Shown here: in pieces, positions 1-64,000 of the stretch | Layout: each line of letters starts with the position of its first letter | Position numbering within the stretch: position 1 is the stretch's first letter | Origin: Alistipes sp. | Lineage (GTDB): Bacteria; Bacteroidota; Bacteroidia; Bacteroidales; Rikenellaceae | Assembly (NCBI GenBank): GCA_017937125.1 | Contig: JAGBEH010000001.1 | Coordinates: 434,001 to 498,000 of the forward strand | DNA: 64,000 nucleotides | Reading direction: 5' to 3' | The notes under the pieces: model-generated | What the model was told of the DNA's origin: nothing | Seen by the model: only the letters and a program-made list of their open reading frames with translations | Databases searched by the model: none | Program-made: the position numbers and the translations under genes

Positions 1-217
1 TGGCTTCGCCTTATATACTCACGCTCGGCATAATCAAATAAATTTGCTTCTGCCCTCGCTTATTCGTATATTTGGCTTCGCCTTATATACTCTCGCTCGG
101 CATAATCAAATAAAATTTGCTTCTGCCCTCGCTTATTCGTATATTTGGCTTCGCCTTATATACTTCCGCTCGGCATAATCAAATAAATTTGCTTCTGCCC
201 TCGCTTATTCGTATATT
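1..217. repeat. Three tandem 72-73 bp repeats, each with a promoter
   Basis: Three near-identical units start at 1, 73 and 146 and end at 217; the first may continue left of the window. They differ only at a couple of bases near unit position 20 and by one extra A in the second unit. Each unit contains TTTG, a 20-bp spacer and TATATTTG, which matches the Bacteroidota promoter consensus. There are no unique spacers between copies, so this is not a CRISPR array. The array ends 23 bp before the start codon of the gene at 241. Confidence 0.9.
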
Positions 218-219
218 TG
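188..219 (+). promoter_or_regulatory. Promoter proximal to the NAGPA-like gene (third repeat copy)
   Basis: TTTG at 188-191, a 20-bp spacer and TATATTTG at 212-219 give an exact Bacteroidota sigma-ABfr-type promoter about 20 bp before the ATG at 241. Identical promoters sit at 43-74 and 116-147 in the upstream repeat copies. Confidence 0.75.
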
Positions 220-240
220 CAATTACTCTTAATTACCGAT

Positions 241-1071
241 ATGAAACGTTTGCTATTCCTGTATGTCGCCGTTGTCTTATCGACGGGATTGTCTTTCGCC
301 CAAGATGCCGATTCGCTCGCTTTCGTCTCGGCGGACTGGAAAACCGAAAAACTGCCGCGCGGGGCGGTCGCTATGACGGCCCGTATCGAACTTTTCGGCT
401 CTCATCAAACCGTCTCCGTCGTACGTTATCGCAGCGGCCGTTTCTATACGCGTATAGTGCAGACGCGCGACCTTACGCCGACGAGTACGACCGCAAAGGG
501 CCTCGGTGCCGTTGCCGCCGTCAATGCAGGATATTGGAACGTACGCAAGGTGGAGCCATCGACCTACGTTCGGATCGACGGCCACGACTGCTCGCGCACG
601 GAGAGTGCCGAGACGTTCCGCGTGAACGGAATTCTGACGATAAGCAAGCGTAAACTGGATGTGTTCGAGTGCGATACGACGCGCTACGGATATTATGCCG
701 TGCGCTACGACAATATATTGGCGTCGGGACCGGTGCTTATCGACGACGGCCGCGAGTTCGATTACAGCGACCGCACCGAAAAATTCTTCCGCCGTCACCC
801 GCGCAGTGTCATAGGTTCGACGGCCCGCGGCGAGGTCGTGATGATTGCCGTGGACGGCCGTTTCAAGGGCGATGCCGAGGGTATGACTGTCGATGAACTA
901 GTGAAGGTCTGCCGCTGGTTGGGACTGGTCGATGCCATCAATCTCGACGGGGGCGGTTCGACGACGTTGTGGAACAGTGTCGGCGGCATTATGAACCATC
1001 CTTACGACAATAAGCGGTATGACCACGAGGGCGAGCGCGCCGTGTCGAGCTGCATAGTGGCTTTGCCGTAA
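241..1071 (+). CDS. Secreted phosphodiester glycosidase family protein (NAGPA-like)
   Basis: Protein of 276 aa with an N-terminal signal peptide (about residues 1-21, ending SFAQ). The body matches the phosphodiester glycosidase (NAGPA, DUF2233) family. It has an internal V-N-A-G-Y segment, a GVPL-type region (ASGPVLIDDG), a V-D-G-R strand and the hallmark L-D-G-G-G-S-T-T motif followed by N...G. In this family such enzymes remove GlcNAc or other sugars linked through a phosphodiester; the true substrate here is unknown. It probably acts in the periplasm or at the cell surface. The ATG at 241 is preferred over an in-frame TTG at 217 because that codon overlaps the -7 box. It is transcribed alone and is convergent with the M23 gene across a shared hairpin. 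Confidence 0.85.
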   Translation: MKRLLFLYVAVVLSTGLSFAQDADSLAFVSADWKTEKLPRGAVAMTARIELFGSHQTVSVVRYRSGRFYTRIVQTRDLTPTSTTAKGLGAVAAVNAGYWNVRKVEPSTYVRIDGHDCSRTESAETFRVNGILTISKRKLDVFECDTTRYGYYAVRYDNILASGPVLIDDGREFDYSDRTEKFFRRHPRSVIGSTARGEVVMIAVDGRFKGDAEGMTVDELVKVCRWLGLVDAINLDGGGSTTLWNSVGGIMNHPYDNKRYDHEGERAVSSCIVALP

Positions 1072-1154
1072 GAATGCGAATCCTGAATATTGAAACGTCG
1101 GCGGACGGATGCCGAAAATGAAGCGGCTTTCCGATAAGCCGTATTCGAATGATT

Positions 1155-1188
1155 ACACCCCCGTCGAACTATGTTCCGACGGGGGTGT
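1155..1188. terminator. Bidirectional terminator hairpin
   Basis: ACACCCCCGTCGAA (1155-1168) pairs with TTCCGACGGGGGTGT (1174-1188), apart from one extra base. It lies between the convergent NAGPA-like and M23 genes and can serve both. Confidence 0.75.
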
Positions 1189-1235
1189 TTCCCGATTGAG
1201 GGACGTGTCGGACATTCCCGACCTTCGTCCGAATG

Positions 1236-2984
1236 CTATCTGATAAATTCTCCGCGCCACGTCGCCGTGTTGCCGCAGTTGTCGGTGACGGTCAGCGTAA
1301 GGAGGTGCTTCATTCCGCGGGCATAATGCAGGTGGTCGAACCTGTGATACATAGTGCCGCGTACGGGCGAATAGTCTATCGGCACCCATTTGCCGTCGAT
1401 CGAGGCCGAATACTCCTTTATTCCCGAGAAGTTGTCTTTTACCGAGAATGCGAGGCCTTTGCACTTGCGTAAATCTCCGTTTATTTGGAATTCGGGCGTT
1501 ATGGACGGCGGTACGGTGTCGGCTGCCAGATAAAATTTCCCGAAACGCCGTGTGCGTGCCGTCACTCTGCCGTTGCGGTACTCTCCGCCGACATAGGATG
1601 CTTTGCCCTTCGCCGATATGGTCGCAAGAGCCGTTTTGCCCTGCATATTCTGCGGAACGAACGCTTTTATCGATAACGTTGCGGCCGTTTGCAGCGGCGT
1701 GTGGGCATTCATAACTTCATACACGGGCGACAGTATGGTTATAGTTGAATCCGCAGGTACCTGCATATCGGTTATGCCGCAGCTGAAAACCGCAGACTCG
1801 TAGAGCGCTTTTTTCGGGATAGAGATATGTATATCCCCGCAGTCGTACTCGAACGGTTCGTTGCGGTCGATGACGGCAGCCCCTTCCGTCTCGGGCATAT
1901 GCGGCGGTTCGGCACCTCCGATTATTTCGAACTCGAGGACGGATACGTTGCGGCAGTCGTCTTCAGCCTCGATGCGTATGCGGCGGTGCTCGTCAGATCG
2001 TGCCGTGATCAGCGCCCTGTTTTGCAATACCGTGTAAAACTCGTCCCGACTGCCTTCGAGTGCGGACAGACGTATGACTTCGCAGCGCGCCGAAAGCTGC
2101 ATAGGGTAGCAGGATACGGCATTGCAATACCGCGAGACGTCGAACGTGTATCCGTCCATCCTGTATTCGAAAACGGTCTCTCCGTCGAGCGACTCGCTGA
2201 CGCGATATACTCCGAAACGGTTGTGCACGTCGTTTTTGCGGTCTGTGGTTTCGAGAATGAAATATCCTTTCGGGGCTACCCGTACGGGCTTTGCGACCGA
2301 ATAGCGTCCCTGTCTGTCGCGGCGTATTTCTATGCGTTGCGGTTGCGTACGGATCGGTACGCGGCCCGTACTGTCTATGGCTACGTAGTGCAACCCGCAG
2401 ATTATCGGCGGAATGGTGTCGCGTACGTCGATAAGTCCGTGCGCTATGGTATTCAGAGTGCGTTGCGTACGGCTGTCCCGGATTTCGAAATGCAGATGCG
2501 GGCCGAACGAGTTGCCCGTATTGCCCGATAGCGCTATGGTCTCTCCGCGTGCTACGGTGATTTCGCCCTCGCGGAGGAAAATATCTATCGAGTTGCGTTT
2601 AGACCGATAACGTTCGGCCGTGACGATGGAATCTATGTCGTTGCGGAATGCCGACAAATGCCCGTAGACGGATGTCGTCCCGTTCGGATGCACGATGTAC
2701 AGAGCACGTCCGTATCCCGACGGCTTGTCAGCTATGCGCGAAACATATCCGTCGGCTGCGGCCACTACCCGCTTGCCCTCTACGCCGTCGGTCTTGATGT
2801 CGATGCCCGAGTGGAAGTGGTCGGGACGCATCTCCCCGAAATTGGCGGAGCAAAGCCCTGCGACCCCGAGTACGGGATACGTGTAGTAATCAGGCTCGGG
2901 CGTCTGCGCCCGAGCTACGGTTACGGTCAATGAAAGAAGCGCCGCAAGTGCGGGCGCAGATCTGCGTATGTCGAATATTCGCAT
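1236..2984 (-). CDS. Secreted M23 family metallopeptidase (LytM-type)
   Basis: Protein of 582 aa with a signal peptide of about 26 residues (ends ARA-Q). A zinc peptidase domain follows at about residues 35-175. It shows the family metal ligands H-S-G-I-D (His58, Asp62), a Y-G-H-L segment near 107-110 and H-L-H-F-E at 163-167. M23 enzymes cut peptidoglycan cross-bridges or, when degenerate, activate amidases; here all ligands are present. The long C-terminal region (about 180-582) is beta-rich and I do not recognise a named domain in it. The start codon lies 4 bp after the recX stop, so it is the last gene of the lptB-aroA-aroC-prmC-recX-M23 operon. Confidence 0.88.
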   Translation of the reverse strand: MRIFDIRRSAPALAALLSLTVTVARAQTPEPDYYTYPVLGVAGLCSANFGEMRPDHFHSGIDIKTDGVEGKRVVAAADGYVSRIADKPSGYGRALYIVHPNGTTSVYGHLSAFRNDIDSIVTAERYRSKRNSIDIFLREGEITVARGETIALSGNTGNSFGPHLHFEIRDSRTQRTLNTIAHGLIDVRDTIPPIICGLHYVAIDSTGRVPIRTQPQRIEIRRDRQGRYSVAKPVRVAPKGYFILETTDRKNDVHNRFGVYRVSESLDGETVFEYRMDGYTFDVSRYCNAVSCYPMQLSARCEVIRLSALEGSRDEFYTVLQNRALITARSDEHRRIRIEAEDDCRNVSVLEFEIIGGAEPPHMPETEGAAVIDRNEPFEYDCGDIHISIPKKALYESAVFSCGITDMQVPADSTITILSPVYEVMNAHTPLQTAATLSIKAFVPQNMQGKTALATISAKGKASYVGGEYRNGRVTARTRRFGKFYLAADTVPPSITPEFQINGDLRKCKGLAFSVKDNFSGIKEYSASIDGKWVPIDYSPVRGTMYHRFDHLHYARGMKHLLTLTVTDNCGNTATWRGEFIR

Positions 2985-2988
2985 CGGT

Positions 2989-3477
2989 CTATTCTTCGGT
3001 ATGAATCAGTTGCGCGACAGTCTCGGCGACGGTTTCGAAATCGTAACCGAGCGACAGTCCGTAGCGCATAAGTTTGTTTTTCAGTTCGTAGGGCGTAGCG
3101 TACTTTACGCTCTGCATCTTGCGTTCGAGCCGTGCCGTCAGGCGTTGTCCCATACTTTCGCTGTCGGTCTGCTCCAACGCTTGCTCTATGACGGCCGCGT
3201 CTATGCCCTTCGCTCGCAGTGCCGTACGTATCTTGTGGGCACCCCAACCGCTGAATTTCAGCTTGTCGCGAACGAACGATTCGGCATAACGGCTGTCGTC
3301 GATGAACTTCATCCCTATGAGTTTGCGCAGTACGTCCTGACGTTGCGACGGCTCCACTCCCCACGTCCGCATAAGCCGCAGGGCATCTCCCGAGGAACGC
3401 TCGGCACGTGCCGCAAGTCGCATAAGTGATGCGAGTGCCTGCTCGGGCGTCTTCGTACGTTTCACTTTCGGCAGCAT
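2989..3477 (-). CDS. recX: Regulatory protein RecX
   Basis: Protein of 162 aa matching the RecX family: small, basic, built of three-helix repeats, with the typical D-D-x-R-Y-A-x-x-F-V-R-D-K segment and the W-G-x-x-K-I-R repeat. RecX binds RecA filaments and limits strand exchange. A longer in-frame reading extends to 3588, but the ATG at 3477 starts the RecX homology (MLPKVKR) and the extra part overlaps prmC. With this start the gene overlaps the prmC 3' end by 16 bp. recA is not in the window. Confidence 0.88.
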   Translation of the reverse strand: MLPKVKRTKTPEQALASLMRLAARAERSSGDALRLMRTWGVEPSQRQDVLRKLIGMKFIDDSRYAESFVRDKLKFSGWGAHKIRTALRAKGIDAAVIEQALEQTDSESMGQRLTARLERKMQSVKYATPYELKNKLMRYGLSLGYDFETVAETVAQLIHTEE

Positions 3478-4304
3478 ACTATTCTCGGTTTGGCGTTTAT
3501 GTCGTCGCGTACGGTAATGTCGCGGTAGCCTTTTTCTGCAAGCATCGCGGCCGTTCGTTCGGCATACAGTTCGTGAACCTCGAACCATAGACTGCCGCCG
3601 TCGCGCAGAAGTTTGCGCCCCGCATCGGCTATGGCTTCGTAAAACATCAACGGCCTTGCATCGTCTACGAAGAGCGCTTCGTGCGGCTCGTACCCGACGA
3701 CGTTGCGGTGCATCGAGCCCATATCGCCTCGCGGGATGTATGGCGGGTTGGAGACTGCCGTGTCGAACTCGCCCTCGACGAGACGTTCGGCCCCCGCCAG
3801 AACGTCGCCCTCGACGAACGTTATCTCAGCTGCGAGCCGTGCGGCATTGCGCCGCGCATAACATAACGCTTTGTCGGATATGTCTATTGCCGTTACGCGG
3901 CTGTTTTTTATCCGTTTCGCCAGTGATATCGCTATGCATCCGCTACCTGTGCAGAGGTCGAGAATACGGCCGCCCTCTTCGGCGGTATCGCATATGGCGG
4001 CGACCAGCTCTTCGGTTTCGGGGCGGGGGATGAGCACTCCCTCGCCGACTTCGAAGTCGAACCCGCAGAATTCGCAATGTCCCAGCACATACTGCACGGG
4101 ACGTCCTGCGGCTAATTGTTCCGTAACCTCCGTCAGCCGCTCGTCGGTTATGGCCGACTGTTCGTCGGAACGGGCTATGAGACGGGAAAAATCCATCTTC
4201 TCGAGATCGGCGGCGACCATACGGGCTATGTTCTCGGCTTCGCGTCGGTCGTAAAGGTGCGTAACGGCATCGGCTATATGTTTCAGGACTTCGCGGCGTG
4301 TCAT
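3462..4304 (-). CDS. prmC: Peptide chain release factor N5-glutamine methyltransferase PrmC
   Basis: Protein of 280 aa. It has an N-terminal helical domain and a SAM methyltransferase domain with R-P-E-T-E-E-L, the G-x-G-like D-L-C-T-G-S-G-C SAM loop, and the N-P-P-Y catalytic motif. PrmC methylates the GGQ glutamine of release factors RF1/RF2, and the length is normal for the family. The open frame runs far upstream, but that part is only a shadow of aroC. The ATG at 4304 overlaps the aroC stop by 4 bp (ATGA), typical of translational coupling. Confidence 0.93.
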   Translation of the reverse strand: MTRREVLKHIADAVTHLYDRREAENIARMVAADLEKMDFSRLIARSDEQSAITDERLTEVTEQLAAGRPVQYVLGHCEFCGFDFEVGEGVLIPRPETEELVAAICDTAEEGGRILDLCTGSGCIAISLAKRIKNSRVTAIDISDKALCYARRNAARLAAEITFVEGDVLAGAERLVEGEFDTAVSNPPYIPRGDMGSMHRNVVGYEPHEALFVDDARPLMFYEAIADAGRKLLRDGGSLWFEVHELYAERTAAMLAEKGYRDITVRDDINAKPRIVCCRK

Positions 4305-5281
4305 TGTTGCGAGAGGTATAGCTCCGCCAGCGCTATGGCCGCAACGGCTTCGATTACGATGCGTGCGCGGACGGCTATGCAGGCGTCGTGGCGGCCTCCG
4401 ATTGCGAGCGGAGCCACCCGCCCGAGTTCGAAATCGAATGTCTCCTGCGGAAGAGCGATGCTCGCCGTCGGTTTTACGGCGGCTCTTACTACCAGCGTGT
4501 TGCCGTTCGTGAGGCCTCCGTTGATGCCTCCTTCGTTGTTGGTTGCCGTTCTGCCGTCCGCATCGGTTATGCGGTCGTTGCGTTCGGATCCGCGCAGACG
4601 TACGCCCTCGAATCCCGAGCCGAACTCTATGCCTTTGACGGCAGGTACGGAAAACAGGAGATGGCTTATTACGCTTTCGGCAGAGTCGAAAAACGGCTCT
4701 CCGAGACCGACGGGCAGCCCGTCGATGCGGCATTCTATAACTCCGCCGACCGAATCGCCGTCGGCAATCGCCGCCGAGATTATCCCGTCGAACTTTTCGC
4801 GTTCGCGGCATCCTCCTATTTCGATTATTTCGCTCGCGAACCGTACTCCGTTCAGGATCTTTTTCGCTATTACGCCCGCAGCCACGAGCGCCACGGTCAT
4901 ACGCCCCGAGAACTGCCCGCTGCCGCGGAGGTCGATCTCGCTGCCGTAGCGATGCTCGGCAACGAAGTCGATGTGCGACGGGCGCGGATGTCTGCGGAAT
5001 CGGTCGTAGTCGCCCGATCGTGTATTTTCGTTGCGGAAAGTTACGGTTACTCTCCCGCCCGTCGTATGGCCGCCGATGGTCCCTTCGATCTGGGGGATGT
5101 CGCTTTCGCGCCGCGGCGTAGAGCCGAGCGCACCCGCACGCCGTGCGGCCAGATCCTCTTCGAAATCCTCTGCGGCGAGAGGTATACCCGCAGGTATGCC
5201 GTCGATGCGGATACCGACGCATTCGGCGTGCGATGCGCCGAATATCTCCATCCTGAATCTGTTCCCGAAACTGTTGTGCAT
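4301..5281 (-). CDS. aroC: Chorismate synthase, divergent motifs
   Basis: Protein of 326 aa that aligns end to end with chorismate synthase, which makes chorismate from EPSP with reduced FMN. It is somewhat shorter than the usual 350-390 aa. Both motif histidines survive: F-G-A-S-H-A near the N-terminus and P-R-P-S-H-I-D around residue 100. Several otherwise near-invariant positions have changed, however. G-E-S-H-G became G-A-S-H-A, P-G-H-A-D became P-S-H-I-D, and the R-G-G-G-H-F-S-G-R type loop became R-G-S-G-Q-F-S-G-R. It sits 1 bp after aroA in the same operon, so an aromatic-pathway role is well supported; full activity is an inference. Confidence 0.88.
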   Translation of the reverse strand: MHNSFGNRFRMEIFGASHAECVGIRIDGIPAGIPLAAEDFEEDLAARRAGALGSTPRRESDIPQIEGTIGGHTTGGRVTVTFRNENTRSGDYDRFRRHPRPSHIDFVAEHRYGSEIDLRGSGQFSGRMTVALVAAGVIAKKILNGVRFASEIIEIGGCREREKFDGIISAAIADGDSVGGVIECRIDGLPVGLGEPFFDSAESVISHLLFSVPAVKGIEFGSGFEGVRLRGSERNDRITDADGRTATNNEGGINGGLTNGNTLVVRAAVKPTASIALPQETFDFELGRVAPLAIGGRHDACIAVRARIVIEAVAAIALAELYLSQQ

Positions 5282-5282
5282 A

Positions 5283-6530
5283 CTATTCTTTCCTGAGCGT
5301 TTCCAAATCGGCGAAGAACGTGGGGTAACTTTTGGCGACGGCTTCAGCCCCCGATATCGTGACCTCGCCGTCGCTGCGCAGGGCCGATACGGCGAGCGAC
5401 ATAGCTATGCGGTGGTCTCCGTGGCTGTCGGTATGCGCCGAACGTATCTCGCCGCCGCGAATGCGCATAACGTTCTCGGTGTCGATGTCTATCTCTATGC
5501 CCAACTTGCCGTACTCTTCCTTGAGCGTCTCGGCACGGTTGCTCTCTTTGTGCTCCAGCCGCGAGGTGCCGATGATCGTGCTCGTCCCCTCGGCCGCTGC
5601 GGCGAGCGCCACCAGCGCGGGGAACAGATCGGGTGAATTGGTCGCGTCGAATTCGAAGGCGTGCAGCTCGCGGTGCGCCGCAGTGACGGAATGTTCTTCG
5701 TTTATGAGCGAAGCACCAGCGTGTATCAACGCTTCGCAGACCGCCGTGTCCGCCTGCTTCGAGAGTGACGAGATGTTGTCCGCCGTAACTTCGCCGGCTA
5801 CGGCTCCCGCGACGAGCAGCATAGCCGCTGCGCTCCAGTCGCCCTCGATGTCGTAGTCGGCGGCCGTGTACCTCTGTCCGCCCTCGATGAAGAATTCTGT
5901 ATAGTCGTTGTGGAGTATGTTGCAGCCGAAACGGCGCGCCGTCTCGACTGTCATATCTATATAAGGTGTGGATGTCGCCCCTTCGACATGGAGCGTGGTG
6001 TCGCCGACGGCCATAGGCAGGGCGAGCAGCAGCCCCGTGATGAATTGCGACGATACCGAGCCGTCTACCGTTATTTCGCCGCCGCGTATGGGCCCGCAAA
6101 CCTCTATGGGCAGATACCCTCCGCCGTCGCGCACCTGAACGCCGAGCTGCCGCAAGGGCTCTATCATCATAGCCATAGGCCTGTGCAGCAGCGTGCCCCG
6201 CCCCTCGATTACAACGGGGCGGTCCCATAACGAAGCGATGGGGGTGAAAAGGCGTGTGGCCAGACCCGATTCGCCGACATTCAGAGTGTCGGCTTTCGGC
6301 GAGAATCCGCCCGTGACGGCCAAGGTGGTGGCATCCGTGCGAACCACTTCGGCGCCGAGCGCTTCGATGCAGTGCATCGCCGAGAGCGTGTCGTCGCAGA
6401 ATTCGATGTTGCGCAGTGTCGTCGTGCCTTCGGCGAGCAGTGAAAGAGCCAGTGCACGTTGTGCGTAGCTCTTGGAACAGGGGGGAGTGATGCGACCTTC
6501 GAGTCGCCCGCGCGGGACGGATGTGTCCAT
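5283..6530 (-). CDS. aroA: 3-phosphoshikimate 1-carboxyvinyltransferase (EPSP synthase)
   Basis: Protein of 415 aa with the EPSP synthase fold. It joins shikimate-3-phosphate and PEP, the step before AroC. Visible landmarks are the N-terminal P-P-C-S-K-S-Y-A-Q-R-A, which replaces the common PGDKS-x-x-x-R, then V-G-E-S-G-L-A-T-R in place of GNAGTAxR, a D-x-x-N-S-P-D-L-F-P segment, R-L-E-H-K-E-S-N-R and D-H-R-I-A-M. The variant motifs mark a divergent subfamily but keep the key Lys, Arg and Asp residues. The gene starts 41 bp after lptB and is followed at once by aroC. Confidence 0.92.
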   Translation of the reverse strand: MDTSVPRGRLEGRITPPCSKSYAQRALALSLLAEGTTTLRNIEFCDDTLSAMHCIEALGAEVVRTDATTLAVTGGFSPKADTLNVGESGLATRLFTPIASLWDRPVVIEGRGTLLHRPMAMMIEPLRQLGVQVRDGGGYLPIEVCGPIRGGEITVDGSVSSQFITGLLLALPMAVGDTTLHVEGATSTPYIDMTVETARRFGCNILHNDYTEFFIEGGQRYTAADYDIEGDWSAAAMLLVAGAVAGEVTADNISSLSKQADTAVCEALIHAGASLINEEHSVTAAHRELHAFEFDATNSPDLFPALVALAAAAEGTSTIIGTSRLEHKESNRAETLKEEYGKLGIEIDIDTENVMRIRGGEIRSAHTDSHGDHRIAMSLAVSALRSDGEVTISGAEAVAKSYPTFFADLETLRKE

Positions 6531-6571
6531 ATGAATCCGATATTCGTTAATGTTTCAGTGGATGCGGTGCG

Positions 6572-7336
6572 TTATTTTTCGGGTTCGAAACGGTGATTGC
6601 GTTTCAGCTCGAAATTCTTGCCGAGATAGACTCGGCGCACCATTTCGTCGTTGGCCAGATCTTCGGCCGTTCCCGTCTTCAGTATCTTGCCTTCGTAGAG
6701 CAGGTAGGTGCGGTCGGTTATGGCGAGTGTCTCATCGACGTTGTGGTCGGTGATTATGACGCCTATGTTTTTGTCCTTCAACGTCGCTACGATGCTCTGG
6801 ATGTCCTCCACGGCAATAGGGTCCACACCCGCGAACGGCTCGTCGAGCAGGATGAATGCGGGGTTTATCGCCACGGCACGGGCGATCTCCGTGCGGCGGC
6901 GCTCGCCGCCCGAGAGCTGTATACCCATACTTTTGCGCACTTTTTGCAGACGGAACTCTTCGATGAGGGCTTCGCAGCGTTCGGTGCGATACTCTTTCGA
7001 GTAGTCGGTCATTTCGAGCACAGCCTTTATGTTGTCCTCGACCGACAGGCGGCGGAATACCGATGCTTCCTGAGCCAGATAGCCGACACCCATTTGTGCA
7101 CGTCGGTAGACGGGCTCTTTGGTCAGCTCTATGGTGGTGCCGTCGTCGTGCTGGAGAAATATCTGGCCTTCGTTCGGCTTGATGAGGCCCACGATCATAT
7201 AGAACGATGTGGTTTTCCCCGCACCGTTGGGTCCCAGCAGCCCGACTATTTCTCCCTGATTGACATCTATGGAGACATGATCGACGACGGTTCGCGATTT
7301 GTATTTCTTGACAAGATCGGTTGTGAAAAGTCGCAT
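6572..7336 (-). CDS. lptB: LPS export ABC transporter ATP-binding protein LptB
   Basis: Protein of 254 aa. It has Walker A G-P-N-G-A-G-K-T (residues 35-42), the Q-loop G-Y-L-A-Q-E-A-S, an L-S-G-G-E-R-R-R signature and Walker [13 protein letters not shown]. These exact spellings are characteristic of LptB, the ATPase that powers LPS extraction by LptFG. It is the first gene of the six-gene minus-strand operon and is divergent from recQ. The C-terminal extension (about residues 235-254) is lysine- and arginine-rich. Confidence 0.93.
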
Positions 7337-7354
7337 TCCGGTATTAATTTTTTA

Positions 7355-7394
7355 CAAAGTTATTATAAAAATTCGAAATAAAGTTTTATCTTTG
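7355..7394. promoter_or_regulatory. Divergent -7 boxes for lptB (minus) and recQ (plus)
   Basis: On the minus strand TAACTTTG (7355-7362) lies 19 bp before the lptB ATG. On the plus strand TATCTTTG (7387-7394) lies 31 bp before the recQ ATG. Both match TAnnTTTG. Neither has a clear TTTG -33 box. Confidence 0.45.
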
Positions 7395-7424
7395 ACTTAA
7401 AATTGAGAAATCGGAAAACGGGCG

Positions 7425-9623
7425 ATGGCAGAGTATGCAGGCAACGGAGATATGCTCCGCGACAAGTTGAAAGAGTATTTCGGGTTTTCTTCGTTCAAGG
7501 GGAATCAGGAGGCCGTCATACGCAACGTATTGGCCGGCAGGGATACTTTCGTGCTGATGCCCACGGGCGGCGGCAAGTCGCTCTGTTATCAGCTGCCCGC
7601 GCTTCTGATGGACGGCGTGGCGATAGTCATTTCGCCGCTTATCGCACTGATGAAAAATCAGGTGGACTCGATGCGTACTTTCTCGGCCGATTCGGGCATC
7701 GCGCATTTCCTCAATTCTTCGCTCAACAAGACGGCCGTACAGCAGGTGCGCGACGATGTTATGGCAGGCAAGACCAAACTGCTCTATTTCGCGCCCGAGT
7801 CGCTTACCAAGGAGGACAACGTAGCTTTTCTGCGCAAGATAAAGATTTCGTTCTACGCCATAGACGAGGCGCACTGCATTTCGGAATGGGGGCACGATTT
7901 CCGTCCCGAGTACCGCCGTATACGCCCTATAATAAACGATATAGGTCAGGCTCCGCTGATCGCCCTCACGGCGACAGCCACGCCGAAGGTGCAGATGGAC
8001 ATCCAAAAGAATCTCGGAATGTCGGACGCTTCGGTCTTCAAATCGTCGTTCAACCGCTCCAATCTCTATTACGAGATACGTCCCAAGCACAATGCCGAGC
8101 ACGAGATCATCCGCTTCATCAAGCAGAACGAGGGCAAGAGCGGAATAATATATTGCCTGAGCCGCAAGAAGGTCGAGGAGCTGGCCGAACTGCTCGTCGC
8201 CAACGGCATAAAGGCACTGGCATATCATGCGGGTATGGATGCGCAGACGCGCGCCAACAATCAGGACGATTTCCTTATGGAGCGCGTAGATGTCATCGTG
8301 GCCACGATTGCGTTCGGTATGGGTATCGACAAGCCCGACGTACGGTACGTCATTCATTACGACATTCCCAAATCTTTGGAGGGCTACTATCAGGAGACGG
8401 GGCGTGCAGGCCGCGACGGCGGCGAGGGCTATTGCCTTACGTTCTACAGTTACAAGGATATACAGAAACTCGAAAAGTTCATGCAGGGCAAGCCTATCGC
8501 CGAGCAGGAGATCGGCAAACTGCTGCTGCTCGAAACGGTTTCGTATGCCGAGAGTTCGATATGCCGCCGCAAAACACTGCTGCACTATTTCGGCGAGGAT
8601 TATACGGAGCCGAATTGCGGAAATTGCGACAACTGCCGCAATCCGCGCCCGCGCGTCGAGGCGAAAGCCGAGATGAAGACGGCTTTGGAGGCGTTGCGCG
8701 ACATAGGCGACAAGTTCAAGATGGACCACCTCGTGAATCTGCTTACAGGGCGTACGACGGCGATGATAAAGAGCTACGGCCACAACAAACTGCGCTGGTT
8801 CGGTGTCGGCGAGTCGCACGACGAGCGCTTTTGGGGTGCCGTCCTGCGTCAGGCGCTGATAATGGGGCTTATAGACAAGAATATCGAGAATTACGGCCTT
8901 ATCTCCATCAATGCCAAGGGCGAGCAGTATATAAAGATGCCGACACCCGTAATGGTGGCGCTCGACCACGATTACGAGGAGGAAGAGCGCGAGGCCGAAT
9001 CGATAGCGCCGATGGGCAAGGGCGGTGCGGCCGACGAAGAGCTGTTCGCGATGCTCAAGGACCTGCGCAAGAAGGTCGCCAAGCAGCACGATTTGCCGCC
9101 TTTCGTCGTATTTCAGGACCCGTCGCTCGAAGATATGTCCGTGCAATACCCCATAACCCTCGAAGAGATGCAGAACATCACGGGCGTTGGTGTGGGCAAG
9201 GCGAAGAAGTTCGGCGCCGAGTTCATAAAACTGATAAAGGCTTACGTCGAGGAGAAGGAGATAGTACGTCCGCAGGATATGATAGTCAAGTCCGTGGGCA
9301 GCAAATCGGGCAACAAGATATTCATCATTCAGTCCATAGACCGAAAGATGGATTTCGAGGACATAGCCCGTGCCCGCGATTTGGAATTCGACGAGCTGCT
9401 TACCGAGATCGAAGGTATCGTGAACTCGGGTACCCGTCTGGATGTGTCGTACTATATCGACGGCTTTATGGACGAGGACAAGGCCGAAGACATATATCTC
9501 TATTTCAAGGAGGATGCGCAGAGCGATTCGCTCGACGAAGCGATAGCCGAACTCGGCAGCGACTACACCGAGGAGGAGATACGTCTGGTGCGCATCAAAT
9601 TCATTTGCGAGCAGGGCAATTAG
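7425..9623 (+). CDS. recQ: ATP-dependent DNA helicase RecQ
   Basis: Protein of 732 aa. The helicase core has P-T-G-G-G-K-S (about residues 46-52), a D-E-A-H box (A-I-D-E-A-H-C-I-S-E-W-G) and motif VI Q-E-T-G-R-A-G-R-D-G. A four-cysteine zinc-binding segment (C-R-R...C-G-N-C-D-N-C) follows near 380-410, then a winged-helix region, an HRDC domain (about 545-620) and a C-terminal extension resembling the helicase-associated HTH domain of Bacteroidota RecQ. RecQ unwinds DNA 3'-5' during recombination and fork repair. The next gene starts 39 bp downstream on the same strand. Confidence 0.95.
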   Translation: MAEYAGNGDMLRDKLKEYFGFSSFKGNQEAVIRNVLAGRDTFVLMPTGGGKSLCYQLPALLMDGVAIVISPLIALMKNQVDSMRTFSADSGIAHFLNSSLNKTAVQQVRDDVMAGKTKLLYFAPESLTKEDNVAFLRKIKISFYAIDEAHCISEWGHDFRPEYRRIRPIINDIGQAPLIALTATATPKVQMDIQKNLGMSDASVFKSSFNRSNLYYEIRPKHNAEHEIIRFIKQNEGKSGIIYCLSRKKVEELAELLVANGIKALAYHAGMDAQTRANNQDDFLMERVDVIVATIAFGMGIDKPDVRYVIHYDIPKSLEGYYQETGRAGRDGGEGYCLTFYSYKDIQKLEKFMQGKPIAEQEIGKLLLLETVSYAESSICRRKTLLHYFGEDYTEPNCGNCDNCRNPRPRVEAKAEMKTALEALRDIGDKFKMDHLVNLLTGRTTAMIKSYGHNKLRWFGVGESHDERFWGAVLRQALIMGLIDKNIENYGLISINAKGEQYIKMPTPVMVALDHDYEEEEREAESIAPMGKGGAADEELFAMLKDLRKKVAKQHDLPPFVVFQDPSLEDMSVQYPITLEEMQNITGVGVGKAKKFGAEFIKLIKAYVEEKEIVRPQDMIVKSVGSKSGNKIFIIQSIDRKMDFEDIARARDLEFDELLTEIEGIVNSGTRLDVSYYIDGFMDEDKAEDIYLYFKEDAQSDSLDEAIAELGSDYTEEEIRLVRIKFICEQGN

Positions 9624-9662
9624 TTACGGAGAGCCGTAAAATATCGCGGCCGTTGTACGAAT

Positions 9663-10784
9663 ATGACAGAACAGATCAAACCCGACGAACGTCTCTATTC
9701 GCTCGATGCCCTGCGAGGCTTCGATATGCTCTTCATTATGGGCTTTTCGGGCCTTGTCGTATCGGTTTGCGCACTGTTCCCGTGCGGTGCGTCCGCGTGG
9801 CTCGCCGACCAGATGTCGCACGTCGGTTGGAACGGCCTGCATCATCACGACACCATTTTCCCGCTCTTTATTTTCATCGCGGGCATCTCGTTCCCGTTTT
9901 CGCTCGCCAAACAACGCGGGCGCGGCGACGATACGGTCTCCATATATCTGCGTATCCTGAAACGTATGGCTATGCTCGTGCTGTTGGGAGCGGTGTATAA
10001 CGGCCTTTTTCAGCTGAAGCTGTCCGATTTGCGCCTTGCAGGCGTACTGCCGCGCATAGGGTTGGCGTGGGGTATCGCCGCGATGCTGTTCGTCGCATTC
10101 TCCACGCGGACGCGTGCCGTTATCGCGGTTGTCATTCTATTGGGTTATTGGGCTTTGTCGGCCTTGGTCGTTGCCCCCGATGCCCCTGCGGGAGCCGATT
10201 CTCTTTCGCAGGCGGGGTGTTTTGCGGGGTATGTGGACAGATGCCTGCTGCCGGGCAAACTCTACAGCGGCACGTTCGATCCCGAAGGGTTGCTCTCTAC
10301 GCTGCCTGCCGTCGTTACGGCTATGTTGGGCAACTTTACGGGCGAATTTATCCGCCTGCCCGAAGAACGGATCTCGGGAACGCGCAAATGTTCGGTTATG
10401 TTCGCCGTCGGAGCGGTTATGGCGCTTGCGGCATTGGGCTGGAATGAGGTGCTGCCTGTCAATAAAAAATTGTGGTCGAGTTCGTTCGTCGTGGCCGTGG
10501 GGGCCTACTCCCTGTTGATGTTCGCGCTGTTTTATTACATCGTCGATGTGTGCGGATACCGTCGTTGGACGCTCTTTTTTCGTGTGATAGGACTTAATTC
10601 GATAACCGTATATATGGCGCAGCGCATAATCGATTTCCGTAAAATAGCCGACTTTTTCTTCGGCGGCCTTGCGGATATTTGCCCCGAAGATGTCGGCGTT
10701 GTCGTACTGAAGACAGGATATGTCGCCGTGTGCTGGCTGTTTTTGTGGTTCCTCTATAAGAAGAATACCTTCCTGAAGGTTTGA
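9663..10784 (+). CDS. Multi-pass membrane acyltransferase-like protein (COG4299/HGSNAT-like)
   Basis: Protein of 373 aa. It has the R-L-Y-S-L-D-A-L-R-G-F-D-M opening and an H-x-x-W-x-G-x-x-x-H-D-T-I-F-P-L-F-I-F segment, both typical of the DUF5009/COG4299 family related to heparan-alpha-glucosaminide N-acetyltransferase. About ten hydrophobic segments are visible, with R-I-G-L-A-W-G in the middle. By family analogy it would move an acyl group across the inner membrane onto an amino sugar; donor and acceptor are not known. It probably shares the recQ transcript. Confidence 0.8.
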   Translation: MTEQIKPDERLYSLDALRGFDMLFIMGFSGLVVSVCALFPCGASAWLADQMSHVGWNGLHHHDTIFPLFIFIAGISFPFSLAKQRGRGDDTVSIYLRILKRMAMLVLLGAVYNGLFQLKLSDLRLAGVLPRIGLAWGIAAMLFVAFSTRTRAVIAVVILLGYWALSALVVAPDAPAGADSLSQAGCFAGYVDRCLLPGKLYSGTFDPEGLLSTLPAVVTAMLGNFTGEFIRLPEERISGTRKCSVMFAVGAVMALAALGWNEVLPVNKKLWSSSFVVAVGAYSLLMFALFYYIVDVCGYRRWTLFFRVIGLNSITVYMAQRIIDFRKIADFFFGGLADICPEDVGVVVLKTGYVAVCWLFLWFLYKKNTFLKV

Positions 10785-10867
10785 TGCCGACGGCGGTCGC
10801 GGCTATGTCGTTGAGGCTCTGTTTTCGGTGTGTTCCGAGGTCGATACGGGCGGTCGCGGCGGTGCGA

Positions 10868-10899
10868 TTTGCCGGTTATGATAAATTGGTGTATTTTTG
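10868..10899 (+). promoter_or_regulatory. Promoter of rsmA
   Basis: TTTG at 10868-10871, a 20-bp spacer and TATTTTTG at 10892-10899 form an exact Bacteroidota promoter 31 bp before the rsmA ATG. Confidence 0.75.
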
Positions 10900-10930
10900 C
10901 CGTTGCGCCGATTGTGCGGCGTTGTTTCGA

Positions 10931-11722
10931 ATGAGTGAAGTTAGAGCGAAAAAATCTCTCGGTCAGCATTTCCTGACCGATCTGAATATAGCCCGTAAAA
11001 TATGCGAGTCGCTGTCGGGCGGTACTTCCGATACTCCTGACGATGTTCTGGAGGTCGGCTGCGGTATGGGCGTGCTGACGCGGTTCCTGTTGCAGCGCGA
11101 CGACATTACGACTTACGGTGTCGAGATCGACGGCGAGAGCGTCGATTATCTGAACGCACACTATCCGCAGTTCGCGCCGCGTCTTATGTCGAGCGATTTT
11201 CTGGCGATGGATCTTGCCGAAAAGTTTCCTAAAGGCGTCAAAATCATAGGGAATTTCCCGTACAATATCTCCTCGCAGATATTTTTCAAGATTATCGAAA
11301 ACCGAAATATCGTCCCCGAGTGCGTGGGTATGATACAGCGCGAAGTGGCCGTGCGCATCGCCGAGAAGGAGGGCTCGCGCGAATACGGGATTTTGAGCGT
11401 CCTGTTGCAGGCGTGGTACGACATCGAGTATCTGTTTACGGTGGGCGAGAAGGTCTTCAATCCGCCGCCGAAGGTCAAAAGCGCCGTCATACGTCTCAAA
11501 CGCAATGACGTTTGCGAGCTCGGATGCGACGAACGCCTTTTCGTCAGGGTAGTGAAGGCCTCGTTCGGTCAGCGGCGCAAGATGCTGCGCAATTCCCTGA
11601 AATCCGTATTCGGCGATTTCGGCGGTGCCGAACACCGTTTTTTCTCGAAGCGCGCCGAGCAGCTGTCCGTAGCCGATTTCGTGGAGCTGACACGGTGGGT
11701 CGGGGAAAATGCCGGTGTATGA
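10931..11722 (+). CDS. rsmA: 16S rRNA (adenine1518-N6/1519-N6)-dimethyltransferase RsmA (KsgA)
   Basis: Protein of 263 aa with the family opening K-K-S-L-G-Q-H-F-L, SAM motif I E-V-G-C-G-M-G-V-L-T, and the catalytic N-F-P-Y-N-I-S-S. A C-terminal domain with P-P-P-K-V-K-S-A-V follows. It dimethylates two adjacent adenines in helix 45 of 16S rRNA. The open frame extends upstream to 10781, but that stretch holds the promoter and overlaps the previous gene, so the ATG at 10931 is chosen. Length is normal. Confidence 0.95.
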   Translation: MSEVRAKKSLGQHFLTDLNIARKICESLSGGTSDTPDDVLEVGCGMGVLTRFLLQRDDITTYGVEIDGESVDYLNAHYPQFAPRLMSSDFLAMDLAEKFPKGVKIIGNFPYNISSQIFFKIIENRNIVPECVGMIQREVAVRIAEKEGSREYGILSVLLQAWYDIEYLFTVGEKVFNPPPKVKSAVIRLKRNDVCELGCDERLFVRVVKASFGQRRKMLRNSLKSVFGDFGGAEHRFFSKRAEQLSVADFVELTRWVGENAGV

Positions 11723-11993
11723 TTGCCGGCAGAAGAGGTCGTTTCCGCATATTTTTTGCGTCTGCGGAACGCGCTTTTCCGTCGCTCCGACAATGAAAAC
11801 GGGGGGGGGATATTCGCCCGTCTCCGCTTCGCGACCGCAGACTGCGGCCGTAGTGCCGATATGCGTCTGTGCGGCCGAAACCCGTTTTTGTCGGATATTG
11901 CGAATGTTATTTTTTTAACAGCGAATTTATTAGGAGTATCGGCAATGATTTTGTACCTTTGCGACCAAATCGAAATTACAATTTTTTAGGCAT
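11723..11993. other. Intergenic region with a G9 tract
   Basis: These 271 bp between rsmA and nifJ contain no convincing gene. They hold a run of nine G at 11801-11809 and the nifJ promoter near the right end. Confidence 0.6.
11930..11961 (+). promoter_or_regulatory. Promoter of nifJ
   Basis: TACCTTTG at 11954-11961 matches TAnnTTTG. TTAG at 11930-11933 is a 3/4 match to the -33 TTTG with a 20-bp spacer. The leader to the ATG is about 26 nt. Confidence 0.6.
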
Positions 11994-14900
11994 ATGGCAG
12001 AAAAAAAATTTATTACCTGTGACGGCAACTATGCGGCTGCACATATCGCGTATATGTTCTCCGAAGTTGCTGCTATCTATCCCATTACGCCTTCATCGAC
12101 TATGGCCGAGCTGGTCGATGAGTGGGCTGCGCAAGGTCGCAAAAACATCTTCGGCGAGACTGTCAAGGTCGTTGAAATGCAGTCGGAAGCGGGCGCTGCG
12201 GGAGCCGTTCACGGTTCGTTGCAGAGCGGTGCTCTGACCTCCACGTTTACCGCATCGCAGGGCTTGCTGCTGATGATTCCCAATATGTACAAAATCTCGG
12301 GCGAACTGCTGCCCGGCGTGTTCCACGTATCGGCACGTGCATTGGCTGCACAGTCGCTCTCGATATTCGGAGATCATCAGGACGTTATGGCTACGCGCCA
12401 GACGGGCTTCGCTATGCTGGCCACCTCGTCCGTTCAGGAGGTTATGGATTTGGCGGGCGTAGCGCACCTCGTGGCTGTCAAGGCTCGCGTTCCGTTCCTC
12501 CATTTCTTCGACGGTTTCCGCACCTCGCACGAGATACAGAAAATCGAACTTATCGACGAGGCGTCGCTTACGTCGCTGCTCGACCGCGAGGCTCTGAAGG
12601 AGTTCCGCGCCCGTGCGCTGAACCCCGAGCACCCCGTAACGCGCGGTACGGCTCAGAACCCCGACATCTATTTCCAGACGCGCGAGGCTTCGAACAAGTT
12701 CTACGACGCCATTCCCGATATGGTTGCCGAAACTATGGCCGAAATATCGAAGATTACGGGTCGCACTTACAAGCCGTTCACCTATTACGGCGCAGCGGAT
12801 GCGGAAAATATCGTCATAGCTATGGGTTCGGTTACCGAGACCCTCAAGGAGTGCGTCGATTATCTGAACGCCAAGGGCGAGAAGGTCGGTGTCATTACCG
12901 TTCACCTCTATCGTCCGTTCTCGGCAAAATATCTCTTCGACGTTCTGCCTGCGAGCGTTAAACGCATTTGCGTCCTCGACCGTACGAAGGAACCCGGTGC
13001 GAATGGCGAGCCTTTATACCTCGACGTGCGCGACGTATTCTACGGAAACTCGGTGCAGCCGATGATTATCGGCGGACGCTACGGCCTTTCGTCGAAAGAC
13101 ACTACGCCCGCACAGATGCTGGCCGTCTTCGAAAACCTCAAGGCCGCACAGCCGAAAGACCATTTCACTGTCGGCATCAACGACGATGTAACCAATCTGT
13201 CGCTGCCCGTAGGCGAGGAGATTTCGATGGCCAAGGAGGGAACTTTCGAGGCTCTGTTCTTCGGTCTGGGCGCCGACGGTACCGTAGGTGCCAACAAGAA
13301 CTCCATCAAGATTATCGGCGGTTCGACCGACAAATATTGTCAGGCTTATTTCTCGTACGACTCGAAGAAGTCGGGCGGTTATACCTCCTCGCACCTTCGT
13401 TTCGGCGACAAGCCCATCACATCGCCCTATTTGGTTACCACTCCCGATTTCGTGGCTTGCCACGTTCCGTCGTATGTCGATAAATACGACGTGCTCAAGG
13501 GGTTGAAGAAGGGCGGTTCGTTCCTTCTGAACTCGGTGCACGATGCTAAGACCACTTGCGAGACGCTGCCCGACCATATGAAGGCATATTTGGCGAAGAA
13601 CAATATCTCGTTCTACATAATCAACGCCACGAAGATCGCGGCGGAACTCGGCCTCGGGTCGCGTACCAACACGATTATGCAGTCGGCATTCTTCAAGATT
13701 TCGGGTGTCATCCCGTTCGAGAAGGCTGTCGAGGAGATGAAGCACGCCATTCTGAAATCCTACGGCAAGAAAGGCGAGGATATCGTGAATATGAACTACG
13801 CCGCGGTGGATGCGGGCGGCAATGCCGTCGAGAAGGTGGAGATTCCCGCCGAGTGGGCATCCATAGAGGTTAAAACAGCCGAGAAAACCGTAGACGCATC
13901 GCGTCCCGAGTTTGTGCGCAACATCGTCGATCCTATCAATGCGCTGAAAGGCGACGACCTCCCCGTGTCGGCATTCAACGGCCGCGAGGACGGTACGTGG
14001 GACAACGGTACCGCAGCCTACGAGAAGCGCGGTATTGCGGTGAACGTTCCCGAGTGGAAGATCGAAAACTGTATCCAGTGCAACCAGTGCTCGTATGTCT
14101 GCCCTCACGCTGCCATACGTCCTTTCCTCGCGACCGAGGAGGAGGCTGCCGCTTCGGGCATAGAGTGGAAGCAGGGCTTGGGTGAGACGAAGGCTTACAA
14201 ATTCCGCGTGCAGGTATCGCCGCTCGATTGTACGGGCTGCGGCAACTGCGTGGATGTCTGCCCCGCAAAGGAGAAGGCTCTGGTTATGCGTTCGCTCGAA
14301 TCGCAGATGCCGCAGGCCGAAAACTGGAAATATCTCACCGAGAAGATCGGATACAAGGAGGATGTCGTGGACAAGACCAAGACGGTCAAGAATTTGCAGT
14401 TCACGCAACCGCTGTTCGAGTTCTCGGGTGCGTGCGCGGGTTGCGGCGAAACGCCTTACATCAAGGCCATTACCCAGCTCTTCGGCGACAAGATGATGGT
14501 TGCCAATGCTACGGGTTGTACGTCGATTTACTCGGGCTCGGCTCCCTCGACGCCGTATTGCACCAACTCCAAGGGGCAGGGTCCCGCGTGGGCTAACTCC
14601 CTCTTCGAGGACAATGCCGAGTTCGGTTTGGGTATGCACGTAGGTATCGAGAAGCTCCGCGACCGTTTGCAGGCTCTTATGGAGAAGGCTATCGCCGAGT
14701 GTCCCAAGTGCTCCGCCGAGTTGAAGGGCGTAATGCAGGAGTGGATCGACAATCGCGGTTCGTCTGCCAAGTCGGCCGAAGTTTCGGCACGATTGGTGCC
14801 TATGATGGAGGCGTGCGGCTGCGACACCTGCAAGGAGATCCTCGAGCACAAGGATTGGCTCGTGAAGAAGTCGCAGTGGATTATCGGCGGCGACGGTTGG

Positions 14901-15524
14901 GGCTACGACATCGGTTTCGGCGGTGTCGATCACGTGCTGGCGTCGGGTCAGGATGTGAACATCCTCGTCGTGGATACGGAGGTTTACTCCAATACGGGCG
15001 GTCAGTCGTCGAAGGCTACTCCCGTAGGTGCGGTTGCCAAGTTCGCATCGAGCGGCAAGCGCATCCGCAAGAAGGATCTGGGCGCTATCGCAATGACCTA
15101 CGGTTATGTATACGTGGCTCAGGTTTCGATAGGTGCTTCGCAGGCCCAACTGTTCAACGTGCTGAAGGAGGCCGAGGCTTATCCGGGTCCGTCGCTCATT
15201 ATCGCGTATGCTCCGTGTATCAACCACGGTATCAAGGGCGGTATGACGCGCACGCAGACCGTCGGCAAGGAGGCTGTGGCTTGCGGTTACTGGCACCTGT
15301 GGCACTATAATCCCCAGTTGGAGGAGCAGGGCAAGAACCCGTTCGTCTACGACTCGAAAGAGCCCGACTGGACGAAGTTCCAGGAGTTCCTGATGAAGGA
15401 GGTTCGCTACACGTCGCTTATGAAGTCGTTCCCTACAGAGGCGCAGGAGCTCTTCAAGGCAGCCGAAGAGAATGCCAAATGGCGTTACGAAGGTTACCAG
15501 CGTATGGCCAAACTCGAATATTGA
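11994..15524 (+). CDS. nifJ: Pyruvate:ferredoxin (flavodoxin) oxidoreductase, single chain
   Basis: Protein of 1176 aa, the normal length for homodimeric PFOR. In order it has the pyrimidine-binding domain I with Y-P-I-T-P-S-S and an E-S-E-A-like Q-S-E-A-G-A-A-G-A loop, domain II, the EKR/gamma domain, and a 2x[4Fe-4S] ferredoxin domain (C-I-Q-C-N-Q-C-S-Y-V-C-P and C-T-G-C-G-N-C-V-D-V-C-P). The C-terminal thiamine diphosphate domain has G-C-G-E-T, G-D-G-W and N-T-G-G-Q. It converts pyruvate and CoA to acetyl-CoA and CO2, passing electrons to ferredoxin or flavodoxin, which is central to anaerobic Bacteroidales metabolism. Its regular codon use suggests high expression. It is monocistronic, followed by a strong terminator. 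Confidence 0.97.
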   Translation: MAEKKFITCDGNYAAAHIAYMFSEVAAIYPITPSSTMAELVDEWAAQGRKNIFGETVKVVEMQSEAGAAGAVHGSLQSGALTSTFTASQGLLLMIPNMYKISGELLPGVFHVSARALAAQSLSIFGDHQDVMATRQTGFAMLATSSVQEVMDLAGVAHLVAVKARVPFLHFFDGFRTSHEIQKIELIDEASLTSLLDREALKEFRARALNPEHPVTRGTAQNPDIYFQTREASNKFYDAIPDMVAETMAEISKITGRTYKPFTYYGAADAENIVIAMGSVTETLKECVDYLNAKGEKVGVITVHLYRPFSAKYLFDVLPASVKRICVLDRTKEPGANGEPLYLDVRDVFYGNSVQPMIIGGRYGLSSKDTTPAQMLAVFENLKAAQPKDHFTVGINDDVTNLSLPVGEEISMAKEGTFEALFFGLGADGTVGANKNSIKIIGGSTDKYCQAYFSYDSKKSGGYTSSHLRFGDKPITSPYLVTTPDFVACHVPSYVDKYDVLKGLKKGGSFLLNSVHDAKTTCETLPDHMKAYLAKNNISFYIINATKIAAELGLGSRTNTIMQSAFFKISGVIPFEKAVEEMKHAILKSYGKKGEDIVNMNYAAVDAGGNAVEKVEIPAEWASIEVKTAEKTVDASRPEFVRNIVDPINALKGDDLPVSAFNGREDGTWDNGTAAYEKRGIAVNVPEWKIENCIQCNQCSYVCPHAAIRPFLATEEEAAASGIEWKQGLGETKAYKFRVQVSPLDCTGCGNCVDVCPAKEKALVMRSLESQMPQAENWKYLTEKIGYKEDVVDKTKTVKNLQFTQPLFEFSGACAGCGETPYIKAITQLFGDKMMVANATGCTSIYSGSAPSTPYCTNSKGQGPAWANSLFEDNAEFGLGMHVGIEKLRDRLQALMEKAIAECPKCSAELKGVMQEWIDNRGSSAKSAEVSARLVPMMEACGCDTCKEILEHKDWLVKKSQWIIGGDGWGYDIGFGGVDHVLASGQDVNILVVDTEVYSNTGGQSSKATPVGAVAKFASSGKRIRKKDLGAIAMTYGYVYVAQVSIGASQAQLFNVLKEAEAYPGPSLIIAYAPCINHGIKGGMTRTQTVGKEAVACGYWHLWHYNPQLEEQGKNPFVYDSKEPDWTKFQEFLMKEVRYTSLMKSFPTEAQELFKAAEENAKWRYEGYQRMAKLEY

Positions 15525-15540
15525 TTTCGATAAATTTCGG

Positions 15541-15576
15541 AAAAAGCCTGAGGCGTTTTGCGTTTCGGGCTTTTTT
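15541..15576 (+). terminator. Rho-independent terminator of nifJ
   Basis: AAAAAGCCTGA pairs, with wobbles, with TTTCGGGCTTTTTT around a CGTTTTGCG core. A T6 run ends the hairpin. Confidence 0.8.
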
Positions 15577-15588
15577 CTCTAAAAGAAT

Positions 15589-16029
15589 ATGATTATGAAG
15601 AAGATTTTTATTGCCGTATTGGCATTGGCTGCCGCCGCTTGTTCGCATACCGATTTGCCGTTGGAAAATACGCAGTGGAAATTAGTGGAGCTTAACGGCG
15701 ATGCGAACCCCGCATTTGCGGAGGACGGTACTTTCGCATTCACGCTCGACGGCGAGACCATAAACGGTGTGGGAGCCTGCAACCGTTTCTTCGGCGGTTA
15801 CGAGCTTTCGGAGCATAACGGATTCAAGACCGGAATGATGGGAATGACACGTATGGCGTGCCCGAATATGGATCTCGAGGATGCGTTCGTACGTATGCTG
15901 GATGAAGCGGATTCCTATTCTATTGACGGCGATACGCTCGTGCTTATTACGGACGGCGTGGAGGCTGCACGGTTCAAGGGTACGGCCGCCGCTTCGGGTG
16001 ATGGCGACAATGCCGTATCGGAAAAGTAG
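15589..16029 (+). CDS. META-domain (HslJ-like) lipoprotein
   Basis: Protein of 146 aa, or 144 aa if the second ATG at 15595 is used. The N-terminus MKKIFIAVLALAAAACS has a lipobox ending in Cys, so the protein is probably lipid-anchored. The body matches the META domain: N-T-Q-W-K-L-V-E-L-N-G near the start, a G-A-C-N-R-F-F-G-G-Y core and M-G-M-T-R-M-A-C-P. Related HslJ proteins are linked to heat and novobiocin resistance, but biochemistry is unclear. It is monocistronic between two terminators. Confidence 0.85.
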   Translation: MIMKKIFIAVLALAAAACSHTDLPLENTQWKLVELNGDANPAFAEDGTFAFTLDGETINGVGACNRFFGGYELSEHNGFKTGMMGMTRMACPNMDLEDAFVRMLDEADSYSIDGDTLVLITDGVEAARFKGTAAASGDGDNAVSEK

Positions 16030-16050
16030 TCCCGACGGGATAGTATTATG

Positions 16051-16085
16051 AAAACGGCTTGCACCTCGAAGGTGCAAGCCGTTTT
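16051..16085. terminator. Bidirectional terminator
   Basis: AAAACGGCTTGCACCT pairs perfectly with AGGTGCAAGCCGTTTT. T and A runs on both sides let it serve both the META lipoprotein and the convergent S1/P1 nuclease gene. Confidence 0.88.
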
Positions 16086-16139
16086 CTGTTTCGCAAGACA
16101 GGGCTTCCGCAGGCGCCCCGTCGAATATGTCCGTCCCGA

Positions 16140-16913
16140 TCAGAACAGGTCGTTGAGGACTTTTGCCAGACGGTAGCCCGCTTTTGTTACCTGCGAATCC
16201 ACCAGATGACGCGATTGGTTGATGAAATCCTTGCCTATCTCGCCGCCCTCTTCGGTCATCTCGTAAATTCCCTTGCAGTCGCGTGCCGTCTCTTCGAACC
16301 AGTCTTTGGGAGTTCCTGCCGTTATCGCTTTTTGCTCCTTTTTCGACAGACGGTCCAGCTGGTGGCCGTACTCCGTATAACCCCATGCGTGGTTGCCTGC
16401 GAGTGCGCCGCTGTCCCATACGCTGTGGTATGATACCTTCTTGCCGTTGAGTATTACGCGCTTGATTTTCTTGACGTCTTTACCCGTGTATTTCACGTGG
16501 CTCGGGCAGTGCATATCTCCTACAAGGTGGATTATGTATTTCAGGTTTACGTTTACGGTCGAGTCGTCCAACTCGCGGTAGTTCTTGAGACGTGCTATCG
16601 CGTTTTCGAGCTCCGCTACCGCATCGCCTTTCGGGCTGCGCACCTCATCGGTATTGCGCAGGTCGGCATCCACGCTTCCGCTGTGCCAGGTGCTCGTCTT
16701 TTCATATCCGGGGGTCTTCCTGTACTGGTCCATCCACGAAGCGTAATATACGATCGAATGGTTGTCGAGGTACTTCTCGATCGTTTTCTTCGCCTTGGGA
16801 GTAAGGTTGCGCTCCGCAATATAGGCGATAGCGTCGTGTCCCGTGCGTCCCCACGCACCTGCATACTGATAACCGCATAATACTGCGGTGAGAATGATGA
16901 TTAGCTTTTTCAT
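16140..16913 (-). CDS. S1/P1 family nuclease, secreted
   Basis: Protein of 257 aa with a signal peptide cleaved after Y-A-G-A, so that mature residue 1 is Trp. In P1 nuclease the N-terminal Trp is itself a zinc ligand, and W-G-R-T-G-H-D fits this. The H-L-V-G-D-M-H-C-P-S-H segment supplies further zinc ligands, followed by N-H-A-W. Family members cut single-stranded DNA or RNA and remove 3'-phosphates; a periplasmic or extracellular nucleotide-scavenging role is the likely inference. It has its own promoter. Confidence 0.9.
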   Translation of the reverse strand: MKKLIIILTAVLCGYQYAGAWGRTGHDAIAYIAERNLTPKAKKTIEKYLDNHSIVYYASWMDQYRKTPGYEKTSTWHSGSVDADLRNTDEVRSPKGDAVAELENAIARLKNYRELDDSTVNVNLKYIIHLVGDMHCPSHVKYTGKDVKKIKRVILNGKKVSYHSVWDSGALAGNHAWGYTEYGHQLDRLSKKEQKAITAGTPKDWFEETARDCKGIYEMTEEGGEIGKDFINQSRHLVDSQVTKAGYRLAKVLNDLF

Positions 16914-16934
16914 TTGAGTTGTTTTTAAGTTCTA

Positions 16935-16965
16935 CAAATGTAATAAAAAGAAACCGTACGACAAA
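16935..16965 (-). promoter_or_regulatory. Promoter of the S1/P1 nuclease gene
   Basis: On the minus strand TTTG (16962-16965), a 19-bp spacer and TACATTTG (16935-16942) match the consensus exactly, 22 bp before the ATG. A perfect 12-bp palindrome, ATTCGTACGAAT (16971-16982), lies just upstream of the -33 box. Confidence 0.75.
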
Positions 16966-17056
16966 ATTTAATTCGTACGAATGATTGCGAATACGTATGG
17001 CGGCGATTCACCTTTTGCCTTCGGTCTGATGCCGAACATACGGAGGAATGTTGCGC

Positions 17057-17088
17057 AAAAAAAGAGGCGATATGATTATCGCCTCTTT
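17057..17088 (-). terminator. Terminator of the rplU-rpmA operon
   Basis: Read on the minus strand, AAAGAGGCGATAA and TTATCGCCTCTTT-type arms form a 12-bp stem followed by a run of T (A7 on the plus strand at 17057-17063). Confidence 0.85.
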
Positions 17089-17110
17089 CAATCTGTCGGA
17101 TGCGTGTACG

Positions 17111-17374
17111 TTATTCCGCAACTGCGGGTGTTACGCTTACGTAAGACTTGCCCTCTTTTTTCTTGCAGAAAACCACGGTTCCGTCCACCAGCGCGAAGAG
17201 CGTGTGGTCTTTGCCTATACCTACGTTGTTGCCGGGATTGTGAACGGTTCCTCTCTGACGAACGATGATGTTGCCTGCTTTAGCGAACTGACCACCGAAA
17301 AGTTTAATGCCGAGTCGTTTGCTTTCCGACTCACGACCGTTCTTCGAACTACCTACACCTTTTTTGTGTGCCAT
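17111..17374 (-). CDS. rpmA: 50S ribosomal protein L27
   Basis: Protein of 87 aa with the canonical M-A-H-K-K-G start and the S-K-N-G-R-E-S-x-S-K-R-L-G-I-K signature. L27 lies near the peptidyl transferase centre and its N-terminal tail contacts the P-site tRNA. It follows rplU by 18 bp, the near-universal rplU-rpmA pair. Length and sequence are ordinary. Confidence 0.98.
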
Positions 17375-17392
17375 TTTTCTCTAAATTTTTAA

Positions 17393-17704
17393 TTATGCAA
17401 CAATATCCTCCACGAGAATCTGGCTCAGATACTGACGGTGACCGTTGCATTTCTGATAGCCCGTTCTGCGCTTTTTCTTGAAGACCAAAACCTTGTCGTC
17501 CTTCAGGTGCTTGAGGATCTTACATTTTACCGAGGCGCCTTTTACTACAGGTGCACCTACTTTGACCTGACCGTCGTTGTCTACCAGCAGGACCTTGTCG
17601 AAGCTCAAAGACGAATTCTCTTCGCCCTGAAGACGGTGAACATAGAGCTTGCGACCTTTCTCAGCTTTGAATTGCTGACCTGCGATTTCTACTATTACGT
17701 ACAT
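17393..17704 (-). CDS. rplU: 50S ribosomal protein L21
   Basis: Protein of 103 aa starting [13 protein letters not shown]. It has the family's C-terminal [10 protein letters not shown]-x-x-G-H-R-Q segment. L21 binds 23S rRNA in the large subunit. It is the first gene of rplU-rpmA. Confidence 0.98.
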
Positions 17705-17747
17705 TTAATCTTAAAAGTTATATCAGTTTTGACATAATTTCGGATGG

Positions 17748-17778
17748 CAAAGATAATGTTTTTTGATTTAACGGCAAT
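17748..17778 (-). promoter_or_regulatory. Promoter of rplU-rpmA
   Basis: On the minus strand TATCTTTG (17748-17755) is preceded by ATTG (17775-17778) with a 19-bp spacer. The leader is about 37 nt. Confidence 0.6.
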
Positions 17779-17817
17779 ACATATTCGAACTTTTTTTCGA
17801 ATAAATCGTATTTGGCA

Positions 17818-17825
17818 TATTTTTG
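17818..17825 (+). promoter_or_regulatory. -7 box of the three-gene pseudo-receiver unit
   Basis: TATTTTTG matches TAnnTTTG 31 bp before the ATG at 17857. A T-run (TTTT at 17794-17797) stands at the -33 position. Confidence 0.5.
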
Positions 17826-17856
17826 GGTAGGTCTCGAAGCCGTTAATAACCGTATT

Positions 17857-18225
17857 ATGCGACAAGTGTTGATTGTGGGGGATTCGGGAGTGCCGCGCGA
17901 TATGGTAGCGGCAGCGGCGGAGTGCGCGGGATGCGCCGTCGTTTGCGTGGACGATATGGCCCAAGCCGCGGCCGACTGCAAACGCGGCCGTTTCGACCGT
18001 GTGGTGGTCATAGGCTCGGCGCCGTTCTTCGACGGCCGTATGTCGGTCGGGCAGTTGAGGCCTTGCGGACTGCAACGCCCCGAACTGTATGTCATAGGGT
18101 GGCATCAGTCCGAACATACCGTATTGGGACTGCTGGAGTTCGGCGTAAACCAATATATTGCCTTTCCCGTCAATCTGAGGCGCCTGTGCCGTAAAATCGG
18201 AGCTCCGATATTCCGCGGCATATGA
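17857..18225 (+). CDS. Small CheY-like pseudo-receiver protein
   Basis: Protein of 122 aa. The pattern of strands and helices fits a receiver (CheY) fold: V-L-I-V-G-D at the N-terminus, a middle strand R-V-V-V-I-G, then E-L-Y-V-I-G-W, a L-L-E-F-G-V-N-Q-Y helix-loop and Y-I-A-F-P-V-N. The phospho-acceptor Asp at the end of strand 3 is replaced by I-G, and the conserved Lys before Pro is Phe (F-P instead of K-P). It should therefore not be phosphorylated conventionally. It has no DNA-binding domain. The TTG at 17812 is rejected as start because it precedes the -7 box. The stop overlaps the next gene by 4 bp. Function unknown. Confidence 0.6.
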   Translation: MRQVLIVGDSGVPRDMVAAAAECAGCAVVCVDDMAQAAADCKRGRFDRVVVIGSAPFFDGRMSVGQLRPCGLQRPELYVIGWHQSEHTVLGLLEFGVNQYIAFPVNLRRLCRKIGAPIFRGI

Positions 18226-19178
18226 TGACCGTTATCTATATAGTATATTCCGCCGTTTGTTTCGCGGTCGCGGCAGCCCTGCTCGTCGTTGCGTTGCACC
18301 GCGCCTGCAAAGCCCGCATCGCGGCGAGAAGCGAACGCCTGCTGGCGCAGCGTTACGTGCGTATGATAACCGCGCTGCTCATATCGGACGAGGGCGCTCC
18401 TATGTCGCGCTTTGCATTTTGCGGGCGGCGCGGTGCCAAAAGCGTTCTCGCACGCGCATTGGCGTCCGTATCTCGTTCGACATGCGGCGACGGGTGCGGT
18501 GTCGTACGGCGCATTATGGCGGCCAACGGCGTGGAGGGGTGGCTGCTGGGGCGTGCGAGACGTTCGCGGGGGTACGGGCGTGCTCGCTACCTGTCTATGC
18601 TGGCCTCGTTGCCCGTATCCGTGTCCACCGCGAATTTCGTCGGACGTTATGCCGGTTCCCGCAACAGGCATATTCGTTTCTGGGCGATGATGGTCCGTGT
18701 CGTCGCCGATCCTGCTGCGGCGCTGTACGTATTGAGCACCTATCCTCATCGCTTCACCGCTTACGAGACGGCCGCCATTACGGCGGTTTTGAGACGAGGA
18801 CTGTTGCCGCTTGCGTGTTATCCGCTGCTGACATCGCCGTCGCATAATCTGAAAGCTCTGGGGCTGAATATAGTGCGGATGTTCGGTATGGCGGATGCCG
18901 AGCGCTTTCTTATGGATATAATATCCGACGATGCGGATCGGGATGACGTACGTGAAGCCATCTTCGCCGTAGCCGCCATGCACCTGCCCGTCACCCGCGG
19001 CGAAATCGTCGCCCGCGTGAGGGGAATGTCATTGTCCGAGCGGAGGTCGTTGTGCCGCCGCCTTGCCTGCGAAGGCTATTCGGCGTCGGTTATAATGCGT
19101 TTGGCCGCGAACCGTGACAGACATTATATGGAAACCCTTGTCGCCTCGTATAAACGTAGTCTGGTATGTTGTGGATAG
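18222..19178 (+). CDS. Membrane-anchored HEAT-like repeat protein
   Basis: Protein of 318 aa. One hydrophobic segment (about residues 4-27) should anchor it in the inner membrane, and a basic stretch follows. The rest is helical with regularly spaced leucines and paired helices (for example around L-K-A-L-G-L-N-I-V-R-M-F-G), which resembles HEAT-type scaffolds. No catalytic motif is seen. It overlaps the pseudo-receiver gene by 4 bp and the GT2-like gene by 13 bp, so the three are very likely translated together and may form a complex. Function unknown. Confidence 0.6.
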   Translation: MMTVIYIVYSAVCFAVAAALLVVALHRACKARIAARSERLLAQRYVRMITALLISDEGAPMSRFAFCGRRGAKSVLARALASVSRSTCGDGCGVVRRIMAANGVEGWLLGRARRSRGYGRARYLSMLASLPVSVSTANFVGRYAGSRNRHIRFWAMMVRVVADPAAALYVLSTYPHRFTAYETAAITAVLRRGLLPLACYPLLTSPSHNLKALGLNIVRMFGMADAERFLMDIISDDADRDDVREAIFAVAAMHLPVTRGEIVARVRGMSLSERRSLCRRLACEGYSASVIMRLAANRDRHYMETLVASYKRSLVCCG

Positions 19179-20131
19179 ATGTTTTGTCCGTATTGCTGTC
19201 GATATGTTCGGTAGCGCTTACCGTGTGCGCATCGGCGTATGCCGCCGTGCTTGTCCGCGGCGAGAACCGCCGACGGATGTTTGCGGAGGCATACGGCGCT
19301 GTTTGCGACTGCGCGGGCCGTGTCGGCATTTCGGCCATATGCACCGATGCCGATGCGGAACATATCGCCGATCTTCTGCGCGTCGAATACGAGCGCTACG
19401 AGGTGATCGCTACGCTCGATTCCGTTCGGAATCCCGAGCTGTTGAGCGAACTCGTCGAGCGCTACTGCCTTGTACGCGTGGATTATCATCCTGCGGGCGA
19501 GTCGGCCGCCTCCGAGGTGAGGAGACTGTACCGTTCGCGCCGCAGGCATTTCAGACGGTTGGTCGTGGCGGATGTCGTCTCCGTAACGCCCGAGGCCGAT
19601 GCGGATGCCGCTTTGTACGTCGCCGCCTACGACTATGTTATGCCTGTCGGGCGGAATACGGAACTGCGCCCTGAAGCCGTGGAGCGTATGGTGGCGGAGA
19701 TGTGCTCGGCCCCGCAGCTGCCGCACGAGGTTTATGCGTCGTCGGGTGCCGAACTGTCCCTGTTTATGCGCGACGACATAGTTGCGTGCGGCGGGTTCTC
19801 CTCCCGTGCGCGCCGTTTCTGCCGCCGTCGCGACAGGCTGCGTATAGCGGGCGTTCTGGCGACGGACAAATCGGCGGATTCGGGGGCACGAATCTGCCGT
19901 CGGACGGCGATAGTGCTGTTCGTCGCTGCCGCCGCAGTCGCTTTCCGAACGGATATCTGGCCTGTCGTTGCGGTGGCGGCGTCATTGTCGGTAACGGCTG
20001 CTGCCGTGTTGTGCGTTATGCCGCTGGCGGCGCCCCATCTGCGTGGTGCCGACGCTTTTGCGTATGCTATGCGCGATTTTGCGAAAAACTTAGGTAGCTA
20101 TATACGATTTTCCGCCGATCGGTTTCAATAG
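19166..20131 (+). CDS. Membrane protein with degenerate glycosyltransferase-2-like domain
   Basis: Protein of 321 aa. An N-terminal membrane segment (about 3-29) is followed by a soluble region (30-240) whose strand order recalls GT2 enzymes: V-G-I-S-A-I-C-T near 54, Y-E-R-Y-E-V-I-A-T-L near 79, then A-S-Y-D-Y-like A-A-Y-D-Y-V-M-P-V-G and R-P-E-A-V-E-R-M. Two closely spaced membrane segments follow near 245-285. The D-D-D and D-x-D motifs expected of an active GT2 are missing (M-P-V-G-R-N stands where L-D-x-D belongs), so it may be a pseudo-enzyme. The GT2 relation is inferred from pattern only. It is last in the three-gene unit. Confidence 0.5.
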   Translation: MLWIDVLSVLLSICSVALTVCASAYAAVLVRGENRRRMFAEAYGAVCDCAGRVGISAICTDADAEHIADLLRVEYERYEVIATLDSVRNPELLSELVERYCLVRVDYHPAGESAASEVRRLYRSRRRHFRRLVVADVVSVTPEADADAALYVAAYDYVMPVGRNTELRPEAVERMVAEMCSAPQLPHEVYASSGAELSLFMRDDIVACGGFSSRARRFCRRRDRLRIAGVLATDKSADSGARICRRTAIVLFVAAAAVAFRTDIWPVVAVAASLSVTAAAVLCVMPLAAPHLRGADAFAYAMRDFAKNLGSYIRFSADRFQ

Positions 20132-20396
20132 CAGGTTTCTGCTCCCGACGGTCGGGGCGCTCGCGGCGAAGCCGCATTTGCCGGCCCTTGAACTGCGGCG
20201 GCAGACGGGAGCGATCGATTGCGGATGGCCGAGCCGCCACGGCGGAAACGGCGCTCGCGCCGCTCGGGAGCGGCTTCGGGCGGAACCCGCAAGGCAGCAG
20301 GGTTTTGGGACGATGTCGGTATATAATTGCAAAAAATTATTGTTAAAAATTTCACAATAGACGAAAAAATAGTTATCTTTACTTACGGAAACGCGA
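20132..20396. other. GC-rich intergenic region with tandem hairpins
   Basis: These 265 bp have no supported gene. Several compact GC stems are visible: GCGGC-gaa-GCCGC (20163-20175), CCGCC-ac-GGCGG (20234-20245) and GGCGC-tc-GCGCC (20250-20261). The last 80 bp turn AT-rich and carry TATCTTTA (20374-20381), a one-base variant of the -7 box, before cysQ. Confidence 0.5.
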
Positions 20397-21269
20397 ATGA
20401 ATACTCAAGTAACAGAGATTGCAATGACACGTGATATACGGGCATACCTTATCGCAGAAGCGGTGAACGCCGCAATCAAGGCGGGAGCGGAGATAATGAA
20501 AATCTATAAGAATGCGGACGATTACGACATCAGTGTCAAGAGCGACAGGACGCCGATTACCGTTGCCGACCGACTCGCGCACGACAAGATCAAGGAGGCT
20601 TTGGGTACTACCCGCATTCCTATCCTCAGCGAGGAGGGCCGCGAGATGCTGTACGACGAACGGCGCAACTGGGAGATGTTCTGGCTCGTGGACCCGCTGG
20701 ACGGAACCGTGGAGTTCATCAAGGGCAACAACGAGTTTACGGTAAATATAGCCCTGATGCAGGATAACGTATGCATCGGTGCCGTGGTGTATGTTCCGTA
20801 CTACCGAAAGATGTATATCGGGGAGCGCGGGCACGGTGCGCATTTCGTGCCCGATATGGCCCCGTCGGCGGATGCCGGATATTCTTACGACGATATCGTC
20901 TCCGCATGGAAGCCGTTGCCGTTCGGCAGCGGACCGCACCCGCATCCGCGCGTGGCGGTCTCGCGTTCGCATCAGACGGCCGAGACTGCGGAATTCATAG
21001 AGAAGATACGCCGCCGCTATCCCGATGTCGAGATAGTCGAGCAGGGCAGCTCCTACAAGTTTTGTATGCTGGCCGAGGGCGTCGTCGATTATTACGTGCG
21101 CACGAGTGCCACTTACGAGTGGGATACTGCGGCGGGCGAACTGATTCTCGCCGAAGCGGGCGGCCGTACGGTATCGCTCGACGATGGCAGCGAGTTCCGA
21201 TACAACAAGGAGGATCTCCATAACCCCTGGTTCGAATGCCGTTCGTGCAACTGCCGTATAGAATTGTAG
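20397..21269 (+). CDS. cysQ: 3'(2'),5'-bisphosphate nucleotidase CysQ / inositol monophosphatase family
   Basis: Protein of 290 aa, or 281 aa if translation starts at the second ATG (20424). It has the lithium-sensitive phosphatase motifs: S-D-R-T-P-I-T-V-A-D near the N-terminus, S-E-E-G for metal binding, W-L-V-D-P-L-D-G-T-V-E-F-I, and E-W-D-T-A-A-G-E in the C-terminal half. CysQ hydrolyses 3'-phosphoadenosine-5'-phosphate to AMP in sulfate and CoA metabolism. The D-P-L-D-G-T-x-E-F-I spelling favours CysQ over SuhB-type inositol phosphatases. It appears monocistronic. Confidence 0.87.
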   Translation: MNTQVTEIAMTRDIRAYLIAEAVNAAIKAGAEIMKIYKNADDYDISVKSDRTPITVADRLAHDKIKEALGTTRIPILSEEGREMLYDERRNWEMFWLVDPLDGTVEFIKGNNEFTVNIALMQDNVCIGAVVYVPYYRKMYIGERGHGAHFVPDMAPSADAGYSYDDIVSAWKPLPFGSGPHPHPRVAVSRSHQTAETAEFIEKIRRRYPDVEIVEQGSSYKFCMLAEGVVDYYVRTSATYEWDTAAGELILAEAGGRTVSLDDGSEFRYNKEDLHNPWFECRSCNCRIEL

Positions 21270-21307
21270 AGTCTCCCTCACCCCTCCCTCCGTTTATCGT
21301 ACGTTTG

Positions 21308-21376
21308 TGTCACGAGACTGACACAATGGCAGTATTTTGTCTCCGAATGTCAGTCTCCGCGCGACGCATGGTGACA
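21308..21376. repeat. Nested inverted repeats upstream of dnaK
   Basis: GAGACTGACA (21314-21323) pairs perfectly with TGTCAGTCTC (21348-21357). An outer TGTCAC (21308-21313) pairs with GTGACA (21371-21376) across a 13-base bulge. It may be the cysQ transcript end or a structured dnaK leader. Confidence 0.5.
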
Positions 21377-21510
21377 AAAACGTGTTCCTTACCGTTAATT
21401 CGAAGCCTTCATCCTTTTGGTATAACCTTTGTTCGAATATATACGACGTTCGGAAAGAACGGAACAGTAAAACGGAAAAAATTAATAATAACGAATAAAT
21501 TTTTAGAATT

Positions 21511-23430
21511 ATGGCAAAGATTATCGGTATCGATTTAGGAACCACCAACTCGTGCGTGGCAGTTATGGAGGGTAACGAACCCGTCGTCATCCCCAACTCC
21601 GAAGGACACCGCACCACTCCGTCGGTAGTGGCATTCACCGACAACAACGAACGCAAGGTCGGCGACCCCGCAAAGCGTCAGGCCATCACCAACCCCAAGC
21701 GTACGGTCTTCTCGATCAAGCGCTTTATGGGCGAAACCTACGACAAGGTAGGCTCCGAGATCTCGCGTGCGCCTTATTCCATAGTCAAGGGCGACAACAA
21801 CACTCCGCGCGTGGACATCGACGGCCGTAAATATACCCCGCAGGAGATTTCGGCCATTATTCTTCAGAAGATGAAGAAGACGGCCGAGGATTATCTCGGT
21901 CAGGAGGTTACCGAAGCGGTCATCACCGTTCCCGCATACTTCTCCGACTCGCAGCGTCAGGCTACCAAAGAGGCGGGCGAAATCGCAGGACTGAAAGTGC
22001 GCCGTATCATCAACGAGCCTACGGCTGCGGCATTGGCTTACGGTCTGGACAAGAAGAACAACGATATGAAGATCGCTGTTTACGACTTGGGCGGCGGTAC
22101 GTTCGATATTTCGATTCTGGAACTCGGCGACGGCGTATTCGAGGTCAAATCCACCAACGGCGATACGCACCTCGGCGGCGACGATTTCGACCACGTGCTT
22201 ATCGACTATATGGCCGAAGCGTTCAAGGCCGAGCACAACGTGGACCTGCGTCAGGATCCTATGGCATTGCAGCGTTTGAAGGAGGCTGCCGAGAAGGCGA
22301 AGATAGAACTTTCGTCCTCCATGGAGACCGAAATCAACCTGCCCTACATTATGCCTATCAACGGCATCCCGCAGCACCTGGTGATGAAGCTCACCCGTTC
22401 GAAGTTCGAGCAGTTGTGCGACCACCTCATACAGAAGACTATCGAGCCTTGCAAGATCGCGCTTCGCGATGCGGGTCTCGAAGCCAGCCAGATCGACGAG
22501 GTGATTCTCGTGGGCGGTTCGACCCGTATCCCCGCGATCCAGCAGATCGTCGAGAAGTTCTTCGGCAAAGCTCCCAACAAGAGCGTAAACCCCGATGAGG
22601 TCGTGGCTGTCGGTGCGGCAATTCAGGGCGGTGTGCTTACGGGCGAAGTCAAGGACGTGCTTCTGTTGGACGTTACTCCGCTGTCGCTCGGCATCGAGAC
22701 TTTGGGCGGCGTGTTCACGAAGCTCATAGAGGCCAATACGACCATTCCGACCCGCAAGAGCGAGACGTTCTCGACGGCTGCCGACAACCAGCCTTCGGTA
22801 GAGATAAACGTATGTCAGGGCGAGCGTCCTATGGCGCGCGACAACAAGTCGATAGGCCGTTTCCACCTCGACGGCATCCCCGCAGCTCCGCGCGGCGTTC
22901 CGCAGATCGAAGTTACGTTCGATATCGACGCAAACGGTATCCTGAACGTTTCGGCCAAAGACAAGGGCACGGGCAAGGAGCAGAAGATCCGCATCGAGGC
23001 TTCGAGCGGTCTGACCGAGCAGGAGATACAGCGTATGCGCGACGAGGCTAAGGCCAACGAGGAGAAGGACAAGGCCGAGAAGGAGCGCATCGAGAAGATC
23101 AATGCCGCCGATTCGAACATCTTCGCTACCGAGAAGCAGCTCAAGGAGTACGGCGACAAGCTGCCCGCCGACAAGAAATCGGCTATCGAGGGTGCTTTGG
23201 CCAAACTCAAGGAGGCTCACAAGAATGCCGACATCGCGGCTATCGACACGGCTATCGCCGAGTTGAACACCGCTTGGCAGGCTGCATCGCAGGATATTTA
23301 TGCACAGCAGGCCGCACAGCAGCAGGCTCAGGGCGGCGCGCAACAGAATGCGGGTGCGCAAAATGCAGGCGCTCAAAATCAGCAGGGCGGAAGCCAGCCC
23401 GAGGATGTCGAGTTCGAAGAGGTGAAATAG
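21511..23430 (+). CDS. dnaK: Chaperone DnaK (Hsp70)
   Basis: Protein of 639 aa. It opens [14 protein letters not shown], with the [11 protein letters not shown]-like [11 protein letters not shown], the V-G-G-S-T-R-I-P motif, the inter-domain linker [11 protein letters not shown], a substrate-binding domain and a helical lid. It ends with a Q/G/A/N-rich tail and D-V-E-F-E-E-V-K. DnaK folds client proteins with DnaJ and GrpE, neither of which is adjacent here. Length and motifs are standard. A strong terminator follows. Confidence 0.98.
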
Positions 23431-23446
23431 GGCATAGCCCCGTACA

Positions 23447-23486
23447 AATGAATCGGAGTACCGAATTTCGGTACTCCGATTCATTG
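23447..23486 (+). terminator. Terminator of dnaK
   Basis: A perfect 19-bp inverted repeat (arms 23447-23465 and 23467-23485) lies 17 bp after the dnaK stop. Confidence 0.8.
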
Positions 23487-23827
23487 TTTATGCCGTAGCC
23501 GGGTTTGTGCCGTACGCCTGCCATCGGGCGGAATTCGTCGTGGGGGAGCATATGCCCCGCGAGGCGGTGCAGGCGCCTTTATGCCGCCTTTGCGGATGAC
23601 CGAAAACGGCATATTATCCGTGCCGATGCGCCGAATAGTCCGTTATTCGCTCGTAATGTGCATATCCGCGGCAATATTCCATGCTCTGTTTTGCTGAAAT
23701 TAAGATTATTTTTTATACTTTTGTACGCTTATCGGCGTTCGGTGCGGGCACTTGTGCCGCCGCACCTTGTGACGGAGTGGGCGAATTAACGATTAAACAA
23801 CAAAATAATAACAAATTTTCAACTCAA
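23487..23827. other. Intergenic region before secDF
   Basis: No gene is supported in these 341 bp. They hold the secDF promoter and about 100 nt of leader. Confidence 0.55.
23690..23723 (+). promoter_or_regulatory. Promoter of secDF
   Basis: TTTG (23690-23693), a 22-bp spacer and TACTTTTG (23716-23723). The spacer is one base longer than typical. Confidence 0.6.
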
Positions 23828-26824
23828 ATGCAAAGTAAAGGCGCAATTAGATTACTCGCAATCCTGTTGGCGATTGCTTGTATTTTCCAGCTCTCGTTTA
23901 CGCTCAAGACGCGTAACGTGGAGAAGGCGGCCGCGAAGTATGCAAGTGCTTTCGAGGCCGGCGAACAGGAGGCTATGGAGCAGTATTATCTCGACTCCGT
24001 AGCGAACGAGCCTGTTTATAATGTTCTCGTTCGCAAGTACACCTACAAGGAGTGCAAGGAACGTGAAGTGAACCTCGGTCTCGACCTTAAGGGCGGTATG
24101 AACGTGATGCTCGAAATCGAAGTCGAGGGCGTCGTCAAGGCTCTTGCGGGCGACAGCCAGAACGATCCCGCATTCGCAGCAGCAATCGCCGCCGCCAATG
24201 AGGCCGTAAAACATGGTACCGACGATTATATAGGTGCGTTCGCGAAGGCTTATGCCGTCGAGAGCAACGGCGCTCCGCTGTCTGCCGTTTTCGTGAATCC
24301 CGACAATAAGGACATTACGCCCAACAGCACGGATGCCGATGTCATAAAGGACCTCCGCAAGAAGACCGACGATGCCATCGCCGCTTCGTTCAACATCATC
24401 CGCAGCCGTATCGACCACTTCGGAGTTACGCAGCCCAATATCCAGCGCCTGCCCAACTCGAACCGTATTCTGGTCGAGCTGCCGGGTGTCAAGGAGCCCG
24501 AGCGTGTCCGCAAACTTTTGCAGGGAACCGCTTCGCTGGAGTTCTGGACTACTTACAACGCTTCCGATCTTATGTCGTCTCTCGCCCGCGCCGACCGCGC
24601 ACTGAAGGAGGCGCTCGGCGATCAGATAGCCGAGGAGACCGTTGAGACCGTTGAGAGCGAAAGCGCGAAATCCGCCGAAGGCGACGGTTTGCTCGGTGAA
24701 GTGGCAGCCGCTCCCGAAAACTCGGAGTCGGAGACGTCGGTTCGCCATTATACCCGCGAAGAGAATCCTTTGCTGGCGGTGCTCGACCCCTACTATGCCG
24801 GCGGTGCCGTTATCGGCGTTTCGACGGTGGCCGACATCCAGACCGTGAACAAGTATCTGGCTATGGACGTCGTAAAGGATGCATTCCCCGCAGATGTAAT
24901 GTTCAAATGGGGTATCAAGCCCGATGAGACATACGATAATAAATACGCGCTTTATGCAATCAAGGTGGAGCGTCCCGACGGAAAGGCTCCGCTGGACGGC
25001 AGCGTTATCTCCGATGCGCGCGAGGCCTATGCACAGCGCGGCGCCGAGGCCGAAGTGTCGATGTCGATGAATTCGAACGGCGTTTCGGAGTGGGCGCGTC
25101 TGACCGCGGACAATGTGGGCAAGTGCATTGCCATCGTCCTCGATGACTACGTATATTCCGCTCCCGTCGTTCGTCAGAAGATCGAAGGCGGCAATTCGTC
25201 GATCTCGGGCAACTTCACCATTCAGGAGGCTCAGGACCTCGCCAACGTGCTCAAATCGGGTAAGGTTCCCGCTCCCGCACGTATCATTCAGGACGAGGTC
25301 GTAGGTCCGTCGCTCGGTCAGGAGTCGATCAACTCGGGTCTCATATCGTTCGTCATAGCGTTCATCCTCGTGCTGATTTATATGGGTCTGTTCTATCGCA
25401 CGGCAGGTTGGCTGGCCGACATAGCTCTGGTTACCAACGTATTCCTGCTTATGGGCGTTCTCGTATCGTTCGGCGCGGTATTGACCCTGCCGGGTATTGC
25501 GGGTATCGTGCTTACGATGGGTATGGCCGTGGATGCGAACGTGATTATCTACGAGCGCATCAAGGAGGAACTTCGCGGCGGCAAGGGTCTCTCGTCGGCG
25601 ATCAAGGACGGTTTCTCGAACGCTTATTCGGCAATTATCGACGGTCAGCTGACTACGGTCATTACTGGTCTGGTGCTTTTCATCTTCGGTAACGGTCCCG
25701 TGCAGGGCTTCGCTACGACGTTGATTATCGGTATCATCACCTCGCTCTTCTGCTCGATATTCATCACCCGCCTGCTCATAGAATGGGTTGCGGGCAAGTG
25801 GGGGCATCTGTCGTTCTCGCGCAAGTTCTCGGAGAATTTCCTTGCCAACATACGTTTCGATTTCGTCGGCAAACGCAAATATTCGTATATTCTCGTAGCC
25901 GTACTTATCGTGCTGTCGATAATTTCGTTCTCCGTGCGTCATCTGAATATGGGCGTCGATTTCACCGGCGGCCGCATTTACGTTGTCCGCTTCGACCAGA
26001 ACGTGTCGAGCGAGCAGGTTCGCGAGGCCGTGAATACGAAGTTCGCTGCAATAGAGGATGCGGATGCTTCGAACATCAGCTGCGAGGTGAAGCAGTTCGG
26101 TAATGAGAACCAGATGCGTATCTTCACGCAGTACAAGTACGACGATACGTCGGAAGACACTACCGCGGAAGTAGACCGCCTGATCTATGATGCCGTGAAG
26201 GGTCTCTATACCTATGATATTACGTTCGAACAGTTCCGTGACACCCAGAACGACGTAAACGGTATCGTTTCGTCGAACAAGATCGGTCCTGCCATCGCCC
26301 GCGATATGATCTTCAACGCATTGTATGCCGTTCTGTTCTCGCTCATCGCAATCGGCCTTTACATCGCCGTACGATTCAAGAAGTGGCAGTGGGCTACCGG
26401 CGCTACGCTCGCGCTCGCACAGAATGCGTTCGTGGTCATAGGTCTGTTCTCGATGCTCTACGGCCTGCTGCCGTTCTCGATGGAGATCGACCAGGCGTTC
26501 ATCGCCGCAATCCTTACGATTATCGGTTACTCCATCAACGATACCGTGGTGATTTTCGACCGTATCCGCGAATATCTGGGTCTCTATCCCAAACGTTCGT
26601 TCAAGGATAATGTCAATAGCGCCATCAGCTCCACATTGTCGCGTACGGTCAATACTTCGGGAACGACGCTCGTGACATTGCTGGCTATCTTCTCGTTCGG
26701 AGGCGAAACCATTCGCGGCTTTATCTTCGCCCTGATTCTCGGTGTGGTAATCGGTACGTATTCGTCGATATTCGTCGCAACGCCTATCGCTTACGACCTG
26801 ATGAAGAAAAAAGAGAACAAATAA
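23828..26824 (+). CDS. secDF: Fused protein translocase subunit SecDF
   Basis: Protein of 998 aa, SecD followed by SecF in one chain, as usual in Bacteroidota. The SecD half has an N-terminal membrane helix, L-G-L-D-L-K-G-G-M, a large periplasmic P1 region with an acidic insert (about 270-300) and G-M-A-V-D-A-N-V-I-I-Y-E-R-I. The SecF half has M-G-V-D-F-T-G-G and G-Y-S-I-N-D-T-V-V-I-F-D-R-I-R-E. It uses the proton gradient to help pull secreted proteins through SecYEG. The ATG at 23828 is chosen because the upstream frame overlaps the promoter. Confidence 0.97.
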   Translation: MQSKGAIRLLAILLAIACIFQLSFTLKTRNVEKAAAKYASAFEAGEQEAMEQYYLDSVANEPVYNVLVRKYTYKECKEREVNLGLDLKGGMNVMLEIEVEGVVKALAGDSQNDPAFAAAIAAANEAVKHGTDDYIGAFAKAYAVESNGAPLSAVFVNPDNKDITPNSTDADVIKDLRKKTDDAIAASFNIIRSRIDHFGVTQPNIQRLPNSNRILVELPGVKEPERVRKLLQGTASLEFWTTYNASDLMSSLARADRALKEALGDQIAEETVETVESESAKSAEGDGLLGEVAAAPENSESETSVRHYTREENPLLAVLDPYYAGGAVIGVSTVADIQTVNKYLAMDVVKDAFPADVMFKWGIKPDETYDNKYALYAIKVERPDGKAPLDGSVISDAREAYAQRGAEAEVSMSMNSNGVSEWARLTADNVGKCIAIVLDDYVYSAPVVRQKIEGGNSSISGNFTIQEAQDLANVLKSGKVPAPARIIQDEVVGPSLGQESINSGLISFVIAFILVLIYMGLFYRTAGWLADIALVTNVFLLMGVLVSFGAVLTLPGIAGIVLTMGMAVDANVIIYERIKEELRGGKGLSSAIKDGFSNAYSAIIDGQLTTVITGLVLFIFGNGPVQGFATTLIIGIITSLFCSIFITRLLIEWVAGKWGHLSFSRKFSENFLANIRFDFVGKRKYSYILVAVLIVLSIISFSVRHLNMGVDFTGGRIYVVRFDQNVSSEQVREAVNTKFAAIEDADASNISCEVKQFGNENQMRIFTQYKYDDTSEDTTAEVDRLIYDAVKGLYTYDITFEQFRDTQNDVNGIVSSNKIGPAIARDMIFNALYAVLFSLIAIGLYIAVRFKKWQWATGATLALAQNAFVVIGLFSMLYGLLPFSMEIDQAFIAAILTIIGYSINDTVVIFDRIREYLGLYPKRSFKDNVNSAISSTLSRTVNTSGTTLVTLLAIFSFGGETIRGFIFALILGVVIGTYSSIFVATPIAYDLMKKKENK

Positions 26825-26841
26825 TATTTCCCGTACAGTGT

Positions 26842-26877
26842 ACAACAGAGGGTCCTTTCGGGGCCCTCTGTTGTTTT
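26842..26877 (+). terminator. Terminator of secDF
   Basis: ACAACAGAGGG and CCCTCTGTTGT arms enclose a short loop, followed by TTTT. Confidence 0.85.
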
Positions 26878-26946
26878 AGGGGGGGGGTAATGTTCTATTA
26901 GGGTGAAAATGCGGCATTCATATGTCGTACGAATGTTTTATATGGT

Positions 26947-26954
26947 TATATTTG
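26947..26954 (+). promoter_or_regulatory. -7 box upstream of the AraC-family gene
   Basis: TATATTTG matches TAnnTTTG. No -33 TTTG is seen. If used, the leader is about 150 nt. A G9 tract (26879-26887) lies 60 bp upstream. Confidence 0.4.
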
Positions 26955-27110
26955 CACGGATAAGGATGCGGTCGTGTGCCGATTTATACCGACGGCGGCT
27001 GTAATTGCCGTAACAGGATATTGTCCGCCCGTTGCCTGTCCGACACGTGCAATTGCGGGCAACGGCAGCGAACCGCATATGAGTAGTATAAAAACTTATT
27101 GATACTGACG

Positions 27111-28022
27111 ATGGGAGAGAATGTTAATGAGGCGTGTAGGGTAACGCTCGGTGAGATTAAGCGAATTTTGAAGGTCGAAGACGGTTTCGATGATAATTTT
27201 ATGTTGTTGGGCTTTCCTGAAAACAGGGAGCGGTTCGTTCCCGTGTCCGAATCGTCGGGGCGTGCCGCAGCCGTAGGCATAGCCGTTTGCCGCGACGGCG
27301 AGGCGCAAATACATATAGATACCCAGACTTTCCGCCTGAAGAAGAATACGGCTGTGCTGATCTTGCCCAAGACCATATATAAAATAGAGTCGCAGACGGG
27401 TACGAACGGAATTCTGTTCGCCGTTTCGACCGAATTTTTAGAGCAGCTGCATTATGACTTCCGCACGTTCCTGCCTGTGGGGCTGCATATGCATAAGAAT
27501 CCGTGTTTCGAAATGACGGAAGACGACGTGGAGATATTCATAAAGTATATAGACTTGGCCAAACGTCTGTTCGTGTCGAGTGAGGAACATAAGACGAATG
27601 TATTCCGAGGGCTGTTCAGTTCGTTTTTCAGTTTTCTGCACGTGATGCTCGCGCGTCAGGTCGATCGCAGTATCGAAATCTACGGCGAGGCTTACAATAA
27701 TCGCAACAGCAGGCTTTTCGAGAGGTTCCTCGAATTGCTGGTCGAGAACTTTCGGTCGGAACACCAGATAGCTTTCTATGCCGATAAGCTGTGCCTTACG
27801 CCGAAATATCTTTCGGCCCTTATCAAACAGACCAGCGGCAAGAGCGTGTCGATGTGGATAGATGACATATTGATTATGGAGGCCAAAACGATGTTGCATT
27901 TCTCGGATATGAGCGTACAGCAGATAGCCTACTCGCTCCATTTCCCTACCGCGTCGTTTTTCGGCACTTATTTCAAACGGCATACGGGTATGACGCCGGG
28001 TGATTTCCGGAACAAAAAATAA
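27111..28022 (+). CDS. AraC family transcriptional regulator
   Basis: Protein of 303 aa. The C-terminal domain (about 205-303) has two helix-turn-helix units in AraC order: Y-A-D-K-L-C-L-T-P-K-Y-L-S-A-L-I-K for the first, and M-S-V-Q-Q-I-A-Y-S-L-H-F-P-T-A-S-F-F-G for the second, then the closing T-G-M-T-P-G-D-F-R. The N-terminal half resembles a cupin-like sensor domain. A TTG 12 bp upstream is less likely as start. The regulated genes are not evident; neighbours are unrelated. Confidence 0.88.
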   Translation: MGENVNEACRVTLGEIKRILKVEDGFDDNFMLLGFPENRERFVPVSESSGRAAAVGIAVCRDGEAQIHIDTQTFRLKKNTAVLILPKTIYKIESQTGTNGILFAVSTEFLEQLHYDFRTFLPVGLHMHKNPCFEMTEDDVEIFIKYIDLAKRLFVSSEEHKTNVFRGLFSSFFSFLHVMLARQVDRSIEIYGEAYNNRNSRLFERFLELLVENFRSEHQIAFYADKLCLTPKYLSALIKQTSGKSVSMWIDDILIMEAKTMLHFSDMSVQQIAYSLHFPTASFFGTYFKRHTGMTPGDFRNKK

Positions 28023-28172
28023 CGGGACATACATATCGCGCTCGCAGGGTGCACGTTGAAGCGTTCGACTTGCGGCTTGCGGAGTTCCTATCGGGCGGCT
28101 TGCAGTTTGCCGAGCCTTATTGCCGACATACGGCTTGCGGTTCGCGGAATCGGGAGACGGATTGCGCGGCCG

Positions 28173-28553
28173 TTATTTACGTGACACTTTGTCCATAAAA
28201 CGGCCGCGGTCTACGATGTAACGTATGTGCACGCCCTCGCCGATTATGCCTTCGGCATCCGCCGCCCCGACATTGAACGTGAGTTTGCGGCCTTCGATTT
28301 CGGCGAGCACTGCCGTTGCCGTTATCTCCGCCCCTATGCCCGAGGGCTTGATATGCGAGACGTTCATTTCGGCACCTACGGTCGTCGCCCCTTCGGGCAA
28401 TTCGTCGGCTACGGCACGCATAGCGGCATTCTCCATCAGCGCGACCATCGACGGGGTGGCGAATACGTCGATGTCTCCCGATCCCATAGCCGCGGCGGTA
28501 TTTTCATACGAGACAGCCGTGCGGCTCGTATACGACAATCCTTTAACCAGCAT
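28173..28553 (-). CDS. Hotdog-fold thioesterase (FlK-like)
   Basis: Protein of 126 aa matching the small thioesterase family related to fluoroacetyl-CoA thioesterase. It has F-A-T-P-S-M-V-A-L-M-E-N-A-A near the N-terminus, a T-V-G-A-E-M-N-V-S-H-I-K-P strand with the conserved His, and a G-E-G-x-H-x-R-Y ending. The acyl-CoA substrate is unknown. It stands alone on the minus strand, convergent with the AraC gene and divergent from the DUF4294 gene. Confidence 0.85.
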   Translation of the reverse strand: MLVKGLSYTSRTAVSYENTAAAMGSGDIDVFATPSMVALMENAAMRAVADELPEGATTVGAEMNVSHIKPSGIGAEITATAVLAEIEGRKLTFNVGAADAEGIIGEGVHIRYIVDRGRFMDKVSRK

Positions 28554-28602
28554 ATTCGAGCAATATTATTCGTTTTTTAATCGTTGGATTCACAAAAATA
28601 GA

Positions 28603-28610
28603 TAACTTTG
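28603..28610 (+). promoter_or_regulatory. -7 box of the DUF4294 gene
   Basis: TAACTTTG matches TAnnTTTG 21 bp before the ATG at 28632. No consensus -33 box is seen. Confidence 0.5.
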
Positions 28611-28631
28611 CGATATAACGGTGATGTTTCG

Positions 28632-29216
28632 ATGAAAAAAACGGCGGCCATATCGCTTTTGTTCCTTGCGGCGTCCGCGCTGTCCGCACAGTCCGTGCAG
28701 GCACAACGCGGCAGGGGGTATTGGCATCAGGAGTGGGCGGTCGAGAACGGCGATTCGATACCGTTGATACACATTTTGCCCGTCTATGCGTTCGGACGCC
28801 CTGTGGACCTGCGCCGTTACCAGCGGCTCGTGCGCGCCGTGAAGAAGGTGTACCCCATAGCCCAGAAGGCCAAAGCCGAAATGCGGAATATGGAGGATGA
28901 ACTGTGCCGTCTGTCGACCAAAAAGGCGCAGAGGGAGTATGTGAAGGGCGTCGAGAAACGGATAAAGGATGAGTACACTCCCGTTCTTAAGCGTATGACG
29001 CGTTTCGAGGGCAAGGTGCTCGTAAAACTTATCGACCGCGAAACGGAATACACGGCCTATCAGATAGTCAAGGATTTCCGCGGCGGCTTCGTCGCGGGGT
29101 TCTGGCAGGGCATAGCCAAACTGTTCGGCAATAACCTCAAACTGGAGTACGACAAGGACGGCGACGACAAGATGATAGAACAGATAGTCATTTATCTCGA
29201 AGCGGGTTGGCTGTGA
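28632..29216 (+). CDS. Secreted DUF4294 domain protein
   Basis: Protein of 194 aa with a signal peptide (ends V-Q-A-Q). The mature part is basic and helical. Its I-P-L-I-H-I-L-P-V-Y-A-F strand followed by a long charged helix and a V-K-L-I-D-R-E-T motif is typical of DUF4294, a Bacteroidota family without assigned function. The ATG at 28632 is preferred over an in-frame TTG at 28608 inside the -7 box. It is monocistronic. Confidence 0.75.
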   Translation: MKKTAAISLLFLAASALSAQSVQAQRGRGYWHQEWAVENGDSIPLIHILPVYAFGRPVDLRRYQRLVRAVKKVYPIAQKAKAEMRNMEDELCRLSTKKAQREYVKGVEKRIKDEYTPVLKRMTRFEGKVLVKLIDRETEYTAYQIVKDFRGGFVAGFWQGIAKLFGNNLKLEYDKDGDDKMIEQIVIYLEAGWL

Positions 29217-29425
29217 TTGCACCGTTTCGCTCGTCTTTTTTCACTTTTTCCCGTCTCGGCATATCACGGAGGCGGACTCGGCTCTGCACTCGGCTTCTCG
29301 AAAAGTTTTTTTCGGCCGTACATACGTCGCGAAACGTCGAATAATTCGCAATGATTTATTATATTTGCGAATCGAATACTTATTTATATATTCAAGACGC
29401 AGTCTTTTTGCAAACACGTTAAATT
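29217..29425. promoter_or_regulatory. Intergenic region with the ffh -7 box
   Basis: TATATTTG at 29360-29367 matches TAnnTTTG 58 bp before the ffh ATG. No clear -33 box or gene is seen in the region. Confidence 0.45.
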
Positions 29426-30757
29426 ATGTTTGAAAATCTTACCGATAAACTCGAAAGGTCGTTCAAAATCCTGAAAGGCGAAGGCCGTATAACCGAAATC
29501 AACGTTGCCGAGACACTCAAAGAGATACGCCGCGCACTTATCGATGCCGATGTGAACTATAAGGTCGCCAAGTCGTTTACCGACGGCGTAAAGGCCAAGG
29601 CGCTCGGCCAGGATGTGTTGAAGTCGGTGAAACCGGGGCAGCTGATGACCAAGATCGTCCGCGACGAACTCGCCGTATTGATGGGCGGAACGGCGTCGGA
29701 CATAAAACTCGAAGGTACGCCTGCCGTGATACTCATAGCGGGTCTTCAGGGTTCGGGTAAAACCACCTTCTCGGGCAAGCTGGCATCTTATATCAAGAGC
29801 AAAAAGGGCCGTCAGGTGCTGCTCGTCGCGGGCGACGTCTACCGCCCCGCGGCTATCGACCAGCTGAAGATTCTCGGCGGGCAGGTCGGGGTCGATGTCT
29901 ATACGGAGGACGGGAACAGGAATCCCGTGCAGATAGCCGAGAACGCCATAAAGTATGCGCGCCAGAACTCCTATAACGTGGTTATCGTCGATACGGCGGG
30001 ACGTCTGGCCGTGGACGAGGCTATGATGGATGAGATTGCGGCTATCAAGAGTGCCGTGAAGCCGAGCGAGACGCTTTTCGTGGTCGATGCAATGACGGGA
30101 CAGGATGCCGTGAATACGGCCAAGGAGTTCAACGACAGGCTCGATTTCGACGGTGTAGTGCTTACCAAACTCGACGGCGATACTCGCGGCGGTGCGGCCA
30201 TATCCATACGGTCGGTCGTGGACAAGCCGTTGAAATTCATCTCGAGCGGCGAGAAGATGGACGCCTTGCAGGTGTTCCATCCCGAACGTATGGCGGACCG
30301 CATTCTCGGTATGGGCGACGTCGTATCGCTCGTCGAGCGTGCACAGGAGCAGTACGACGAGGAGGAGGCCCGCAAGCTGAAAAAGAAAATCGTTAAAAAT
30401 CAATTCAATTTCAACGATTTCATAGCGCAGATCAACCAGATAAAGAAGATGGGCGGCCTGAAGGACCTCGCGTCGATGATCCCCGGGATGGGCAAGGCGC
30501 TGAAGGATGTCGAGATCAACGACGACGTGTTCAAGCAGACCGAGGCTATTATAGGCTCGATGACGCCCGCGGAGCGCGAGCATCCCGAGATTATCAACGC
30601 GCGTCGTCGCGAACGTATAGCCAAAGGCAGCGGTACGACTATGGCCGACGTGAACAGGCTTATGAAGCAGTTCGAGGATACGCGCAAGATGATGAAGATG
30701 GCTGCCGGCGGCAATATGAAGATGCCGCGGATGCCGAAGATGCCGTTCGGCCGATAG
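29426..30757 (+). CDS. ffh: Signal recognition particle protein Ffh
   Basis: Protein of 443 aa with N, G and M domains. The GTPase signatures are visible: G-L-Q-G-S-G-K-T-T (G1), D-V-Y-R-P-A-A, V-D-T-A-G-R and T-K-L-D-G-D. The methionine-rich M domain (about 300-443) ends with a run of Met, Lys and Pro. Ffh binds signal sequences and SRP RNA and targets membrane proteins to FtsY. Length is normal. A GH3 gene follows after 43 bp. Confidence 0.97.
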   Translation: MFENLTDKLERSFKILKGEGRITEINVAETLKEIRRALIDADVNYKVAKSFTDGVKAKALGQDVLKSVKPGQLMTKIVRDELAVLMGGTASDIKLEGTPAVILIAGLQGSGKTTFSGKLASYIKSKKGRQVLLVAGDVYRPAAIDQLKILGGQVGVDVYTEDGNRNPVQIAENAIKYARQNSYNVVIVDTAGRLAVDEAMMDEIAAIKSAVKPSETLFVVDAMTGQDAVNTAKEFNDRLDFDGVVLTKLDGDTRGGAAISIRSVVDKPLKFISSGEKMDALQVFHPERMADRILGMGDVVSLVERAQEQYDEEEARKLKKKIVKNQFNFNDFIAQINQIKKMGGLKDLASMIPGMGKALKDVEINDDVFKQTEAIIGSMTPAEREHPEIINARRRERIAKGSGTTMADVNRLMKQFEDTRKMMKMAAGGNMKMPRMPKMPFGR

Positions 30758-30800
30758 GCGGTCGGACGGTCGGGCAGGACACCTAATCCTAATTTGACAT

Positions 30801-33128
30801 ATGAAACCTTATTCAACCCAATCCGTCGCTATCGCTTTGTTGTGCTGTATCTCCGTCAATGCTTCGGCGCAGAGAAAATGGAGCGAGTGCGACAAAGGCG
30901 ATTTTACCGAAGTGCGCCAAACCGACGGCCGCACGCTCGGTTACGGCAATGACTCGGGGCTGCGATTGCTTGAGATCGACGGCTATCTGTTCAAGGATCT
31001 GAACCGCAACGGGAGGCTCGACCCGTACGAAGACTGGCGTCTGACGTCGGACGAACGCGCTGCCGACCTCGCTTCGCAACTGTCGGTCGAGGAGATTGCG
31101 GGGCTGATGCTTTACAGCTCCCATCAGCAGATACCTCAGGTCAAGAAGGGCACGTGGGGCGGCAAGAGCTATGCGGAAGCGCATGTCGCACCTTCGGAGC
31201 TTACCGACCGTCAGAAAAGTTTCATTATCGACGATAACCTCCGCCACATCCTTATAACCAAGGTGCGTAGCCCGTACATTGCGGCGCAATGGAACAATAA
31301 TGTGCAGTCGCTGTGCGAAAGTATCGGGCACGGCATCCCCGCCAATAACAGTTCGGACCCGCGTCACGGACTTATCTCCGACGACGAGTACAACATCGGC
31401 AGCGGAGGACAAATCTCGGTGTGGCCGGGGCTGTTGGGTATGGCCGCCACGTTCGACCCTGCCGTTGCGCGGCGCTTCGGCGAAGTTGCGGCGGTCGAGT
31501 ACCGTGCGCTTGGTCTGACTACGGCGCTGTCGCCGCAGATAGACCTCGCTACCGATCCGCGCTGGCGCAGGGCTATGGCCACCTTCGGCGAAGGACCGCT
31601 GCTGGCAACTGATATGGCACGCGCCTATACCGACGGTTTCCAGACCTCGGCGGGCGATGATGCCTTGGAAGGGGCGTGGGGTATGCGGAGCGTGAACGCT
31701 ATGGTCAAGCACTGGCCAGGCGGCGGTACCGGAGAGTCGGGGCGCGATGCCCATTTCTCGTTCGGCAAGTATGCCGTATATCCGGGGAATAATTTCGAGG
31801 AGCACCTCAAACCCTTTACCGAGGGCGCGTTCAAACTCGAAGGCGGCACGGGTATGGCCTCGGCAGTTATGCCGTATTATACCATATCCTACGGGCAGGA
31901 TCCGTCGGGACGGAACATCGCCAACGGATTCAGCGACTATATAATCCGAGACCTGCTGCGGACTAAATACGGCTACGACGGCGTAGTCTGCACCGACTGG
32001 GGCATCGTAAAACCCTACACGGTCATCGACCGCAATAACGGCAAGCCGTGGGGCGTAGAGCATCTGTCCGAGGCGGAGTTGCACTATATGGTGATTATGG
32101 CGGGCGCAGACCAGTTCGGCGGCATCGATACGGGCAAATATATTGTCGAGGCCTACCGACTCGCCGAGGAACGTCTCGGCAAGGAGGCGGCGCGTGCCCG
32201 ATTCGAGCAGTCGGCCGTCCGTCTGCTGCGCAATATTTTCCGTACGGGGCTGTTCGAGAATCCGTATATCGAACCTCATTGCAGTATGGCTACGGTGGGC
32301 AATGTCGGGTTTATGAAGGAGGGCTTCGATGCTCAGGTCAAGTCGGTGGTTATGGTCAAGAACCACGGCAACGTTCTGCCGCTCAAGGGGCGCCTTAAGG
32401 TGTATGTTCCCAAACGCAAGTTCGGCAATACGGTCAATTACTGGACGGGCAAGGCGGCGAACGATGCCCGCGAGGGCTATTCCGTCAGTCTCGGAATGGT
32501 AGGCGGCTATTTCGATGTGGTCGAGACGCCCGAGGAGGCCGATTGTGCCATCGTATTCATCGATGCTCCCGCTACGGGGCGCGGTTACAGTGCCGAAGAT
32601 GTCGCGGCGGGCGGCAACGGATATATCCCCATAAGCTTGCAATACGGCGATTATAAGGCCGTAGACGCTCGGGCGAGAAGCATCGCAGGCGGCGACCCGT
32701 TGGAGCGGTTCGACAACAGGTCGTATAAGGGCAAGACGGCAACCACCTATAATAAGACCGATATGTACACCGTGCTTGAAACGCGCAAGGCGATGGGTAG
32801 GAAACCCGTCATAGTTGCCGTGGCGATGCAGCGGCCTATGGTTTTCGGTGAGATAGAGAGGGCTGCGGATGCCGTATTGTGCGGTTTCGAGGTGCAGAAC
32901 CAGGCTTTTATGGAGATAATCGCGGGCAGGGCCGAGCCGCAGGGACTGCTGCCGATGCAGATGCCTGCGGATATGAAGGCGGTTGAGAAGCAGTGCGAAG
33001 ATCTGCCGTTCGATATGAAGTGCTACAGGGATGCCGACGGCAATGTTTACGATTATGCCTACGGACTCGACTGGTCGGGCGTTATCGACGACTGGCGCGT
33101 GGCAAAATACGGGAGAGGAAGACGGTAA
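30801..33128 (+). CDS. Glycoside hydrolase family 3 enzyme (beta-glucosidase-like)
   Basis: Protein of 775 aa with a signal peptide (ends A-S-A-Q). The GH3 N-terminal (alpha/beta)8 domain has A-L-S-P-Q-I-D-L, R-W-R-R, V-K-H-W-P-G-G-G and the nucleophile motif G-V-V-C-T-D-W-G, whose Asp is the expected catalytic base. A second domain starts at V-M-V-K-N-H-G-N-V-L-P-L. An unusual segment (D-L-N-R-N-G-R-L-D-P-Y-E-D-W, about 68-81) resembles a calcium-binding loop. The enzyme should release beta-linked sugars in the periplasm; the sugar cannot be told. No SusC/SusD partner is nearby. Confidence 0.9.
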   Translation: MKPYSTQSVAIALLCCISVNASAQRKWSECDKGDFTEVRQTDGRTLGYGNDSGLRLLEIDGYLFKDLNRNGRLDPYEDWRLTSDERAADLASQLSVEEIAGLMLYSSHQQIPQVKKGTWGGKSYAEAHVAPSELTDRQKSFIIDDNLRHILITKVRSPYIAAQWNNNVQSLCESIGHGIPANNSSDPRHGLISDDEYNIGSGGQISVWPGLLGMAATFDPAVARRFGEVAAVEYRALGLTTALSPQIDLATDPRWRRAMATFGEGPLLATDMARAYTDGFQTSAGDDALEGAWGMRSVNAMVKHWPGGGTGESGRDAHFSFGKYAVYPGNNFEEHLKPFTEGAFKLEGGTGMASAVMPYYTISYGQDPSGRNIANGFSDYIIRDLLRTKYGYDGVVCTDWGIVKPYTVIDRNNGKPWGVEHLSEAELHYMVIMAGADQFGGIDTGKYIVEAYRLAEERLGKEAARARFEQSAVRLLRNIFRTGLFENPYIEPHCSMATVGNVGFMKEGFDAQVKSVVMVKNHGNVLPLKGRLKVYVPKRKFGNTVNYWTGKAANDAREGYSVSLGMVGGYFDVVETPEEADCAIVFIDAPATGRGYSAEDVAAGGNGYIPISLQYGDYKAVDARARSIAGGDPLERFDNRSYKGKTATTYNKTDMYTVLETRKAMGRKPVIVAVAMQRPMVFGEIERAADAVLCGFEVQNQAFMEIIAGRAEPQGLLPMQMPADMKAVEKQCEDLPFDMKCYRDADGNVYDYAYGLDWSGVIDDWRVAKYGRGRR

Positions 33129-33226
33129 CGGTATGTCGCCGAATGACCGACGGCATTCCGAAAACCGCTTTCTTGCGATTCGTTCGGATGTCTCTGCATA
33201 TCAGGAGTAAAAGACTTTATGAAATC

Positions 33227-33258
33227 GGTCGCCCGCGCATAAACTTGTGCGGGCGACC
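33227..33258. terminator. Bidirectional terminator hairpin
   Basis: GGTCGCCCGCGCA pairs with TGTGCGGGCGACC (one wobble) between the convergent GH3 and HAD genes. Confidence 0.7.
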
Positions 33259-33284
33259 TGTTATTTTCCGATATGCTTGCGGAA

Positions 33285-33842
33285 CTATAATTTTATGCGG
33301 ATAAACGGCGCACCGCTTCGGCGTGCGGCTTCGAGACCCGTCTCCGAATCTTCGAAGATGAGAGTTTCGGCGGGTGTCACCCCTTCTGTCTCCATTACTT
33401 TCAGAAAACAGTCGGGGCTTGGTTTTGGACGCTCCGTCCCGTCTCCCGTCATAATGCCGTCGAACCCGCCGTCGATACCCAGATAGCGCATCGCATTGCG
33501 TACGTTTGCGGCGTGACCCGTGGATACTACCCACGCACGCCCTCCGTTGCGACGGAAATCGCAGACGAAATCCCACAGCGGCCGATTCAGCCGTACGGTG
33601 TCGAAGTACGACGGATAAAGTTCTATCTTGCGGTTCCGTATGCGGGCTATGTCTTCGGCGGATTCGAACCCGATGTCGGCCAGAAATTCGGGACAGCGCA
33701 TCCCGAAATATTTTTCCTCATACGTACGTTCGTCGAGCGCGTATCCCTCCTCGGCTAAGGCGCTTATGTATGCCAGCGTATTGGCGCGGCGCGTATCGGC
33801 CAGCGTGCCGTCGAAATCGAGCAGTAACAGTTTTATCGACAT
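33285..33842 (-). CDS. HAD superfamily hydrolase
   Basis: Protein of 185 aa. It has the HAD motifs: L-L-D-F-D-G-T-L-A-D (nucleophile and acid Asp), V-V-S-T-G-H (motif II, Thr/Ser), K-P-S-P-D (Lys) and I-F-E-D-S-E-T-G (motif IV). The cap is a short helical insert, similar to beta-phosphoglucomutase and phosphoglycolate phosphatase types. The substrate is unknown. It starts 5 bp after the M23 gene stop, so it is the last gene of an M23-M23-HAD operon. Confidence 0.85.
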   Translation of the reverse strand: MSIKLLLLDFDGTLADTRRANTLAYISALAEEGYALDERTYEEKYFGMRCPEFLADIGFESAEDIARIRNRKIELYPSYFDTVRLNRPLWDFVCDFRRNGGRAWVVSTGHAANVRNAMRYLGIDGGFDGIMTGDGTERPKPSPDCFLKVMETEGVTPAETLIFEDSETGLEAARRSGAPFIRIKL

Positions 33843-33847
33843 AGGCG

Positions 33848-34798
33848 TCAGTCGAAAGATTGCATTCCCGATTGCGATATGCGTATGATCCGCTGATACT
33901 CGCTCGGTGAAAGTTCCATAAAAAAGTAGTGTATAGGGTCTACGCGCATACCGTTTACCCGTACTTCGTAGTGCAGGTGCGGCGAGAGCGAAAGCCCCGA
34001 ATTGCCCGACAGTGCTATGATGTCGCCGCGGTTTACCTTCTGCCCCTTGCCGACCTTCGCCGACGACAGGTGGCTGTATTGCGTTTGATAGCCGTTGCCG
34101 TGGTCTATTATTATGCTTTGCCCGAATGTCGAGTTGCGTCCCGAAACCTCCTTTACCGTTCCGTCGGCCGTGGCGAATACGCTCGAACCCTCGGGTACGG
34201 TGTAGTCTACGCCCTGATGCGATTGCAGGGTGCGATAAAACGGATGCATAAGCGTCCCGTAGCCTGCGGTAAGCAATGTCAGACGGTTGTTGATGACGGG
34301 CTGTATCGACGGTATGTAGTTTATCCCGTTGCCGAGCCTTTGCATCTCCTCCTCGAGCCTGTTTCCCGAAAGTCGGAGTTCGGCCATTTTCGTTTCGAGA
34401 ACCGCTATCCCGTCGTTCAGCTTGCGGCGGAGCTGCCGTTTGGATTTCCCGAGCATCTGTTCGTGGAGCCTGAGCCGTTCCGTTTCGAATTCGGTTCCCA
34501 GTTCATAAGGATCCGCTTCGAAAAGGATGTTGAAGACGTTGCGGTCGCGCTCGCCGAGATTGTCGAGTACGGTAGCCAGCGAATCGTAGCGGATTTCGAG
34601 TTCGGCGTATTGCTCGCGCAAGAGGTCGGTCGAGTGCTTCAATCTGTATTCGACGGGCGTGTCGAAGAAGAGCGAGAATATGACGTAGTAGATTACGGCC
34701 GCCCCCAACCATACGAGCGATTTGGTCAGCAGACGTATTATCTTCTGCCGCCGAGCCTTGTATTCGAGCAGTTTGCGCTTCTTGTCTTCGATATTCAT
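33848..34798 (-). CDS. Membrane-anchored M23 metallopeptidase
   Basis: Protein of 316 aa. A basic cytoplasmic N-terminus and one membrane helix (about 28-46) precede a coiled-coil stretch (about 58-160) and a C-terminal M23 domain. The metal motifs are all there: H-Q-G-V-D, Y-S-H-L, and S-P-H-L-H-Y-E. It is expected to face the periplasm and cut peptidoglycan, or regulate a partner that does. It lies 4 bp after its paralogue and shares the same architecture. Confidence 0.88.
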   Translation of the reverse strand: MNIEDKKRKLLEYKARRQKIIRLLTKSLVWLGAAVIYYVIFSLFFDTPVEYRLKHSTDLLREQYAELEIRYDSLATVLDNLGERDRNVFNILFEADPYELGTEFETERLRLHEQMLGKSKRQLRRKLNDGIAVLETKMAELRLSGNRLEEEMQRLGNGINYIPSIQPVINNRLTLLTAGYGTLMHPFYRTLQSHQGVDYTVPEGSSVFATADGTVKEVSGRNSTFGQSIIIDHGNGYQTQYSHLSSAKVGKGQKVNRGDIIALSGNSGLSLSPHLHYEVRVNGMRVDPIHYFFMELSPSEYQRIIRISQSGMQSFD

Positions 34799-34802
34799 AC
34801 CG

Positions 34803-35768
34803 TTATTCCACTTCGAGGTCGGTATCCTTCATCTCCTCGATGAGCTTGCGATACTCGTCCACACTCATATTCCTGTTGAAATAGTTTACGGGATTTACTA
34901 CCTGCCCCATATATATGACTTCGTAATGCAGGTGCGGACCCGTGCTGCCGCCCGTCGTGCCGACCTTGCCTATCAGCTGCCCGCGTGTGACTTTCTGTCC
35001 TTTCTCGACGAGAATTTCGCTCAGATGGGCATAGCGCGTCTTGTAGCCGAATTCGTGATTGAGCAATACCTGTTTGCCGTAACCCTTGCGGCGCTGGCCG
35101 ATGTCCGTTTTCTCGACTATGCCGTCGCCCGAAGCATATACGGGCACTCCTTTGTCGCAGGCCATATCCACTCCTTTGTGGAATTTGCGTATCTTGTATA
35201 TCGGGTGATAGCGCATTCCGAACGAATAGAGGGCCTTGAGCTGTACACGGTCGATAGGCCATATGGCAGGTATGGCCGACGAGAGACGCTCCTTGTTTTT
35301 CGCGAGTATCTGCAACTCGTCGAACGATACCGATTCGAGATATATCTGCTGGGCGAGCGCATCCATATCCCGCCACGTGTCGGTCATAAGCGTCGTGTAT
35401 TCGTCGCCGCGCAGCGAGGCGTATTTCGATTCGGGATAAGGCTCGGCCCTGACGGCTACGGTGTCCGACGAGAACAGTGCGCGATAGACGAAATTGTCGC
35501 GATGCTTTATCTCCTCGAGTTTGCGTTCGGCTACTCTTATCTTGTCGCGCATTATGCCGTATTTGAGTACCAGTTCGCGGTTGTCGCGGTTGATGCGGTA
35601 CATTTTCGGGGTGTAGAACATATACGAGAATACGACGTTGAAAAGCGATATCGCGATGAACCCGATGAGCATCTTGCGCACGAGTACATACATCCGCAAC
35701 CGATAGCTGACCGCTTCGCTTTCGTGTGCCGCCGTGTCGTCGGTCCGGATGTTCGCTTTTTGTCCCAT
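34803..35768 (-). CDS. Membrane-anchored M23 metallopeptidase
   Basis: Protein of 321 aa. One membrane helix (about 31-52, L-I-G-F-I-A-I-S-L-F) is followed by a helical linker and a C-terminal M23 domain. The zinc motifs are present: F-H-K-G-V-D, Y-A-H-L and G-P-H-L-H-Y-E. It is the first gene of the operon and a distant paralogue of the next gene. Bacteroidota members of this type often begin with the same cytoplasmic tail plus coiled-coil layout. Confidence 0.88.
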   Translation of the reverse strand: MGQKANIRTDDTAAHESEAVSYRLRMYVLVRKMLIGFIAISLFNVVFSYMFYTPKMYRINRDNRELVLKYGIMRDKIRVAERKLEEIKHRDNFVYRALFSSDTVAVRAEPYPESKYASLRGDEYTTLMTDTWRDMDALAQQIYLESVSFDELQILAKNKERLSSAIPAIWPIDRVQLKALYSFGMRYHPIYKIRKFHKGVDMACDKGVPVYASGDGIVEKTDIGQRRKGYGKQVLLNHEFGYKTRYAHLSEILVEKGQKVTRGQLIGKVGTTGGSTGPHLHYEVIYMGQVVNPVNYFNRNMSVDEYRKLIEEMKDTDLEVE

Positions 35769-35796
35769 TCTTCGAAATTTACGCGCTTCGATGATG

Positions 35797-35828
35797 CAAA
35801 ATTAGTTAGAAATATGTATTTTTGCAAC
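35797..35828. promoter_or_regulatory. Overlapping divergent promoters for the M23 operon and alaS
   Basis: Minus strand: GTTG (35825-35828), a 20-bp spacer and TAATTTTG (35797-35804) for the M23 operon. Plus strand: TATTTTTG (35817-35824) 43 bp before the alaS ATG. The two promoters overlap physically, so polymerase binding at one should hinder the other. Confidence 0.55.
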
Positions 35829-35866
35829 TCGAATCTATAACGTGTAAATTAGTAAGGCAAGTATAT

Positions 35867-38479
35867 ATGGAGTCCAACAAAATCAGACAGGCTTTCCTCG
35901 ATTTCTTCGAGAGCAAGGGCCATACGATCGTACCGTCGGCACCGATGGTCGTCAAGAACGACCCGACGCTGATGTTCACCAATGCGGGTATGAACCAGTT
36001 CAAGGATATTTTTCTGGGCAATGCGCCGCGCAAGTATCCGCGTGTGGCCGATACCCAGAAATGCCTGCGCGTCTCGGGCAAGCACAACGACCTGGAAGAG
36101 GTGGGGCACGATACCTATCACCACACGATGTTCGAAATGCTCGGCAACTGGTCGTACGGCGATTACTTCAAGAAAGAGGCGATATCGTGGGCTTGGGAGC
36201 TGCTGACCGATGTTTACGGATTGCCTAAAGAGCGTATGTACGCCACCGTATTCGAGGGCAGCGAAAGCGACGGGGTGCCGTTCGACAGCGAGGCCTACGA
36301 CTACTGGAAACAGTTCCTGCCCGAAGACCATATCATTCGCGGCAACAAGCACGACAATTTCTGGGAGATGGGCGAAACGGGTCCCTGCGGTCCGTGCAGC
36401 GAGATTCATTTCGACCTGCGCGACGAGGCGGAGATAGCTGAAACGGCAGGCCGCGATATGGTCAATACGGGGCATCCGCAGGTGATAGAGATATGGAACC
36501 TCGTATTTATGCAGTTCAACCGCAAGGCCAACGGTTCGCTCGAGCCGCTGCCTGCGAAGAACGTCGATACGGGTATGGGCTTCGAGCGCCTGTGTATGAT
36601 TATGCAGGGCAAGAAGTCGAATTATGACACGGACGTTTTCCAGCCTACCATTCAGCGCATCTCTGCGATGTCGGGCAAGCGCTACGGCGATGACGGTAAG
36701 ACCGATGTGGCTATGCGCGTCATTGCCGACCACCTGCGCGCCATAGCATTTTCGATAGCCGACGGCCAGCTGCCGTCGAATGTAAAGGCGGGATATGTCA
36801 TCCGCCGCATCCTTCGCCGCGCGGTGCGTTACGGCTATACCTATCTCGGTTTCAACGAGCCGTTCATCTGCAAGTTGGTGGCGACGCTCGTCGAACAGAT
36901 GGGCGGGCAGTTCCCCGAACTCAAGGCGCAGCAGACGCTTATCGAGCGTGTTATCGAGGAGGAGGAGGCTTCGTTCCTGCGTACGCTCGCTACGGGCATA
37001 AATATGCTCGAAGGCGTCATAAAGGGCGTAGGCGGCGGCAAAATTTCGGGCAGGGACGCATTCCTGCTCTACGATACCTACGGTTTCCCGATAGACCTTA
37101 CGGAACTGATAGCCAAGGAACACGGTGTGGATGTCGATCTCGAAGGCTTCGAGAAGGAGTTGCAGGCCCAGAAAGAGCGTTCGCGCAACGCCGCGGCACA
37201 GGATATCGACGACTGGCAGGAGATTATGCCTTTGACTCAGAGCGAATTCGTCGGTTACGATATGACCGAGTGCGACGTCAGGATAGCCCGCTATCGCCGT
37301 GTGCAGACCAAAAACAAGACTACCTATCAGCTCGTCTTCGACCGCACGCCGTTCTACGGCAATTCGGGCGGTCAGGCGGGCGATACGGGTTATATCGAGA
37401 GCGAGGAGGGCCGTATAGCCATCATCGACACCGAAAAGGAGAACGGTCTTATAATACATATCGCTGCCGAGCTGCCCGCAAATCCGAGTGCATCGTTCCA
37501 CGCCGTTATCGACGCCGCGAAGCGTCGGTCGGCGGCAAACAACCACTCCGCTACCCATTTGCTCCACGCTGCGCTGCGCAAGGTGCTCGGTACGCACGTC
37601 GAGCAGAAAGGTTCGATGGTATCGCCCGAAGGGTTGCGTTTCGACTTCTCGCATTTCCAGAAGCTGACGACGGAGGAGCTGCGCGAGGTCGAGAGACTGG
37701 TAAACCGTAGCATCCGCGCCAACTATCCGCTCGTCGAGAAGCGCGATGCCACGCAGGAGGAGGCCAAAGCCGCGGGCGCGATGATGCTCTTCGGCGAGAA
37801 ATACGGCGACAAGGTGCGTATGGTACGCTTCGGCGACTCGGTGGAGTTGTGCGGCGGTACCCATACCTCCGCGACGGGAAATATCGGGTTCTTCAAGATA
37901 GTTGCCGAGACCGCCATTTCGGCCGGCGTACGCCGTATCGAGGCCGTTACTGGCGAGAAGGCGGAGAATATCCTCTATGCTGCCGAAGAGACTATCAAGA
38001 GCATAGGCGAGATCGTCGGCAATGCCCAGATCGCACAGGCCATACGCAAGCTCGTCGAGAACAACGAGGCGTTGAGCCGTGAAGTCGATGTGGCGCGCAA
38101 GGAGCAGGTCGAAAGTTGGACGGAGCGCATTCTGAACAACACGGAGGAGCATCACGGTATAATGAAGATCGCTATGCAGATACCTCGCGCGGGCGACTTC
38201 ATCAAGGATTTGGCTTATAATTTGCGCTCACGCAAGAAGAATCTGGTGTTCGTCGTCGGTTCGAACTACGACGGCAAGGTCTCGCTGATGGTTATGCTCG
38301 GCGACGAGATAGTCGAAAAGGGCGTCGATGCGGGTGCCGTGGTTCGCGAGGCCGCGAAGCTGATAAACGGCGGTGGCGGCGGTCAGAAGTTCTTCGCTAC
38401 GGCGGGCGGCAAGAATGCTGAAGGCTTGCAGCAGGCTATCGACAAGGCGGTCGAAATAATTATGGAAAAGTTAAAATAA
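35867..38479 (+). CDS. alaS: Alanine--tRNA ligase
   Basis: Protein of 870 aa. The class II core opens with [14 protein letters not shown], then T-N-A-G-M-N-Q-F-K and the [15 protein letters not shown] motif. The editing domain has [10 protein letters not shown], and E-L-C-G-G-T-H-T for zinc. A C-terminal glycine-rich oligomerisation/DHHA1 domain (G-G-G-G-Q) ends it. AlaRS charges tRNA-Ala and edits Ser and Gly. The ATG at 35867 is chosen; the upstream frame overlaps the promoter. gpmI follows after 7 bp. Confidence 0.98.
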
Positions 38480-38486
38480 TCATACT

Positions 38487-40016
38487 ATGGCAAACAAGAA
38501 AGTTTTACTGATGATTCTGGACGGTTGGGGCGACGGCGATCACTCCAAGTCCGACGTCATCTTTTCGACGCATCCCGAGTATATCTCGAAAATGACGGCA
38601 AGCTATCCCCACGCGCATCTGCGTACCGACGGCGAGAATGTCGGACTGCCCGACGGCCAGATGGGTAACTCGGAGGTCGGACACCTCAATATAGGTGCGG
38701 GTCGCGTCGTCTATCAGGATCTGGTGAAAATCAACCGTGCGTGTGCCGATAACTCCATTTTGGAGAATGCGGAGGTCGTCAAGGCGTTCGAATATGCAAA
38801 GGCGAACGGTGTGAACGTGCACTTTATGGGGCTGGTTTCGGACGGCGGCGTGCACTCGTCCATCGACCACCTTTATAAACTGTGCGACATAGCCGAGCAC
38901 TACGGCATAAAGAATACTTTCGTCCACTGCTTTATGGACGGCCGCGATACCGACCCGAAGAGCGGCAAGGGCTTCATCGAGTCGTTGGAGAAGCATATGG
39001 CTGCATCGACGGGCAGAATCGCGTCGATAATCGGCCGTTACTATGCAATGGACCGCGACAAGCGCTGGGAGCGTGTGAAGGTCGCATACGACCTGCTCGT
39101 GAACGGCACGGGCGAACACGCAACGGATATGGCCGCTGCTATGCAGAAGTCTTACGACGAGGGCGTTACGGACGAATTCGTGAAACCTATAGTCCACGTC
39201 GGAGCGGACGGTCAGCCGATAGGCCGCATTTGCGCGAACGATCTAGTGATATTCTTCAACTATCGCAACGACCGCGCCCGCGAGATAACTATGGTACTCA
39301 CGCAGGATGATATGCCCGAACAGGGAATGCATACGCTGCCGCTGTACTACTGCTGTATGACGCCTTACGATGCGAATTTCAAGGGGTTGCATATACTTTT
39401 CGACAAGGAGAACGTGGCTAATACGATAGGCGAGTACGTTTCGTCGCTCGGGTTGTCGCAGCTGCGTATCGCCGAGACGGAGAAGTACGCGCACGTAACG
39501 TTCTTCCTGAACGGCGGCCGTGAGGAGAAGTTCGGCAACGAAGACCGCATACTGGTGGCGTCGCCCAAAGTCGCGACCTATGATTTGCAGCCCGAGATGA
39601 GCGCATACGAGGTCGCCGACAAGCTGGCCGCTGCACTCGACACGCAGAAATACGACTTCATCTGTCTGAACTTCGCCAACGGCGATATGGTCGGGCATAC
39701 GGGTGTCTACGATGCTATCGTAAAGGCTGTCAAGGCTGTCGATAAGTGTGCCGAAAAGGTCGTAGAAGCTGCGAAACGCAACGGCTACGAGGTAGTGGTG
39801 ATTGCCGACCACGGTAATGCCGACCATGCGGTGAATGCCGACGGTACGCCCAACACGGCGCACTCGCTCAATCCCGTGCCTATTGTAGTGGTGTCCGATC
39901 GCGTGAAAAGTGTCGAGGACGGAATTCTGGCCGATGTCGCTCCGACGGTGTTGGCACTTATGGGAGTTCCGCAGCCCGCCGAAATGACGGGACATTCGCT
40001 CGTCGAGATGAAGTAA
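38487..40016 (+). CDS. gpmI: 2,3-bisphosphoglycerate-independent phosphoglycerate mutase
   Basis: Protein of 509 aa, the usual length. It opens L-L-M-I-L-D-G-W-G, with the nucleophile segment [10 protein letters not shown] (Ser), [17 protein letters not shown] and the metal site V-I-A-D-H-G-N-A-D. It interconverts 3- and 2-phosphoglycerate using two Mn ions. It probably shares a transcript with alaS. Confidence 0.97.
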
Positions 40017-40030
40017 TTCACGGGACGCAG

Positions 40031-40067
40031 AAAAAACGGTTGCACGAATTTCGTGCAACCGTTTTTT
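40031..40067. terminator. Bidirectional terminator
   Basis: AAAAAACGGTTGCACGA pairs perfectly with TCGTGCAACCGTTTTTT between the convergent gpmI and MFS genes. Confidence 0.9.
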
Positions 40068-40111
40068 CTTTTTATTAAAATCGATTAGTGTAAAGGTTGT
40101 ATATAGTTACC

Positions 40112-41482
40112 TTATTTCTTGATATTCGGTTCTTCGAGCCCGTAGTTGTGGCGGCTGTCTTCACGTTTGAGCCACAGTCCGAAGAGGAATGCCAATACGC
40201 CGAACGACGAGAATATGAGCATCGGTACGGTATAGCCGCCTGTCGCGTCGAGTACGGTGCCTATGAGCAGCGGCACGAGGCAGAGACCTATGTTCTGAAT
40301 CCAGAATATGAGACAATATGCCGAGCCGAGGACTTTCTCGTCGATGATCTTCGGTACCGAGGGCCACAGAGCAGCGGGAACGAGCGAGAACGATACGCCG
40401 AGGACGACGATGATGAGCACTGCCAGCCACTTCGACGGGTATAACGGCAGCAGGAACGCGAAACTCATATGGCATACGAACATTATCAGCGCACCGAGCA
40501 TAAGCATCGAAGCTCCCTTGCCCTTGAAGTCGAGCAGGCCTCCGAGGAACGGGGTCAGAATCATTGCCAGAATGGGGAAGCAGCTGAACAGTCGCGCTGC
40601 GGTTTCGGCATCGATGCCCAACGTCACCTCAAGATAGTTCGGCGCGAAACGTTGGAACGGGAATATGGCACTGTAATAGAGCACGCAGAGGAGTGCCACC
40701 AGCCAGAATACCTTGCTCGTGAGAATCTTCCCGAGGTCGCTGATGTGGAACTCGTCTTCCGCCGATTTTTCTTCCGACATTTCGCCCGATGCTATGAGCT
40801 GTTTGTCCAACGCCTTGTCCATAAACGAGAATACGATGTAGCACAGCAGGCCGATTATCAGCAATACGGTGCAGAACGCTACGGGAGCGACTACCGAGTT
40901 GTCGAACTGTTTGGACACGATGGGCGAAATCCACATTACGGCGAACACTCCGAGACGGGCGATGGCCATTTCGAGCCCCATTGCCAGAGCCATCTCCTTA
41001 CCCTTGAACCATTTTGCTATGGCTTTGGATACCGTTGTTCCCGCCATTTCGCATCCGCAGCCGAAGATCATAAATCCCAGCGATGCCATCTTTGCGCTTC
41101 CGGGCAGCGCCACCCACCAGCTGTTGAGCCAGTTGCAGAACTCCGTGGTCTGGAACCAGTCGGTGATGCCGATATACTTGATTACGGCGCCGATGACCAT
41201 CAGCGAGGCGGAAAGGATGCCCGTGAACCTGATGCCCGTTTTGTCGAGGATTATTCCCGCGAATATCAGGAAGAAGCAGAATACGTTGAGGAAATATTCC
41301 GATGCGGCATAGGTGCCGAATGTGCTGCTGTCCCATCCGCGCGACGACTCTATGAGCGATTTCAGCGGCGACATAACATCTACGAACATATAGCCGAAGA
41401 ACATCATCGATGCGATGAGTATCAGCGCTGCCCAGCGCACCGATGCGCTGTCGTTGAGTTTTTTTGTAAAAGTTTCCGTCAT
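40112..41482 (-). CDS. Major facilitator superfamily transporter
   Basis: Protein of 456 aa with about 12 hydrophobic segments and a charged cytoplasmic loop (residues about 220-245). The A-I-A-R-L-G-V-F segment in the middle and the K-G-K-E-M-A-L-A-M-G helix are typical of MFS carriers of the nitrate/oxalate-type and sugar-phosphate-type groups. I cannot name a substrate. It lies 46 bp after the TPR gene on the same strand. Confidence 0.83.
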   Translation of the reverse strand: MTETFTKKLNDSASVRWAALILIASMMFFGYMFVDVMSPLKSLIESSRGWDSSTFGTYAASEYFLNVFCFFLIFAGIILDKTGIRFTGILSASLMVIGAVIKYIGITDWFQTTEFCNWLNSWWVALPGSAKMASLGFMIFGCGCEMAGTTVSKAIAKWFKGKEMALAMGLEMAIARLGVFAVMWISPIVSKQFDNSVVAPVAFCTVLLIIGLLCYIVFSFMDKALDKQLIASGEMSEEKSAEDEFHISDLGKILTSKVFWLVALLCVLYYSAIFPFQRFAPNYLEVTLGIDAETAARLFSCFPILAMILTPFLGGLLDFKGKGASMLMLGALIMFVCHMSFAFLLPLYPSKWLAVLIIVVLGVSFSLVPAALWPSVPKIIDEKVLGSAYCLIFWIQNIGLCLVPLLIGTVLDATGGYTVPMLIFSSFGVLAFLFGLWLKREDSRHNYGLEEPNIKK

Positions 41483-41528
41483 ATCTTGTTTGAATTAGTG
41501 TTTGTTCCCTTCCGTCTGCCGCCGCGCG

Positions 41529-43523
41529 TCAGTCGTGCGACGAATATTGTTTCAGAACGTCGTAAGCCTGCGTTATGCCCAGCTCGCCGGCTTTCGAGAT
41601 GTCGAGACATCCCTTGCGCGTATCTTTCATAAATATCTGTATAAGACCGCGGTTGTAGTACGCCTCGGCGAAATAGGGGTTCAGCGAGAGCGCTTTGGAG
41701 TAGTCCTCGAACGCCTCGGGCAACTGTCCCGACAATGCGAGCAGATTCGCACGGTTGTAATAGCTTACGGCGAAATCGGGATAGAGCTTTATCGCCTTGT
41801 TCAGGTCCGAAATGGCCTCGTCGTAGTTGTACGTCCGTGCCGTATTGTTGTTCAGCCTGTTCGCGGGGTCTGAGTCTATCGCTATTCGTTGGTAGGCATT
41901 GTCTATCGAGGAGATGAAATCTATCATCTCGGCACGGGTAGTCGAACGGTTCAGATAGAGGAACGGGTTGGACGGGTTCTTTTCTATCGCAGCCGAGAAC
42001 GTGGCGACCGCACCCGTATATTGCTTTATGAGCGATTGGGATATGCCGCGCTCGAACAGTTCTTTCCACGTCGCGTCGTCGCGGTTTATGCGCTCGGCCG
42101 ACCTGCGGTCGATCATTACGAGCGAATCCGGCGGCAGGTTGCTTTCGTCGTTGGAGAGTATGAGATACGGATTTTCGAAGCTCGACGCGAAATCCGTCGC
42201 CCGTTGAGCGTGATAGCGTGTCGAAGCCGTAACCGTCGCGGACGTGTCGGGATACATAAGCGTGAACTTGAACAACGGTATGAGGGTCAGGTTGTCCCCT
42301 CCGGACGATTTCGCCGCTATGCGTTCGAAATTGTTGCCCGAGAACTTGCTGTCGAACGAGAGCAGACGGTCGAAACGGCGCGTGGTGTCCGCATAAATGG
42401 AATAGGTGCTGTCGTTGAGACGCGATTTGTACTCGGCGATTTTGCGCTCGGCAATATCCTTGTCGCGCTTGCCGCCTTTGGGGTCGTGAAGCGCGTAGCG
42501 CAGGTAGCTGCGGTTGAGGTAGGCGTTCGCAAAATCGGGATACAGCTCGATGGCCTTCGAATAGTCGTTCACGGCTTTCTCTATTTCGCCGAGACGGGTG
42601 TAGAGTATCGCACGGTTGTAATATACGAGCACATTGTTCGGAGAGTAGGTCGCGACTTTGTCGTAGTCTTCCAATGCGCGGTTGTAATCGCCTATGTTCG
42701 AGCGCAGTATGGCTCTGTTGAAATAGGTGAGCGAGTTCGTCGAGTCGAGGTCTATCACCTTGTCGAAATCTGCGAGCGACTGCATCGGACGGTTGGTGTC
42801 CGAATAGACCAACGCACGATTGAAATACGAAAGCAGATAGTTCGAATCGCATTTTATGGCCATATCGAAGTCCTTTTCGGCATCGGCGTACCGTTTCTGC
42901 TGCATATACAGTTGCCCGCGGCGGTTGTAGCTGTCGGGATTCTCGCGATTGGTACGTATCGCCGTGTCGAAATTCTCATACGCGCGCACCGTATCTTTCA
43001 GATAGAGGTAACATACGCCGCGGTTTATGTAGGCATCCGCCACTTTGCGCTCCTGATTGATGAATTTGTCGAAATCTTCTATCGCTTCCCTGAACTGCTG
43101 GTTCAGCAGACGTGTGACGCCGCGGCTGTAATACGGGCTCGGCAGGTCGGGACGCAGATCTATCGCCTCCTTGAAGTCGTTCAGGGCGTCGTCGTAGTTG
43201 CCCAGCCGCGAGCGCGTTATCGCGCGGTAGGTATATGCCGTCGTGAAAACGGGGTTTTTGCGTATCGCTATCGAGAAGTCGTCGTCGGCACCTAACAGGT
43301 CGTTGAGGTTGTATTTGGCTATGCCGCGCAGGAAGTATCCCTCGTAGGCATCCTCGTCGAAACGCAGCAGTACGTTCAGCGTCCGAATGGCTTCATGGTA
43401 GTCGTTTTTCATCATAAACTGACGCCCCATCCAAAAGAAATACTCCTTGTTGTATTGGGCGCGCGATGTCATGCCGCATAACAGCATAACCGCGAATATG
43501 ATGACCGATACCCCTTTTTTCAT
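41529..43523 (-). CDS. Secreted tetratricopeptide-repeat protein
   Basis: Protein of 664 aa with a signal peptide (ends S-R-A-Q). Roughly a dozen TPR motifs run from residue 25 to about 360, with the repeated Y-F-N-R-A...A-L-x-D-Y/F-x-K-A-I/V-x-L-x-P pattern. An insert without repeats (about 365-510) follows, then three to four more TPRs to the C-terminus. TPR proteins are protein-binding scaffolds; this one should be periplasmic. No partner is obvious. It lies between era and the MFS gene, with 46-47 bp gaps on both sides. Confidence 0.85.
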   Translation of the reverse strand: MKKGVSVIIFAVMLLCGMTSRAQYNKEYFFWMGRQFMMKNDYHEAIRTLNVLLRFDEDAYEGYFLRGIAKYNLNDLLGADDDFSIAIRKNPVFTTAYTYRAITRSRLGNYDDALNDFKEAIDLRPDLPSPYYSRGVTRLLNQQFREAIEDFDKFINQERKVADAYINRGVCYLYLKDTVRAYENFDTAIRTNRENPDSYNRRGQLYMQQKRYADAEKDFDMAIKCDSNYLLSYFNRALVYSDTNRPMQSLADFDKVIDLDSTNSLTYFNRAILRSNIGDYNRALEDYDKVATYSPNNVLVYYNRAILYTRLGEIEKAVNDYSKAIELYPDFANAYLNRSYLRYALHDPKGGKRDKDIAERKIAEYKSRLNDSTYSIYADTTRRFDRLLSFDSKFSGNNFERIAAKSSGGDNLTLIPLFKFTLMYPDTSATVTASTRYHAQRATDFASSFENPYLILSNDESNLPPDSLVMIDRRSAERINRDDATWKELFERGISQSLIKQYTGAVATFSAAIEKNPSNPFLYLNRSTTRAEMIDFISSIDNAYQRIAIDSDPANRLNNNTARTYNYDEAISDLNKAIKLYPDFAVSYYNRANLLALSGQLPEAFEDYSKALSLNPYFAEAYYNRGLIQIFMKDTRKGCLDISKAGELGITQAYDVLKQYSSHD

Positions 43524-43570
43524 TACCTGCTTAACGGTTTTCGCACCGCAAAAATTGTTTCGTACCGCTT

Positions 43571-44452
43571 TTACTCCTGCTCGTAGCCGAAATGACGGAG
43601 CTTGCGCTCGTCGTTGCGCCAGTCGCCGCCGACCTTTACGAACAACTCGAGAAATACTTTCTTGCCCAGAAACTTTTCGAGATCTTCGCGTGCCTGACGC
43701 CCCACCTTCTTGAGTTTCTCGCCCTTATGGCCTATGACGATGCCTTTCTGGGAGTCGCGCGTTACGTATATCGTGGCCGATATGCGGTCTATCGTCGGCT
43801 CCTCCCTGTAGCTCTCTATCTCTATCTCGCAACAGTAGGGTATCTCCTTGTCGTAGTTCAGAAGTATCTTCTCGCGTATTATCTCCGAGGCGAAAAAACG
43901 CAAGGTCTTGTCCGTCAGCGTGTCTTTCGGATAATACGGCTCGCCCTCGGGCAGCCGTTCGAGTATGGCGTCGAAAATCCCGCCGATGTTGAACCCCTCT
44001 TTTGCCGACGCGGGCGCTATCGTAGCATCGGGCAGCAGCGCGTGCCATTTCCCGACCAGCGTTTCCAGCGCTTCGGGTGTCGTGAGGTCTATCTTGTTGA
44101 TGACTACTATCGTCGGAATGCCGCTTCGGGCTATCTTGCCGATGATTTCGGCCGAACGGTCGCTCTGTTCCACCGTGTCGGTCACGTAGAGGATGACATC
44201 GGCATCCTTGACCGCGCCGTTCACGAACTTCATCATCGACTCCTGAAGTTTGTAGCTGGGCTTCAGTATACCCGGTGTGTCGGAATAGACTATCTGGAAA
44301 TCATCGCCATTGACTATGCCCATTATGCGGTGGCGCGTAGTCTGCGCTTTCGATGTGATTATCGACAGCCGCTCGCCGACGAGGGCGTTCATAAGCGTCG
44401 ATTTGCCGACATTAGGATTGCCTATTATGTTTACGAATCCGGATTTGTGCAT
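43571..44452 (-). CDS. era: GTPase Era
   Basis: Protein of 293 aa with G1 G-N-P-N-V-G-K-S-T (about 11-19), the switch region T-T-R-H-R-I-M-G-I, G3 D-T-P-G and G4 N-K-I-D. A C-terminal KH domain has I-V-I-G-H-K-G-E-K-L. Era binds the 3' end of 16S rRNA and acts in 30S assembly. It is the first gene of a likely era-TPR-MFS unit. Confidence 0.97.
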   Translation of the reverse strand: MHKSGFVNIIGNPNVGKSTLMNALVGERLSIITSKAQTTRHRIMGIVNGDDFQIVYSDTPGILKPSYKLQESMMKFVNGAVKDADVILYVTDTVEQSDRSAEIIGKIARSGIPTIVVINKIDLTTPEALETLVGKWHALLPDATIAPASAKEGFNIGGIFDAILERLPEGEPYYPKDTLTDKTLRFFASEIIREKILLNYDKEIPYCCEIEIESYREEPTIDRISATIYVTRDSQKGIVIGHKGEKLKKVGRQAREDLEKFLGKKVFLELFVKVGGDWRNDERKLRHFGYEQE

Positions 44453-44472
44453 TTATAATCTTTTTTAATTTC

Positions 44473-44504
44473 CAAAGATAGACATAAATTCGAATTTATC
44501 CTAA
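44473..44504 (-). promoter_or_regulatory. Promoter of era with a palindrome in the spacer
   Basis: On the minus strand TATCTTTG (44473-44480) is preceded by TTAG (44501-44504) with a 20-bp spacer. A perfect 16-bp palindrome, ATAAATTCGAATTTAT (44484-44499), fills the spacer. Confidence 0.55.
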
Positions 44505-44573
44505 TCGGCGTTCCGAATTGCACACCATATCGGTGCAGGCCTTGTCCGAAGCCACAGGGTCGAACGACGCCCT

Positions 44574-45137
44574 CTACCTTCCCGTCGAGAATTTGCGCAG
44601 CTCCCGTCGCAGCTCCTTTTCGTTGCCGCCCATGCAGCGGTCTGCAAGCGCGTGGAATTTCGGAGAGTGGTTGTGGTGGACGGTGTGGCACAGCTCGTGA
44701 ATTATGACGTAATCCCGCAGGTGCTCGGGCAGCGCCATCAGGAACAGCGACAACGATATGTTGTTTTCGCTCGTGCAGGAACCCCATTTCGACCGCGCGG
44801 CGCGTATCGTTACCCGCCCGTATCGGAACCCGAATTTCCGCGCGAAAAACTCCACCCGCTGCGGCAGCGTTCGCTTGGCTGCGGCACGCATAGCTTCTGT
44901 CTCTTCGGCGGTGAATGTCGGCCGCTCAGAATATTTGTCCGCCAACCGCCGACGCGTATCCTCGATCCATTCCACCTTGCTTTCGAGAAAGGCGAGCGCC
45001 TGCCGCGTTGCTACGAGATGGGGATAAGACAGTCTGACCGCACCCGACGGCCGCACGGAAATCGATATGCGCCGTGCCCGCAGGCTCTTCGAGAGCGTTA
45101 TCTCCCCGAGAACGGGGTGTTCGAAAATCGTCTTCAT
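44574..45137 (-). CDS. YgjP-like zinc metallopeptidase (DUF45 family)
   Basis: Protein of 187 aa. The C-terminal half has the family's S-K-W-G-S-C-T-S segment and the zinc motif V-I-I-H-E-L-C-H-T-V-H-H-N-H-S-P-K-F-H, where HExxH plus a later His bind metal. DUF45/YgjP proteins are minigluzincins of unclear role. It is the last gene of the rpe operon, starting 3 bp after the DUF4153 gene. Confidence 0.87.
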   Translation of the reverse strand: MKTIFEHPVLGEITLSKSLRARRISISVRPSGAVRLSYPHLVATRQALAFLESKVEWIEDTRRRLADKYSERPTFTAEETEAMRAAAKRTLPQRVEFFARKFGFRYGRVTIRAARSKWGSCTSENNISLSLFLMALPEHLRDYVIIHELCHTVHHNHSPKFHALADRCMGGNEKELRRELRKFSTGR

Positions 45138-45140
45138 CGA

Positions 45141-46529
45141 CTATTTTGTCCCGCTCGTGTCCGCTTCTTCGACACGGATTGTCTCCTCCACTGTCAATGT
45201 ATCTGCGACAGTGGCTTCTATATCGTCATTCTCCCGATATGCGGTGCAGTATTCGCGGGTTTCGGGCGACAGCGACATCGCATAGTCGAAGTAATGCGAC
45301 AGCCCGAACCGAGCCAGTGCAACGCTGTCCTGAGACATATATTCGAGCGATTTGTGTATCCTGCGATGCTGTTTCCTGAATACGGTGTCCGCCTGCGAGC
45401 CGTCGCCGAGTATCAGCCGTCCGTCATTGTCGAGCACTCCCGCTTCGGCGGCCGCTTTAATTATGCGTGCCGTCTGCGAGCGTTCGGCGAGATGTCCGGG
45501 CGAGAGGGGCGGAATATATGTCGCGGCGAACAGGATGAATGCCGCGATGCAGACATACAGGTATCGGCCTGCCCGCTTCGAGAAAAACAGCGTTATGCAG
45601 ACCGTCATTATCGTTCCGCAGATTATCAGATATACGCGCCATTCGGTCAATCCGTACTCCGCTACGCGGCGTGCCGTCCCTGCCCAGAACAACACCGTCG
45701 GCGGCAGCGCCACCCAGCTCGAACGGTCGAACAGACGGTCGTATCGGCGCTTTTCGATAATCTCCTGCATAGCTTTCACGGCAGTGAATATTATCGTGAA
45801 TGCGAATACCATATTCGCTACGCCGCCTTTGGGCAACTCCCACTTTACCGCTGTCTTGATAAGATAGACGTATAATATTACCGTGTATATTATCAGCGCG
45901 GGCGTGACTATGTAATCGAGCAGAATCTTGAGTACATTGCCTGCCGAGAACGGCTTCGCCTCGTATCGCTCCTGAAAAATCAGGAATATCGCGGAGGAGA
46001 GGATTGTGCCCGACGCTATCCACGCATATACGATTACCGAGTGTGCGGACGGCAGTTCGAATATGTATGCTACCGAATAGTATATTGCGGCTACTGCGGC
46101 TACGACCGCCAGCGACAGCAATCCCGCGACCGCTCCCGCCACCGCATACGCCAGCGTCTCCTGTACGAACGCCTTGTTGTCTCTCTTTCTGCCGCATATG
46201 AGCACTGCGAGCAGACATAATATCTGCGTTATGAAGTATTCTGGTCGTGTCGCCCATTCGGCTATGCCGTCGATGAACATAAACGGTATCGGCAGCAGCA
46301 CCGACAGATAGTAGATTGCGCGTTTCGCGTTCGTTCTGTTCAGTATGAATGCTGCGGCATAGAATATCGGGTATAGCAGCGCAGCCGAATAGAATTTGCT
46401 TGCGGCCGTTATATCTTCGTATGCCAGACATCCCGCAACGAATGCGAATACCGACAATGCTGTCTCTACGGGATAGCGTTTCGGCAGGTTCCCGAACTTT
46501 GCTCCGAATGATATCAGTTTGTCTTTCAT
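45141..46529 (-). CDS. DUF4153 multi-pass membrane protein
   Basis: Protein of 462 aa with about ten hydrophobic segments spread over residues 20-350, then a soluble C-terminal tail of about 110 residues, acidic at the end. The layout and the Y-E-D-I-T-A-A-S-K and Y-L-I-K-T-A-V-K-W-E-L-P-K-G-G segments fit DUF4153, a family without known function. It lies 4 bp after rlmB and 3 bp before the YgjP gene. Confidence 0.72.
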   Translation of the reverse strand: MKDKLISFGAKFGNLPKRYPVETALSVFAFVAGCLAYEDITAASKFYSAALLYPIFYAAAFILNRTNAKRAIYYLSVLLPIPFMFIDGIAEWATRPEYFITQILCLLAVLICGRKRDNKAFVQETLAYAVAGAVAGLLSLAVVAAVAAIYYSVAYIFELPSAHSVIVYAWIASGTILSSAIFLIFQERYEAKPFSAGNVLKILLDYIVTPALIIYTVILYVYLIKTAVKWELPKGGVANMVFAFTIIFTAVKAMQEIIEKRRYDRLFDRSSWVALPPTVLFWAGTARRVAEYGLTEWRVYLIICGTIMTVCITLFFSKRAGRYLYVCIAAFILFAATYIPPLSPGHLAERSQTARIIKAAAEAGVLDNDGRLILGDGSQADTVFRKQHRRIHKSLEYMSQDSVALARFGLSHYFDYAMSLSPETREYCTAYRENDDIEATVADTLTVEETIRVEEADTSGTK

Positions 46530-46533
46530 AGAG

Positions 46534-47271
46534 TTATTCTCCTATTCTTTGCCGTACGACCTCGAAGAGCATAACAGCTGCGGCCGCCGATACGTTCAGC
46601 GACTCGATATGACCGATAAGAGGAATTGCCAGCTGCTCGTCGCACAGCTTCAGAACCTCTTTCGAAATTCCCGTATCTTCGGCCCCCATAACTATGACTG
46701 TCGGCTTGCGGAAATCGGCGTCGTACAGCAGTTTGCGGCTCTTTTCCGTTGCGGCGACTGCTTGGAACCCCTGTGCCTGCAACGCCTTCAGCGTGTTGCG
46801 TATCGAACCTACGCGACAGACGGGTATTACGTTCAAGGCTCCTGCCGACGTCTTCACCGCATCGGCATTTACGGGTGCCGAGTTCTTGAGCGAGGTTATA
46901 AGGCCGTGCGCACCCGCACACTCCGCCGAGCGGGCTATGCCGCCGAAATTGCGTACATCCGTTACGCCGTCGAACAGCACTATGAGCGGCGTCTCGTCTT
47001 CGGGAACGCGTTCGAGTATATCTTCGAGTTCGACGTAATTTATGGCGGCTATCTGCGCCACCACGCCCTGATGATTGCCGCGCGTCAGGCGGTTGAGCTT
47101 CTCTACGGGAACCTCCTGCGTGCGTATGCGATGCCGCAGACAAAGATCTTTGAGTTCGCTCATCAGCTGCCCTTCGGCGCCCTTTTTGATATACAGTTTT
47201 TCGATTTGCTTGTGCGCTTCGATAGCCTCGACTACGGGGCGTATGCCGAAAATCATATTTTCCTGAGCCAT
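46534..47271 (-). CDS. rlmB: 23S rRNA (guanosine-2'-O-)-methyltransferase RlmB (TrmH/SpoU family)
   Basis: Protein of 245 aa. The N-terminal substrate-binding domain begins I-F-G-I-R-P-V-V-E-A-I. The SPOUT knot has motif 1 D-V-R-N-F-G-G-I-A-R-S-A, motif 2 I-V-M-G-A-E-D-T-G-I, and motif 3 I-P-L-I-G-H-I-E-S-L-N-V-S-A-A. RlmB methylates G2251 of 23S rRNA in the P loop. The H-I-E-S-L-N spelling (usually G-x-x-x-S-L-N) is slightly unusual. It lies inside the rpe operon. Confidence 0.9.
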   Translation of the reverse strand: MAQENMIFGIRPVVEAIEAHKQIEKLYIKKGAEGQLMSELKDLCLRHRIRTQEVPVEKLNRLTRGNHQGVVAQIAAINYVELEDILERVPEDETPLIVLFDGVTDVRNFGGIARSAECAGAHGLITSLKNSAPVNADAVKTSAGALNVIPVCRVGSIRNTLKALQAQGFQAVAATEKSRKLLYDADFRKPTVIVMGAEDTGISKEVLKLCDEQLAIPLIGHIESLNVSAAAAVMLFEVVRQRIGE

Positions 47272-47287
47272 TTGTCCATTCTTTTTT

Positions 47288-49216
47288 TCAGTTTTCCGTT
47301 ATCTCCAACTCGTACGACGCCTTTTCCCACTCGTGCATCAGATGGTCGCAGCGTCTCTTAAGTTCGTCGTAAGCCTTGTAATCATCGGCATTGTATTCCG
47401 CTGCCGCCGCGAAACGTGCATCGTATTCGGCGATCTCCTTCTCCACACGCCCCAATTCGGCCTCTATCTCCTCGACGTTCTTGCGTAGACGGCGCACCAA
47501 CTTCTCCTGCTCTTTTTTCTGTTCGTAGGAGAGTTTGCCCGTCGAACTCTCTTTGGGTTCGCTCGGCGCAGCTGGTTTGTCTTTGCGCTCCACTTCGCGC
47601 AGCGACTCCAACTTGCGCTTTTCGAGGAAATAGTATATGCCCCCGAGATATTCGCGCACTCCTCCGTCGCGGAACTCGTAGACCTTGTCTACCATACCGT
47701 CCAAGAATTCGCGGTCGTGCGACACTACCACTACAGTACCGTCGTACTTCATAATCGCGTTCTTCAGAATATCTTTCGACCGCATATCCATATGGTTCGT
47801 AGGCTCGTCGAGCACTAACAGATTGTGCGGTTCGAGCATCATACGCGCCATAGCCAGACGCGAGCGCTCGCCGCCTGACAGCACCTTCACCTTCTTGTCT
47901 ATATCCTCGCCGCGAAACAGAAATGCGCCGAGTATGTCGCGCAGACGGGTGCGTATGTCGCCTACGGCCACACGGTCCAGCGTGTCGTAGACCGTAAATT
48001 CGCCGTCCATCAAATCGTCCTGATTTTGGGCGTAGTAGCCTATGTTTACGTTCGCTCCCAGACGTATCGACCCTTCTGTCGGCTCTAACTGCCCGATAAG
48101 CATTCTGGCGAACGTCGTCTTGCCCTCGCCGTTGCGGCCTACGAGGGCTATCTTGTCGCCTTTGGTTATCGTAAAATCGGCGCCGCTGAATATGTGCTTG
48201 TCGCCGAACGACTTGCCCGCCTCCTTTATCTCCGCGACCACCTGCCCCGAACGCGGTGCGGGCGGGAATTTGATGTTCAGTGTCGCCAAATCCTCCTCTT
48301 CGACCTCTATTCGTTCGAGTTTGTCGAGCTGCTTTATGCGCGACTGCACCTGATTGGATTTGGTCGGTTTGTAGCGGAATTTCTCGATGAACTCTTCCGT
48401 CTTTTCGATCATCCGCTGTTGGTTTTCATAGGCGGCGATCTGTTGTGCACGACGCTCGGCACGCGCTACGACGAATTTCGAATAGGGCAGTTTGTAGTCG
48501 TATATTTTGCCTAACGAAAGCTCTATCGTTCTGTTCGTTACGTTATCCAGGAATGCGCGGTCGTGCGAAATGACCAACACGGCGCCGTTGTAGTTCTTGA
48601 GATAATCTTCCAACCATTGGATACTTTCGATGTCGAGGTGGTTCGTCGGCTCGTCGAGCAGAAACACCGACGGACGGCGCAAAAGCAGCTTCGCCAACTC
48701 GATGCGCATTCGCCAGCCGCCCGAGAACTCGCTCGTCGGCCGTCCGAAATCCTCGCGTTTGAAGCCCAGACCGAGCAGCGTCTTTTCTATGTCCGCATCT
48801 CGCGTCTCGCCGCCGAGTATGCGGTAGTGGTCGTCGGCGTCGTTCAGGCGATGCAGCAGCTGTTCGTATTCGGCGCTCTCGTAATCCGTGCGCTCGGCTA
48901 TTTCGCGCATCAGCCGTTCTATTTCCCGCTCCAACCGCAGCACTTCGGCGAATGCCGTCGCGGTCTCGTCGAGCAATGTGGTCGTGTCGGCGACCTTCAT
49001 CTGCTGCGGCAGATAGCCTACCGTGCATTCTCCGTTTTTGGTTACGGCGCCCGACGTGGGCTGCTGCTCGCCGATTATAAGACGCAGCAGGGTAGTCTTG
49101 CCCGCTCCGTTTTTACCTACCAGACCTATGCGGTCTTTAGGGTTTACCAGAAACGAAATATTGTCGAAAAGCGTCCAACCTCCGTAGCTTACCGACAGAT
49201 TGTCTATCGAAATCAT
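47288..49216 (-). CDS. ABC-F family ATPase (Uup/YdiF-like)
   Basis: Protein of 642 aa with two ABC domains and no membrane segment. Walker A sites are G-K-N-G-A-G-K-T-T (about 35) and G-R-N-G-E-G-K-T-T. Signatures are E-F-S-G-G-W-R-M-R and V-L-S-G-G-E-R-S-R. Walker B sites L-L-D-E-P-T-N-H-L-D and V-L-D-E-P-T-N-H-M-D both keep the catalytic Glu. The P-site-tRNA interaction linker lies between them (about 230-300), and a charged coiled coil (about 560-640) ends the protein, as in Uup. ABC-F proteins act on the ribosome. The start overlaps the rpe stop by 4 bp. Confidence 0.93.
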   Translation of the reverse strand: MISIDNLSVSYGGWTLFDNISFLVNPKDRIGLVGKNGAGKTTLLRLIIGEQQPTSGAVTKNGECTVGYLPQQMKVADTTTLLDETATAFAEVLRLEREIERLMREIAERTDYESAEYEQLLHRLNDADDHYRILGGETRDADIEKTLLGLGFKREDFGRPTSEFSGGWRMRIELAKLLLRRPSVFLLDEPTNHLDIESIQWLEDYLKNYNGAVLVISHDRAFLDNVTNRTIELSLGKIYDYKLPYSKFVVARAERRAQQIAAYENQQRMIEKTEEFIEKFRYKPTKSNQVQSRIKQLDKLERIEVEEEDLATLNIKFPPAPRSGQVVAEIKEAGKSFGDKHIFSGADFTITKGDKIALVGRNGEGKTTFARMLIGQLEPTEGSIRLGANVNIGYYAQNQDDLMDGEFTVYDTLDRVAVGDIRTRLRDILGAFLFRGEDIDKKVKVLSGGERSRLAMARMMLEPHNLLVLDEPTNHMDMRSKDILKNAIMKYDGTVVVVSHDREFLDGMVDKVYEFRDGGVREYLGGIYYFLEKRKLESLREVERKDKPAAPSEPKESSTGKLSYEQKKEQEKLVRRLRKNVEEIEAELGRVEKEIAEYDARFAAAAEYNADDYKAYDELKRRCDHLMHEWEKASYELEITEN

Positions 49217-49863
49217 CTTGCATTCAACATTTTATCTATCTCCTCGACGGGATCGGCCGCCCCGAATACCGAGCTGCCTGCAACGAGTACGTCAGCACCC
49301 GCATCGAAGAGCGCGGCGGCGTTCGATGCGGAAATTCCTCCGTCTACCTCTATTATCGTGTCGAGACCTGCCGCGTCGGCCATCCCGCGCAATTCCCGCA
49401 CCTTGTCGAGCGACTCGGGAATGAAAGACTGCCCGCCGAACCCTGGTTCTACACTCATTATCAGCACCATATCCACATCCTGCAAAATCCCCTGCAATGC
49501 CGATACCGGGGTCTTCGGACGTATCGACACGCCGACTTTCGCTCCCGACCTGCGTATGGCGGCTATGCACTCGGCTGTATGCCGCGAGGCTTCGATATGG
49601 AACGTTACCATATCGGCTCCCGCCTCGACGAACCTCGTAACGTAGCGTTCGGGCTCTACGATCATAAGGTGCACGTCCAAAAATTTCGCGGAAGCCTTGC
49701 GAATGGCTTTCAGCACGGGAAATCCGAACGATATGTTGGGCACGAAAACGCCGTCCATAACGTCTATGTGTATCCATTCGGCAGAGCTACCGTCTATCAT
49801 CTTCGTGTCGCGGTCGAGGTGGCCGAAATCGGCCGACAGCATCGACGGTGCTATTATTCTCAT
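49213..49863 (-). CDS. rpe: Ribulose-phosphate 3-epimerase
   Basis: Protein of 216 aa with the family opening I-I-A-P-S-M-L-S-A-D-F, then H-I-D-V-M-D-G-V-F-V-P-N, D-V-H-L-M-I, M-S-V-E-P-G-F-G-G-Q and E-V-D-G-G-I. It interconverts ribulose-5-P and xylulose-5-P in the pentose phosphate pathway. Upstream in-frame starts (49902 TTG, 49884 ATG) are rejected because the -7 box TACTTTTG (minus, 49889-49896) would place the transcript start near 49882. It is first of a five-gene operon. Confidence 0.96.
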   Translation of the reverse strand: MRIIAPSMLSADFGHLDRDTKMIDGSSAEWIHIDVMDGVFVPNISFGFPVLKAIRKASAKFLDVHLMIVEPERYVTRFVEAGADMVTFHIEASRHTAECIAAIRRSGAKVGVSIRPKTPVSALQGILQDVDMVLIMSVEPGFGGQSFIPESLDKVRELRGMADAAGLDTIIEVDGGISASNAAALFDAGADVLVAGSSVFGAADPVEEIDKMLNAR

Positions 49864-49888
49864 AGTATTTTGCTCGGTTTGCATTTCA

Positions 49889-49937
49889 CAAAAGTAACTC
49901 AAATTACCGTAATTGAAAAATTAAAATCGTACATTTG
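49889..49937. promoter_or_regulatory. Divergent -7 boxes for rpe (minus) and rmuC (plus)
   Basis: Minus-strand TACTTTTG (49889-49896) lies 25 bp before the rpe ATG, with TTTT at the -33 position. Plus-strand TACATTTG (49930-49937) lies 17 bp before the rmuC ATG, without a clear -33 box. Confidence 0.5.
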
Positions 49938-49954
49938 CACAAACATTAGCCTGT

Positions 49955-51385
49955 ATGGAAACACTGCTTGTCATCGTATCGGTCGTCGTCGCGCTCGCCT
50001 GCGTCGCATTCGCATCGTTTTTCTTCGCCGCACGGCGCGAAACGGCGCGCATAGCCGCCGACAAGGCGCTTGCGGAGCAACGTCTCGCCGAAACTGAGCG
50101 GCGCTTGTTCGAGACGGAACGGCAGCTGCACGAGTCGGATGTCGCCGTTGCGCTCGCCCGCGAGGAGACGAAAAATCTCCGCACCCGCATCGACGAGAGC
50201 CGTGCCGAGCGCGAGACTATGGAGGAGCAGCTGAAAGAGCGGTTCAAAAATCTTGCAAACGATATTCTCGGGGAGCAGACGCGCAGTTTCCGTGAGACGA
50301 ACAAGGACGAAATGGACAAGCTGCTCAAGCCGTTCCGCGACAATATCACCGATTTCCGCGAGAGGGTCGAGCGCATCTACTCTTCGGAGAACGAGCAGCG
50401 CGGGGCATTGCGTAACGAGCTCGAAAATCTGAAAAATCTAAATAAACGGATTACCGAGGAGACCGTCAATCTTACCAATGCCCTTAAGGGCAATTCTAAG
50501 GTGCAGGGCGACTGGGGCGAGGTGATACTCGAAACCATTCTCGACAATTCGAACCTTATTCGCGGCATACATTACGACACGCAGCATAATCTGAAGGACG
50601 CCGACGGCAACAATCTGCGCCCCGATGTGGTTCTGTATCTGCCAGAGGGCAAGCAGATAGTCATCGACTCGAAAGTGTCGCTCACGGCGTTCGTCGAATA
50701 TACGGCTGCCGAAGATGCCGCATCTCGCGCCCGCCTGCTTGCCGCGCATATTGACTCGGTGCGCCGCCACGTGCGCGAACTCGGAGCCAAAGAGTATCAG
50801 CGTCTTCTCGCGTCGCCCGATTTCGTGATAATGTTCATTCCGAACGAACCCGCATTCCTCACCGCTTTGCAGAACGATACCTCCATTTGGAACGACGCTT
50901 ACGACCGCAAAGTGATAGTTTCGTCGCCGACCAACCTGTTTGCGCTGTTGAAACTCGTGGACGACCTCTGGAAACGCAATGCCCAGAGCAAGAATACGGC
51001 CGACATCGTCAATTACGGTACGAAACTCTACGAACAACTGGTCGCTTTCGTCGGAGCGTTAGAGGGAGTAGGGCAGTCGCTCGACAGGGCGCGGACGAGT
51101 TACGACGAGGCTTATAAACGTCTGTGTACGGGCAACAATAATGCGATACGGCTCGGCGAGCGTATGCGCGATATGGGGCTGCCAACGAAAAAACAGCAGT
51201 CGGCGCGCGCGTTGGATGCGGCATTCGACTCGGCGAGAGAAGTCGCGCAGGCAGCTGCCGAGCTCTCCGATGTCCACGATCTCTCCGCTGTCCCCGCTGT
51301 TCCCGCAAAAGAGATCTCCGGCGATACCCTTCCCGATACGGCAATCGCTGCCGACGGTTCGGCTTCATCCGAAAAGACGGTTTGA
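49955..51385 (+). CDS. rmuC: DNA recombination protein RmuC
   Basis: Protein of 476 aa. It has one N-terminal membrane segment (about 3-25), a long coiled coil (30-170) and the RmuC nuclease-like domain (about 175-390) with G-D-W-G-E, L-R-P-D-V-V-L-Y-L-P and V-I-D-S-K-V-S. These last two motifs fit the PD-(D/E)xK core. RmuC limits inversion of short inverted repeats in E. coli, which may matter given the inverted repeat 4 kb downstream (an inference only). The C-terminal tail (430-476) is low-complexity. Confidence 0.93.
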   Translation: METLLVIVSVVVALACVAFASFFFAARRETARIAADKALAEQRLAETERRLFETERQLHESDVAVALAREETKNLRTRIDESRAERETMEEQLKERFKNLANDILGEQTRSFRETNKDEMDKLLKPFRDNITDFRERVERIYSSENEQRGALRNELENLKNLNKRITEETVNLTNALKGNSKVQGDWGEVILETILDNSNLIRGIHYDTQHNLKDADGNNLRPDVVLYLPEGKQIVIDSKVSLTAFVEYTAAEDAASRARLLAAHIDSVRRHVRELGAKEYQRLLASPDFVIMFIPNEPAFLTALQNDTSIWNDAYDRKVIVSSPTNLFALLKLVDDLWKRNAQSKNTADIVNYGTKLYEQLVAFVGALEGVGQSLDRARTSYDEAYKRLCTGNNNAIRLGERMRDMGLPTKKQQSARALDAAFDSAREVAQAAAELSDVHDLSAVPAVPAKEISGDTLPDTAIAADGSASSEKTV

Positions 51386-51397
51386 CGTCCGTATTAG

Positions 51398-54781
<3,384 letters not shown>

Positions 54782-54831
54782 CCGACGGGTTCGGGTTTTT
54801 ACCGTGAAATAATATCGATTCGGTTATGTGT

Positions 54832-54859
54832 CGGCCGTCGCGTTCTCTTCCGACGGCCG
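54832..54859. other. Hairpin downstream of the GH2 gene
   Basis: CGGCCGTCG (54832-54840) pairs perfectly with CGACGGCCG (54851-54859). It has no T-run, so whether it terminates the GH2 transcript is uncertain. Confidence 0.4.
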
Positions 54860-54925
54860 CTCGCATCCCGCACCGCACCGTTCGTGTCGTTTTTTGCTCT
54901 TCCTTTTGCCTTATTTTGCGGTTGA

Positions 54926-55007
54926 ATATTACCTTTATGTTAAATCTCTAGGCAAGGAGGGAGTTTCCGCGACTTCCGAGTGGTCGCCAGCCGTAGAGGT
55001 GGTTGTG
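54926..55007 (+). repeat. Left inverted repeat, 82 bp (IR-L)
   Basis: The reverse complement of 55964-56045 with 78 of 82 bases identical (mismatches at 54950, 54955, 54998 and 55004). The longest perfect run is 42 bp (54956-54997). It encodes the end of an FN3 domain in the same frame as the lipoprotein gene. Confidence 0.95.
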
Positions 55008-55526
55008 GAGAAAAAGCCGAGTATTGCTTCGGGTACTGTCTTGTGGGCGGAAGGTTGGAGCAATTTCGGAACGAACAGCACGACATTTACCAGCTGTACT
55101 CTTATCGACTCTTACTCATATGACGGACGCACCGGTTATATGGATAACGCGACATCTGTTACATATACGGCGAATAATAATGTACGTGCAACGACCTCCT
55201 CAGGCGGTAATTGCTCCGGCGGACATTTGTGGTTCAACAAATCCGTAGCAGGTGAACTAACCACTTCGGCGATAAAATTATACGGAGCTACGGAACTCGT
55301 ATTCTCTCATTCGCAAGGTACATCCGGATCGTCTGTAACGTCATCGTATAGTACCGATGGAGGAACAACTTGGACAGAACTCGGAACGCAATCCGGTGCG
55401 ATAGCTGAAAAAACATATACGTTCACTGTGAATGCCGGCACCGAATCTATTATGATAAAGTTGAGTCATCCCGCAAACAATGCTAAAAACACACGCGTAG
55501 ATAACTTAAAATTGGCAGTGAAATAA
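54926..55526 (+). pseudogene. Silent alternative C-terminal cassette of the surface lipoprotein
   Basis: The plus strand is open from upstream to a stop at 55524-55526, but no signal peptide, start or promoter precedes it. It begins with the 27 residues encoded by the 82-bp repeat (Y-Y-L-Y-V-K-S-L-G ... V-E-V-V-V), which also occur at residues 727-753 of the lipoprotein with one difference (Lys for Thr). It then continues for 172 residues that differ wholly from the lipoprotein's present C-terminus. The domain is rich in Ser, Thr, Gly and Asn, with W-A-E-G-W-S-N-F-G and S-T-D-G-G-T-T-W-T motifs typical of secreted beta-sandwich (jelly-roll) modules. Inversion across the two repeats would fuse it in frame to the expressed gene. 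An independent gene starting at a GTG at 54828 is possible but unlikely. Confidence 0.8.
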
Positions 55527-55545
55527 TTGCGCTAATCATATTACA

Positions 55546-55580
55546 AGACATCGGCGGCCGAAATTCGGCCGCCGATGTCT
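55546..55580. terminator. Symmetric hairpin between convergent cassettes
   Basis: AGACATCGGCGGCCGAA (55546-55562) pairs perfectly with TTCGGCCGCCGATGTCT (55564-55580). It lies between the stop of the silent cassette (55526) and that of the expressed gene (55604), so it would end the transcript in either orientation. Confidence 0.65.
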
Positions 55581-55603
55581 TTGTGATATAATCAAACAAT
55601 TTT

Positions 55604-58222
55604 TTATGGCTTATAAGTAATTGTTACTGATTTTATTTTTGCTTGAGCCGAGTCTGTATTAGTAAATGTTACCGAAGATGCCGAACCTGTCCAAATACCT
55701 GTTGAAGTATTATACGATCCGACCGATGCTGACAATGTCTTATTTGTTGAGAAAGTAAACTCCACTTTAGTAATTGTCGCACCACTTATTGTCATCGTAT
55801 TCTTCGCATAAAAACGTAATGCTTTATCTTTTGCGTGCTCATTGGGAGCGTTACTTCCCGCCCCTGTATTGGCAATACAAGTAATTACATTGTCTGTTTT
55901 GGATATACCGTCTTTTTGTCCGCTACCGGCATCGAATGTAAATGTTACAACCATTTCTTTCGGCACGACCACTTCTACGGCTGGCGACCACTCGGAAGTC
56001 GCGGAAACTCCCTCCGTGCCCAGAGATTTAACATAAAGGTAATATGTTGCCCCCTCGGTAAGAGTTGCCGTAACGCTGACGGAGTTTTCCGCAATATTAT
56101 CGCCTTCCGCAACTGCTTCCGCATTCACGTCATTCACGGCGGTCAGCTTGTATGCGTATCCCGATGCGCTTTCGTCTGCATTCCACGTAGCTTTGAAGCC
56201 CGAAGCCGATATATCCGAAACGGTTATTCCCGTCGGAGCATTCAACTGAGGCAATGCGCCTTCTGCCGCTTTTTTGACTGTGACGGTTTTCGCCTGCGGG
56301 TCGTTCTCCGTACGGCTTACCGTGATGGTGGCGATGATCTGCTCTTCAGCCGCAGCTGGCGTGTTGCAGGTAACGGTTACCGTCGTGGCGGACTCTCCTG
56401 CGACGAACGTCGTTTTGTCTATCGTAATGTCCGTATTGTTCGGTCCGATTACGATCGTACCGCCGAATACGTCCGATGTAACCGTGAACGAATTCGTGTT
56501 CTCCGTTGCGGGAATGGTTATCTCTGCGACGGAAACAGCCAATTTCGAACCTGCCTGCTTTACGGCGATCTCTTTCTTGACGGTATCGTCCGATGCCAAA
56601 GTAAGCGTTATTTTGCCTTCGCGCGCTTCGGCCCCGTAGTTCGATGTGAACGAATAGAGCACGTGCGTATCATCTATTTCGGCGTAGTTCACGACCGTGC
56701 CGTCGCAAGTCGCGGTTATTTCGGCGCCTGCTTCGATGCCCGATGTGGTGTATTCTATCAACTCTGCTTCCTTGCCCGCTGCGCCGACTTGGATTTCATC
56801 TGCCGCATTGATAGTCTTCGGTATCCTGACATTCGCCCACGGATAGAGCTTGACGGGTTTCTGGGATGCCGAAGTATAGCAAGAGAATAATGCACTGCTT
56901 GTATTGAATTGCATTACGTGTGCATATTTTTGATCGATCTTGGGCGCAGTTATGGTAAACGCACCGTCTTTCTCGGTAATTGCCCAATATGACCCTGCTG
57001 CCAATGCGGTTTCTGCTTTGCCTTGCAGATAATTGCTGCCGCTTGCTGCCGTGGATGTAGCCGTTAAATATAATCCGCCTGCGTCTTTAATGGTGTAAAG
57101 ACCTGCGTATGTGCCTTCCGTAACTTTGGCGATCGTCATCTTGGCATCGGCGATCTTCGTAAGATCCGAAGGAATGATCGTTTCGCCGTCGAGCGTAACA
57201 TTCGTGCCTTTGATGTTGTTGCCGCTTTCGTATTTGATAGCCACTTGTTTCGAATTGTTGTTCTCTCCGTAAATCACCCATTCGCCCGAGAAGTCCGCTT
57301 CTGCCTCTTTGACGGTGCAGTTCTCTTCGAGTATCGTCAGGTTGATGACGGCGATGTCGCCCTTGGGGAGCACCATATCTTTCGAGAGCGATACAGTCTT
57401 GGAGATGCTGTAATGCTCGGTTTCTATGTCGAAAGTAAGCTCCTTGCCCGATGCTATGGCAGTAGGATTGATTACGAGATAAACGGCATTCTTCTCTCCA
57501 TTGACGCTGATCGCATTAGCGGCGTCATACGATGCCTTTACATTGTCGGTTTTTACGGTCCACTCCTGTACTTCGCGGGTATCGAAATCGACTTTGGCGC
57601 GTCCTGTCAGAACCGCATCGGGAGCAGTCATCGTTACCGACTTGACATTTTCGCCCTGCACTGCGGCGAAATCGCTTTTCAGGTTGATTTTGACAACCGA
57701 CATTATGCGCGAGAAATAGAGATCTTCGACCGCTACTTCGCCGTCTATCGCTATATAAATGCAGGGTGCCGAAACGAGAATGTCGGCCGTGCCGTCGAAC
57801 GAATCGGGCGTCGGGTTTTGAGTGCCGCTCAAAGTAACGCCGATAGTTCCGTCCGAGTATCCCTCATATATGGCCGTTGCGGGGTATATCGCTTTAAGAG
57901 TGCCCTCTTCGGCGGCTGTTGTCGATGTGCCTTCAAAATCGGCCGTAGCCCCGTTTTCGGCGACATTGGCAAATTCGGCATCGGCTTTGGTTCCCGATGA
58001 TATATTGCCGAAGAATACGCCTATCAGGTCGTCCTTGTTCCATTTCGGAGTGTAGACCTTGCCGTCCTGCTCGATGAAAGTTCGGGTCTCGTCGATGTGC
58101 GCCTTTATCGAGAATTTTATTCCGTTATTCTCTGCGGAGTTGCCTATGTCGGTTTTCTCGCACGAGATGAGTGCCGTCGCAGCTGCTGCAACGAGCACGA
58201 AAGATTTCCTAATGCTTTTCAT
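55604..58222 (-). CDS. Fimbrillin-like lipoprotein with BACON and FN3 domains, switchable C-terminus
   Basis: Protein of 872 aa with a lipoprotein signal peptide (A-L-I-S-C, Cys20). The N-terminal 300 residues resemble the Mfa-like/fimbrillin family (I-D-E-T-R-T-F, W-N-K-D-D-L-I-G-V-F-F). A separate beta domain follows (about 310-470), then one or two BACON-like domains (about 485-635) and an FN3 domain (about 640-753). The last 119 residues (754-872) form a distinct module. The end of the FN3 domain is encoded by IR-R (55964-56045). The protein is probably surface-exposed, either as a fimbrial tip/adhesin component or a glycan-binding protein; the exact role is not known. GC content is visibly lower than in neighbouring genes. 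It is preceded by a small ORF after 12 bp. Confidence 0.85.
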   Translation of the reverse strand: MKSIRKSFVLVAAAATALISCEKTDIGNSAENNGIKFSIKAHIDETRTFIEQDGKVYTPKWNKDDLIGVFFGNISSGTKADAEFANVAENGATADFEGTSTTAAEEGTLKAIYPATAIYEGYSDGTIGVTLSGTQNPTPDSFDGTADILVSAPCIYIAIDGEVAVEDLYFSRIMSVVKINLKSDFAAVQGENVKSVTMTAPDAVLTGRAKVDFDTREVQEWTVKTDNVKASYDAANAISVNGEKNAVYLVINPTAIASGKELTFDIETEHYSISKTVSLSKDMVLPKGDIAVINLTILEENCTVKEAEADFSGEWVIYGENNNSKQVAIKYESGNNIKGTNVTLDGETIIPSDLTKIADAKMTIAKVTEGTYAGLYTIKDAGGLYLTATSTAASGSNYLQGKAETALAAGSYWAITEKDGAFTITAPKIDQKYAHVMQFNTSSALFSCYTSASQKPVKLYPWANVRIPKTINAADEIQVGAAGKEAELIEYTTSGIEAGAEITATCDGTVVNYAEIDDTHVLYSFTSNYGAEAREGKITLTLASDDTVKKEIAVKQAGSKLAVSVAEITIPATENTNSFTVTSDVFGGTIVIGPNNTDITIDKTTFVAGESATTVTVTCNTPAAAEEQIIATITVSRTENDPQAKTVTVKKAAEGALPQLNAPTGITVSDISASGFKATWNADESASGYAYKLTAVNDVNAEAVAEGDNIAENSVSVTATLTEGATYYLYVKSLGTEGVSATSEWSPAVEVVVPKEMVVTFTFDAGSGQKDGISKTDNVITCIANTGAGSNAPNEHAKDKALRFYAKNTMTISGATITKVEFTFSTNKTLSASVGSYNTSTGIWTGSASSVTFTNTDSAQAKIKSVTITYKP
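55964..56045 (-). repeat. Right inverted repeat, 82 bp (IR-R)
   Basis: Partner of IR-L at 54926-55007, 956 bp away between inner edges and in inverted orientation. It lies wholly inside the lipoprotein reading frame, codons 727-753. Confidence 0.95.
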
Positions 58223-58234
58223 AATCGTTGCTTA

Positions 58235-58405
58235 TTAGAGATCGTAGGAGTTCTCGTCTTTCTCTTCGAACGGGTGGCCTGCCTCGTTGGCTCCTCCCAG
58301 CGACTGTGCGAATCCCGCTTCGAGTTCGACGGTGAAATGTTCAATGGCGGGAGCTTGGTATGTTCGCAACCCCCCCCCTTGCAATGTAATCTCGGTGATT
58401 TTCAT
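58235..58405 (-). CDS. Small protein upstream of the surface lipoprotein, with G9 tract
   Basis: This 56-aa ORF is too short for most gene callers. From the ATG at 58405 it reads M-K-I-T-E-I-T-L-Q-G-G-G-L-R-T-Y-Q-A-P-A-I-E and ends in an acidic tail (E-K-D-E-N-S-Y-D-L). The Y-x-x-P-x-I-E opening followed by a short acidic tail resembles small proteins that Bacteroidales often encode just before surface lipoprotein genes. The three Gly codons are a run of nine G (C9 on the plus strand, 58370-58378). Loss or gain of one G would break the ATG-started frame. An alternative start is the TTG at 58369 (44 aa), which would bypass the tract. The stop is 12 bp before the lipoprotein ATG, so coupling is likely. 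Confidence 0.6.
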   Translation of the reverse strand: MKITEITLQGGGLRTYQAPAIEHFTVELEAGFAQSLGGANEAGHPFEEKDENSYDL

Positions 58406-58663
58406 AAACTATTGATATTTATGGGTTTATATATTGTATTCCGAATGGGCGGCATCCCGACTTGCCGTCGAGTGCCGTTTTAATCGTACAAAGCTACGGA
58501 TAAATACCGCAAGGTATTACATATCTTGCCGATAGTTATCAACTCGTTGTGAACAATATGCAACCTCGATCGGGTTGCCTTGATAGACTGCCGAAATTTT
58601 GCGATGCAATTGCCGCGGCGGTCCCGACTCCACACCCCGCACCTGCGGGGTATCCTCTGTGAT

Positions 58664-58694
58664 TTTGCAAAGATACGGAAAATATCTATATTTG
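58664..58694 (+). promoter_or_regulatory. Promoter of fabD
   Basis: TTTG (58664-58667), a 19-bp spacer and TATATTTG (58687-58694). The predicted leader to the fabD ATG is about 185 nt, unusually long here. Confidence 0.7.
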
Positions 58695-58715
58695 CCGCCG
58701 TATTTCGGAAAAAAT

Positions 58716-58868
58716 AACCTTTTCGACAGTCCGAATGCGGAGCCGAGCTTGTTCGAACTATGCTGAGGCGAGAAAAGGTGCAAAATAATTGAACCTCTTC
58801 GATGGTCCGAATGAACAAAGCTGAATTTGTTTCGGCTTTGCCGCGGCGGGAAAAGGTGCAAGACATTG
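58716..58868 (+). repeat. Two imperfect 76-bp direct repeats in the fabD leader
   Basis: Units start at 58716 (AACCTTTTCGACAGTCCGAA) and 58792 (AACCTCTTCGATGGTCCGAA). Both then share G-A-A-A-A-G-G-T-G-C-A-A near their ends (GAGAAAAGGTGCAA, GGGAAAAGGTGCAA). The middle parts are more diverged. Confidence 0.7.
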
Positions 58869-58885
58869 AACAAAAAAATACGAAA

Positions 58886-59767
58886 ATGAAACACGCTTAT
58901 GTATTTCCCGGTCAGGGCGCTCAGTTCTCGGGAATGGGTAAAGACCTGTACGACAATGTTCCGCAGGCGAAAGAGATGTTCGAAAAAGCGAATGAAATTC
59001 TCGGTTTCCGCATTACCGATATAATGTTCGAAGGGTCGGCCGACGAGTTGAAGCAGACGAAAGTCACGCAGCCCGCCGTGTTCCTCCACTCCGTAATTTT
59101 GGCCAAGTCGCTCGGTGTCGAGCCCGATGCCGTTGCGGGGCACTCGCTCGGCGAGTTCTCGGCTTTGGTCGTATCGGGAGCCTTGTCGTTCGAGGACGGC
59201 CTGCGCTTGGTATCGAAACGCGCGATGGCTATGCAGGCGGCTTGCGAGGCGCAGGCAGGTACGATGGCCGCGATTCTCGGACTGGACGATGCCGTCGTGG
59301 AGCAGGTGTGTGCCGAGATCGACGGCGTAGTCGTTCCCGCCAACCATAATTGTCCGGGACAGCTCGTGATTTCGGGTGCCGTGGATGCCGTGAACGAGGC
59401 TTGCGAGAAGCTGAAGGCCGCAGGTGCGCGTCGTGCGCTGGTGCTGCCCGTCGGCGGGGCTTTCCACTCGCCGCTTATGGAGCCTGCCCGCAAGGAGCTG
59501 GCGCAGGCTATCGAGGAGGCGCCTTTCCGTGCGCCCGCGTGCCCGATATATCAGAATGTGGACGCGAAGCCGCAGACCGATCCTGCGGTTATCAAGGAAA
59601 ATCTTATCGCCCAGCTTACGGCGCCCGTGCGCTGGACGCAGATAGTGAAGAATATGCTTGCCGACGGCGTGGACGAGTTTACCGAACTCGGTCCGGGCAC
59701 TGTGTTGCAGGGGTTGATAAAAAAGGTGGATGCCGATGCCGCCGTAGAGTCTAAGGCGTCGCTTTAG
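58886..59767 (+). CDS. fabD: Malonyl-CoA:ACP transacylase
   Basis: Protein of 293 aa with F-P-G-Q-G-A-Q at the N-terminus, the nucleophile G-H-S-L-G-E-F-S-A (Ser) and the catalytic His in A-F-H-S-P-L-M. FabD loads malonyl groups onto acyl carrier protein for fatty acid synthesis. The frame extends upstream to 58802 through the second leader repeat, but the conserved start (M-K-H-A-Y-V-F-P-G) is at 58886. Other fab genes are not adjacent. Confidence 0.95.
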   Translation: MKHAYVFPGQGAQFSGMGKDLYDNVPQAKEMFEKANEILGFRITDIMFEGSADELKQTKVTQPAVFLHSVILAKSLGVEPDAVAGHSLGEFSALVVSGALSFEDGLRLVSKRAMAMQAACEAQAGTMAAILGLDDAVVEQVCAEIDGVVVPANHNCPGQLVISGAVDAVNEACEKLKAAGARRALVLPVGGAFHSPLMEPARKELAQAIEEAPFRAPACPIYQNVDAKPQTDPAVIKENLIAQLTAPVRWTQIVKNMLADGVDEFTELGPGTVLQGLIKKVDADAAVESKASL

Positions 59768-59789
59768 CGCGTTCCGACGATCTGTTTTT

Positions 59790-59825
59790 AGCGGGTTTGC
59801 CTTTCGGGCGAACCCGCTCGTTTTT
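59790..59825 (+). terminator. Terminator of fabD
   Basis: AGCGGGTTTGCC pairs with GGGCGAACCCGCT, apart from one bulge, followed by CGTTTTT. Confidence 0.8.
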
Positions 59826-59874
59826 CAAACTTCCCGCGCGTGGAAGCGGGCGATTATTAAAAAATCATAAAATA

Positions 59875-59907
59875 TTTGATAATTTTTGATAATATTATAT
59901 ATCTTTG
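59875..59907 (+). promoter_or_regulatory. Promoter of the ROK gene
   Basis: TTTG (59875-59878), a 21-bp spacer and TATCTTTG (59900-59907), 28 bp before the ATG. Confidence 0.7.
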
Positions 59908-59935
59908 CAACACAAACATTACAGACCCTAAGACA

Positions 59936-61162
59936 ATGAGTTCACTTACCGAGTTCTTCAATAAACCGGAAACCGACGGGAAGGGGATTTCCCATAAGAA
60001 CAACATTATCAAGCGCAATATCATCGCGCATATGGCCGTGAACGGCGAATGTACGCTCGCCGAGCTGACCAAGGAGTTGCACATAAGCGTGCCTACGATC
60101 ACCAAACTCGTGCAGGAGCTTGTGGAGGAGGGAATCGTCAATGATCTGGGTAAGGTGGAGACCCCCGGCGGCCGCCGCCCGAATGTCTTCGGACTTACGA
60201 ATTCGACTATCTATTTCGCGGGCATCAACGTCGGTCGCGACAATATGACGTATGTCATCACCGATTTGCAGAACAACATAATAAAGGAGGTCAAGGACGA
60301 TACGTTCGTGCTGAGCGACCGTACGCAGTGTCTCGAAAAGATATGCTCCAATATCGAGGCGTTCATCGATACCTGCGGCATCGACCGCAGCAAGATACTC
60401 GGCGTCGGCGTCTGCATCGTCGGCCGCGTCAATCCCGTGCAGGGACGCAGCTACAAATATTTCACCTCCAACGAGGAGTCGCTGCGCGAGATTATCGAGA
60501 ACCGCATAGGCATACGCGTCCTGCTCGAAAACGACACCCGTGCGCGCTGCTATGCCGAGTACACGTGTGGCAAGTCGAAGGAGGACAGCAACGTCATCTA
60601 CCTGCATATGGGCCGCGGCGTGGCTATCGGCATCGTTATCGACGGCAAACTCTATTACGGCAAGAACGGTTTCGCGGGCGAGTTCGGCCATATCCCGTTC
60701 TTCGACAACGAGAAGATATGCGCCTGCGGCAAGAAGGGGTGTCTCGAAACCGAGGTGTCGGGCATCGCCATCGAGGAGAAGATATGCGACCTTATCCGCA
60801 GCGGCGTGAATACCATCCTGCGTAAAAAGTACGATAATAACGAGCCTATACATATCAACGACATCATCGCCGCCGCGCGCAACGACGACAACCTGTCGAT
60901 CGAACTTATCGAGGAGGCGGGCGAGAAGGTCGGCAAGGCCGTCGCATTCCTTATAAACACGTTCAACCCTCAGACGGTTATCGTGGGCGGCAATCTCGCG
61001 GCTGCGGGCGACTATATAATGCTGCCGCTCAAGTCGGCGACCAACAAATATTCGCTCAATTTAGTGTATAAGGATACGAAGTTCCGCTTGTCGAAGATGT
61101 CGGACAACGCCAATGCGTGGGGTGTCGCGATGCTTATCCGCAATCAGGTCATAGGTCTTTAA
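59936..61162 (+). CDS. ROK family protein with N-terminal winged helix (NagC/XylR-type regulator)
   Basis: Protein of 408 aa. An N-terminal DNA-binding domain (about 20-85) has an HTH in C-T-L-A-E-L-T-K-E-L-H-I-S-V-P-T-I-T-K-L. The ROK domain follows, with I-L-G-V-G-V-C-I-V-G-R-V, E-N-D-T-R-A, G-E-F-G-H and the zinc site C-A-C-G-K-K-G-C-L-E. The D-x-G-x-T phosphate loop of ROK kinases is altered (I-N-V-G-R-D), which favours a repressor over a kinase. It probably senses a sugar or sugar phosphate. The ATG at 59936 is chosen because the longer frame spans the promoter. Confidence 0.9.
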   Translation: MSSLTEFFNKPETDGKGISHKNNIIKRNIIAHMAVNGECTLAELTKELHISVPTITKLVQELVEEGIVNDLGKVETPGGRRPNVFGLTNSTIYFAGINVGRDNMTYVITDLQNNIIKEVKDDTFVLSDRTQCLEKICSNIEAFIDTCGIDRSKILGVGVCIVGRVNPVQGRSYKYFTSNEESLREIIENRIGIRVLLENDTRARCYAEYTCGKSKEDSNVIYLHMGRGVAIGIVIDGKLYYGKNGFAGEFGHIPFFDNEKICACGKKGCLETEVSGIAIEEKICDLIRSGVNTILRKKYDNNEPIHINDIIAAARNDDNLSIELIEEAGEKVGKAVAFLINTFNPQTVIVGGNLAAAGDYIMLPLKSATNKYSLNLVYKDTKFRLSKMSDNANAWGVAMLIRNQVIGL

Positions 61163-61173
61163 CATCGTTCGGT

Positions 61174-61695
61174 ATGTCTCTCGAAGGTTCGGTTTGTCGG
61201 TTGAGGGCTGTCGAGCCTTGCGATACGGATACGATGTATGTCTGGGAGAACGACGTCGAGGTGTGGCGTGCAAGCGATACCTCGACGCCGTTTTCGCGTT
61301 GCAGCATCGAACGGTTCGTCGAGGAGCAGCAGCGGTGCGACATATATTCCACCCGCCAGCTGCGGCTCATTATCGAGACATTCGACGGCGCGGCTGTCGG
61401 CGCTGTGGATATTTTCGACTTCGACCCCTGCAATCTGCGTGCGGGAATAGGCATACTCGTCTACGACCGCGAGCGGCGCGGCAGAGGATATGCCGCCGAT
61501 GCGCTGCGTGTCGCGGAGGATTATGCCCGCGACGTCCTGCACCTGCATTCGCTTTGGTGCAATGTCGGCGCCGATAACGCTCCGAGTCTCGCGCTGTTCG
61601 GAAAGGCGGGGTATTCGCGTGTCGGTGTCAAACGCGACTGGATGCTGACGGCAGAGGGCTTCGCCGACGAGATTATGTTGCAGAAACTGTTGTAA
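61174..61695 (+). CDS. GNAT family N-acetyltransferase
   Basis: Protein of 173 aa with the RimJ/RimL-like layout: C-R-L-R-A-V-E-P near the start, G-I-G-I-L-V-Y, the acetyl-CoA loop R-E-R-R-G-R-G-Y-A-A-D-A-L, N-V-G-A-D-N-A-P-S-L-A-L-F-G-K-A-G-Y and a hydrophobic end. The acceptor is unknown; protein N-termini or antibiotics are both possible in this family. It starts 11 bp after the ROK gene and is probably cotranscribed. Confidence 0.87.
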   Translation: MSLEGSVCRLRAVEPCDTDTMYVWENDVEVWRASDTSTPFSRCSIERFVEEQQRCDIYSTRQLRLIIETFDGAAVGAVDIFDFDPCNLRAGIGILVYDRERRGRGYAADALRVAEDYARDVLHLHSLWCNVGADNAPSLALFGKAGYSRVGVKRDWMLTAEGFADEIMLQKLL

Positions 61696-61798
61696 TCCGC
61701 AGACAGTCCGATCGTTGCTTAAGCGTCGGCCAATATTCGATTTCACTCGTATGTATAATTCGGTTCGGCACGGGCAAATCAGAAAACTGCGTGTTCCA

Positions 61799-61830
61799 TT
61801 TGCTCGTGCGCTTACCTTTCACTATATTTG
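61799..61830 (+). promoter_or_regulatory. Promoter of the YbbR-like-coaE-folP-lolD operon
   Basis: TTTG (61799-61802), a 20-bp spacer and TATATTTG (61823-61830) match the consensus exactly. The ATG is 19 bp downstream. Confidence 0.75.
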
Positions 61831-61848
61831 TCGAATAAATCCGTATTT

Positions 61849-62247
61849 ATGAAGACGTTTTTCGCGTGGTTGAGGCGATATATTTCGCCCGTATTCATAG
61901 CCTTGTTCGTGGCATCGTTCATTCTGTGGTATATAGCGAAACTGAATTATACCTATACGGCCGACTACGATGTCAAACTCAATATCGACGGCAACAGAAT
62001 CGAGGTCCCGTGCGTAATCGAGGGGCAGGGCACCAACCTCCTGAACCATAAGTTGAAGATAGGCAGCCGCCTGCGCATCCCGCTTTCGGAACTGGTGTAT
62101 TCGTACGATGCGGACGAGGACGGAAATGAAATAATCATCATCGAACAACGTTCGCTGAAGAATGCCGTTTCGGTCAGGATGAGCGACATAAAGATCGTTT
62201 CGCTCGGCGATGTCCCCGTGATAAGAAAAGCCCGCACCGATGATTAG
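61849..62247 (+). CDS. Single-pass membrane protein, YbbR-like
   Basis: Protein of 132 aa. One membrane helix (about 14-34) is followed by a small periplasmic beta domain. Its position directly before coaE and its topology recall YbbR-like proteins of Bacteroidota, but the sequence match is weak to my eye, so the name is tentative. A TTG at 61828 lies in the -7 box and is rejected as start. The 3' end overlaps coaE by 8 bp. Confidence 0.55.
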   Translation: MKTFFAWLRRYISPVFIALFVASFILWYIAKLNYTYTADYDVKLNIDGNRIEVPCVIEGQGTNLLNHKLKIGSRLRIPLSELVYSYDADEDGNEIIIIEQRSLKNAVSVRMSDIKIVSLGDVPVIRKARTDD

Positions 62248-62845
62248 GGTAGGAATTACGGGCGGTATCGGTAGCGGCAAGAGTACCGCCTGCCGAATGT
62301 TCGAAGAACTCGGGGCTGCGGTCTATGATACCGACGCCAATGCCAAACGGCTGATGAACGGGGATGCGGAGATACGGCGCAGATTGACGGATGCTTTCGG
62401 CGACGGGATATATATCGACGGAGAGTTGGATAGAGCTCTGCTCGCCTCGATTGTCTTTGCCGACGACTCCGCACTTGCGAAGCTGAATTCCATAGTCCAC
62501 CCTGCGGTGCGCGAGGATTTCCGCCGCTGGTGCGAGGGCCGCAGCGAGGATTATGTGCTGTTGGAGAGCGCCATACTGTTCGAAGCGGGTTTCGATACCG
62601 AGGTCGATCGTACGCTTGCGGTCGTTGCGCCGCGCAATCTGCGCATAGAACGGGTATGCCGCCGCAGCGGTATGATGCCCGAGCAGGTGGAGAGCCGCAT
62701 CGCTCACCAGATGTCCGACGACGAGTTGCGTGAGCGAGCCGATTATACTATCGTAAACATAACGCTCGACTACTTGCGCAGCGATGTCGGGCAGCTGGAT
62801 AAGATGTTCAGATATGAAGCGAATGGCGGTAAGATACGGAATTGA
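62240..62845 (+). CDS. coaE: Dephospho-CoA kinase
   Basis: Protein of 201 aa with the P-loop G-I-T-G-G-I-G-S-G-K-S-T at the N-terminus, Y-D-T-D, and the I-V-H-P-A-V-R motif. E-S-A-I-L-F-E-A-G-F is also family-typical. It phosphorylates the 3'-OH of dephospho-CoA, the last step of CoA synthesis. It overlaps its neighbours on both sides. Confidence 0.95.
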   Translation: MIRVGITGGIGSGKSTACRMFEELGAAVYDTDANAKRLMNGDAEIRRRLTDAFGDGIYIDGELDRALLASIVFADDSALAKLNSIVHPAVREDFRRWCEGRSEDYVLLESAILFEAGFDTEVDRTLAVVAPRNLRIERVCRRSGMMPEQVESRIAHQMSDDELRERADYTIVNITLDYLRSDVGQLDKMFRYEANGGKIRN

Positions 62846-63659
62846 CTTTTCCCGTCCCCAAGTGATGACTATCGTCAATGTGACGCCTGATTCGTTTTAC
62901 GAAGGCAGCCGTACGACGGACGAGGCGGACGTTGTCGCCCGCGTACGCGAAGCCGTCGCGGCTGGATGTTCCATAGTCGATGTCGGCGGCTATTCGTCGC
63001 GGCCTAATGCTGACGATGTATCCCCGAACGAGGAGTGGAGGAGGGTAGAGACGGGAATACGTTGCGTGCGTGCCGTCTCGGCCGATATTCCCGTTTCGAT
63101 AGACACGTTCCGCGCTTCGGTCGCCGAACGTGCCGTTTCGGCCGACAGCCGTATAATCATCAACGATATTTCGGCAGGTGCGCTCGACCCTGCAATCATC
63201 GATGTCGCGGTCGAAAGCGGAGTGCCGTATATCGCTATGCATATGCGCGGAACTCCCGCAACGATGCAGTCTATGACCGATTACGACGACATTACGGCCG
63301 AGGTGAAGAGATATTTCGGCGAGAAAATAGAGTCGTTCCTGTCGCGCGGTATGCGTGACGAAAATATCATCCTCGACGCAGGTTTCGGCTTCGCCAAGAC
63401 GCTCGACCAGAATTACGAACTGCTCGGCCGCCTGAACGAAATATGCGGAATGGGGTATCCGGTGCTTGCTGGGCTGTCCCGCAAGTCGATGATATATAAA
63501 CTTTTGGGCGTAACTCCGTCGGAGAGTTTGGCGGGCACCGTAGCTCTCGGCTGGGAGGCTTTGCGGCAGGGAGCTACCATCCTGCGTGTGCACGATACGC
63601 GCGCGGCAGTCGATACGGTGAAGATATTCGAAACTTACGGCAGAAATCTGAAAAGATGA
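62814..63659 (+). CDS. folP: Dihydropteroate synthase
   Basis: Protein of 281 aa from the ATG at 62814; an ATG at 62823 (278 aa) is equally plausible. It has [33 protein letters not shown] and the L-A-G-L-S-R-K-S signature. It condenses p-aminobenzoate with the pterin diphosphate in folate synthesis and is the sulfonamide target. The start lies inside coaE (32-bp overlap) and the stop overlaps lolD by 4 bp. Confidence 0.96.
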
Positions 63660-64000
63660 TAAAGGCTTACGACATACACAAGAATTTCGGTGCGCTTGAG
63701 GTGCTCAAAGGCGTGTCGTTGGAGGTTGCGAAAGGCGAGGTCGTTGCCGTGACGGGCGCGAGCGGCGCGGGCAAGACGACGCTGTTGCAGATACTCGGGA
63801 CGCTTTCGCGTGCCGATGCGGGACGTCTGGAGATAGACGGTACGGATGTGGCGACATTGCGCGATCGGGAGCTGTCGCGATTTCGCAATTCGCATATCGG
63901 GTTCGTCTTCCAGTTCCATCATCTGTTACCCGAATTTACGGCATTGGAGAATGTATGCATACCTGCGTTTATCGCGCATCGCGATCGCGGCGAGACCGAA
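63656..64000 (+). CDS. lolD: Lipoprotein-releasing ABC transporter ATPase LolD (partial, cut by window end)
   Basis: The first 115 codons are present. They include Walker [10 protein letters not shown] and the Q-loop [18 protein letters not shown], a segment that is nearly diagnostic of LolD. LolD powers LolCE in moving lipoproteins from the inner membrane to LolA. The ATG overlaps the folP stop (ATGA). The rest lies outside the window. Confidence 0.9.

Follow-up and report, generated by a model that had tools for sequence, protein, structure and literature searches.

Does the inverted repeat inside a surface lipoprotein gene of this Alistipes genome allow the cell to exchange one C-terminal domain of the protein for another? 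We examined the locus in its 64-kb window (the whole stretch of 64,000 nucleotides that was analysed, C4:434001-498000 of a 2.16-Mb assembly in 12 contigs that is about 90% complete). The locus is best read as a candidate coding inversion with two states and one silent cassette, resembling the known shufflons; we lean towards this reading, if only slightly. The features on which the argument depends are as follows.

54926-55013, forward strand: left arm, which opens the silent cassette and shares its codon phase with the right arm
54956-54997, forward strand: exact core of the left arm, 42 bp, with its partner at 55974-56015 on the reverse strand
55014-55526, forward strand: silent cassette, which continues from the arm for 170 codons and a stop and encodes a beta-rich domain
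55538-55589, both strands: symmetric hairpin separating the two stops (folding energy -40.2 kcal/mol for one strand and -42.2 for the other)
55604-55957, reverse strand: expressed C-terminal module, 117 residues plus a stop
55958-56045, reverse strand: right arm, encoding the end of the FN3 domain (YYLYVKSLGTEGVSATSEWSPAVEVVV), inside the expressed lipoprotein gene
55604-58222, reverse strand: the expressed gene, encoding a lipoprotein of 872 aa that has a lipobox-like N-terminus, a weak BACON match, a weak FN3 match and the C-terminal module
58235-58405, reverse strand: small ORF (56 aa) that precedes the lipoprotein gene and contains nine consecutive G in frame at 58370-58378

An earlier note on this DNA had described an 82-bp inverted repeat with 78/82 identity. 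That identity was reproduced, and the full extent proved to be 88 nt, with 6 mismatches between the inverted arms (93% identity). The exact runs between the arms are one of 24 bp (54926-54949) and the 42-bp core, which would be the likeliest stretch for a crossover. By blastn (E<=1e-3) the arm repeat was the sole separated inverted repeat in the 64-kb window, the four further inverted matches being single hairpins, and nine more stretches of this genome, about 152 kb together, held no separated repeat at E<=1e-2. Chance is ruled out as the origin of the repeat: in 54782-58222 the top inverted match scored 132 bits, while 100 shuffles in 2-base blocks reached at most 26.5 bits. Differing at 6 of 88 sites, two of them in the outer part, the arms are therefore not kept identical. 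Neither state would translate the outer part of the left arm, which nonetheless retains the 24 exact bases, suggesting either that the duplication is young or that the arm is needed. The best dyads inside an arm matched at 8 of 13 positions, which is unremarkable, although this figure comes without a control.

Both copies of the arm translate as YYLYVKSLG(K/T)EGVSATSEWSPAVEVVV in identical codon phase, and past the arms the frames remain open to a TAA at 55524-55526 on the forward strand and to a stop at 55604-55606 on the reverse strand. The common phase and the separate stops that the note had claimed are thus present, and neither junction contains the frame break that it had named as an objection. 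Its symmetric hairpin between the stops was likewise borne out by strong folding on both strands, with z-scores of -8.7 and -10.1; the hairpin is likely to act as a bidirectional terminator usable in either orientation. The note had also predicted that 119 C-terminal residues would be replaced by 172; its total of 925 aa is retained (872-117+170), and the exchange becomes one of 117 residues for 170. Scans for sigma-70 promoters and terminators returned numbers at the level of chance.

In the mechanism that we propose, recombination between the arms, most likely in the 42-bp exact core, would invert about 1.1 kb, so that the N-terminal 755 residues would continue into the present module of 117 residues in one state and into the silent module of 170 residues in the other. 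Neither state would lose the reading frame, the stop or the terminator, and the change would be one of protein identity rather than of on/off expression. Either RecA or a trans-acting enzyme would presumably carry out the inversion, which would alter binding by the surface protein, whether of nucleic acid, a glycan or a partner protein.

The protein that would be altered begins with a lipobox-like sequence, and its Cys21 is shared by all 7 sequences aligned. A BACON match at aa 520-557 scored 18.3 bits, under the Pfam cut-off of 25. The note had placed one arm copy at the end of the FN3 domain of this lipoprotein; the position holds, but the FN3 assignment itself (aa 662-746, Pfam E 5e-4, 20.7 bits) falls below the same cut-off of 25. 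Matches to the 872-aa protein were found in 14 of 180 same-genus genomes, including its own (E<=1e-20), and a genome-contig collection yielded no relative. Of the 13 non-self genomes, 12 match over the N-terminal part, with identities of 27-36%, and the remaining one, G028, matches through the tail. The G028 protein, of 918 aa, also aligns with the N-terminal part of the window protein (tblastn 9.7e-15) and matches Mfa_like_1, a fimbrillin-like family (6.8e-10); the window protein itself gave no fimbrillin family match up to E 5. Through this relative, the N-terminus of the window lipoprotein is likely to be fimbrillin-like. A nuclease gene is present at 6 of the 13 loci of N-terminal relatives, some of which stop at contig ends. 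The window contains no nuclease gene beside its own lipoprotein gene, whose neighbours encode a GH2 protein and an acyltransferase; when the GH2 neighbour was used to seek the syntenic place in 30 relatives, the best non-self matches had at most 46% identity.

The expressed tail belongs to a common type, with matches in 44 of 180 same-genus genomes, including its own (E<=1e-4). We examined 29 loci carrying it (L113-L141), dropped L134, which gave no domain match on re-search, and added L069 and L036 to reach 30 scored loci; L113 and L038 contain the same G028 gene, and L113 alone was counted. In 27 of these 30 loci no more than 20 residues separate the domain from the stop, and a nuclease homologue follows on the same strand in 24, the remaining six showing none in their short flanks. 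For comparison, the nuclease query matched at none of 43 other loci (307 kb, some of it overlapping). Pfam scans assigned the nucleases from L069, L044 and L033, among the expressed-tail and related loci, to Endonuclease_NS. No separated repeat was found within about 1.5 kb at any of 29 related-domain loci. Sequence searches of the PDB found no relative (best E 1 and 0.44), and a structure model of FN3 plus expressed tail was poor (mean pLDDT 51.7) and was not used.

The spare tail is a genuine domain: an intact lipoprotein of 1401 aa, in another genome of the genus (G200), ends in a stretch with 63% identity to it. Modelling of its structure reached a mean pLDDT of 70.9. The spare tail bears no convincing resemblance to the expressed tail (best blastp E 0.31), so that inversion would bring a real change of domain. 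At the sharp left edge of the cassette there is no separate start, and it is on this that its description as promoterless would rest. This tail type is rare, to judge from its matches: one other same-genus genome (E<=1e-8), 1 of 392 other genomes across the order (E<=1e-6, 23% identity), five loci in the genome-contig collection, one of them G200 again (L079), and one weak relative among viral contigs (L045) that has neither arm nor nuclease. With repeats left out (L079 is G200; L061 and L081 are the same sequence) there are six distinct spare-type loci, two of which, G200 and L080, a relative about 30% identical, have a nuclease just downstream; the other four have none in the flanks examined.

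These neighbourhoods bear on the note's remark that the gene and its cassette pair could not be placed. A gene for a secreted nuclease often follows the genes for relatives of the protein and of its tails, which improves the placing. In G200 the 1401-aa lipoprotein that ends in the spare-type domain is followed by genes for the nuclease, an Exo_endo_phos_3 protein and a TonB-receptor-like protein, and this gene order recurs at L069 in the genome studied here, where the lipoprotein is shorter (537 aa) and carries the expressed tail type. That the two tails occupy the same place at a second type of locus in two species is the strongest argument for regarding them as exchangeable modules. Both are also AT-rich relative to the host, as would fit modules that pass from gene to gene: GC3 is 42.9 for the spare tail and 28.2 for the expressed tail, against 59.0 for the remainder of the lipoprotein and 72.0 and 68.5 for neighbouring genes. 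Since both types occur on lipoproteins encoded upstream of nucleases, the switch might exchange modules of one functional class and, by inference, alter what the surface protein binds. As an observation in its own right, the arrangement at L044:5527-14899 (G200) and L069:2762-9745 (own genome), namely a BACON-type lipoprotein, a secreted DNA/RNA nuclease, an Exo_endo_phos_3 protein and a TonB-receptor-like protein, has the look of a locus for scavenging nucleic acid, with a lipoprotein tail that varies between the species.

The note had also suggested looking for related genomes fixed in the opposite orientation. None was found: the DNA of the segment matched its own genome alone, 1 of 180 in the genus, among the matches listed, with at most two candidates per genome. 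Arm DNA had no match in 60 relatives and was absent from all five spare-tail loci of the genome-contig collection; a search of the 180 same-genus genomes with the FN3 end returned its own two copies and 10 weak FN3 matches elsewhere. Plasmids and phages gave no match, and a second search of viral contigs yielded nothing. Among the literature matches listed there was nothing on this gene or on inversion in such a Bacteroidales lipoprotein; these did not cover the two main catalogues of coding inversions (Milman 2023; Chanin 2024), so a prior listing is possible. Separated inverted repeats do occur at two spare-tail loci (L081 and L083). Among 14 relative loci, a repeat pair in L033 flanks lipoprotein and nuclease genes and L031 has two small distant pairs; neither was retained as a tail switch, as neither lies at a tail boundary. 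The L033 pair (L033:1-133 and 3817-4015, in G004) is in inverted orientation around a lipoprotein-nuclease pair related to the window gene.

We also asked which recombinase could act here. The 64-kb window contains no match to the integrase or resolvase families. Elsewhere the genome has six tyrosine and three serine recombinase matches, the nearest on the contig being at C4:323850 and C4:846118, about 165 kb and 356 kb away. By their length and domains, two of the tyrosine enzymes look XerC/D-like. Three of the tyrosine enzymes carry Arm-DNA-bind_5 and SAM_5 domains, the same make-up as known Bacteroidales invertases. No exact arm sequence of at least 13 nt was found in nine stretches, eight of them around recombinase genes, the longest exact match being 12 nt. 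Seven partial arm matches listed genome-wide were at chance level (E 0.3-2); one of 17/19 nt (E 2), about 0.6 kb upstream of the tyrosine recombinase gene on C8, was likewise taken as chance. A recombinase may nevertheless act in trans, and action of RecA on the 42-bp core is possible. A promoter switch of the Mpi type, which uses a serine invertase, was considered and rejected, the arms containing no site like AACGTTCGT, which we take to be the Mpi consensus. A Mpi-like inverted pair does lie beside a serine recombinase in L059/L073: at L073:8997-9154 (L059:2010-2167), two inverted copies of AAAACGTTCGTTTT stand 130 bp apart between the serine recombinase gene and a divergent gene, and possibly form an invertible promoter of that type.

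The two-state exon inversion proposed in the note is therefore backed by the arms, their phase, the stops, the hairpin and an intact spare domain, whereas an inverted genome, a nearby recombinase and arm sites shared with other places were not found. Our estimates for the competing readings rest mainly on the missing inverted copy.

The main rival, which we hold to be quite possible though short of probable, is that the cassette is the remnant of a second, convergent lipoprotein gene (FN3 end plus another tail) that has lost its 5' part by deletion, the arms then being paralogous FN3 ends that never flip. Sharp edges and convergent stops are predicted by a switch and by a remnant alike, and a remnant would yield the same phase and hairpin. 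Lipoproteins bearing tails of this sort are widespread in the genus (the 44 of 180 genomes above), and the DNA upstream of the left arm has no significant homology to the gene (best E 0.27), as after a deletion. The missing recombinase and the 7% divergence of the arms also favour a remnant. The open cassette, by contrast, favours a switch. With 3.5-7% unselected change, we roughly estimate the chance that the cassette would stay open under drift at 0.57-0.32 without indels and at 0.10-0.009 with one indel per ten substitutions; the strength of this argument thus depends on the assumed indel rate and on the silence being as old as the arm divergence, and the silence could be recent. A remnant would further require that the surviving homology happen to be just a short stretch that ends at a domain boundary.

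Much less probable is that the cassette serves as a reservoir, drawn on for occasional gene conversion or for replacing the tail in one direction, a contingency type of variation without reversal. The AT-richness of both tails suggests imported modules, and tail types do vary among nuclease-upstream lipoproteins in the genus, but the two copies share a single homologous flank and their distal tails share no clear sequence, leaving gene conversion without a second anchor, which inversion, unlike ordinary conversion, does not need. A false inverted join, although the 12-contig assembly is incomplete, is scarcely credible, as the arms are 93% rather than 100% identical and the cassette sequence is found once in the assembly.

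Returning to the coding inversion, the fullest version of it is that a trans enzyme or RecA, acting on the 88-bp repeat, reversibly inverts the coding segment and so toggles the tail with which a surface protein, one of a lipoprotein family that scavenges nucleic acid, binds its ligand, and that a clone would thereby split into cells of different nucleic-acid or partner specificity; taken as a whole we think this unlikely.

Among known systems, the R64 pilV shufflon, served by the Rci invertase, is described among passages of PMC10939037, PMC11868660 and PMC11852207 as having four segments and seven recognition sites (31-nt sfx), with rci in the same operon. The present locus has a pair of 88-nt arms and a single spare tail, with no recombinase in its vicinity; it shares with shufflons the in-phase inverted repeats that join alternative coding ends, but neither an adjacent dedicated recombinase nor a recombination site shared with other sites was found. 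In Ureaplasma, inverted repeats in the surface protein genes mba/UU376 and UU172 give rise to chimeric structures, according to PMC3047005; the organism and the protein are unrelated, and inversions were reported there whereas none was seen at our locus. Within-gene inversions are on record in gut Bacteroidales, and the Type V tip pilins of Bacteroidota are diversified by retroelements, as stated in passages of PMC12632263 (the former citing Chanin 2024). Unlike those pilins, the window gene adjoins GH2 and acyltransferase genes rather than pilus genes, and the Mfa_like_1 match belongs to the related G028 protein only.

If the flipping is real, a gut-type Bacteroidales would switch between two unrelated displayed tail domains while the protein stays on. 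Varied capture of extracellular nucleic acid would then become testable, given the association of the tails, above all the expressed type, with nucleases. Coding inversions might also exist without a neighbouring recombinase, and scans keyed to recombinases would miss them.

Two further observations concern other repeats in the window. The nine-G run in the small upstream ORF could be a slippage site; other runs of nine G or C occur at 11801-11809 and 26879-26887, both between larger ORFs. Positions 1-219 hold three tandem copies of a 72-73-bp unit, each of which matches TTTG-N-TANNTTTG, presumably the Bacteroidales-type promoter consensus, at 43, 116 and 188.
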